Assembly: GCA_004195325.1 (NCBI GenBank)
Contig: SDWO01000167.1
Coordinates: 1-34,889, forward strand
Source of the DNA: Candidatus Izemoplasma acidinucleici
GTDB lineage: Bacteria; Bacillota_I; Bacilli_A; Izemoplasmatales; Izemoplasmataceae
DNA: 34,889 nucleotides
Direction: 5' to 3'
The notes beneath the pieces were generated by a model that worked only from the letters and a program-made list of their open reading frames with translations, had not been told where the DNA came from and made no database searches. The position numbers were made by a program, and so were the translations under genes. Positions 1-34,889 of this stretch are shown here, piece after piece (position 1 is the first letter of the stretch; every line of letters begins with the position of its first letter).

Positions 1-19
1 AGATGTGTATAAGAGACAG
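1..19 (+). other. Nextera/Tn5 mosaic-end adapter (artefact)
   Basis: The first 19 bases are the Tn5 mosaic end used in Nextera libraries. The last 19 bases of the window are its exact reverse complement. This is library sequence, not genome; real sequence starts at base 20. Confidence 0.97.
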
Positions 20-158
20 TCTTTATAGAGTATGATTTTCAAAGCAAATTGTATGGCCGGTGTCTGTTTTGACTCGACGTTCAAACTAGGTGCAAGAAAA
101 ATGGTACAATAAGCAGTAATCTTATCAAACTAAAATAACAACGAATTTATCGTACAAT

Positions 159-187
159 GTGCTTTCCTAACTGGAAAGTACTTTTTA
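159..187 (+). terminator. Rho-independent terminator of an upstream gene
   Basis: A 9-bp stem (159-167 with 173-181, one G-T pair) with a 5-base loop is followed by TTTTTA. It closes whatever transcription unit lies left of the window and separates it from hsdM. Confidence 0.6.
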
Positions 188-194
188 TTACTTA

Positions 195-223
195 TTTTCA
201 AATAAGTATAAAAGTGTTATAAT
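195..223 (+). promoter_or_regulatory. Promoter of the hsdMSR operon
   Basis: TTTTCA (195-200) and a perfect TATAAT (218-223) are separated by 17 bases. The hsdM ribosome site AAGGAG lies at 248-253. I see no other promoter before hsdS, hsdR or the DUF4238 gene. Confidence 0.6.
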
Positions 224-262
224 TTTATAAAGTGATATAAGAATATTAAGGAGATGTAGGAT

Positions 263-1750
263 ATGGCAACAGTTTCATTAGGTTTTGAAGATCAGTTATG
301 GAAGATGGCTGACAAATTAAGGGGTAATATCGAGAGCTCTGAATATAAGCACGTTATATTGGGGCTTGTTTTTTTGAAGTATATATCTGATTCATTTGAA
401 TATAAATATAATGAGTTAAAAGAAGATGGTAATGGATTTGAAGAAGATAGAGATTTTTATTCTGCTGATAACATTTTCTTTGTACCTAAAGAAGCAAGAT
501 GGGGTTATATCAAAGATAAGGCAAAAATGCCCATTATTGGAAAAATAATTGATGATTCAATGAGTCTGATAGAAAAGGAAAATAAAGAACTTAAAAATGT
601 TCTTCCAAAAACATATGCAAGACCAGATTTAGATAAAACTAAGTTGGGTGAGCTAATAGATTTATTCTCTTTTGATTTGGGTTCTAAGGAAGCGAAAGAA
701 AAAGATTTATTGGGTAGAGTATATGAGTACTTTCTTAAGAAGTTTGGAAGTACTGAAGGTGAGTTTTACACACCACCTAGCATTGTTAAGTTATTAGTTA
801 ATATGATTGAACCTTATAAAGGTAGAGTATATGATCCTTGTTGTGGTAGTGGTGGTATGTTTGTACAGTCTGCAGACTTTGTCAAACAACATCAAGGTAA
901 AATTAATGATTTATCAATATTTGGACAAGAGTTTACAGCAACTACATGGAGATTAGCTAAAATGAATTTAGCTATTCGAGGTATTGATGGTAACTTAGGT
1001 GAAAGAGATGCTGACACATTTACCAATGATCAACATAAAAACTTAAGAGCTGATTATATATTAGCTAATCCCCCATTCAATATTAAAGACTGGGGACAAA
1101 ATAGATTATTAGATGATCCTAGATGGAAATGGGGAACACCTCCATCAAGTAATGCAAACTATGCTTGGATATCACATATGATAAGTAAACTAAGCCCAAA
1201 AGGAACAGCTGGATTTGTTTTAGCAAATGGATCTTTATCAACTTCTAGAAAAGAAGAATATGAAATTAGAAAGAATATCTTGGAAGAAGGTTTGGTAGAT
1301 TGCATAATAGCTATGCCTACACAACTATTCTATGATGTTGCAATTCCGGTATCGTTATGGTTTATTTCAAAGGATAAAAATGGAAGAAAAGATAAAGTCT
1401 TATTCATTGATGCAAGTAAAATGGGATATATGGAGACTAGAAGGCATAGAGAGTTAAGAAATAAAGAGATGGAGCAAATCTATACAACCTACCACAATTG
1501 GAAGAACGATGACAATTATGAAGATATAAAAGGATTCTGCAAGTCAACAGGAATTGATGAAATTGAATCACATGAATATGTTTTAACACCTGGAAGATTC
1601 GTTGGAATCGAAGAGGAGAAAGATGATGGTATTTCATTTGAAGAAAAAATGGAGGAGTTGACATTAGAATTGTCAGATTTGTTTCAGGAATCAGAAGTCC
1701 TTGAGAGGGAAATAAAGAAGAATTTAAGAGGCATAGGGTATGAACTATAA
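263..1750 (+). CDS. hsdM: Type I restriction-modification DNA methyltransferase subunit (HsdM)
   Basis: This is the modification subunit of a Type I R-M system. It transfers a methyl group from SAM to adenine in the site recognised by HsdS, and it joins HsdS and HsdR in the restriction complex. The N-terminal HsdM_N helical domain covers about residues 5-150. The N6-adenine methylase domain follows, with the SAM-binding motif DPCCGSGG at D191 and the catalytic NPPF motif at N269. GEFYTPPSIVKLL just before motif I is also typical. The length of 495 aa is normal and the gene looks intact. AAGGAG lies 9 bases before the ATG. The 3' end overlaps hsdS by 11 bases, which implies coupled translation. 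Confidence 0.97.
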   Translation: MATVSLGFEDQLWKMADKLRGNIESSEYKHVILGLVFLKYISDSFEYKYNELKEDGNGFEEDRDFYSADNIFFVPKEARWGYIKDKAKMPIIGKIIDDSMSLIEKENKELKNVLPKTYARPDLDKTKLGELIDLFSFDLGSKEAKEKDLLGRVYEYFLKKFGSTEGEFYTPPSIVKLLVNMIEPYKGRVYDPCCGSGGMFVQSADFVKQHQGKINDLSIFGQEFTATTWRLAKMNLAIRGIDGNLGERDADTFTNDQHKNLRADYILANPPFNIKDWGQNRLLDDPRWKWGTPPSSNANYAWISHMISKLSPKGTAGFVLANGSLSTSRKEEYEIRKNILEEGLVDCIIAMPTQLFYDVAIPVSLWFISKDKNGRKDKVLFIDASKMGYMETRRHRELRNKEMEQIYTTYHNWKNDDNYEDIKGFCKSTGIDEIESHEYVLTPGRFVGIEEEKDDGISFEEKMEELTLELSDLFQESEVLEREIKKNLRGIGYEL

Positions 1751-3146
1751 TAATCTATACCCATTAGAAATACTTGAAGAGATAGAAAGGGTAAGATTGG
1801 ATAAAAACCTTCCTTTAGATGAAAAGAGAAAGAAACTTTCGTTATTTGAACTCAAGGAACTGAGAAGTATTCCAGAAGATTGGTTATATGTTACAAGCAA
1901 TGAAATCTCTGAGTTCATAACAAATGGAGTTCATTCACCAACATCCGTGGAAGACGATCTTGGATTTGGATTTAGAATGTTAAGAATAACTGATATAGAT
2001 GACAGTGGTATTGCCTCATTGGATAAACTACCTTACTGTAAGAGGTTTCAGAAAACGGATTACAATAAGTTTGTAAAAAAGAATGATATTTACATATCGT
2101 TTACTGGCAATATACTGGGAAAAAGATATTTTGCAAAACAAGATATTGAAAATGTAGTTTTTGCTCACTACTTCGTTAGATTAAGACCTTTAGTAGTAGA
2201 TCCAAGATACATATTTTACGTGATGAAGAGTTACCATTTCGAACATTTTATGAGAAAAAGAAAACTAGGATCAAGTCAACCAAATTTGAAAGTTATAGAT
2301 TTGAAGAGAATTCCTATACCTATTTGCTCTTTGTATGAACAAAAAGCAATAGCAAATATTCTATCATCATTTGATGACAAAATTGAACTAAACAACAAAA
2401 TAAATAAGAACCTAGAAAAAATGGCACAAGCATTATATAAGCAATGGTTTGTTGATTTTGAGTTTCCTCATGAAAATGGAGAACTATATAAATCTAGTGG
2501 TGGGGAAATGATAGACAGTGAAATAGGACTAATCCCTAAAAAATGGGAAGCAAAGAGAATAGATACTCTTACAAATGTTGCAATTGGGAAAACACCTCCC
2601 AGAAAAGAACATGTTTGGTTCAATGATAAAAAGAATGAAAATAATGTTAGATGGTATTCTATTAAGGATATGAAAGATGTATCAACTCAAATTTATGATT
2701 CATCAGAGTATCTAACTTTAGATGCAATACAAAAACATAATGTTAAGGTAATACCGAAAAATACAATTTTAATGAGTTTTAAGATGACAATAGGAAGATT
2801 AGCTGTAACTACAACTGAATGCACATCTAATGAAGCTATTGCTCATTTCATCAATAATGAAAGCCAAGTTTTAAACAGCTACTTGTTTTACTATTTGAAG
2901 AAGTTTAACTATGATTCCTTAGGTAGTACTTCGAGTATTGCTACTGCAATCAATTCAAAGATTGTAAAGAGTATCAAAGTACTCTTACCACCTATGCATG
3001 TTCAAGAGGAATTTAACAATGTTGTATCAACATTTATGCAAAAATCTAATTGTAATAATATAAAAAATATAAATTTAACAGACCAAAGAGATACATTGTT
3101 ACCAAAATTAATGAGTGGGGAAATAAGAGTTCCAATTAAGGAGTGA
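1740..3146 (+). CDS. hsdS: Type I restriction-modification specificity subunit (HsdS)
   Basis: This subunit recognises the DNA target for HsdM and HsdR. The architecture is the usual two-TRD type. The first target-recognition domain covers about residues 40-195 and is followed by the central conserved helix beginning EQKAIANILSSFDDKIE near residue 200 and continuing to QALYKQWFVDFEFP. The second TRD covers about 260-420, with a closing helix ending in LLPKLMSGEI. At 468 aa both halves are complete, so a bipartite target is expected, although it cannot be read from sequence. The start overlaps the hsdM stop by 11 bases, and no strong ribosome site precedes it, which fits translational coupling. 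I see no second hsdS or inverted repeats that would suggest phase variation. Confidence 0.95.
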   Translation: MNYNNLYPLEILEEIERVRLDKNLPLDEKRKKLSLFELKELRSIPEDWLYVTSNEISEFITNGVHSPTSVEDDLGFGFRMLRITDIDDSGIASLDKLPYCKRFQKTDYNKFVKKNDIYISFTGNILGKRYFAKQDIENVVFAHYFVRLRPLVVDPRYIFYVMKSYHFEHFMRKRKLGSSQPNLKVIDLKRIPIPICSLYEQKAIANILSSFDDKIELNNKINKNLEKMAQALYKQWFVDFEFPHENGELYKSSGGEMIDSEIGLIPKKWEAKRIDTLTNVAIGKTPPRKEHVWFNDKKNENNVRWYSIKDMKDVSTQIYDSSEYLTLDAIQKHNVKVIPKNTILMSFKMTIGRLAVTTTECTSNEAIAHFINNESQVLNSYLFYYLKKFNYDSLGSTSSIATAINSKIVKSIKVLLPPMHVQEEFNNVVSTFMQKSNCNNIKNINLTDQRDTLLPKLMSGEIRVPIKE

Positions 3147-3152
3147 TGCGCT

Positions 3153-6100
3153 ATGGCTATAAAATCTTATCAAGAATCAGAGATAGAAATGGCTGCTTTA
3201 GAGTGGTTTGAAGAACTAGGATATGAAATTGTATTTGGACCTGATATTGGACCTGATGGAGATTATCCTGAAAGAGAAGATTATAGTGATGTAATACTAA
3301 AAGAGCGCTTAAGGGAAGCGATTTTTGACAATAACAAACATGTACCAAAAGATGCTTTGGAAGAAGGACTAAGAGAGATACTTGTTCCTAAACATGTATC
3401 GCTAATTGAAAACAATAAGACGTTCCACAAATATATCACAGATGGAATTACAGTAAGCTATAGAACTAAAGAAGGACACATTAAACACGAACAAGCTTTC
3501 TTGTTCGATTTTAAGAATCCTAAGAACAATAACTTTCTAGCTCTTAACCAATTTGTCATTGTTGAAAATAAAGTTAAGAAGATTCCTGATATAATAATTT
3601 TTGTGAATGGCTTACCTTTAGTTGTATTTGAACTAAAAACTGCTTCAAATGAAGAAGTCAGTATAACCGATGCTTATCATCAAATTAAAACATATCAAAA
3701 TACTATAAGTAGTCTTTTTGTATATAATTCATTTAATGTTATTAGTGATGGATTTAATTCAAAAGCGGGTACATTAACGTCACAAGAAGAACGATATATG
3801 TCTTGGAGAACCATTAAAGGCGCTGAAGTCGCAAGTAGTGCATTACCTACTTTAGAAGTTCTAATTAAAGGTATGTTTGATAAAGAGAGATTTATAGATA
3901 TTATTAAACAGTTTGTATTATTCCAAGTAGATGGTAACGATACTTATAAAATCCTTTCAGGATATCACCAGTATCATGCTGTAAACAAAGCAATTGAAAC
4001 TACTTATTCTGCTACTAGCACTAATGGAGATAGAAGAATAGGAGTTATCTGGCATACACAAGGTAGTGGTAAATCACTATCTATGGTTTTCTACACAGGT
4101 AAATTGATTATAAGTGAAAAACTAGGAAACCCAACAATAGTAGTTATTACCGATAGAAATGATTTAGATGATCAATTATTTGGTACGTTTTCTAAATCAA
4201 GTAGTTTACTAAGAACTGTACCAGTTCAGGCAAAAAGTAGAGACCATTTAAAACAAATCTTAAATGGTAGAGATAGCGGTGGAATCATCTTTACTACCAT
4301 TCATAAGTTCTCACCAAATGAAGATGGAGAAGCATCGCCATTAACTAATAGGAAAAATGTAATTGTAGTCGCTGATGAAGCACATCGAAGTCAATATGGA
4401 TTCAGTGCTAAAGTAGTGACTGATAAAGATGAAGCATATGAGACATATGGTTATGCTAAATACATGAGAGATTCATTACCTAATGCATCTTATATTGGGT
4501 TTACAGGTACACCGGTAGAATTAACTGATAAAAACACTAGAGCTGTATTTGGAGACTATATAGATGTATATGATATGTCTAGAGCAGTTGAAGATGGAAC
4601 TACTGTAAAGATATTCTATGAAAGTAGAATTGCTAAGCTAGACTTAGAAGAAGAATATAGTGGATTCGTTGATGATGAATTTGAAGAGATAACAGAGTAT
4701 CAAGAAGAAGTAGAAAAAGAAAAACAAAAAAGAAAATGGGCTCGATTAGAAGCAATCGTTGGTAGTGAAGAAAGAGTTAAAATGATTGCTAAAGATATAG
4801 TTGAACATTTTGAGAAAAGGCAAGATGCCAATGAATCTGGAACAGGTAAAGCAATGATTGTTTCTATGTCTAGAAGAATAGCTGTAGAACTATATAATGC
4901 AATTGTAAATATGAGACCAGAATGGCATAATAAAGATTTACTTAAAGGAAAGATTAAAGTAGTTATGACATCCAGTTCATCAGATCCAGATAGTTGGGGA
5001 ATGCATAAAACTACTAAAGCTGATAGAGATACACTTAGTAGAAGAATGAAAGATAATAATGACGAGTTAGAGCTAGTTATTGTTAGAGATATGTGGTTAA
5101 CAGGATTTGATGTTCCTAGTATGCATACAATGTATATTGATAAACCAATGAGAGGACATAACTTAATGCAAGCAATTGCACGTGTTAACCGTGTCTTTAG
5201 AGAAAAACAAGGTGGATTAATAGTAGATTATATCGGTATAGCTGACAAGTTAAAAGAAGCTTTAACTCAGTATACTGAAGGAGATAGAGAAACTGCTGGT
5301 GTAGATACAGAATTAGCAACATCAATTATGTTAGAAAAACTAGACTTAATTAATGAAATACTTCATGAACATGATTACTCAAAATTCTTTGGTGACAAAA
5401 ACACCGATAAATTAAAAGCAATTGTCGAAACTGTTGATTTTATAATAGGGTTAAGAGAAGACAGAAAAAAAGATTACATTCAAAATGTAACAGATCTGTC
5501 AAAGGCATATAGTTTGTGTGCGACTACAGAAATCGCAGAAAAATACAACTTGAAGATTAGTTTCCATAAATCTGTAAGAGCTGGATTGATTAAGATTGCT
5601 GTAAAAGGAAGTAAAAGAAAAACAATAAAACAATTAGATACTGAATTGAATCAATTAATTTCAAAATCACTTAAATCTTCTGAAATGATAGATATTATGG
5701 CAGAAACAGGATTATCTAGACCTGATATCTCCATTTTATCAGATGAGTTCTTAGAAGAATTCAAACATATGAAACACAAAAACTTAGCTGTAGAACTACT
5801 TAACAGATTAATTCAAGGGAAAATAAGAGCAATAATGAAAAAGTCTATTATTCAATCAAGAAAATTCTCTGAGTTGTTAGAAGAAGCACTAAGGAAATAT
5901 CAAAACAGAGCAGTTGCTACAACATTAATAATTCTAGAGTTGATAGAATTAGCTAAAGACTTAACATCTGCTGAAAATATTAGTAAAGACTCAGGGTTAA
6001 CAGAGGATGAATATGCTTTCTATGAAGCACTTCAAATGAATGACTTAGCAAAAACTATAATGGGTGATGAGAAACTTAAGATGATTGCTGCGGATTTAAC

Positions 6101-6299
6101 TAAGGCAATTAAGAATAGTGTTACCATTGATTGGAATGTTAGAGATTCAGTTAGGGCGAAAATGAGAGCGACTATCAAAGTACTGCTTAAAAAATATGGT
6201 TATCCACCTGACAATCCAAGTGATCCAAATAATTATGATAATTCTGTAAAGATTATTATGGAACAAACAGAACTTGTTTGTGATAACGAGACTATCTAA
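3153..6299 (+). CDS. hsdR: Type I restriction endonuclease/translocase subunit (HsdR)
   Basis: This is the motor and nuclease subunit. It translocates unmodified DNA using ATP and cuts at a distance. The N-terminal HSDR_N nuclease domain carries a PD-(D/E)XK motif at D146, E160 and K162. The SF2 helicase core has Walker A GSGKS at 304-308, DEAH starting at D408, GFTGTP downstream, and a motif VI-like QAIARVNR. The long C-terminal helical region probably docks the methylase. At 1048 aa the protein is full length. AAGGAG at the end of hsdS sits correctly before the ATG, and the gap to the hsdS stop is only 6 bases. All three subunits look intact, so the system may be active. Confidence 0.97.
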
Positions 6300-7675
6300 T
6301 GAACTTATACAGAAAACAGCATTATGTACCTAAGTTTATAGTAAAAAATTTCACGTATAATGGTAAAAAAACAAATATCTATAATAAAGAAAACAATTCT
6401 TTTAGTAAAGAATATAAAGAGGATGCATTTCAAATCCAACATTTCTACAGAGTGAGTGAAGAAGATAATCACATTGAAATTGATATGGGAAAAACTATTG
6501 AAGATCAAGCAGCTAATATTATAAATCATAAAATTCTTAATAAATCTGAGGTTATACTAGATAGAGTTGATCTTGAATGTCTGAAAAAGTTTACTTTGTT
6601 ACAGCTCTTAAGAACCAACTCGACACGAGACAAATTCACATATGCAGCAGGAATAATCTCTGAAAGAAAAGAGTCTGAAACTGAAAGAGAACAATGGCTT
6701 AGATATTTAGATTTAATCTTGGATAATAGTATCAAAGAATTAAGAAATTCCAATATGCCTAAAATGATATCATTTTTTGCTTCACTACTATATTCCTCAA
6801 CGTATTTTGTTTTCGTAAAACCATCAATAAATATTGAATTTACTTTACCTGACAATGGGATAGTTAAAGAACCAGCATCTCTTAGGAGTTTTTTTATATT
6901 TCCAGTTGCCCCACAGTTGGCAATAATGCTTGTAGACACAGTCTATAAGAGTATTCTTAAAGAAGAATCAGTTATAGATGTGTTGCGTAACAAAGATGAT
7001 AAAATTTATCCGATTTCTATTGCGGCAATCGGACTTCTAAACCATTTCGATAAGAAAACAATAAGTGATATTTCAAGAGTTACTGTACCATTAGTATATT
7101 TTGAATCAAATAGAAATAATTACATTAAAAGCTATTCACAGGATATTTGTAATAGTGATGAGATTATAAGTTACTTTTTAGAAAACACTTTAATACACGG
7201 GGATAATCATCGATTAAAAAAAATCTATGATAGGTTCTTGTCAAGAAAGGATATTATTTCAACTTATCCTGTTTATTTTAAAAATAAAGTTCAAAGTGTT
7301 CTAAGACTATTAGATATATATTTCACAGTTGGAATTAACGAAGCCAATAATCACTTTTTATTGAACCGTATACAATTATTGCCGAATACAAGTCAACTAA
7401 TATTTGATGACGCTGATGAGTTTATTTACCAAGTGCATACTTTAAATGAGAAAACTTCAATCTATTTAAGTTACCTTCTTATTGAAGAGAGTTATTCAGC
7501 AAACGCCTATAAGGACTCAAGCAAATTAGTATACTCTTTTCTTCAGGAGAAATTTTGGAAGAAGCGCAGATTTCCAATACCAAAGATATTCGCATTAAGA
7601 ACACATCTGAAAAAAACACACGGAGAATTGTGGGAAGAGTCGTTGAGAAATTATCGCAATATATTTGGGAAATGA
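6299..7675 (+). CDS. DUF4238 family protein, fourth gene of the hsd operon
   Basis: The N-terminus QHYVPKFIVKNF (about residues 7-18), followed by an aromatic, basic stretch, is the signature of DUF4238. The biochemical activity of that family is not established, although members often sit in defence regions. The 458-aa protein is soluble, with no signal peptide or membrane segment. Beyond the N-terminal domain it is mostly helical, with no motif I recognise. Its ATG overlaps the hsdR TAA by one base (TAATG), so it is translated with the R-M genes. That linkage suggests an accessory or second-layer role, which is inference only. Confidence 0.8.
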   Translation: MNLYRKQHYVPKFIVKNFTYNGKKTNIYNKENNSFSKEYKEDAFQIQHFYRVSEEDNHIEIDMGKTIEDQAANIINHKILNKSEVILDRVDLECLKKFTLLQLLRTNSTRDKFTYAAGIISERKESETEREQWLRYLDLILDNSIKELRNSNMPKMISFFASLLYSSTYFVFVKPSINIEFTLPDNGIVKEPASLRSFFIFPVAPQLAIMLVDTVYKSILKEESVIDVLRNKDDKIYPISIAAIGLLNHFDKKTISDISRVTVPLVYFESNRNNYIKSYSQDICNSDEIISYFLENTLIHGDNHRLKKIYDRFLSRKDIISTYPVYFKNKVQSVLRLLDIYFTVGINEANNHFLLNRIQLLPNTSQLIFDDADEFIYQVHTLNEKTSIYLSYLLIEESYSANAYKDSSKLVYSFLQEKFWKKRRFPIPKIFALRTHLKKTHGELWEESLRNYRNIFGK

Positions 7676-7702
7676 TTTCTGTTTGGTATCTAGGAGTTGA
7701 GA

Positions 7703-7876
7703 TTGTCTTTAGAATTATCTAATAGTTTACCTATAAAAAAAACTGCAGATATCAACGTAACAACTTCTGGCAATGATAAGAAGCATTATAAGTTTGAGTA
7801 TAAGAAACGTAAAAAAACGTCAGATTTTTCTGACGTTTTTAGTTTACAATTACCTACTTTGAAAATTGAAACGTAA
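7703..7876 (+). CDS. Possible small protein (57 aa), TTG start, uncertain
   Basis: An open frame of 57 codons starts with TTG at 7703, six bases after AGGAG (7692-7696), and ends with TAA at 7876. The product would be lysine-rich in its middle (KHYKFEYKKRKKTSDF). The strong terminator at 7813-7840 lies inside the frame and encodes its KKTSDFSDVF part. A terminator within a gene is unusual, so either this frame is chance or a leftover, or its 3' end is normally not transcribed. I recognise no family. Confidence 0.25.
   Translation: MSLELSNSLPIKKTADINVTTSGNDKKHYKFEYKKRKKTSDFSDVFSLQLPTLKIET
7811..7842. terminator. Strong bidirectional terminator after the hsd operon
   Basis: A perfect 12-bp stem (7813-7824 with 7829-7840) has a TTTT loop, with A-run and T-run flanks. 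It can stop transcription from either side. It ends the hsdMSR-DUF4238 unit. Confidence 0.85.
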
Positions 7877-7967
7877 ATCACACACTATTCTAGCTTGATA
7901 AATCATTTTTTATGAAACTGTTATTATAGGAGATTTAATAACATACAATTAATACTACTCCCTAGAT

Positions 7968-7996
7968 TTTATAGAATAATCACGATGTGGTATAAT
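7968..7996 (+). promoter_or_regulatory. Promoter of the DUF4357-nuclease gene
   Basis: TTTATA (7968-7973), a 17-base spacer and a perfect TATAAT (7991-7996) lie just before the AGGGGGTG ribosome site at about 8002-8009. The -10 box lies inside the longer open frame that begins at 7985, so translation must start at 8015. The 5' leader would be only about a dozen bases. Confidence 0.65.
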
Positions 7997-8014
7997 GATT
8001 TAGGGGGTGTAATT

Positions 8015-9529
8015 ATGAGACTATTTCTTAAAGATGCGGTATTGGAATACGAGAGTGGAAAGTATGTTTTAAAAGAGAAATCTAAGGTGAACATGAATAA
8101 AGCACCTAGTTTTTTAAAGCATACTTTTTCTAATGTCCATACTAAGATAATCAACAAAAAAATAAATGACAATAATGAAATTATAGAGGATATTGAATGT
8201 TCTTCATTATCTCAAGCTTGCTCTATTGTTCTTGGAAGAAGTTGTAATGGTAGAACTGCATGGAAAAACGAAGATGGTACAAAAGCTGAGGATTTAATTG
8301 ATTTCTTTTCTGAATCGAGCAGTACTGACGACAAAGTTGTATTAGAGGAGTTCTTAAGGGATATAGAGGTACTGGATAGTCTAGAAAACTACTCATCACA
8401 ATTTAATCCATTTGACGTGTTAAATATTATTGATAATGAGATAAGACATAGTAATGTTTTAGGGTGGTTATTAGATCCAAATGAAACACATGAAATTGAT
8501 AATGAGTTTTTAATCAAATTAATTAGAGATATATACAAAGAGAACGAAAATTCTAATGTTTATAATCATCTTAAGTTAAGTGAAGTATTCCTTATGGACT
8601 TCGAAGATGTAGAAGTTAGAAGAGAATGGAAAAATATCGATTTGCTTGTTATTAGCAATGAACAGAAATTTATTCTAATGATCGAGAATAAGATATGGTC
8701 TGAAGAGAGTAAAACACAACTCTCAAGATACTATGATATTATCAAAGATGATTTTAAAGGGTATAATGTTATGCCGGTATTTCTGACACCTGAGTTAAAG
8801 GAACCCTCAGATGATAGATGGGGGATTTACTCATATTTGGGAGTACTTAACATCTTAGATAAAATTACTATAAAAATACCAAGAGAATCAACAAAGACAT
8901 TTATAAGGCAATATACAGATATTTTAAGGAGGAAAATTGTGGGAAATCAAGAACTTGAGAAATTATGTCTAGACATTTATAGAAAACACAAAAGAGCATT
9001 GGATTTAATTTACGAAAACAAACCAGATCAGTACTCGCAAATATATGAATTGGTAAAAGGCATTATAGAAAATAGTGATGAACTTAAATTGGATCATCAT
9101 ACAAAGTCAAATATCAAATTTTATGTAGAACTTTTTGATGAAAAATTAAAGAAAGAGTCTATTAATTGGACTAGTACAAAAAGACTGCTATTGTTTGAGG
9201 TTGAGAACTCAGGAGATACTTTGAAGATATCCTTAAAATTAGGACCATGTGAACAAAATGTGAGAATAGGTATATTGAATTTTTTTGATAAGCATTATGA
9301 TGATAAAAAAAGGCTCTTACTAAAAGTAATGAGAAATGGAGTTCCAAAAGGAACGAAGTATACTTCGATTTATACAAGAAGAATCGTTACAAGTTCAAGC
9401 TACAAGGATTTAGATTATGAAGGTTTTGAGAAGAAAATACAATCTGTGTTTAAGGATTTTATTAAAAAAGATTTAGAGGAACTTAAGAAAATAATCAATG
9501 AAATTAGTTGGGACTTAATTTCATTTTAA
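8015..9529 (+). CDS. DUF4357 domain fused to a PD-(D/E)XK family nuclease
   Basis: The likely start is ATG 8015 (504 aa), because an upstream in-frame ATG at 7985 precedes the promoter. Residues about 63-95 (SLSQACSIVLGRSCNG then WK) match the DUF4357 pattern, a short presumed domain often attached to nucleases. The following region, DVLNIIDNEIRHSNVLGWLL, resembles the PDDEXK_4 N-terminal motif with its HS-xLxWLLDP signature. The catalytic set is D209, E224 and K226, within IDLLV and MIENKIW. The C-terminal 200 residues are unassigned. The protein has no membrane segment. It lies in a defence island, so an anti-phage nuclease role is plausible. Its substrate, DNA or RNA, cannot be told from sequence. 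It may be co-transcribed with the radical SAM gene 65 bases downstream, since I see no terminator between them. Confidence 0.8.
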   Translation: MRLFLKDAVLEYESGKYVLKEKSKVNMNKAPSFLKHTFSNVHTKIINKKINDNNEIIEDIECSSLSQACSIVLGRSCNGRTAWKNEDGTKAEDLIDFFSESSSTDDKVVLEEFLRDIEVLDSLENYSSQFNPFDVLNIIDNEIRHSNVLGWLLDPNETHEIDNEFLIKLIRDIYKENENSNVYNHLKLSEVFLMDFEDVEVRREWKNIDLLVISNEQKFILMIENKIWSEESKTQLSRYYDIIKDDFKGYNVMPVFLTPELKEPSDDRWGIYSYLGVLNILDKITIKIPRESTKTFIRQYTDILRRKIVGNQELEKLCLDIYRKHKRALDLIYENKPDQYSQIYELVKGIIENSDELKLDHHTKSNIKFYVELFDEKLKKESINWTSTKRLLLFEVENSGDTLKISLKLGPCEQNVRIGILNFFDKHYDDKKRLLLKVMRNGVPKGTKYTSIYTRRIVTSSSYKDLDYEGFEKKIQSVFKDFIKKDLEELKKIINEISWDLISF

Positions 9530-9556
9530 ACATTAGAACATAATGGAAGTGAAAAG

Positions 9557-9572
9557 CAATTACATGTAATTG
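9557..9572. promoter_or_regulatory. Perfect 16-bp palindrome, candidate operator
   Basis: CAATTACATGTAATTG is a perfect inverted repeat 23 bases before the radical SAM start codon. It lies just downstream of a CATAAT that could be a -10 box (9539-9544). The position suits a repressor site. No regulator is identified. Confidence 0.4.
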
Positions 9573-9594
9573 AAAGGTTAAAGGGGGATAAGTT

Positions 9595-10821
9595 ATGAAT
9601 AAGGTTCTATTTATCACATATGATTTTCACGAGGAGTATAAACCACCGAAAAGCATTGCTGTAGCTACATTAGAAAGTTACATTAATGAATTTTGCTCTA
9701 TTGATTTTGTGGATCATCATTCCTTTAATATGAATGATGAAAGCAATATAATGTTTAAGCAAACAAGTGATTTACTTAAGCTGCTAGAGACTGAATATGA
9801 TTTTATATGTATTTCATTATACTCATGGAGTACAAGGTTTATTGATCGTATTTTGGATATTATCAGAGATACTCAAAAGAATGTAAAAGTTATTGCTGGG
9901 GGATATGAAGTTAATACAAGTAATATAGATACTCTTATAAAAAGATATGAGGACATAGATCATTTTATTATTGGGTATGCTGAGACTGCATTAGCAGCAT
10001 TGATTAATATGCAAGAGACCTTAAAAATCATAGATATCAAAGTGGAAAACAATATGATTCCTCAAATTTATGAAAATAGAATAATTGGTGTTTGTACTGA
10101 GAGTATTGTGAGATTAGAGACTAAAAGAGGATGTCCATATAATTGTAGTTTCTGCTCCTATAAGAATAATGATCATAATAAGTGTACTACACATAATTTT
10201 ATAAAAGTTAAAAAGGAATTGAACTATTTAAATCAAATCGGAGTAAGGAAAGTTAATGTTCTAGATCCGATCTTTACAATAGATAATTATTTGGAGTTGC
10301 TGGAATACTTGATAGTTATTGATTTTAAACCAGTTATTTCTTTTCAAGTGAAGTTTGAACTATTTCACGGTCTTTTAATTAAAAGTTCAATGTTATTACC
10401 ATATCTTAAGAAACTTAATGTGATTCTGGAATTCGGATTACAAACAATTTCCAAGATTGCCCTCGACAATGTTGAAAGAATTCACGATTTGGAGAAAGTT
10501 TCAGATGTGATTGCAAGGCTGAATGCTGATGATATTGAATACGAAGTATCAATTATAAGAGGCTTGCCTGGTGAGACAATAGAATCTTATATAGAATTGC
10601 TGGAATATTTAAAAACCAGCAAGTGTAGAAATATAGTAGCCTTTCCCTTAACTATTCTTTCAAATACTGAGCTTGATAATAAAAGAGATGAGTTGGGGAT
10701 TAAGACAATAAACCACAATGGACTGGAGTATATATATGAATCATACTCGTTCAACTACAAAGATTACTTGTCAATGATAAGGGAAGAAAACGCATTAATA
10801 GCAAAAAAAATATTGTTGTGA
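9595..10821 (+). CDS. Radical SAM protein with B12-binding-like N-terminal domain
   Basis: The cysteine triad CxxxCxxC is present as C180, C184 and C187 in RGCPYNCSFCSYK, so the protein should bind a 4Fe-4S cluster and cleave SAM to a radical. The N-terminal about 150 residues look like the Rossmann-type cobalamin-binding fold of B12-dependent radical SAM enzymes. This rests on VLFITYDFHEEYKPPKSIAVATLESY, then VIAGGYEVN and IIGYAETAL. The DxHxxG cobalamin ligand motif is not evident, so cobalamin itself may not bind. ILEFGLQTISKIALDNVER and RGLPGETIESY are typical later radical SAM motifs. The substrate is unknown. AGGGGGAT gives a good ribosome site. The gene lies between a nuclease gene and a MazG gene, a defence-type setting. 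Confidence 0.85.
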   Translation: MNKVLFITYDFHEEYKPPKSIAVATLESYINEFCSIDFVDHHSFNMNDESNIMFKQTSDLLKLLETEYDFICISLYSWSTRFIDRILDIIRDTQKNVKVIAGGYEVNTSNIDTLIKRYEDIDHFIIGYAETALAALINMQETLKIIDIKVENNMIPQIYENRIIGVCTESIVRLETKRGCPYNCSFCSYKNNDHNKCTTHNFIKVKKELNYLNQIGVRKVNVLDPIFTIDNYLELLEYLIVIDFKPVISFQVKFELFHGLLIKSSMLLPYLKKLNVILEFGLQTISKIALDNVERIHDLEKVSDVIARLNADDIEYEVSIIRGLPGETIESYIELLEYLKTSKCRNIVAFPLTILSNTELDNKRDELGIKTINHNGLEYIYESYSFNYKDYLSMIREENALIAKKILL

Positions 10822-10868
10822 TAAACACAAGGATTCTATGATATGATATTTCTATGAAGGTGATTAAT

Positions 10869-11195
10869 ATGAATGATTATAAAAACATAATAGAACAACT
10901 TACTAAATTCAGAGATGATAGAAATTGGAAACAATTTCATACACCTGAGAACTTATCTAAAAGTATTGTCCTAGAAGCAACAGAACTATTAGAAAACTAT
11001 CAGTGGGGTAGTGATCATGCTGATATGGAGAATGTAAAAGAAGAAGTAGCGGATATCTTTAGTTACTTATTACTTTTATGTGATGTATTAGATGTTGATT
11101 TACTTGAAGCAACTAAAGACAAAATCAAAAAGAACATAGAAAAGTATCCAGTAGATAAAGCATATGGTAAGTCAAAGAAGTATAATAAACTGTAA
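10869..11195 (+). CDS. MazG-like nucleotide pyrophosphohydrolase
   Basis: This is a small all-alpha NTP pyrophosphatase. It would hydrolyse (d)NTPs to monophosphate and pyrophosphate. The family motif is seen in LSKSIVLEATELLENYQW (E..E pair) and VKEEVADIFSYLLLL (EExxD), which provide the Mg ligands. I prefer the ATG at 10869 (108 aa), because AAGGTG at 10857-10862 is then a correctly spaced ribosome site, whereas the earlier ATG at 10854 would overlap it. The product is shorter than E. coli MazG and belongs to the single-domain MazG-like group often seen with phage and defence genes. The stop codon is built into the terminator that follows. A decayed second copy of its 3' end lies at 14316-14360. 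Confidence 0.88.
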   Translation: MNDYKNIIEQLTKFRDDRNWKQFHTPENLSKSIVLEATELLENYQWGSDHADMENVKEEVADIFSYLLLLCDVLDVDLLEATKDKIKKNIEKYPVDKAYGKSKKYNKL

Positions 11196-11218
11196 CAAGC
11201 ACTCAGTGCTTGTTTTTT
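11194..11218 (+). terminator. Terminator after the mazG-like gene
   Basis: An 8-bp stem (11194-11201 with 11207-11214) with loop CTCAG is followed by a T-run. A nearly identical terminator occurs at 14359-14384. Confidence 0.85.
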
Positions 11219-11244
11219 CTTCAAAGTAAAGTTATAGAAGTAAT

Positions 11245-11273
11245 TTTACAAACTGTTTTTCAAATGATAAAAT
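11245..11273 (+). promoter_or_regulatory. Promoter of the four-TM protein gene
   Basis: TTTACA (11245-11250), a 17-base spacer and TAAAAT (11268-11273) are each one base off consensus. The ribosome site AGGAGG starts at 11276, so the transcript leader is very short. Confidence 0.65.
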
Positions 11274-11287
11274 GTAGGAGGGAGATG

Positions 11288-13141
11288 ATGTGTATGGGAC
11301 TTAAGAAAATGGATTTAAGGGAGCAACTAAATATAGAATTCAATAGAGACAGGTTGATTTCTGTTTTTAATGGTGAAAGACTTGAACTTAAGTTTTATGA
11401 GAGGAAAGATAGTGATTTCCTTGGCAAACAGAAACTTATGGAAACAGCTGTAGTTATAAAGGATAGTACAGCTCATATAATAATTTCCGAAGATTTATTT
11501 GATTCAACATTAAATGGGAATATAGAAGCACTAAGTGAATATGAGAACTTACTCGTCGATTCTAATAGTAAATTAAGAGTATTACTATTACCTTTTACTT
11601 TTTTACCGATTTTATGGTTTACTTGGTACATAGTGTATTTGACATATCCTGAGTTTTTATATGGGTTACCATTTTGGTTACAAGTAATAGGGGCATTGTT
11701 TCTTACATTGTTCTACTTTGGACCTATTACATACGCAGTGATTATCAAGTATAAATCTAATCGTTATCATTCTCCAAAAAGGAACATGCTGAATAAAGTT
11801 ATTAGAAACAAAGAGTTTAGAAGGACATATAAACTGTTTAAAAAAGGACAAAAGAGATCTTTCAAAGATAAGGAAATAAACATCTATATACTTCCGATTC
11901 TTCGTAAAACGATTACTAAAGTCATCATGGGGTACTCATTATTAATCATACTCTTTGCATTTTTGTCTATGCCTATTATCATGTTTGGAGGGAACATTAG
12001 TGATTTACCAATATATATAAAAGGGTCATTTGAACAAACAACACCCAATCCAGGATTCATTAATACGAAGTATGAATACATTGAGACAATTGATAACCCT
12101 ACATCAAGTATGTTATTTAGTTGTGGTGATTATTTATGTGGTAGCAGCTCAGGGTTCTATACAACGATATATGATTACCAGTATAATGAGTTGGATTTAA
12201 GTGGATATTGTGATGATTTAGAGTATTGCTCTCTATCAGTTTATGATCAATTCATTCATATACTTTTAAGAGATTCAGAGCGGTTAGGTTATAAGAATTT
12301 AGTAATTGATTATTCAAGTGGAACTGTCATGTATGAATTTGTTATTGATGATATCGGAGATGATACTTGGGAGTATCTTGCGATTTTTGATTTGGCGTAT
12401 GATGCTAATACATCGACAATGTATTTTGTTGGAAAATTAAATACAATTGATGACAATTTCTCTGTGATTTTTAGTATTGATGAATTTGATAATGTTAACA
12501 TTCAAACTAATGAAGGACTTTTTGCAAATAATATTGTTATAGATGACTACATTTATTTTGTAACTGATAATGGAGAGTTTGATATTCTTTATCAATATAC
12601 ACTTGATTTAGAACTAGTAAATCAAATTGAGGTCCAAAATCGATCATTAAGTGAACCATATTTCACAATGTTTGATAATGATTTATACATTAAAACTGAA
12701 ACTTCATTTTTTGTTTACAGAACATATAAGGTAAACGATGAGTTAGAACTAGAGGAAGTATTAAAAACTATTGAGATAAACAATGATGTACATTTTTACG
12801 ATGATTATTTACTGGTATCAGGTCGAATGAGTAATTTTAAAGAGTATGACAGTACTTTCAAGGTTGTTAACAAAGGTTTGATCTGTGATGATTGTAGTGA
12901 ATCTGATTATTATGGTTATAGAAGTTATGTGAAGAGAGATGGATATTTATATTCATTTGGATTAGATAATATCATTATATTTGAGGAAATGGATAGTAAC
13001 CAAAGAACGATTTCCCCACCAGTCTTAATCCCAGCGTTGGAATGGGGTATAATTGGAATTGCGTTAGTAATAAATGTAATTTCTATCTTATGGATTGTTA
13101 GAGAAAAGAAGCATATACAGGCTATTAAGACTATATCGTGA
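11288..13141 (+). CDS. Membrane protein with large extracellular domain, unknown function
   Basis: I do not recognise this protein. From ATG 11288 (six bases after AGGAGG) it has 617 aa; ATGs at 11285 and 11294 are alternatives. About 95 cytosolic residues come first. Hydrophobic helices follow at about 97-117, 128-150 and 208-232, then about 350 residues probably outside the cell, a last helix at about 580-604, and a short basic tail. The outer part is rich in short beta-strand-like segments ending in Y, D and F, and looks like a beta-propeller; this is inference. Six cysteines in close pairs (SCGDYLC, YCDDLEYC, CDDC) could form disulfides. It has its own promoter and lies in the islet flanked by mazG-tail sequences. 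Confidence 0.7.
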   Translation: MCMGLKKMDLREQLNIEFNRDRLISVFNGERLELKFYERKDSDFLGKQKLMETAVVIKDSTAHIIISEDLFDSTLNGNIEALSEYENLLVDSNSKLRVLLLPFTFLPILWFTWYIVYLTYPEFLYGLPFWLQVIGALFLTLFYFGPITYAVIIKYKSNRYHSPKRNMLNKVIRNKEFRRTYKLFKKGQKRSFKDKEINIYILPILRKTITKVIMGYSLLIILFAFLSMPIIMFGGNISDLPIYIKGSFEQTTPNPGFINTKYEYIETIDNPTSSMLFSCGDYLCGSSSGFYTTIYDYQYNELDLSGYCDDLEYCSLSVYDQFIHILLRDSERLGYKNLVIDYSSGTVMYEFVIDDIGDDTWEYLAIFDLAYDANTSTMYFVGKLNTIDDNFSVIFSIDEFDNVNIQTNEGLFANNIVIDDYIYFVTDNGEFDILYQYTLDLELVNQIEVQNRSLSEPYFTMFDNDLYIKTETSFFVYRTYKVNDELELEEVLKTIEINNDVHFYDDYLLVSGRMSNFKEYDSTFKVVNKGLICDDCSESDYYGYRSYVKRDGYLYSFGLDNIIIFEEMDSNQRTISPPVLIPALEWGIIGIALVINVISILWIVREKKHIQAIKTIS

Positions 13142-13188
13142 TGGTGATTAAGAACAAGTACTTGCTGCTTGGTTTCATTTGAATATAT

Positions 13189-13217
13189 TTTACAGTTCAT
13201 ATATATTATGGTAGAAT
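13189..13217 (+). promoter_or_regulatory. Promoter of the small NPNN-repeat gene
   Basis: TTTACA (13189-13194), a 17-base spacer and TAGAAT (13212-13217) are followed by TAAGGAG at 13226-13232 before the ATG at 13241. Confidence 0.65.
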
Positions 13218-13240
13218 TTAATATGTAAGGAGTTGATACG

Positions 13241-13411
13241 ATGTCTAAAAGAGGTGGAGTATCAGATACACATACACAACAACAAAGGGATGATTATGCA
13301 AATCAAAACAATCCTAATAATCAAGCACATCAAGATGATTTAGATAATCACGCAGACCAATTAAACCCCAACAACGAAGAACATCAAGGTGAAGAAGAGG
13401 AAGACAAATAG
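13241..13411 (+). CDS. Small hydrophilic NPNN-repeat protein (56 aa)
   Basis: This short gene has a clean promoter, a TAAGGAG ribosome site 8 bases before the ATG, and a perfect terminator starting inside its last codons. The product begins MSKRGGVSDTHTQQQ. It then has two copies of a 15-residue unit, DDYANQNNPNNQAHQ and DNHADQLNPNNEEHQ, separated by DDL, and ends in an acidic tail. It contains no cysteine or tryptophan and no hydrophobic stretch. The (Y/H)A(N/D)QxNPNN motif resembles small uncharacterised bacterial proteins I have seen, with no known function. It is probably unstructured or folds on binding a partner. Confidence 0.75.
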   Translation: MSKRGGVSDTHTQQQRDDYANQNNPNNQAHQDDLDNHADQLNPNNEEHQGEEEEDK

Positions 13412-13430
13412 AATTTTCTATTTGTCTTTT
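13403..13430 (+). terminator. Terminator of the small NPNN-repeat gene
   Basis: A perfect 9-bp stem (13403-13411 with 13418-13426) with loop AATTTT is followed by TTTTATTTTA. The stop codon TAG lies in the left arm. Confidence 0.85.
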
Positions 13431-13474
13431 ATTTTATCTTTATATCTTTAATAATGTGGATAAGTTAGAAGTCA

Positions 13475-13503
13475 TTTACTGAAACGGCTTATTATGGTAA
13501 AAT
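13475..13503 (+). promoter_or_regulatory. Promoter of the NYN-LOTUS gene
   Basis: TTTACT (13475-13480), a 17-base spacer and TAAAAT (13498-13503) are followed by the ribosome site GGGAAGGAG at 13509-13517 and ATG at 13526. Confidence 0.6.
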
Positions 13504-13525
13504 TATAAGGGAAGGAGTGGTTTAA

Positions 13526-14290
13526 ATGGACGTATCAGAAAGAAGTATAGCGATATTAATCGATGCTGAAAATATATCACCTAAGTATATAAGTTTAATA
13601 ATAGATGAAGCAAACAAACATGGTAAATTAAATTACAGAAGAATATATGGGGATTGGACTGGAACCCAACTCAAGAAATGGAAAGATTCTTGTTTGAAGC
13701 ATGCCTTAAGACCTGTACAACAATTTGCGAGTGTTAGTGGTAAGAACTCATCAGATTTTTCACTTGTAATTGACGCAATGGATATATTAAGTAGTGGGAA
13801 AGCAACTGGTTTCTGTATCATCTCAAGTGATGGAGATTTTAGTAGATTGATTGTCAGATTAAAAGAAGATGATATGTATTGTTTTGGAATGGGAGAAGAG
13901 AAAACACCGATTTCTCTTGTTAGTTCATACGAAAGCTTTACCTATTTAGATACCCTGTATAAAGTAGTTCAAGCTGAAAAGAAAGCTGCTCAGGACAAAA
14001 ACAATGTAGTAGCTAAGAAAAAGACAACAGCATCACCGAAGAAAAAGAAAGAAACAAGTATTACTCCTGAATACATTATCAAGAATTATGTGAAACAAGT
14101 CATTGAAAGAGAAGCAGAAGATGATGGATGGATTATGTGGAGTAAAGTAGCGAATATGCTTAAAAAGAAATACCCTGGATTTAATCCAACTAACTACGGG
14201 AAGAATATTAAGAAACTAGCCTACTTTAAAAGGAGTCAAAAGTTTTCAATCAAAAATGAAGGTAAAGTTGCCTTCATTAGAAACAAGTAG
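13526..14290 (+). CDS. NYN-domain (PIN-like) ribonuclease with C-terminal OST-HTH/LOTUS domain
   Basis: Residues about 5-150 form a LabA/DUF88-type NYN domain. The acidic residues expected of a metal-dependent RNase are in ILIDAEN, SSDFSLVIDAMDIL and IISSDGDFSRLI. A lysine-rich linker (about 155-180, AKKKTTASPKKKKE) follows. Then comes an OST-HTH/LOTUS winged-helix domain of about 70 residues, TPEYIIKNYVKQ to AFIRNK, with the typical W-x-x-x-S/A-x-L-L-K/x-Y/F-x-x-F pattern. LOTUS domains bind RNA or helicases in other organisms. Predicted function: RNA cleavage or decay guided by the C-terminal domain. The 254-aa architecture is known in bacteria, but its role is not. The gene is intact, with its own promoter. 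Confidence 0.88.
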   Translation: MDVSERSIAILIDAENISPKYISLIIDEANKHGKLNYRRIYGDWTGTQLKKWKDSCLKHALRPVQQFASVSGKNSSDFSLVIDAMDILSSGKATGFCIISSDGDFSRLIVRLKEDDMYCFGMGEEKTPISLVSSYESFTYLDTLYKVVQAEKKAAQDKNNVVAKKKTTASPKKKKETSITPEYIIKNYVKQVIEREAEDDGWIMWSKVANMLKKKYPGFNPTNYGKNIKKLAYFKRSQKFSIKNEGKVAFIRNK

Positions 14291-14306
14291 ATAGAAAATA
14301 CATGAA

Positions 14307-14360
14307 TGAATACTTCTAGATAAAGCGTATGGTAGTTCTAAAAAATATAGTAAACTTTAA
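14307..14360 (+). pseudogene. Remnant of a second mazG-like 3' end
   Basis: Bases 14316-14360 align without gaps to the last 45 bases of the mazG-like gene (11151-11195) with 9 mismatches. The translation LDKAYGSSKKYSKL-stop compares with VDKAYGKSKKYNKL-stop. About ten bases further left also resemble mazG, but in another frame, and a TGA at 14307-14309 closes the frame. So this is a broken fragment, not a gene. The matching terminator follows directly. Confidence 0.8.
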
Positions 14361-14384
14361 ACAAGCACTTAGTGCTTGTTTTTT
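14359..14384 (+). terminator. Terminator copy after the mazG remnant
   Basis: The stem AACAAGCA/TGCTTGTT with loop CTTAG and a T-run differs from the terminator at 11194-11218 by one loop base and one extra A. It now serves the NYN-LOTUS gene. Confidence 0.85.
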
Positions 14385-14403
14385 ATTTCTAGAATGGTTC
14401 TAT

Positions 14404-14432
14404 TTGACAATTCTCAATCAAGGTGATATTAT
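14404..14432 (+). promoter_or_regulatory. Promoter of the arsR/serine hydrolase operon
   Basis: Perfect TTGACA (14404-14409), a 17-base spacer and TATTAT (14427-14432) precede the ArsR-type gene. As ArsR proteins usually control their own promoter, an operator may overlap here, but no clear dyad was seen. Confidence 0.75.
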
Positions 14433-14469
14433 CTAAATAAGCAATCACTTAAATGGATGGAGTGAAGAT

Positions 14470-14736
14470 ATGAAGAACTATAGTAATATATTTAAAGCAC
14501 TTGGAGATGAAACCAGATTAAAAATAGTGCATTTATTATTGAATGCGGAATACTGTGTTGGAGGACTAGCGAAAGCATTGAAGATATCTGATTCAGCTGT
14601 GTCGCAACATATGAAAATACTTAAGGATGCAAAACTAGTTTTTGGCAAGAAGGTTGGATACTATACTCATTATAGAGTTCAAAAGGAAGGTCTTGAATTA
14701 ATAATTAATGAAATTAAGAAGTGGACTTTGTTATAG
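14470..14736 (+). CDS. ArsR-family winged-helix transcriptional regulator
   Basis: This 88-aa protein has the ArsR/SmtB core: FKALGDETRLKIVHLLL, then GGLAKALKISDSAVSQHMKIL as the recognition helix, and a beta-wing with GYYTHYRV. It binds promoter DNA as a dimer and normally represses its operon. A CVGG-type motif sits near the first HTH helix (YCVGGL), but a full metal-binding ELCVCDL box is absent, so metal sensing is not supported. The next gene starts 19 bases after its stop, so both genes form an operon. Confidence 0.88.
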   Translation: MKNYSNIFKALGDETRLKIVHLLLNAEYCVGGLAKALKISDSAVSQHMKILKDAKLVFGKKVGYYTHYRVQKEGLELIINEIKKWTLL

Positions 14737-14755
14737 TGAAAGGAGTAGTGATTTC

Positions 14756-15826
14756 ATGAAGAAAAGTATAATAATGATTTTACTAATATCCTCTTTATTC
14801 TTAAGTTCTTGCAGTGAAGAAAAAGATGAGGATATAATAAATGACCTAAATGATGTTGAGTATAGCGCAACATTTCTATCAGATATAAAAGAAACTTTAA
14901 GTGAGGCTGAATCAATAAATAATTTATATGGTATTTCTATTCTCGTAGATGGGGAATTAATTGCTGATGAATTTTTTGGTCACCAGGAAGATAGAAGTCG
15001 AAACAATATATTCTCAGTAACCAAAAGTGTTACCTCTATTTTAGTAGGTATCGCAATAGAAGAAGGATATATAGATAGTGTTGAACAATCTATCGGAGAC
15101 TACATTGATTTATCAATGTATGATACTGAAAGTGATTTATCTGAAATAAAGATTAAACACCTTCTTACCATGAGTGCTGGACTAATATGGGATTCAAATG
15201 ATTTGGCTGGAGAAATGATAAGTCTTAGAAGCTCTCCAGATCCTTTAAGTTTAATTTTAGAAAGAGAATTAGGCTTTACACCAGGCACTAGGTTTAACTA
15301 CAGTGATGGATCTGCTCATTTAATTTCAGTGATTCTCTCAGAGGCTACAGGAATGTCAACTAGAGACTTCGCAGTAGAGCATTTATTTACTCCACTTGGT
15401 ATTGATAACCTTTATTGGAATGAAGATACTCAGGGAATAAATATTGGGGGTTGTGATCTATACTTATCACATGTCCACTTAGCACTTATAGGAAACCTAG
15501 TTTTAAATAATGGTGTTCACAATGGTGAGCAAATCGTTTCTGAAGAGTGGCTAAATATATCAACAACAAACCAAATATCATCATTCGCAAGTCATGGGTA
15601 TGGATATTACTGGTGGTTAAATAGTATACAGGGATATAGAATAATATCCGCAAAAGGTTGGGGTGGACAAAACATCTATATACTTCCTGATTTTGATATT
15701 GTGATTACTACATCGGCAAACGGAATTATCTCTGGAGATATAGCTTCAACTCAGTTTGATGAAATTGATGATTTCATAGTAGAAGATATAATTCCCTTGT
15801 TAATTAACGAGTTAAAGAAAGATTAG
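14756..15826 (+). CDS. Lipoprotein serine hydrolase of the class C beta-lactamase/PBP-like family
   Basis: From ATG 14756 (after AAAGGAG; the longer frame from 14708 runs through the arsR stop region) the protein has 356 aa. A lipoprotein signal peptide ends in the lipobox LSSC, so it should be anchored on the outer face of the membrane. The catalytic S-x-x-K is S87-VT-K90 (FSVTKS). The tyrosine motif is Y182-S-D, and the third motif is KGWGGQ (300-305). Family members act as esterases, peptidases or transpeptidase-like enzymes. Real beta-lactamase activity cannot be concluded. It is co-transcribed with the ArsR gene. Confidence 0.87.
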   Translation: MKKSIIMILLISSLFLSSCSEEKDEDIINDLNDVEYSATFLSDIKETLSEAESINNLYGISILVDGELIADEFFGHQEDRSRNNIFSVTKSVTSILVGIAIEEGYIDSVEQSIGDYIDLSMYDTESDLSEIKIKHLLTMSAGLIWDSNDLAGEMISLRSSPDPLSLILERELGFTPGTRFNYSDGSAHLISVILSEATGMSTRDFAVEHLFTPLGIDNLYWNEDTQGINIGGCDLYLSHVHLALIGNLVLNNGVHNGEQIVSEEWLNISTTNQISSFASHGYGYYWWLNSIQGYRIISAKGWGGQNIYILPDFDIVITTSANGIISGDIASTQFDEIDDFIVEDIIPLLINELKKD

Positions 15827-15887
15827 TTAGTACTGGAATTACACAGGATAACCATGAAACAAACAGAGATTAAAATGTAAGTTAACA

Positions 15888-15915
15888 AAAGGACCAATTG
15901 ATTGGTCCTTTTTTA
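15888..15915. terminator. Terminator after the serine hydrolase gene
   Basis: A perfect 10-bp stem (15888-15897 with 15902-15911) with loop TTGA is followed by a T-run. A TATAAT at 15919-15924, directly downstream, probably serves the next gene, with TTGATT inside the hairpin as a possible -35. Confidence 0.85.
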
Positions 15916-15986
15916 TGATATAATAGTAACAAATAGGGAAGAAAATAATATCGCTATGAGATATTTTTTTAATGGGAGGAAACGTT

Positions 15987-17231
15987 ATGAAAAGATTAAG
16001 TTTATTGTTATTAGTACTAGTAGCAGCATTCACTTTATCAGCATGTGCAAAAGATAGTAGTGGTGTAAATTATGAAGCATCAGATTATTCTGATACTGAT
16101 ACAACACCGGATGAACCAATCCAAGATCCGGATATTCCAGAGTTAAATGGTGGAGAAGTATTATCGGCTACAAATTTACCAAACTTAGTAGACCGTAAAA
16201 TTATCTATATGGCCGAACTGGAAATAGAAGCACCAGATCCGGCTGTAATATATGAAGATGTAGTTGCATTATTAGATGTATTTGATGCATATGTTGAAGG
16301 AGCAAATATAACTCAGAATGTATATGTGGTTAAGATAAGAATTCTATCATCACAGTTTACTGACTTTGTTGAAGCAGTAAAAGAAAATGGGGATATCATA
16401 TCATTCCAAAAGACAAGTCAGGATGTTACAAATGAGTATTCTATCCTTGAAGCAAGAAAAACTGCTTTAGAAGCATACCATGCACGTTTAGTTGAATTAA
16501 TCGTAGATGCTTCATTCGCTGAAACAATACAATTAATGGAAGAGCAATACGATGTTGAAACAGAACTGAATCAAATTAATCAAAGCTTATCAAATTTTAA
16601 TTCTTTAGTAGATTATTCTACATTAGATTTAACAATAGTAAAAGCGGTAGAAACAACAGTTATTTTACCTAAAACAAGTACACCATATATTACTGTTGAT
16701 GAAACTTCGATTGATGGTTTTATAGTAACAATAACAAACACTGATACAGAAAGTGTTGTCATTAATTTTGATGTATTTCAAAATGGAGAGTTTGTTCATG
16801 AATATGAAGAAACTGCAGTAGGAGAAAGTACTGTTACTCTTGTACTTACTGACTTAGATTCAAATACAGAATACAAATTGAAAGCTACTACAATTGCAGC
16901 GGAACACAGATTATCAGAAGTGTATGTTCAAACAACTACAACTGAATCTACGTTCTTCAATAATATTGGAAATGTATTTACATCATCATTAGAAGCTCTG
17001 GTAGGTATCTTTGAATATATTGGATATTTCCTAGTAGCTATATTACCATTCGCAATGGTTGGTGCAATATTCTTCGGAGGATATAAATTATTAGTAATAA
17101 AATTCCCTCAATTAAAAAGAGTGAAGAGAGTTGCAACTCCAACAAAATATAATACAATAACAGGAGAATTAATAAGTGGAACAAGGGTGTCTGATTCGAA
17201 ACCTGAATCGAAACCAAATCCAAAGTTATAA
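15987..17231 (+). CDS. DUF4349 domain lipoprotein with C-terminal membrane anchor
   Basis: GGGAGG precedes ATG 15987, so the 414-aa form is preferred over an upstream in-frame ATG. The N-terminal signal peptide ends in the lipobox LSAC. A DUF4349 domain follows (about 65-220: DRKIIYMAELEIEAPDP to YSTLDLTI). It contains a helical, probably coiled-coil section, EYSILEARKTALEAYHARL to LNQINQSLSNFNSLV. Next comes a beta-rich Fn3-like domain (about 225-310), one membrane helix (about 335-365) and a basic cytoplasmic tail. DUF4349 proteins are surface proteins of unknown function in Gram-positive bacteria. It is a single gene with its own terminator. Confidence 0.85.
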   Translation: MKRLSLLLLVLVAAFTLSACAKDSSGVNYEASDYSDTDTTPDEPIQDPDIPELNGGEVLSATNLPNLVDRKIIYMAELEIEAPDPAVIYEDVVALLDVFDAYVEGANITQNVYVVKIRILSSQFTDFVEAVKENGDIISFQKTSQDVTNEYSILEARKTALEAYHARLVELIVDASFAETIQLMEEQYDVETELNQINQSLSNFNSLVDYSTLDLTIVKAVETTVILPKTSTPYITVDETSIDGFIVTITNTDTESVVINFDVFQNGEFVHEYEETAVGESTVTLVLTDLDSNTEYKLKATTIAAEHRLSEVYVQTTTTESTFFNNIGNVFTSSLEALVGIFEYIGYFLVAILPFAMVGAIFFGGYKLLVIKFPQLKRVKRVATPTKYNTITGELISGTRVSDSKPESKPNPKL

Positions 17232-17238
17232 TAAAAAG

Positions 17239-17263
17239 AAGTGTCCGATGGACACTTTTTTTA
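17239..17263 (+). terminator. Terminator after the DUF4349 gene
   Basis: An 8-bp stem (17239-17246 with 17250-17257) with loop GAT is followed by a long T-run. Confidence 0.85.
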
Positions 17264-17330
17264 TATAGAAATTTGAATATATAAATGAAATAGACTAGAA
17301 TATAGTTATAGAAATAGTCGAGGTGATTAT

Positions 17331-18020
17331 ATGAGAGAACAAATGAAACAGTTCAGTAAGAATTTTGGAGTGATGGATCAAAAGGACTATCAAGTTCTCA
17401 AATCAAAAAGAGTACTTGTCGTTGGACTAGGTGGTCTTGGGGGAAACCTATGTAATCTTCTTGTAAGGTTAGGGCTTCATCAATTAATGCTGGTTGATTT
17501 TGATAGGTATGATACAACAAATCTAAACCGTCAGTTGTTTTCAAATCATAATACTATCAATGAATACAAAGTAGATATAATAAAAGAAGAACTACTGAAG
17601 ATAAATCCTAATGCAACAATTGATAAATCAATATCCAAAATTCAGGATATTCCAACAAGCGAGTTGAAAGTCTATGATTACATAATAGATACTGTGGATA
17701 ATCCAATATCCAAAATCTACCTTTCAGAACTAGGAAGAAAACTAAACATCCCAGTTCTACATGGTGCATGTGCTGGGTGGTATGGACAAGTAGGATGGAT
17801 ACTACCTGGAAACACCCTGATTGAACAAACATATATAAACGATGAACAAGGACTTGAAAAGGATTTAATGAATCCTTCATTTACTCCGTCTGCTATAGCT
17901 TCAGTTATGGTCTCAGAGTTTCTTAAAAAGATTCAAAACTCTGACAAAACGACAACAAATCAATTTCTATTAGTTGATTTATACAATAACCAAATTATAA
18001 AAACTAACTCAAATGAATAA
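17331..18020 (+). CDS. E1-like adenylyltransferase of the HesA/MoeB/ThiF family
   Basis: This enzyme adenylates the C-terminal glycine of a ubiquitin-like sulfur carrier. The nucleotide-binding loop is VGLGGLGGN (31-39). DFDRYDTTNLNRQLF carries the acidic, Asn and Arg residues that bind ATP and Mg. HGACAGWYGQVG (C147) and NPSFTPSAIASVMVSEFLK are typical of the subgroup paired with a MoaD-like protein. At 229 aa it is shorter than MoeB and lacks the CxxC zinc pairs and the rhodanese domain. The MoaD-like gene follows 9 bases later, so the two act together. No molybdopterin, thiamine or tungsten-enzyme gene is nearby. Confidence 0.88.
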   Translation: MREQMKQFSKNFGVMDQKDYQVLKSKRVLVVGLGGLGGNLCNLLVRLGLHQLMLVDFDRYDTTNLNRQLFSNHNTINEYKVDIIKEELLKINPNATIDKSISKIQDIPTSELKVYDYIIDTVDNPISKIYLSELGRKLNIPVLHGACAGWYGQVGWILPGNTLIEQTYINDEQGLEKDLMNPSFTPSAIASVMVSEFLKKIQNSDKTTTNQFLLVDLYNNQIIKTNSNE

Positions 18021-18029
18021 GGTGATAGT

Positions 18030-18275
18030 ATGGTAAAAGTGATTTTCTATAATCTTCTTAGAAGTAAATACGGAATAAATGAAATACTAGTTAAAGATGG
18101 ATCAATATCACAAATAATTGATGAGATTGTCTCGAGGCATTCAAATATCATCAGAAATGATTTTGAAACGAGTATAGTTTTCTATCATGGGAAACCAATT
18201 CATTATCATAACTTTAGTACAGTAATAGATGATAATGAGGAAATAATTATAACTCATTTTGTTGGTGGCGGATAA
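18030..18275 (+). CDS. MoaD/ThiS-like ubiquitin-fold sulfur carrier
   Basis: This 81-aa protein has a beta-grasp fold pattern and ends in Val-Gly-Gly-Gly. Its C-terminus is the expected substrate of the E1-like enzyme encoded just upstream. The C-terminal THFVGGG matches the MoaD/ThiS ending, with one extra glycine compared with the usual GG. The internal strand KVIFYNLLRSKYG also fits MoaD. It probably carries sulfur as a thiocarboxylate or modifies another protein. The target is not visible here. Confidence 0.85.
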   Translation: MVKVIFYNLLRSKYGINEILVKDGSISQIIDEIVSRHSNIIRNDFETSIVFYHGKPIHYHNFSTVIDDNEEIIITHFVGGG

Positions 18276-18287
18276 CATAGGAAAACA

Positions 18288-18316
18288 TTGACTTATTTAG
18301 AAACAAAGGTTATCCT
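18288..18316 (+). promoter_or_regulatory. Candidate promoter of the short leader ORF and perhaps rsgA
   Basis: TTGACT (18288-18293), a 17-base spacer and TATCCT (18311-18316). I see no other promoter before rsgA. Confidence 0.5.
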
Positions 18317-18352
18317 ATTTATAGAAATAAATGAAAGACGAGGTGGTGTATT

Positions 18353-18409
18353 ATGGAAAAATTTATATTGTTTAAAAGCGAAGATACATCACTGCACAAA
18401 AAAGTCTAA
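18353..18409 (+). CDS. Very short ORF (18 aa), possible leader peptide
   Basis: An ATG with a GAGGTGG ribosome site seven bases upstream opens an 18-codon frame, MEKFILFKSEDTSLHKKV-stop. A perfect terminator follows 10 bases later. The promoter/short ORF/terminator/gene order resembles an attenuator leader for rsgA, but it could also be an independent small gene or an sRNA. No repeated codons point to an amino-acid signal. Confidence 0.4.
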   Translation: MEKFILFKSEDTSLHKKV

Positions 18410-18419
18410 TAAGAATTAT

Positions 18420-18441
18420 AGGGCCTGTGTAGGCCCTTTTT
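18420..18441 (+). terminator. Terminator or attenuator upstream of rsgA
   Basis: A perfect 7-bp GC-rich stem AGGGCCT/AGGCCCT with loop GTGT is followed by T5. It lies 56 bases before the rsgA start. Confidence 0.8.
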
Positions 18442-18497
18442 GTTTGCAATTTGTATCTTCGTATTACTACTAGAATCATAAAATAAAGGAGATCAAT

Positions 18498-19448
18498 TTG
18501 ACAAATTTAAACAAAGGTAGAGTAATATCAAATCATTTAACAAAGTACATAGTAGAACACAAGACAGAAAAATTCAGCTTAGAAGTAAGTGGACGATTTA
18601 AATATACTGCTTACTCAAAAAGTGATTATCCGGTTGTTGGCGATTACGTCTATTTTAGAGAAACGAATCACAATGAAGGAATCATTGAAGCAATAGAAGA
18701 ACGTAAGAACACATTATCAAGATTAGGAATATCTAATGTGTTTAATCAACAGATTATTGCCTCTAACATTGATATGGTATTCATATGTGTATCACTTAAT
18801 CAAGATTATCATATTAGAAAAGTATTAAACTTTTTATCAATGACGCAATCAAACGACTTCGAAAGAATCTTGTTATTCACCAAAAGTGATTTAACTGAAA
18901 ACTATGATGAGTACATCAATGAAGTAAGAGAATATACAGATATTGATATCAAATTAATAAGTTCATTTAACGAGAGTGATATCAATGAGCTTAAAGAGTT
19001 TATAGACACTAATACTTGTGTATTCATTGGAAGTAGTGGTGTTGGTAAATCAACTATCATTAATAAACTAATTGGGGAGCAACATTTTGATACAGCTGAA
19101 ATTAGAATATCAGATGCGCAAGGTAGACATACAACAGCTCATAGAGAACTTATTACATTAGATACAGGTGGAGCAATTATAGATAGCCCTGGTATTAGGA
19201 TAGTTCAATCATATATTGTTGAGAATGTAGAAGAAGAGTTCAAGGATATCATCGATATTTCAAACGAATGTAAATTCAGGGACTGTTCACATGATAGAGA
19301 GCCTGGATGTAAAATCCAAAAGAGTCTTGAAGAAGGAAGCTTGCTAGAAGAAAGATACAATCAATATACAAAAGCTATGAAACTAAATGCACATGTGAAA
19401 AGACAAGAGAGAGCAAAAGGAATAATGCAAAATAAAAGAAAAAAATAA
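18498..19448 (+). CDS. rsgA: Small ribosomal subunit biogenesis GTPase RsgA
   Basis: RsgA is a circularly permuted GTPase that helps mature the 30S subunit. The N-terminal OB domain (about 1-70) is followed by G4 (TKSD, 128-131), then G1 GSSGVGKST (178-186) and G3 DSPG (229-232), in the permuted order expected. A zinc site C258, C263, H265, C271 comes next. A lysine-rich C-terminus completes the protein (316 aa, normal). The start is TTG at 18498: AAAGGAG is six bases before it, and no ATG follows in frame for a long way. A strong terminator-like hairpin upstream could attenuate it. Confidence 0.95.
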   Translation: MTNLNKGRVISNHLTKYIVEHKTEKFSLEVSGRFKYTAYSKSDYPVVGDYVYFRETNHNEGIIEAIEERKNTLSRLGISNVFNQQIIASNIDMVFICVSLNQDYHIRKVLNFLSMTQSNDFERILLFTKSDLTENYDEYINEVREYTDIDIKLISSFNESDINELKEFIDTNTCVFIGSSGVGKSTIINKLIGEQHFDTAEIRISDAQGRHTTAHRELITLDTGGAIIDSPGIRIVQSYIVENVEEEFKDIIDISNECKFRDCSHDREPGCKIQKSLEEGSLLEERYNQYTKAMKLNAHVKRQERAKGIMQNKRKK

Positions 19449-19470
19449 CTACATAATTGTAGTTATTTTT
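19442..19470. terminator. Bidirectional terminator between rsgA and the XRE gene
   Basis: An 11-bp stem (19442-19452 with 19459-19469) with loop ATAATT has A- and T-runs on both sides. It stops rsgA and the converging XRE gene. Confidence 0.8.
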
Positions 19471-19471
19471 T

Positions 19472-19684
19472 TTACTCTTGAATATAGAATATTTCTTCAA
19501 CTGATTTTTCAAAGACTTTACTGATTTTTAACGCAAGTTCTAGAGATGGGCTATACTGTCCCTTTTCAATTGCGACAACGGTTTGTCTTGATACTCCCAA
19601 TTCTTTAGCCAAATCAGCTTGTGTCATTTCATTTTTCATGAAACGTAATGTTCTGACATTGTTTTCAATCTTTGATTTCCCCAT
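19472..19684 (-). CDS. XRE-family transcriptional regulator (70 aa)
   Basis: This is a helix-turn-helix protein of the short YozG/Cro type. MTQADLAKELGVSRQTVVAIEKGQ is the HTH, followed by the YSPSLELALKISKVFEKSVEEIF dimerisation-type helix. It probably represses its own operon and the membrane protein gene before it, whose last base overlaps its start region. Such XRE/four-TM pairs are common in Gram-positive bacteria; the signal they sense is unknown. Confidence 0.92.
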   Translation of the reverse strand: MGKSKIENNVRTLRFMKNEMTQADLAKELGVSRQTVVAIEKGQYSPSLELALKISKVFEKSVEEIFYIQE

Positions 19685-20145
19685 TAGACACCTCTACGAT
19701 AGTATATGATTTCAGATACACTTCCTAGTATACTTGATAATAAACCAAATGATAGTAGCGTAATAAAGAATGCTGATGTACCTAAATCAAATAATTGTGT
19801 TGTTAATGATAATAGGAAACCTAGTACGAAAATATATAATGAGATTCTTGTACCCTTTAATTCAACAAGTTTATCTCTTTCATCTCTCAAATCGATATTT
19901 TCTTCTTTATTTCCAGATATTTCTCGACCTATTTCTAAAAAGATTCTATTGATGATTTGTAATATGATATTCCCAACGACACTTACGGGGATAAATACTA
20001 AAATAATTATAGACCATAATTTCATCATATTTGATGTGTCAAAGTCACCATTATTATATTTTACTAATACAATTAGGAAATAAACTGTAGTAACTATTAA
20101 ACCCATTGCTATTGTAGATAAACTTCTTTTTTCTTGATATGACAT
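19684..20145 (-). CDS. Four-TM membrane protein paired with the XRE regulator
   Basis: The 153-aa protein has two pairs of membrane helices separated by a loop containing DLRDERDKLVELKGTRIS. This DERD loop is the hallmark of the small DUF2178-like membrane proteins that travel with XRE regulators. It is the first gene of the minus-strand operon and ends one base into the XRE gene. A GGAGGA site precedes the start. It may sense the membrane and act on the regulator; this is inference. Confidence 0.78.
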   Translation of the reverse strand: MSYQEKRSLSTIAMGLIVTTVYFLIVLVKYNNGDFDTSNMMKLWSIIILVFIPVSVVGNIILQIINRIFLEIGREISGNKEENIDLRDERDKLVELKGTRISLYIFVLGFLLSLTTQLFDLGTSAFFITLLSFGLLSSILGSVSEIIYYRRGV

Positions 20146-20167
20146 ATTGTTCCTCCTCTGTCTAATT

Positions 20168-20243
20168 TAGTTTACACTAAGTAAAGTTTGCTTTACACTC
20201 ATATAGTATAACAAACTTTACTCCATGTCAAGTATAGTTTACA
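20168..20243 (-). promoter_or_regulatory. Operator-rich promoter of the XRE/four-TM operon
   Basis: On the minus strand, TTGACA (plus 20226-20231) and TATACT (plus 20205-20210, 15 bases apart) or TACTAT (17 apart) form the promoter. The core is framed by the inverted repeat AGTAAAGTTTG (20180-20190) and CAAACTTTACT (20212-20222), and by two copies of TAGTTTACA (20168-20176 and 20235-20243). TTTACACT also repeats at 21-base spacing. These are probable binding sites for the XRE protein. Confidence 0.65.
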
Positions 20244-20280
20244 TTTATTTACTATTTCTAAATAGCTTCTTTCTTTTCAA

Positions 20281-20310
20281 ATTAAAAAGCGATGATAAAT
20301 TCATCGCTTT
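20281..20310 (-). terminator. Terminator of the GGDEF gene
   Basis: A perfect 10-bp stem (20286-20295 with 20301-20310) with loop TAAAT gives a T-run on the minus strand. The TGA stop codon lies in the stem. Confidence 0.8.
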
Positions 20311-21266
20311 ATGTGTGAATCATAGTAGTTTTGCTTCATAGTAAATAATAATTGATCAGCTTCATGCATTTTGATTTCGGCACGGTGAGCTTTATTAACA
20401 TTTAGATTATTTACTGTAACTACACCATACGACATACTAATGTCATCATGGAAGAATAACAACTTGATATCAATTTGTCTAAACAACTCTTGAACATCAA
20501 CTTCGATGTCATCTTTTATTAGAATTGCAAATTCATCTCCACCTAGACGGTATAACTTTCCTTTATAAGGTTCAATTAGCTTGTTCATATGTTTTGCGAA
20601 GTAGATTAACAGTTCGTCACCTTTTTGATGTCCAAACGTATCATTGATTAATTTGAAGTTGTTAAAGTCTGTCATTGTCAAATGATACCCACTATCCTCA
20701 ACCTTATTATATATATCCTTAAAGAACTTTCTACGATTTGGTAGTTTTGTTAGAAAGTCTATGTAGTTTAAATGTTGTAATTCGTTGTTCAATTTAAATA
20801 ACTCTTTATTCTTATAATCGAGTTCTTTTTTTGCATTAATTAATTCATTGTTAATATTCATCATCTCTTCAAGCAAATCCTCTGGTTCCTTAAATCTTGA
20901 TAGTTTTTGATATAAGGTTCTTATAGTTTTTACTTGTTCAGTATTCATGTTAGTCATCTCATCAAATAATGAAGACATATCTTCATCAACAAGAATAGCA
21001 AATAGTGATATTGATTCAGGATGCTTAAGCATATAAACAAATGCGAATTCATCATTCGTTAATTTCCCTGTGAACCCTAGAGTTAATTCGTTGTTAATTA
21101 TTTTACTTAAATGATCATAAAACAATTGATACGCTGAGCCTTTGAACAAATGAACAGCAGATGTCTTAAGTTTTATCTCCAACGATTCTAACTTTGATGA
21201 TTTGATTTCTGTAATGATACCTGATAAATCTAATTCAATTGAAATTACGCTATTGTAGTAATCCAT
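20301..21266 (-). CDS. GGDEF-domain diguanylate cyclase
   Basis: The C-terminal domain (about 165-315) makes cyclic di-GMP from GTP; the active-site loop GGDEF is intact at residues 242-246. Supporting motifs are YIDFLTKLPNRRKFF and FKLINDTFGHQKGDELL. The inhibitory RxxD I-site is missing: the matching position has PYKG, so product inhibition is unlikely. The N-terminal about 125 residues are a soluble domain I do not recognise, with no membrane helix. A coiled coil (about 130-165, NNELINAKKELDYKNKELFK) links the two and should transmit a signal or dimerise. The 321-aa gene stands alone. Confidence 0.92.
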   Translation of the reverse strand: MDYYNSVISIELDLSGIITEIKSSKLESLEIKLKTSAVHLFKGSAYQLFYDHLSKIINNELTLGFTGKLTNDEFAFVYMLKHPESISLFAILVDEDMSSLFDEMTNMNTEQVKTIRTLYQKLSRFKEPEDLLEEMMNINNELINAKKELDYKNKELFKLNNELQHLNYIDFLTKLPNRRKFFKDIYNKVEDSGYHLTMTDFNNFKLINDTFGHQKGDELLIYFAKHMNKLIEPYKGKLYRLGGDEFAILIKDDIEVDVQELFRQIDIKLLFFHDDISMSYGVVTVNNLNVNKAHRAEIKMHEADQLLFTMKQNYYDSHIKR

Positions 21267-21427
21267 TAGCTATGTCACATCCTTTTCGTTTGAATAGGTC
21301 TTTCATCATCTAAAATGTATCTCCAACATGTATACACTAAGTATAGCATATAGAATATTAAAAACGAAACCAGTACGAGTGGCCATAATCTATTGTTTTT
21401 AAAATTTTAAACATATAATATATATGT

Positions 21428-21433
21428 TATAAT
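21428..21433 (+). promoter_or_regulatory. -10 box of the APH-family gene
   Basis: A perfect TATAAT has a poor TTTAAA 16 bases upstream as possible -35. The start codon is 96 bases further, leaving room for a leader with no structure I can name. Confidence 0.4.
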
Positions 21434-21529
21434 ATTTGTAGTTCAATCAGTTTGAGTTGATGGTTTTAGGTATAAATCATTAATCAAATTGAGGAATGAA
21501 ATCTAGGACAAGATATTGGAAGTGGGAAT

Positions 21530-22429
21530 ATGAATTTAAAGTTTAAGGAACTGAGTATCTATAAGGATATAACGAATATAACTGAGATCAACAAAGGTTG
21601 GTCTTTTGATAAGAAGTATTTGGTAGAAACTAAGGCCACTAAATATATGTTAAGAACAGCTTTAATCGATCAACTAGAAAAGAAGCAAAAGGAATGGGAT
21701 TTCATCTCTAAAGTATATGGTCTAGAATTAACAACTCATAAACCAATCGAGTTTGGGACATGTAACAATGATACAGAAGTCTATATCTTGTTGGAGTATA
21801 TTGATGGAGAACAAGCTGAGTTGATTTTACCAACTTTGGCAAAGGAAAAGCAATATGACTTAGGCTTCCAAATGGGTAAAGAACTTAAGAAATTGCATAG
21901 CCTTGACAGAAGCAGTAAAACCGAATGGGAAACACAATACAATAACAAAATCATTTCAAGAATTGATTCTTTCAAAAAATGCGGATTCAAAAGTGAAGTC
22001 ATGAACGAGATAATCGAGTTCGTTTTAGAACATACTTATTTATTAAAAGACAGACCTATGTCACAACTTCATGGTGATTTCCATAGTGGGAATTTAATCA
22101 TTACTCCTAGTGAGGATATCTATATCATAGATTATAATAGAATGAAAACAGGAGATCCATACTACGAATTTAATAGAATTTATTTCTCATATAGAATTAG
22201 TCCTCATTTTGCCAAAGGGCAAATTGAAGGATACTTCAATAATGAAGTTCCAAATGATTTCTTTCTATATATTAAGTTTTACTTACTTAGTGTAATGATT
22301 GGAAATATACCTTGGGCAATGATGTATGATCAAAAAGATATTGAGTTTGCGAAGAATAGTATAGAAGAAGTATACAAAGAGTATAATAGTTTGAAAGATA
22401 CAATACCTAATTGGTATAAAAGTTTATAG
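21530..22429 (+). CDS. Aminoglycoside phosphotransferase (APH)-family kinase
   Basis: This is a protein-kinase-like small-molecule kinase. The catalytic loop HGDFHSGN (181-188, D183 as catalytic base) and the metal-binding Asp of IIDYN (D201) are present. The usual DF is replaced by DY. KYMLRTA near the N-terminus holds the ATP-binding lysine region. Members phosphorylate aminoglycosides, choline, homoserine and other alcohols. The substrate here is unknown, so resistance should not be inferred. The 299-aa gene is single and soluble. Confidence 0.87.
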   Translation: MNLKFKELSIYKDITNITEINKGWSFDKKYLVETKATKYMLRTALIDQLEKKQKEWDFISKVYGLELTTHKPIEFGTCNNDTEVYILLEYIDGEQAELILPTLAKEKQYDLGFQMGKELKKLHSLDRSSKTEWETQYNNKIISRIDSFKKCGFKSEVMNEIIEFVLEHTYLLKDRPMSQLHGDFHSGNLIITPSEDIYIIDYNRMKTGDPYYEFNRIYFSYRISPHFAKGQIEGYFNNEVPNDFFLYIKFYLLSVMIGNIPWAMMYDQKDIEFAKNSIEEVYKEYNSLKDTIPNWYKSL

Positions 22430-22536
22430 GGTTTAACGTCTTTATTAAAGGAAATTAAACCACCAGTTGATACAAGTAAATTACCAGTAACTTGATTAAA
22501 TAAGGCTCTGTGTAATAATGAATACGAGGTGATGTT

Positions 22537-23550
22537 ATGGACAACAAACGAATAGGGAAAACAATCAAGGATTTGAGATTACAAAAGGGATTAAGTCAAG
22601 GGGACGTAGCAAAGATATGTAGTATTACTACACAGGCAGTAAGTAAATGGGAACGAGGAGAAAGTATCCCAGATATTAGTTCGTTAGAAAGTTTAAGTAA
22701 TTTATATGGAGTATCTATCAATCATATTATTAATAGTGATGCAGTAGTTATACCATCAAAACCAAGAAACTCTCTAATCTATCAAATGATAATAATCATA
22801 TTAGCAATTGTTGTCTTTATTTTTCCGATGTATGTAAAAGATGATGATGTAAGATCTGGATTTAACTTAATTGTTTCAGGGACATACGGGACGTTAATTC
22901 AGGCAATTAGAGTTTCGTTCTTAGTCTATGTTGGATTATTAGTTCACACTGTTATTATGTATGTAAATAAGGGGACGTACAACAAGGTGAATTTAGGGAT
23001 TAGTATGACATTGACCATCGCTACAATGATTAGCAATGGTATTGCCATTTCACAATCCAATAACTTAGTTGATTCAATGGAGTTCTTAGTCGGGTTTTCA
23101 GTAATAATTTTGATTATAAATGTTTATGAATTTGTTAGAAAACTATATATCAGCACATCAAATATAAATGCGATTAATACAATATCATTTACAACTCATG
23201 TATTAAACCTTTCAATGATTGTTTACTTCTTTGCGTTACTAGGGATGATTGATTATGACTTAGATCATTCACTAACAGGATCATTTGAATGGTATTTATT
23301 ATTTAGTGCTATTCCAATAATGATATCTATCGGATTACATATTACATATACTCTAGCGAAATCATACACAGACAAGTTATCAAGGTTAGTATTAATTCTA
23401 CCGATGATTGGTTCTGTCTTAACATATTTCATGTTTATGATTTTTGTAGACAAACATAGATATACTGATGATATCTTTATATTACTCATTTTATTAACAA
23501 TCCAAGCATTACCTCTAACAATGATTGTTTATAAACAAAAAGTGAGGTAA
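22537..23550 (+). CDS. XRE-type HTH domain fused to an eight-TM membrane region
   Basis: Residues 1-60 form a clear HTH: IKDLRLQKGLSQGDVAKICSITTQAVSKWERG. After a short linker, about eight hydrophobic helices fill residues 80-335. Such membrane-anchored XRE proteins are known in Gram-positive bacteria. They should sense something at the membrane and control a nearby gene, probably their own. The next gene starts at the base of the stop codon, so both are one operon. GAGGTGATG gives the ribosome site. Confidence 0.87.
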   Translation: MDNKRIGKTIKDLRLQKGLSQGDVAKICSITTQAVSKWERGESIPDISSLESLSNLYGVSINHIINSDAVVIPSKPRNSLIYQMIIIILAIVVFIFPMYVKDDDVRSGFNLIVSGTYGTLIQAIRVSFLVYVGLLVHTVIMYVNKGTYNKVNLGISMTLTIATMISNGIAISQSNNLVDSMEFLVGFSVIILIINVYEFVRKLYISTSNINAINTISFTTHVLNLSMIVYFFALLGMIDYDLDHSLTGSFEWYLLFSAIPIMISIGLHITYTLAKSYTDKLSRLVLILPMIGSVLTYFMFMIFVDKHRYTDDIFILLILLTIQALPLTMIVYKQKVR

Positions 23551-23555
23551 TGAAA

Positions 23556-24569
23556 ATGAAAAAAGTATATATTATAGTAATAGCTGTACTACTAGGAATA
23601 ACCATTTATTTATTCAGTGATCATTTTGATACATCGAATCAACCAAACGATGATTCACCACAAGGAAATGTCGAGTATCAAAATATATTTTCATCACTAG
23701 CCGAAGAAGAACATTACTTATATTTTGAAGCATCATTATATCAATTAGTTGATGATGAATATTATTCTTGGTTTGAAGTTCTATATCAAGACACAGAACT
23801 TTATAATACCCTGTTTTCAATTAGAGCGTTTAGACACTTATCAATTGATTTAAGTGACTTTGATAGAACTCTAAACACTGAAAGTGAAATCCATATAACA
23901 TATGATGATGATGAATACTATAGTGAAACAATGACCATATCTGTTTACTATTATGATATTTTAAACGATCCAGAGTACTTAGGTTTAGATAGAGGCGAGT
24001 TTTTAACAGATGGGAACACATACCAGTTTGATATGTTCGATAATTCATACTACGTAATATATGAGCTGTTAGATGGAAAAAATCTGTTTGATAACTACTA
24101 TTCTCATATTGATGAAGCGAGAACCCATGTTATTGATTTAGATTCGTCAATCGAAGTAGTACCTAATAAACTCGGTATTGATTTTATTTGTACTGATGAT
24201 GGTGTTGTCTCAAAGTATCACCATATCTCAATCGATAATAAACCAGATAACAAAGCATGGTTTTTGAACACGAGAGAAGAAGCTTACTTAAGACTATATT
24301 CAGACAATCAAAATCACTACGATTTGGTTGATTATCAAATACTGGAAAACGGTTCTTACGAATTGTCATTTACATTCTATGGCGACACTGAAATAATATA
24401 TGATGAGATACTTGAATTCACCTTAAAACAAGAGTATACAATTACGGATGATTTATTTGAATTTGATGTCACATATACAGTCACGGATAACGATTTACTA
24501 TACATCGTTTTCTATGACAAAGCACAAGATCACTACATGTCTTACTACGTACAAACCAATCCAAACTAA
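23556..24569 (+). CDS. Secreted or membrane-anchored acidic protein of unknown function
   Basis: GAGGT, seven bases before ATG 23556, favours that start over ATG 23550 (337 aa). A hydrophobic N-terminal helix, YIIVIAVLLGITIYLF, is a signal anchor with no lipobox. The remaining about 310 residues are extracellular, very rich in D, E, Y and beta-strand-like repeats, and free of recognised motifs. It is coupled to the XRE/eight-TM gene, so the two probably form a signalling pair. I do not recognise the family. Confidence 0.7.
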   Translation: MKKVYIIVIAVLLGITIYLFSDHFDTSNQPNDDSPQGNVEYQNIFSSLAEEEHYLYFEASLYQLVDDEYYSWFEVLYQDTELYNTLFSIRAFRHLSIDLSDFDRTLNTESEIHITYDDDEYYSETMTISVYYYDILNDPEYLGLDRGEFLTDGNTYQFDMFDNSYYVIYELLDGKNLFDNYYSHIDEARTHVIDLDSSIEVVPNKLGIDFICTDDGVVSKYHHISIDNKPDNKAWFLNTREEAYLRLYSDNQNHYDLVDYQILENGSYELSFTFYGDTEIIYDEILEFTLKQEYTITDDLFEFDVTYTVTDNDLLYIVFYDKAQDHYMSYYVQTNPN

Positions 24570-24594
24570 AAGAGACGATTCAGTCTCTTTTTAA
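24568..24594 (+). terminator. Terminator after the XRE-TM/secreted protein operon
   Basis: A 9-bp stem (24568-24576 with 24583-24591) with loop GATTCA and a short T-run overlaps the stop codon. Confidence 0.8.
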
Positions 24595-24632
24595 GTAGAC
24601 ATTTATGTCAGTTAGAAAATATGCGTTCATGT

Positions 24633-24638
24633 TATAAT
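24633..24638 (+). promoter_or_regulatory. -10 box of the 61-aa gene
   Basis: A perfect TATAAT lies 20 bases before the start codon, just upstream of the AAGGAGG site. No good -35 was found. Confidence 0.45.
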
Positions 24639-24658
24639 TAAATGAAAGGAGGATGATT

Positions 24659-24844
24659 ATGATATTAGAAGAAATAATGGAGAAGAAAGTATTAATAACA
24701 ATAGCGAATTTTGCATCTGTTGTACCTGAAAGAAGAATCAAAGGAAAGATAGAAGAATTCGATGGTGAGTTCTTTAAAGTGATGGTAAAGGATAAAATTG
24801 TGTTAGTTAGAAGCCAATTCATATCAACAATCGAGATACTATAA
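24659..24844 (+). CDS. Small basic beta-rich protein (61 aa)
   Basis: A TATAAT box, AAGGAGG six bases before ATG 24659 and a strong terminator frame this gene. The product starts with a short helix, MILEEIMEKKVLITIANF. Four or five short strands follow: RRIKGKIEEFDGEFFKV, MVKDKIVLV and QFISTIEI. This order resembles an Sm-like or SH3-like small barrel, as in RNA-binding LSm proteins. That is only a pattern-based guess, and Hfq motifs are absent. Confidence 0.7.
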   Translation: MILEEIMEKKVLITIANFASVVPERRIKGKIEEFDGEFFKVMVKDKIVLVRSQFISTIEIL

Positions 24845-24871
24845 AAAAGAGATAAATTTCATCTCTTTTTT
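24843..24871. terminator. Bidirectional terminator before typA
   Basis: A perfect 11-bp stem (24843-24853 with 24861-24871) has a 7-base loop and strong A/T flanks. Confidence 0.8.
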
Positions 24872-24988
24872 ATTTGCTCTGAAAACACATTCATTGCGAA
24901 AAAAGAATAAATCTCTTTCATATTTATATAATAGTGCTATACTTAACAAGGTCTAAATTTAAAGAAGCACATATCTGGAGGTACAAAT

Positions 24989-26827
24989 ATGAGAGAAAAA
25001 GATATAATAAACGTTGCCGTGATTGCACATGTTGATGCAGGAAAGTCAACACTAGTAGATGCATTGTTACAACAAAGCGGTGTATTCAAAGCAAATGAAG
25101 TATTAATTGAACAAGTAATGGATAGTAATGATCTTGAACGTGAACGTGGGATTACTATATATTCAAAGAACTGTTCTATTGAATATAAGGGAACAAAAAT
25201 CAATATAGTAGATACTCCAGGACATGCTGATTTCAGTAGTGAAGTTGAACGTATTATGAAAACTGTAGATACAGTTGTACTATTGGTAGATTCAAGTGAG
25301 GGACCAATGCCACAAACTAGAGTGGTATTAGAAAAATCATTACAACTAGGATTACGTCCTATTTTATTCATCAACAAAATCGATAAAAAAGATCAAAGAG
25401 CTGAAGAAGTTGTTGATTTAAGTTTTGATTTGTTCAGTGATTTAGGAGCGACAGATGAACAATTGGATTTCCCAATTATTTACGGAGTAGCTCGTGAAGG
25501 AATAGCTCAATTAGAAATGGGAGCTAACCACACAAATTTAGATTCGTTATTTGAAGTGTTATTAGAACACACTGCGATCTATCCTGATTTATCTGAAGAA
25601 CCACTTCAAATGCAAGTATCAACATTAGGATATGACGATTACTTAGGAAGACTAGGAACTGGTCGTATTACTAAAGGTACATTAAGAGCTGGAACTCAAG
25701 TTAAAGTAAGTAAACGTGATGGAACAGTTGTTACAGCTAAAATCAATAAGATTTTCGTTAATGAAGGATTATCTAAAGTAGAGAAAACAGAAGGATTCGC
25801 TGGAGACATAGTAACGTTCTCTGGGATTTCACATATAAGCATTGGGGAAACAGTATGTAGCCCTGAACACGTAGAAGCGATGGAAATGATTGAAATCGAA
25901 AGACCAACATTATCTATGAACTTCTTAGTAAACAATTCACCATTTGTAGGTAGAAGTGGTAAATTAGTAACATCTAGACAATTAAGAGCTAGATTATTAA
26001 AAGAACTAGAAACTAACGTTGGATTAGAAGTAGAAGACATTGTTGGTGTTGAAGGATATAAAGTGAACGGTAGAGGTGAACTTCATCTATCTATCTTATT
26101 AGAAAGTATGAGACGTGAAGGATACGAGTTAAGTGTATCGAAACCAGAAGTGCTTTTTACAAATATAGATGGTGTAAAACATGAACCATTTGAAAAAGTA
26201 ACTATTTCTGCACCTGATGAATTTATCGGAAGTGTAATATCACAATTAAACCAACGTAAAGGAACAATGCATTCTATGATTACCGACAACAAATATACAA
26301 AAGTAGAATACGTAGTACCTACACGTGGGATCATCGGTTATCGTAGTGAGTTTATTAATACAACACGTGGAAGAGGAACGCTTGAGAGATCATTTGATTC
26401 TTACTTACCATTTGCTGGGATTATCGAACAAAGACGTAACGGTGTATATATAGCTAAAGAAAAAGGAAAAACTATGGCTTATAGTTTATTCCACTTATCA
26501 GATAGAGCAAGAATGTGTGTTGCTGCAAGTACAGAAGTATATGCAGGGATGATTATCGGACTTAACAGTAGAGCAAATGACTTAGTTGTTAATCCATGTA
26601 AAAACAAGAACTTAACAAACGTTAGATCTTCAGGAACTGATGAAGCGTTAAAACTTGCAGATCCATTAACATTTACTTTAGAAGAAGCATTAGAATTTAT
26701 CGAAACTGATGAGTTAGTAGAAATCACACCAGGCGATATAAGATTAAGAAAAAGCATCTTAGATGAAAAAGATAGAAAAAGATATAACAAAGAAACAAAA
26801 TGGGCAGACAAACTAGAAAGCAACTAA
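24989..26827 (+). CDS. typA: Ribosome-associated translational GTPase TypA/BipA
   Basis: This is a translational GTPase of the EF-G fold that assists ribosome assembly and stress growth. G1 is AHVDAGKST (13-21), whereas the common BipA form is HVDHGKTT. DLERERGITIYSK (G2 region), DTPGHADF (G3), and NKIDKKDQRAE (G4) follow. The C-terminal part, RGIIGYRSEFINTTRGRG and RSSGTDEALKL, is diagnostic for BipA and separates it from LepA or EF-G. At 612 aa the protein is full length. A TATAAT box at 24927-24932 is a possible promoter. Confidence 0.95.
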   Translation: MREKDIINVAVIAHVDAGKSTLVDALLQQSGVFKANEVLIEQVMDSNDLERERGITIYSKNCSIEYKGTKINIVDTPGHADFSSEVERIMKTVDTVVLLVDSSEGPMPQTRVVLEKSLQLGLRPILFINKIDKKDQRAEEVVDLSFDLFSDLGATDEQLDFPIIYGVAREGIAQLEMGANHTNLDSLFEVLLEHTAIYPDLSEEPLQMQVSTLGYDDYLGRLGTGRITKGTLRAGTQVKVSKRDGTVVTAKINKIFVNEGLSKVEKTEGFAGDIVTFSGISHISIGETVCSPEHVEAMEMIEIERPTLSMNFLVNNSPFVGRSGKLVTSRQLRARLLKELETNVGLEVEDIVGVEGYKVNGRGELHLSILLESMRREGYELSVSKPEVLFTNIDGVKHEPFEKVTISAPDEFIGSVISQLNQRKGTMHSMITDNKYTKVEYVVPTRGIIGYRSEFINTTRGRGTLERSFDSYLPFAGIIEQRRNGVYIAKEKGKTMAYSLFHLSDRARMCVAASTEVYAGMIIGLNSRANDLVVNPCKNKNLTNVRSSGTDEALKLADPLTFTLEEALEFIETDELVEITPGDIRLRKSILDEKDRKRYNKETKWADKLESN

Positions 26828-26836
26828 AAATTACAT

Positions 26837-26928
26837 AAAAAAACACTGCTAAATACCACGGACCTTTTATCCAAGCGAAAAACCAAGTTTTTCAATAATT
26901 GGTAAAAGCGACCTTAGGTATCCCCAGT
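26837..26928 (-). ncRNA. Structured intergenic element, candidate small RNA or long terminator
   Basis: Four nested stems pair across this gap: 26845-26848 with 26925-26928, 26853-26857 with 26917-26921, 26864-26872 with 26901-26908 (one bulge), and 26877-26883 with 26887-26893. The internal loops are large. On the minus strand the hairpin is followed directly by T7 (plus A-run 26837-26843), as at the end of a small RNA. On the plus strand no T-run follows. A further CACGG/CCGTG match (26858-26862... 26931-26935) may add structure. It matches no family I recognise. Confidence 0.4.
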
Positions 26929-26993
26929 AGCCGTGCTTGTTAACTCGTTTTGGTTGATATCACGAACTATTGAAAAAAAGTGTTGAAATTTAG

Positions 26994-27022
26994 TTGACAT
27001 TGATTATAAAATACTATATTAT
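26994..27022 (+). promoter_or_regulatory. Strong promoter of rplM-rpsI
   Basis: Perfect TTGACA (26994-26999), a 17-base spacer and TATTAT (27017-27022). The transcript should begin near 27028, in the leader. Confidence 0.85.
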
Positions 27023-27025
27023 AAA

Positions 27026-27063
27026 GTCCGGTACATTTATGGGAGTTAACTCCTATGCCCGAT
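27026..27063 (+). promoter_or_regulatory. Ribosomal protein L13-type mRNA leader
   Basis: A 7-bp hairpin ATGGGAG/CTCCTAT (27039-27045 with 27050-27056, loop TTAA, one G-T pair) is enclosed by GTCCGG and CCCGAT arms. It lies directly before rplM, where the L13 leader of low-GC Gram-positives occurs. That leader is thought to allow L13 to repress its own mRNA. I infer the family from position and shape. Confidence 0.6.
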
Positions 27064-27088
27064 GATTATTAATAATTGGAGGAAAAAT

Positions 27089-27523
27089 ATGAAAACATTT
27101 ATGGCAAATAACCAAACAGTGGAACGTAAATGGTTCGTAGTTGACGCAAAAGCACAACGTGTTGGTCGTCTATCTACAGAAGTTGCTACTATCTTAAGAG
27201 GTAAGCACAAACCTACATTCACACCACATGTTGACTGTGGAGATTACGTAATCGTAATCAACGCAAAAGAAGTAGAATTAACAGGTAACAAATGGGACGA
27301 CAAAAAATACTACAGACATTCACTTTATCCGGGTGGATTATCAACAACTACTGCTAAAAGAATGAACCAAACTTTCCCTGAAAGAATTGTTGAATTCGCA
27401 GTAAAAGGTATGCTTCCAAAAGGAAGATTAGGTCGCGCAATGTATAAAAAATTATTCGTTTACGCAGGAAATGAGCACCCACATACAGCTCAACAACCTG
27501 AAGTATTAGAACTGAAAGGTTAA
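27089..27523 (+). CDS. rplM: 50S ribosomal protein L13
   Basis: This large-subunit protein acts early in 50S assembly. L13 features seen are [35 protein letters not shown] and [20 protein letters not shown] 27089, with GGAGG eight bases upstream, is the start (144 aa); an earlier in-frame ATG at 27062 lies in the leader. rpsI follows after 13 bases in the same operon, the usual pairing. Confidence 0.97.
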
Positions 27524-27536
27524 GGAGGAATTTTAT

Positions 27537-27932
27537 ATGGCAAGTAAAGTATTGTACAGAGGTACAGGACGTAGAAAACGCTCAGTAGCACGTGTTATGA
27601 TGACACCTGGAACTGGAAAATTCGTCATTAACGGAAGAAAATTCAATGAATATATTCCAAATGCTGCAGTTAGATTAGATGTAGAACAACCATTAACATT
27701 AACTGAAAATATCAAAACATTTGATATCATCGTTAACGTATTTGGTGGAGGGATCAGTGGACAAGCTGGTGCTATCCGTTTAGGGCTTTCAAGAGCTTTA
27801 TTAACTGTTAACGCTGATTTAAGACCAGTATTAAAAGCTGCCGGATTACTTACACGTGATTCACGTGTTATAGAACGTAAAAAACCAGGGCTTAAAAAAG
27901 CTCGTAAATCACCACAATTCAGTAAAAGATAA
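27537..27932 (+). CDS. rpsI: 30S ribosomal protein S9
   Basis: The 131-aa protein has the S9 core: [31 protein letters not shown], and the basic tail ending in SPQFSKR, which reaches the P-site tRNA. The gene follows rplM with AAGGAGG between them. Confidence 0.97.
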
Positions 27933-27947
27933 CACAGGCATAAAACT

Positions 27948-27981
27948 AAAAACGCGACTTGTATTCAAGTTGCGTTTTTTA
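27948..27981 (+). terminator. Terminator of rplM-rpsI
   Basis: A 14-bp stem (27948-27961 with 27966-27979, one G-T pair) with loop TATT is followed by a T-run. Confidence 0.85.
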
Positions 27982-28020
27982 TTACTCAATATGTTATAAT
28001 CTTCACAAGGACGTGATGTT

Positions 28021-28983
28021 ATGAAGAGGATATTTATACTACTTTTAATGATTATAGGAATATCACCATTTATTGTAAAAGCATGTAGTTTAGCAGCGCC
28101 ACAAAGTGGATTTGAAATTCAAATATCCGGATGCGAATATGATGATGATAAAGAATACTTATTTGATGTTCTATTTGAGAAAGATTCTATAGACCCTGAT
28201 TTGTATAACAGCTCTATTAATCTTGAACAGATTAACGAGATTTGGGGAGACCAAATTCCAGAAACATTAGATCAGGAATTACCTTACCAAAATATAGACA
28301 ATGAGTTCATTAGTTTATTAGGATATGGGTATGAATTAGACTATTCCTATCACAATGGTTGTTATCAAATGATTCTTAGGGATCAAATAGATGAACAAGG
28401 AGACGAAAATCCTTATCAATATGAAGATTTTAAAATTGTAGTTCTTGATATGGATTATAATGTAATATATACAAGCGAAGTATTTTCAAAAACTGAATTA
28501 CCAGGATTCGGATCTACTTATTCAAGATTTATTTATAGTCCTGAGACCAATACAGTAACTACTGAAGAACACGATATGTATTATCCTTCTATAGATGATT
28601 GTGGAATGTTTTACTCAAATACGGGATTATGGATGTTTCTTACGTTTGGATTCTTGGGTGTTATTATTCTAGTATCATTAAGTGAATCTGTAATATTAGC
28701 TTATAAAAAGGCAAAACCAGCAAGTGCAATCTTGTCATTTGTAACAGGTATTGCTGTCTTATTTTTATCATTATCATTTGGAGCTTATAGAATTAGAGAA
28801 GCACTATTTGCTACAACCGTAGTTATCGCAATTGTCCTTGCTAGATATCTTGCAATCAGACAAATTGAAAGAGGATATGATATAGATTTTAGAATAAGAA
28901 AAGTGATATTTATATATACAATAATATTTATGACAATGCCAGCAACTGTCTATATATTTTATTACTTATTAACAAATAATTAA
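28021..28983 (+). CDS. Hypothetical exported membrane protein
   Basis: I do not recognise this family. The N-terminal signal sequence ends in VKACSLAAP, a possible but weak lipobox. About 170 acidic extracellular residues follow. Three membrane helices then lie in the last third (MFLTFGFLGVIILVSL, ILSFVTGIAVLFLSLSFG, and a C-terminal pair that may count as one or two). TATAAT at 27995-28000 and AAGGACGTGATG give promoter and ribosome site. It is a single gene with its own terminator. The 320-aa length is normal. Confidence 0.65.
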   Translation: MKRIFILLLMIIGISPFIVKACSLAAPQSGFEIQISGCEYDDDKEYLFDVLFEKDSIDPDLYNSSINLEQINEIWGDQIPETLDQELPYQNIDNEFISLLGYGYELDYSYHNGCYQMILRDQIDEQGDENPYQYEDFKIVVLDMDYNVIYTSEVFSKTELPGFGSTYSRFIYSPETNTVTTEEHDMYYPSIDDCGMFYSNTGLWMFLTFGFLGVIILVSLSESVILAYKKAKPASAILSFVTGIAVLFLSLSFGAYRIREALFATTVVIAIVLARYLAIRQIERGYDIDFRIRKVIFIYTIIFMTMPATVYIFYYLLTNN

Positions 28984-29006
28984 CACAACTATTTAGTTGT
29001 GTTTTT
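28982..29006 (+). terminator. Terminator after the exported membrane protein
   Basis: A perfect 9-bp stem (28982-28990 with 28995-29003) with loop ATTT and a T-run; it covers the stop codon. Confidence 0.85.
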
Positions 29007-29052
29007 CGTAGAATAGTGTAGTATAATGAGTGTAATAAGAAGGATGATAAAT

Positions 29053-29775
29053 ATGGAAACAAGACTAAATAAATACTTAAGTGAAGCTGGGTTCTGTAGT
29101 AGACGAGAAGCTGACCGATTAATAGAAAAAAATAGAGTTACTATCAATGATGAACTTCCTGAATTAGGTACCAAGGTTCAGGATGGGGATATCGTCAAAG
29201 TAGATGGGAAGCAAATAGGACTGCAAGAAGAGTTTGTATATATGGCTTTATATAAGCCGGTAGGGATTACTTCAACTACTGACAAGGCGGATAAATCAAA
29301 CATAGTAGACTTCATGAAATACAATAAACGTATCTTTCATATAGGCCGTTTAGATAAAGACAGTGAAGGCCTTATTTTAATGACCAATGATGGTGATATT
29401 GTTAATAAAATATTGCGTGCTAACAACGAACATGAAAAAGAGTACATTGTTCAAGTGGACAAAAACATAACTGAAGCATTCTTAAGTAGAATGAGCAAAG
29501 GTGTTCCGATTTTAGATACTGTCACAAAACCTTGTAAAATAAGAAAGATAAGTGACAATACATTTAGTTTAACTTTGACTGAAGGTTTAAACAGACAAAT
29601 CAGAAGAATGTGTGCTTATTATGAGTACAAAGTTGAGAAACTAAAAAGAATCAGAGTAATGAATATTAAACTAGATATGGCTAAAGGAAAATGGAGACAT
29701 TTAAGACCTTACGAATTAGAGAGATTAAAATCTTTAGTTCAGGATTCTAGTAAAACAGAAGATGCTAGTAAATAG
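29053..29775 (+). CDS. rluF: 23S rRNA pseudouridine synthase, RluF-like
   Basis: This enzyme isomerises uridine in 23S rRNA to pseudouridine. An S4 RNA-binding domain comes first (METRLNKYLSEAGFCSRREADRLI). The RsuA-type catalytic core follows, with HIGRLDKDSEGLILMTNDG; D101 in GRLD is the catalytic Asp. LTEGLNRQIRRMCAYYEYKV and the GKWRHL ending fit RluF better than RluB. AAGGATG before ATG 29053 supports the 240-aa start; an upstream in-frame ATG at 29026 lacks a ribosome site. Confidence 0.9.
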   Translation: METRLNKYLSEAGFCSRREADRLIEKNRVTINDELPELGTKVQDGDIVKVDGKQIGLQEEFVYMALYKPVGITSTTDKADKSNIVDFMKYNKRIFHIGRLDKDSEGLILMTNDGDIVNKILRANNEHEKEYIVQVDKNITEAFLSRMSKGVPILDTVTKPCKIRKISDNTFSLTLTEGLNRQIRRMCAYYEYKVEKLKRIRVMNIKLDMAKGKWRHLRPYELERLKSLVQDSSKTEDASK

Positions 29776-29830
29776 AGTTGAATTTAATAATTACATATAA
29801 TATAATACAAGACGTTAAGGAGTGATTCAA

Positions 29831-31249
29831 ATGGCAATAAGAACAAGATTTGCACCGTCTCCAACAGGATTTATTCACGTTGGTAACTTGAGAAGTGCAG
29901 TATTCACATATTTAATCGCGAAAAAAGAAAAAGGTACATTTATATTAAGAATAGAAGATACAGATCAAGAACGTTTTGTAGAGGGTGCTGTAGATGCAAT
30001 CTACTATACGTTAAACACATGTGGTTTATTATGGGATGAAGGTCCTGACAAGGGCGGAGACTTCGGTCCATACATCCAATCTGAACGCATGGATAACTAT
30101 AAAAAATACGCCTTAGAATTAGTAGAAAAGAAAGAAGCGTACAAATGTTTCTGTACCGAAGAACGACTTGCTTCAGTAAAAGAAAAAGGGTATGCAAAGT
30201 ATGATGGACTGTGTAGCCGTTTAACAGACGAAGAAGTGAAACAAAAAGAACTAGAAGGTACTCCTTATGTAATTAGACAAAAAACACCTGATACAGGTGC
30301 TACATCATTTACATGTAAAGTATTTGGTACAATCACAATCGACAACAAAGAAATCGAAGATCAAATCATCCTGAAAACTGATGAATATCCAACATATAAC
30401 TTCGCAAACGTAATTGATGATCATTTAATGAATATCACACACGTTGTAAGAGGAAATGAATATTTAACTTCAACACCTAAATATACATTATTATACAAAG
30501 CACTAGGTTGGGAAGAACCAACCTATGTCCACCTTCCTTTAGTAGTAAAAGAAGGCGGAAAGAAACTTTCTAAACGTGAAGGTGATGCATACTTCGCAGA
30601 CTTCGTACAAAAAGGATTCTTACCTGAAGCAATCGTTAACTACATTGCATTACTGGGATGGTCTCCAGAAGACAACGAAGAAATATTCACATTAGAAGAA
30701 TTAACTAGTAGATTTACAATGGACAGAATCAATAAAAGTCCAGCTACATTTGATGTTAAAAAACTAGCGTGGGTTAACTCACACTATATCAAAAAGTTAT
30801 CAATTGAAGACTTAAAAGAAATCTGTATGCCACACTTAGTAGAACATGATATTGTTCAAGATAAATCTGAGGATTGGATAAACAGTTTGATAACTGTATT
30901 CAAAGATAGAATGAGCTTTGGTGAAGAAATCATTGATCTATATAATGAATTCCTAGAAATCGAATTCAAACTTGATGATGAAGGAACTGAATTTTTGAAT
31001 CAAGAAGGAGTTAATGAAACACTAACAGTGTTCAGAAACTTACTTACTGACGTTGAAGATTTCAAAGCAGAAAACATTAAACCATTAATTAAACAAACAG
31101 GAAAAGAAGCTGGTTCTAAAGGAAAAATGTTATATATGCCATTAAGAATCGCTACTACAGCATCAATGCATGGACCAGATTTACCTCAAGTTTTATCATT
31201 ATTAGGTAAAGAGACAGTCCTTGAAAGACTTAATTTATTAATTAAATAA
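29831..31249 (+). CDS. gltX: Glutamyl-tRNA synthetase
   Basis: This is a class I tRNA synthetase that charges tRNA-Glu and, in most Gram-positives, also tRNA-Gln for later amidation. The HIGH-like motif is HVGN (16-19) in FAPSPTGFIHVGN. The KMSKS-like motif is KLSKR (245-249). ATG 29831 has AAGGAG ten bases upstream; a GTG at 29822 overlaps that site and is rejected. The 472-aa protein is near the usual length. A TATAAT lies at about 29800 upstream. Confidence 0.97.
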   Translation: MAIRTRFAPSPTGFIHVGNLRSAVFTYLIAKKEKGTFILRIEDTDQERFVEGAVDAIYYTLNTCGLLWDEGPDKGGDFGPYIQSERMDNYKKYALELVEKKEAYKCFCTEERLASVKEKGYAKYDGLCSRLTDEEVKQKELEGTPYVIRQKTPDTGATSFTCKVFGTITIDNKEIEDQIILKTDEYPTYNFANVIDDHLMNITHVVRGNEYLTSTPKYTLLYKALGWEEPTYVHLPLVVKEGGKKLSKREGDAYFADFVQKGFLPEAIVNYIALLGWSPEDNEEIFTLEELTSRFTMDRINKSPATFDVKKLAWVNSHYIKKLSIEDLKEICMPHLVEHDIVQDKSEDWINSLITVFKDRMSFGEEIIDLYNEFLEIEFKLDDEGTEFLNQEGVNETLTVFRNLLTDVEDFKAENIKPLIKQTGKEAGSKGKMLYMPLRIATTASMHGPDLPQVLSLLGKETVLERLNLLIK

Positions 31250-31274
31250 GCTGAAAATTCAGCTTATTTTTTTG
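31245..31274 (+). terminator. Terminator of gltX
   Basis: A stem of up to 11 bp (31245-31255 with 31258-31268) is followed by T7; it includes the stop codon. Confidence 0.85.
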
Positions 31275-31489
31275 TTTTTGTCATATCTACGACATTTTTA
31301 ATTATAAAATTTATATATTTGCAAGCGCTTTTATTTGATCGATCATTTCGTTTACATACAATGAAAAAATATAGCTTTTGGCTTGGTGTAGCGATTGTTA
31401 GGCTCACCCTTATCATCTACATCCATATAACAAGTTATCTAACATTACTAAAACGTATTCCCTTTCGTAACAAGGCGATAAATTATAAA
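31275..31489. other. Gap before the cold-shock gene with cre-like site and hairpin
   Basis: No gene is supported here. TTGCAAGCGCTTTT at about 31318-31332 resembles a CcpA (cre) site with one mismatch. TGATCGATCA near 31337-31346 is a perfect palindrome. A GC-richer block holds the hairpin GGTGTAGC/GCTCACC (31385-31392 with 31402-31408, one bulge, loop of 9). The block stands out against the AT-rich surroundings, so it may be RNA; the strand is unclear. Confidence 0.35.
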
Positions 31490-31518
31490 TTGCCTAAACA
31501 TTAATAATTTGATAAAAT
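31490..31518 (+). promoter_or_regulatory. Promoter of the cold-shock gene
   Basis: TTGCCT (31490-31495), a 17-base spacer and TAAAAT (31513-31518). Confidence 0.55.
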
Positions 31519-31550
31519 ACTCGTAAACAAAGAAAGAAAAGGAGATTCAC

Positions 31551-31748
31551 ATGACAGGAAAAGTAAAATGGTTTAACGCAGAAAAAGGTTTCGGGTTTGT
31601 AACAAATGAAGAGGGACTTGACATTTTTGTTCATTTCTCAGCTATAACAGGTGAAGGATTTAAGTCTTTAGACGAAGGTCAAGAAGTTGAATTTGATGTT
31701 GTTGAGGGTGACAGAGGTCCTCAAGCTTCAAACATAGTAAAACTTTAA
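31551..31748 (+). CDS. Cold-shock protein (CspA family)
   Basis: The 65-aa protein is a single-strand nucleic-acid-binding OB fold that acts as an RNA chaperone. RNP1 is KGFGFV and RNP2 is DIFVHF, in the order [13 protein letters not shown] ... [10 protein letters not shown]. The start is MTGKVKWF after AAAGGAG. It lies between gltX and cysS, with its own promoter and terminator. Confidence 0.96.
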
Positions 31749-31763
31749 AGAATTAACAAACTC

Positions 31764-31791
31764 AAGCAGGAGAATTTCTCCTGCTTTTTTT
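31764..31791 (+). terminator. Terminator of the cold-shock gene
   Basis: A 9-bp stem (31764-31772 with 31778-31786) with loop AATTT and T7. Confidence 0.85.
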
Positions 31792-31793
31792 GT

Positions 31794-31822
31794 TTTACTT
31801 TACAATACTTATTACTTATAAT
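31794..31822 (+). promoter_or_regulatory. Promoter of cysS-mrnC
   Basis: TTTACT (31794-31799), a 17-base spacer and a perfect TATAAT (31817-31822), 39 bases before the start codon. Confidence 0.6.
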
Positions 31823-31860
31823 AGAGTATGACATAGATAACTAATAAGGAAGTGGATTAT

Positions 31861-33195
31861 ATGAAGATATTTAATACCCTATCAAACAAACTAGAAGAAT
31901 TTGTCCCGATACATAAAGGCAAAGTAAATATGTATATTTGTGGTCCCACAGTATACAACTATATACATATAGGAAACGCAAGGCCTGTTATCTTTTTTGA
32001 TACAGTAAGACGATATTTTGAACATAAGGATTACGAAGTTAAATTCGCTTCGAATTTTACTGATGTTGATGATAGAATTATTACCAAAGCAATCGAACTG
32101 GAACAAAAGGAAATCGAGATTAGTGAAAAATTCATTTCGGCATTTTTAAAAGATGTCGAACGTGTGAATTCAAGCACTGATTATATCAAACCAAAAGTAA
32201 CTGAATATATGGATGAAATCATCGCTTACATAGGAATGCTTATTGAAAAAGGATATGCCTATAAAGTAGAAGGCGATGTCTATTTTAGAGTCCAACACGT
32301 AAAAGATTACGGAGTACTATCTAATCGGAACGTAGAAGACTTAATTAGTGGATCTAGAGTTGAAATAAATCACAAAAAAGAAAACCCATTAGACTTCACA
32401 TTATGGAAGAAAACCGAAGTCGGAATCCAGTTTGAAAGTCCCTTTGGAAAAGGACGTCCTGGCTGGCACACAGAATGTGTTGCGATGATTGATGATATCT
32501 TTAAAGAAGAGATTGATATTCACGGTGGAGGCTCAGGATTGATGTTTCCACACCACGAGAACGAAATCGCTCAAAGCCAAGTACTAAATGGTCACAAAAT
32601 AGCCCGTTATTGGATGCACAATGGCTTATTGAATATTAAAGGTAGCAAAATGAGCAAAAGCGAAGGAGAAAGCATCTTAGTCAAAGATTTAACGATTGAC
32701 GCAAATGCATTCAGATTATTCACTTTGTCTACTCAATACCGTTCACCAATTAACTTTTCGGATGAATCATTAGACGTCTACAGTAAAGAATGGGATAAAA
32801 TAGTAAGAGTCTATAAACAACTATTCTTAAAGCTAGACTTAGAAGATATGTTAGAAGGAACCGCGAAAATAGATCCTGATTTACTATCAATTTATAAATC
32901 GTTCTTACAAGCTATGGATAATGACTTTAATACTCCAAACGCTATTACAGAACTTCAAAATCTTGTGAAAAAAGCAAATCAATTGGTTCGAGCTAAAACT
33001 GAACCAAATATATTATTAAGTGCACTTAAAGTATTCAATGATTTCTTTGATGTATTAGGATTGAAGATAGAAATCAAACCAATGGAAAAAGAAAACAAAG
33101 AAATATATAAATTATGGATTAAAGCGAGACTTGAAAAAGACTTTGATAACGCTGATAAATATAGAAATATTCTTCAAGAAAATGGAATCATCTAA
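31861..33195 (+). CDS. cysS: Cysteinyl-tRNA synthetase
   Basis: This class I synthetase charges tRNA-Cys. HIGH is HIGN at 36-39, and KMSKS is intact at 263-267. The zinc that selects cysteine is bound by C27, C206, H231 and E235. ATG 31861 is preferred (444 aa); a GTG at 31852 lies within the AAGGAAGTGG ribosome site. It is slightly shorter than the common about 465 aa. The TAA stop overlaps the ATG of mrnC by one base (TAATG). Confidence 0.97.
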   Translation: MKIFNTLSNKLEEFVPIHKGKVNMYICGPTVYNYIHIGNARPVIFFDTVRRYFEHKDYEVKFASNFTDVDDRIITKAIELEQKEIEISEKFISAFLKDVERVNSSTDYIKPKVTEYMDEIIAYIGMLIEKGYAYKVEGDVYFRVQHVKDYGVLSNRNVEDLISGSRVEINHKKENPLDFTLWKKTEVGIQFESPFGKGRPGWHTECVAMIDDIFKEEIDIHGGGSGLMFPHHENEIAQSQVLNGHKIARYWMHNGLLNIKGSKMSKSEGESILVKDLTIDANAFRLFTLSTQYRSPINFSDESLDVYSKEWDKIVRVYKQLFLKLDLEDMLEGTAKIDPDLLSIYKSFLQAMDNDFNTPNAITELQNLVKKANQLVRAKTEPNILLSALKVFNDFFDVLGLKIEIKPMEKENKEIYKLWIKARLEKDFDNADKYRNILQENGII

Positions 33196-33554
33196 TGAGC
33201 TTGTTAAATGGAACAACATTGGCTTACATTGGTGACGCAGTTTACGAAGTTATTGTGAGAGAAGCACTCATAAAAAAAGGATATCAAAAAGTAGATAACC
33301 TTCATAAAGAAGCTATTAAATATACAAGCGCTGTTGGACAAAACAAAGCAATTGAATTACTGAGAGAATTTCTGACTGAAAAAGAAGAATCTATGTTTAA
33401 AAGAGGAAGAAATGCTCAATCAGATAGAAAAGCAAAAAATGCATCAGTATCTGAATACAGACAAGCCACTGGGTTTGAAGCATTAATTGGATATTTATAC
33501 TTAGATAAACAAACAGAAAGACTATCAGAATTAATGGATAAAATTATAAAATAA
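33195..33554 (+). CDS. mrnC: Mini-ribonuclease III
   Basis: The 119-aa protein is a lone RNase III catalytic domain without a dsRNA-binding domain. It trims 23S rRNA precursor ends in low-GC Gram-positives. AYIGDAVYE (10-18; D14 and E18) is the signature of the family, with FEALIGYLYL near the C-terminus holding the second acidic cluster. It is translationally coupled to cysS, as in Bacillus. Confidence 0.95.
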   Translation: MSLLNGTTLAYIGDAVYEVIVREALIKKGYQKVDNLHKEAIKYTSAVGQNKAIELLREFLTEKEESMFKRGRNAQSDRKAKNASVSEYRQATGFEALIGYLYLDKQTERLSELMDKIIK

Positions 33555-33580
33555 AAACTCGAGATTTCTCGAGTTTTTTT
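33554..33580. terminator. Shared terminator between mrnC and the cysteine desulfidase gene
   Basis: A perfect 10-bp stem (33554-33563 with 33568-33577) with loop ATTT has A- and T-runs on both sides, so it serves both converging genes. Confidence 0.85.
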
Positions 33581-34844
33581 ATATCAATTCAATGATTCCT
33601 TTGTTTGCTGAATTCATAATTTCATTATTCAATTTTCCAAGGTTTTTAATTGTTTGATCAACATCTAGTTTATTTAATCCAGTTCCATCACATACATTAT
33701 CGTATTCAACTGCCATCTTACCAGATATCATTCCATTCATTGCTGCAAATGAGACTTTATGAACACATGATAATTTAGCACCATCACAAATGAATCCCAT
33801 TGATGTTGCTAGATATGTATTGATTGCTTGTTTAATTTGTTGTCTGTCCCCACCTTTTATAAATGCGGTAACAGCAGCGCTACTACAACCAGTTGCATGT
33901 CCTGTTCCACATAGGACAGTCACAACACTCATTTCTTGTTTCACATATACACTTGTTAGAAATGATAATACAACAAGTCTTCTTGTCTCGATATCACTTA
34001 AGTCAAATGCTTGTGCTAAAAACTTCGGTGTAACAAGAGTACCGATTCCTAAATTACCAGATCCCGCAACTCCATATACAGTATAGATATCTCCAACCAT
34101 TCTTTTTCTACTTGGTACAGTGATATGTTTACGCAAGAAGTTAGATAGATCATATAAACATTCTTTTTGAGATTCTCTTAAATCTTCAATTAGAAAATCT
34201 CCACCTTCATTTTTAATCTCAGTTCTAGCATTTTCATATTGAAAATCCGCAATATCAAACAGCCCTTCAAGACCATTAAAATTACCTTCTTCAACATAAT
34301 CTAAGATTTCATCATAACTAGTAATCTTATATTTTTGAATCCCTTGAAGCAGTTGATCTTTTTGGAGATCTTCGAGTATTTCACCATTGCGTTTCACAGA
34401 TACAACATTGTCATAAAAATCTTTAATAACAATATTTACAGTATCTCCTTTGCAAGATGTAATTGTTAATTCTTCATAGAGTACAGTATCATCAAATTTC
34501 TTATGCGAAATTGTAACATCTATATCCGCAAGTAACTCCTCAATTTTATCAATATCATCATTCGTAACACTTTCAAAAACAGAAAGCTTTTTATCAGGTT
34601 TCTTAAGTAGGATTCCGAGAGCCAATGCTTTATCAAGACCACTCTTTTTCAGACCTGGTACTCCAACGTTGACACTATTCTTATATAATTCCTCACTCAT
34701 CACCAATTCTACGTTTCTGATTTTAGAATCTTTTAATGCATACGCACCTAAAGATGCGATGTATCCAACTACTCCAATATCAGTACAACCCATCGTTTTA
34801 GTGATGTTTGTGTTTAATAATTCTTTTACTATTTTAGAGTCCAT
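33579..34844 (-). CDS. L-cysteine desulfidase family protein (UPF0597/CyuA-like)
   Basis: Members break L-cysteine into pyruvate, ammonia and sulfide using a 4Fe-4S cluster, and are related to serine dehydratase alpha chains. Characteristic cysteine motifs are TMGCTDIG (C20), CGTGHATGCSS and FICDGAKLSCVHKV, the presumed cluster ligands. The 421-aa length is full for the family. On the minus strand, GAGGTGATTTC precedes the ATG. The upstream promoter is lost at the adapter, only 26 bases further. It would supply sulfide or break down excess cysteine. Substrate choice between cysteine and serine is not certain. Confidence 0.88.
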   Translation of the reverse strand: MDSKIVKELLNTNITKTMGCTDIGVVGYIASLGAYALKDSKIRNVELVMSEELYKNSVNVGVPGLKKSGLDKALALGILLKKPDKKLSVFESVTNDDIDKIEELLADIDVTISHKKFDDTVLYEELTITSCKGDTVNIVIKDFYDNVVSVKRNGEILEDLQKDQLLQGIQKYKITSYDEILDYVEEGNFNGLEGLFDIADFQYENARTEIKNEGGDFLIEDLRESQKECLYDLSNFLRKHITVPSRKRMVGDIYTVYGVAGSGNLGIGTLVTPKFLAQAFDLSDIETRRLVVLSFLTSVYVKQEMSVVTVLCGTGHATGCSSAAVTAFIKGGDRQQIKQAINTYLATSMGFICDGAKLSCVHKVSFAAMNGMISGKMAVEYDNVCDGTGLNKLDVDQTIKNLGKLNNEIMNSANKGIIELI

Positions 34845-34870
34845 GAAATCACCTCATATATAGTTTATAC

Positions 34871-34889
34871 CTGTCTCTTATACACATCT
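34871..34889 (-). other. Nextera/Tn5 mosaic-end adapter (artefact)
   Basis: This is the reverse complement of bases 1-19. It is untrimmed library sequence at the contig end. Confidence 0.97.

Follow-up and report, generated by a model that had tools for sequence, protein, structure and literature searches.

The 3' end of a MazG-like gene, together with the terminator behind it, occurs twice in the stretch of DNA analysed here (the window: 34,889 nucleotides, contig 94 of assembly G000, affiliated with an Izemoplasma-like family), once on the intact gene and once as a short remnant 3.2 kb downstream in direct orientation. The most economical reading, to which we assign a probability of about one half, is that the second occurrence (14316-14387) is what remains of another, truncated copy of a defence-associated MazG-like gene: the last 14 codons, the stop and the terminator at its 3' end. 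The assembly comprises 1.93 Mb in 191 contigs with a completeness of 89%, and its nearest comparison genomes belong to other genera of the order.

The repeated mazG tail

10854 to 11195, + strand: intact MazG-like gene, 113 aa (PF12643 E = 7.5e-15; PF03819 E = 2e-5)
11151 to 11221, + strand: repeat copy 1, mazG codons 100-113, stop and intrinsic terminator with stem 11194-11214 (BLAST, alignment)
14316 to 14387, + strand: repeat copy 2, mazG tail remnant reading LDKAYGSSKKYSKL* and terminator with stem 14359-14381 (BLAST, alignment, shuffles)

The sequence-only reading had proposed that the mazG 3' end and its terminator recur at a second place with about 80% identity, and this was borne out (80-85%). 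The mazG tail at 11152-11195 aligns with 14317-14360 at 82% identity and ungapped, the terminators after both tails match (AACAAGCACT[C/T]AGTGCTTGTTTTTT), and a BLAST search finds copy 2 (85% over 70 bp, E = 7.9e-15) as the sole other copy of the tail in the assembly. The homology between the copies breaks off abruptly at both ends: left of 14316 the alignment to mazG is no better than that of shuffled sequence, so that the proposed leftward continuation of the second copy in frameshifted form was not recovered, and right of about 14387 there is no alignment to the flank of copy 1. Copy 2 is thus homologous to part of a gene only; the open frame is lost, 14 codons and the stop are left, and the terminator stem is intact.

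Relatives (G058) have short hairpin terminators that resemble this one in sequence, and the match was for this reason also weighed as a coincidence or as a commonplace terminator motif that recurs; this is hardly conceivable in view of the E-value, the local alignment score of the two tails (123, against a shuffle maximum of 92) and the absence of a close match to the hairpin elsewhere in the assembly, where the terminator pattern is exact at two places only and the next best site has three mismatches. The two copies in G000 share almost the whole terminator, and G010 shares the outer stem only (AACAAGCA...TGCTTGTT).

Divergence of the two tails

The coding parts of the two tails differ at nine of 45 bases, which is too few for firm statements on rates. 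From the mazG tails of other genera the remnant differs at nine (G008) and seven (G010) bases, and because it differs from the intact copy as much as from these, it appears to be an old paralogue or an acquisition from another lineage. The raw differences show an excess at third codon positions (six of nine, P = 0.04). This excess was rejected as a proof that both copies had long been coding, since the functional copy accounts for some of the changes. With G008 and G010 as outgroups, four changes are assigned to the intact copy, every one of them at a third codon position, and four to the remnant, at positions 1, 2, 2 and 3, with one further change being ambiguous; numbers of four changes each are small, and the pattern would fit a working gene and a non-coding remnant.

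The missing third-position bias on the remnant branch is also in favour of another origin, namely template switching or some other illegitimate event that copied nothing but the 70-bp gene end. The copy would have been kept for ending the transcript of the NYN-LOTUS gene described below ('terminator capture'), and no second full mazG would have stood here at any time. Such copying would agree with a block that starts inside the gene, stops just past the T-run and has no similarity beyond either end, and with a terminator stem that is intact as if selected. However, a divergence as deep as that between genera would require an ancient or foreign mazG as the source, and the loss of similarity past the terminator is also expected from the drift of unconstrained DNA. 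We regard this origin as possible but doubtful.

The intact mazG and its defence neighbourhood

263 to 6299, + strand: type I restriction-modification genes hsdM, hsdS and hsdR, left part of the defence cluster, at the contig start (PADLOC, ORF translations)
6299 to 7675, + strand: DUF4238 protein (Pfam PF14022 E = 1.7e-27)
7985 to 9529, + strand: PD-(D/E)XK nuclease with DUF4357, candidate defence gene PDC-S26 (Pfam; PADLOC E = 4.3e-107)
9595 to 10821, + strand: B12-binding radical SAM protein, candidate defence gene PDC-M51A (Pfam; PADLOC E = 2.7e-76)

The hsdM gene was recognised by PADLOC (MTase_I, E = 2.6e-213), and hsdS and hsdR were identified from ORF translations. The PF12643 match of the MazG-like protein scores 55.4 bits against a curated cut-off of 27, its orthologues in the order are up to 70% identical, and several relatives have two or three MazG genes per genome. 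Closely related mazG genes are adjoined by Schlafen-group-3 (SLFN-g3) helicases in G005, G016, G030 and G046, a GIY-YIG domain being present in two of the four helicases, and these mazG loci lie at unrelated places; apart from them, the mazG loci of relatives have no neighbours in common with the window. Because related MazG genes adjoin SLFN-g3 helicases at unrelated places, the gene must move, and mazG is here a relocating, defence-associated gene and not a fixed housekeeping landmark.

At four loci (L061, L064, L065 and L159; four genera), MazG-like genes are directly beside SLFN-g3 helicase genes and overlap them in three, and the two probably constitute a two-gene defence unit. In the window, 33 bp separate the end of the PDC-M51A radical SAM gene from mazG (9595-11195 for the two), and these genes may form a unit in place of the helicase-MazG pair. 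A literature search on MazG with radical SAM in defence islands and on islets at 3' ends gave nothing useful.

No second mazG tail was found beside the 21 other mazG loci of the order, which were also searched for other islets at mazG 3' ends with the same outcome. The pattern of the mazG tail is absent from the viral contigs searched, and one viral contig carries one distant MazG relative.

The right border

14404 to 14469, + strand: arsR promoter (TTGACA-17-TATTAT) and leader; similarity to the arsR locus of G063 is found here, just right of the remnant
14470 to 15826, + strand: arsR regulator and beta-lactamase-fold lipoprotein, a pair that is also present in G063 (73% and 54% identity)

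A close orthologue of arsR was found in only one of 61 genomes (G063, another genus), followed there by the same lipoprotein gene. The arsR promoter region of G063 resembles that of the window, and upstream of it is a divergent ABC-transporter gene and no mazG. An uninterrupted mazG-arsR junction, for which the relatives were searched, was not found among the genomes compared. Since the gene upstream in G063 is that of an ABC transporter and not mazG, the two genera differ at the point at which the remnant adjoins the arsR promoter. The remnant is best read as the right-hand limit of the defence cluster towards the conserved arsR-lipoprotein pair.

The genes between the two copies

11285 to 13141, + strand: orphan membrane protein, 618 aa, with four or five hydrophobic stretches and a strand-rich middle (hydropathy)
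13241 to 13411, + strand: NPNN microprotein, 56 aa, with its own promoter-like site and terminator (codon-position bias, ribosome-binding site)
13526 to 14290, + strand: NYN and OST-HTH/LOTUS protein, 254 aa (PF01936 E = 1.6e-28, PF12872 E = 2.4e-5)

These contents are as first described from the sequence (a four-TM protein, an NPNN-repeat protein and NYN-LOTUS), and each of the three genes is preceded by a promoter-like site of its own. The listed start of the membrane protein is a TTG at 11210, but position 11285, which has a ribosome-binding site, is the better candidate. The protein has no Pfam match and no homologue in 49 family genomes or in the genome_contigs collection, and its AlphaFold model (pLDDT 36) is too poor for use. 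The NYN domain scores 100.5 bits and OST-HTH/LOTUS 24.5 bits against cut-offs of 24.2 and 23.8, respectively, which places the protein among the RNase-like NYN-LOTUS proteins as a predicted nuclease. Its orthologues exist in about 20 of the 41 genomes searched, at varied places, and it is a common chromosomal gene of the order and not evident cargo. At the 23 loci examined in relatives, no mazG tail lies behind it.

In G002, G017 and G003 (L072, L073 and L074; two genera), a more distant MazG gene is immediately before the NYN-LOTUS gene, in an arrangement that looks like one operon. The two gene types thus meet more than once.

An intact gene followed by cargo and by a displaced 3' end in direct orientation has the layout of 3'-end integration, and the segment could represent a small element of the membrane protein, NPNN and NYN-LOTUS genes, inserted site-specifically into the mazG 3' end; the element's own copy of the end would complete mazG, and the displaced native end would have stayed at the right border. 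The absence of the membrane protein from all other genomes searched would suit such an element, as would the finding of NPNN and NYN genes side by side in two other contigs, one in G014 and the other G000:C11, where a gene for a tyrosine recombinase lies about 4 kb off. However, there is no recombinase or integrase gene between the repeats, the G+C content of the segment matches that of the flanks without a composition shift, and the 21 other mazG genes have no second tail. The varied chromosomal places of NYN-LOTUS in the order and the arsR locus of G063 without mazG also speak against it. An element inserted into the mazG 3' end, as suggested from the sequence, is accordingly unsupported, and we consider it unlikely.

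The NPNN microprotein family

Between the NPNN gene of the window and its homologue in G022, there are 8, 1 and 23 differences at codon positions 1, 2 and 3, respectively, and because of this third-position bias and the ribosome-binding site that precedes it, NPNN is taken as a real gene. Relatives carrying the motif YANQNNPNN...DNHADQLNPNN were found at 60 loci in genome_contigs (window 13241-13411, L097-L156 and L093-L095 being the loci of the family), some of which share only one motif repeat; they belong to many phyla, ranging from Mollicutes and Clostridia to Chloroflexota and archaea. The family genome G014 carries its NPNN locus on an 8067-base contig. No match to the family was found in Pfam, NCBIfam, PHROGs or PADLOC, nor in plasmids and phages, where the low-complexity filter may hide matches, and a literature search on the motif gave nothing useful.

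The immediate neighbours of NPNN genes include NYN (window, G000:C11 and G014), HNH (L101, L105, L108 and L110), hsdS with hsdR (L100 and L104), RNase III (L109), DEDDh exonucleases (L093 and L135) and a Mrr-type endonuclease (L107). Nuclease families are rare among the 61 genes three or four places away, as judged from the 25 commonest families per scan. In this comparison, which is rough as the loci are phylogenetically non-independent, the NPNN proteins appear as an unnamed family that extends across phyla, with an enrichment of nucleases of unrelated folds among the immediate neighbours of its genes.

The hsdS and hsdR genes of Bilifractor and of a Spirochaetaceae MAG have the NPNN gene between them, and it shares a few bases with the end of hsdS:

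L100, about 5847 to 6014: NPNN gene in type I restriction-modification system
L104, about 6001 to 6165: NPNN gene in type I restriction-modification system

A second NPNN gene of G000 (G000:C11, L095, 1788-2857, - strand) is followed by a NYN protein of another type and has a DUF4238-like gene upstream; the N-terminal part looks frame-disturbed. NPNN genes are also beside MATE-type transporter genes in Ignavibacteriales, Izemoplasma-like and Methanocorpusculum genomes (L098, L094/L099 and L123). That the segment of the window is a mobile two-gene unit of the NPNN microprotein and the NYN nuclease, with NPNN as a general nuclease partner (perhaps a defence inhibitor or adaptor) and mazG 3' ends as one landing site, seems improbable to us.

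Origin of the remnant

According to the favoured reading as a truncated second mazG, a gene family that relocates readily, usually alongside defence genes, once left a full second copy immediately 5' of the arsR-lipoprotein pair. The part ahead of codon 100 would then have been lost in a rearrangement that placed NYN-LOTUS beside the remnant. The remnant would no longer make protein; its hairpin and T-run, about 70 bp behind NYN-LOTUS, probably end the transcript of that gene and shield the arsR promoter.

Of the two origins offered by the sequence-only reading, a tandem mazG copy decayed around inserted cargo comes nearer to this, since the divergence of the tail is as large as that between genera and mazG changes its place within defence clusters. 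A decayed second copy fits better, but the words 'tandem' and 'around inserted cargo' found no support. Against a truncated copy are the sharp left boundary, with nothing surviving of the rest of the second mazG, and the intact NYN-LOTUS gene, which ends only 26 bp from the remnant. Moreover, no genome with two full mazG copies at this place was found among the genomes compared, which are of other genera.

The mazG tail remnant is an ordinary genome scar; it illustrates the arrival, duplication and decay of defence-associated genes such as mazG, and the way in which a terminator left behind can be put to new use. The NPNN family, a by-product of the analysis, may matter more, as a family of tiny proteins without a database entry whose possible role as a nuclease partner is testable.

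Comparison with known systems

As in the integrative elements at the 3' ends of tRNA, tmRNA and guaA genes, a direct repeat of a gene 3' end flanks a few genes in the window; unlike in those elements, there is no integrase and no identical core, the repeat is only about 82% identical, and the arrangement does not recur at other mazG ends. The intact mazG is closely related to the MazG-like (PF12643) genes that are paired with SLFN-g3 (DUF2075-type) helicases, but here it follows the PDC-M51A radical SAM gene, with no such helicase adjacent. The gene remnants at the borders of defence clusters resemble the present case in that a truncated defence-associated gene lies beside restriction-modification, nuclease and radical SAM candidate defence genes; the case differs from them in that only 14 codons and a terminator are left, and in that this terminator probably serves a new gene.
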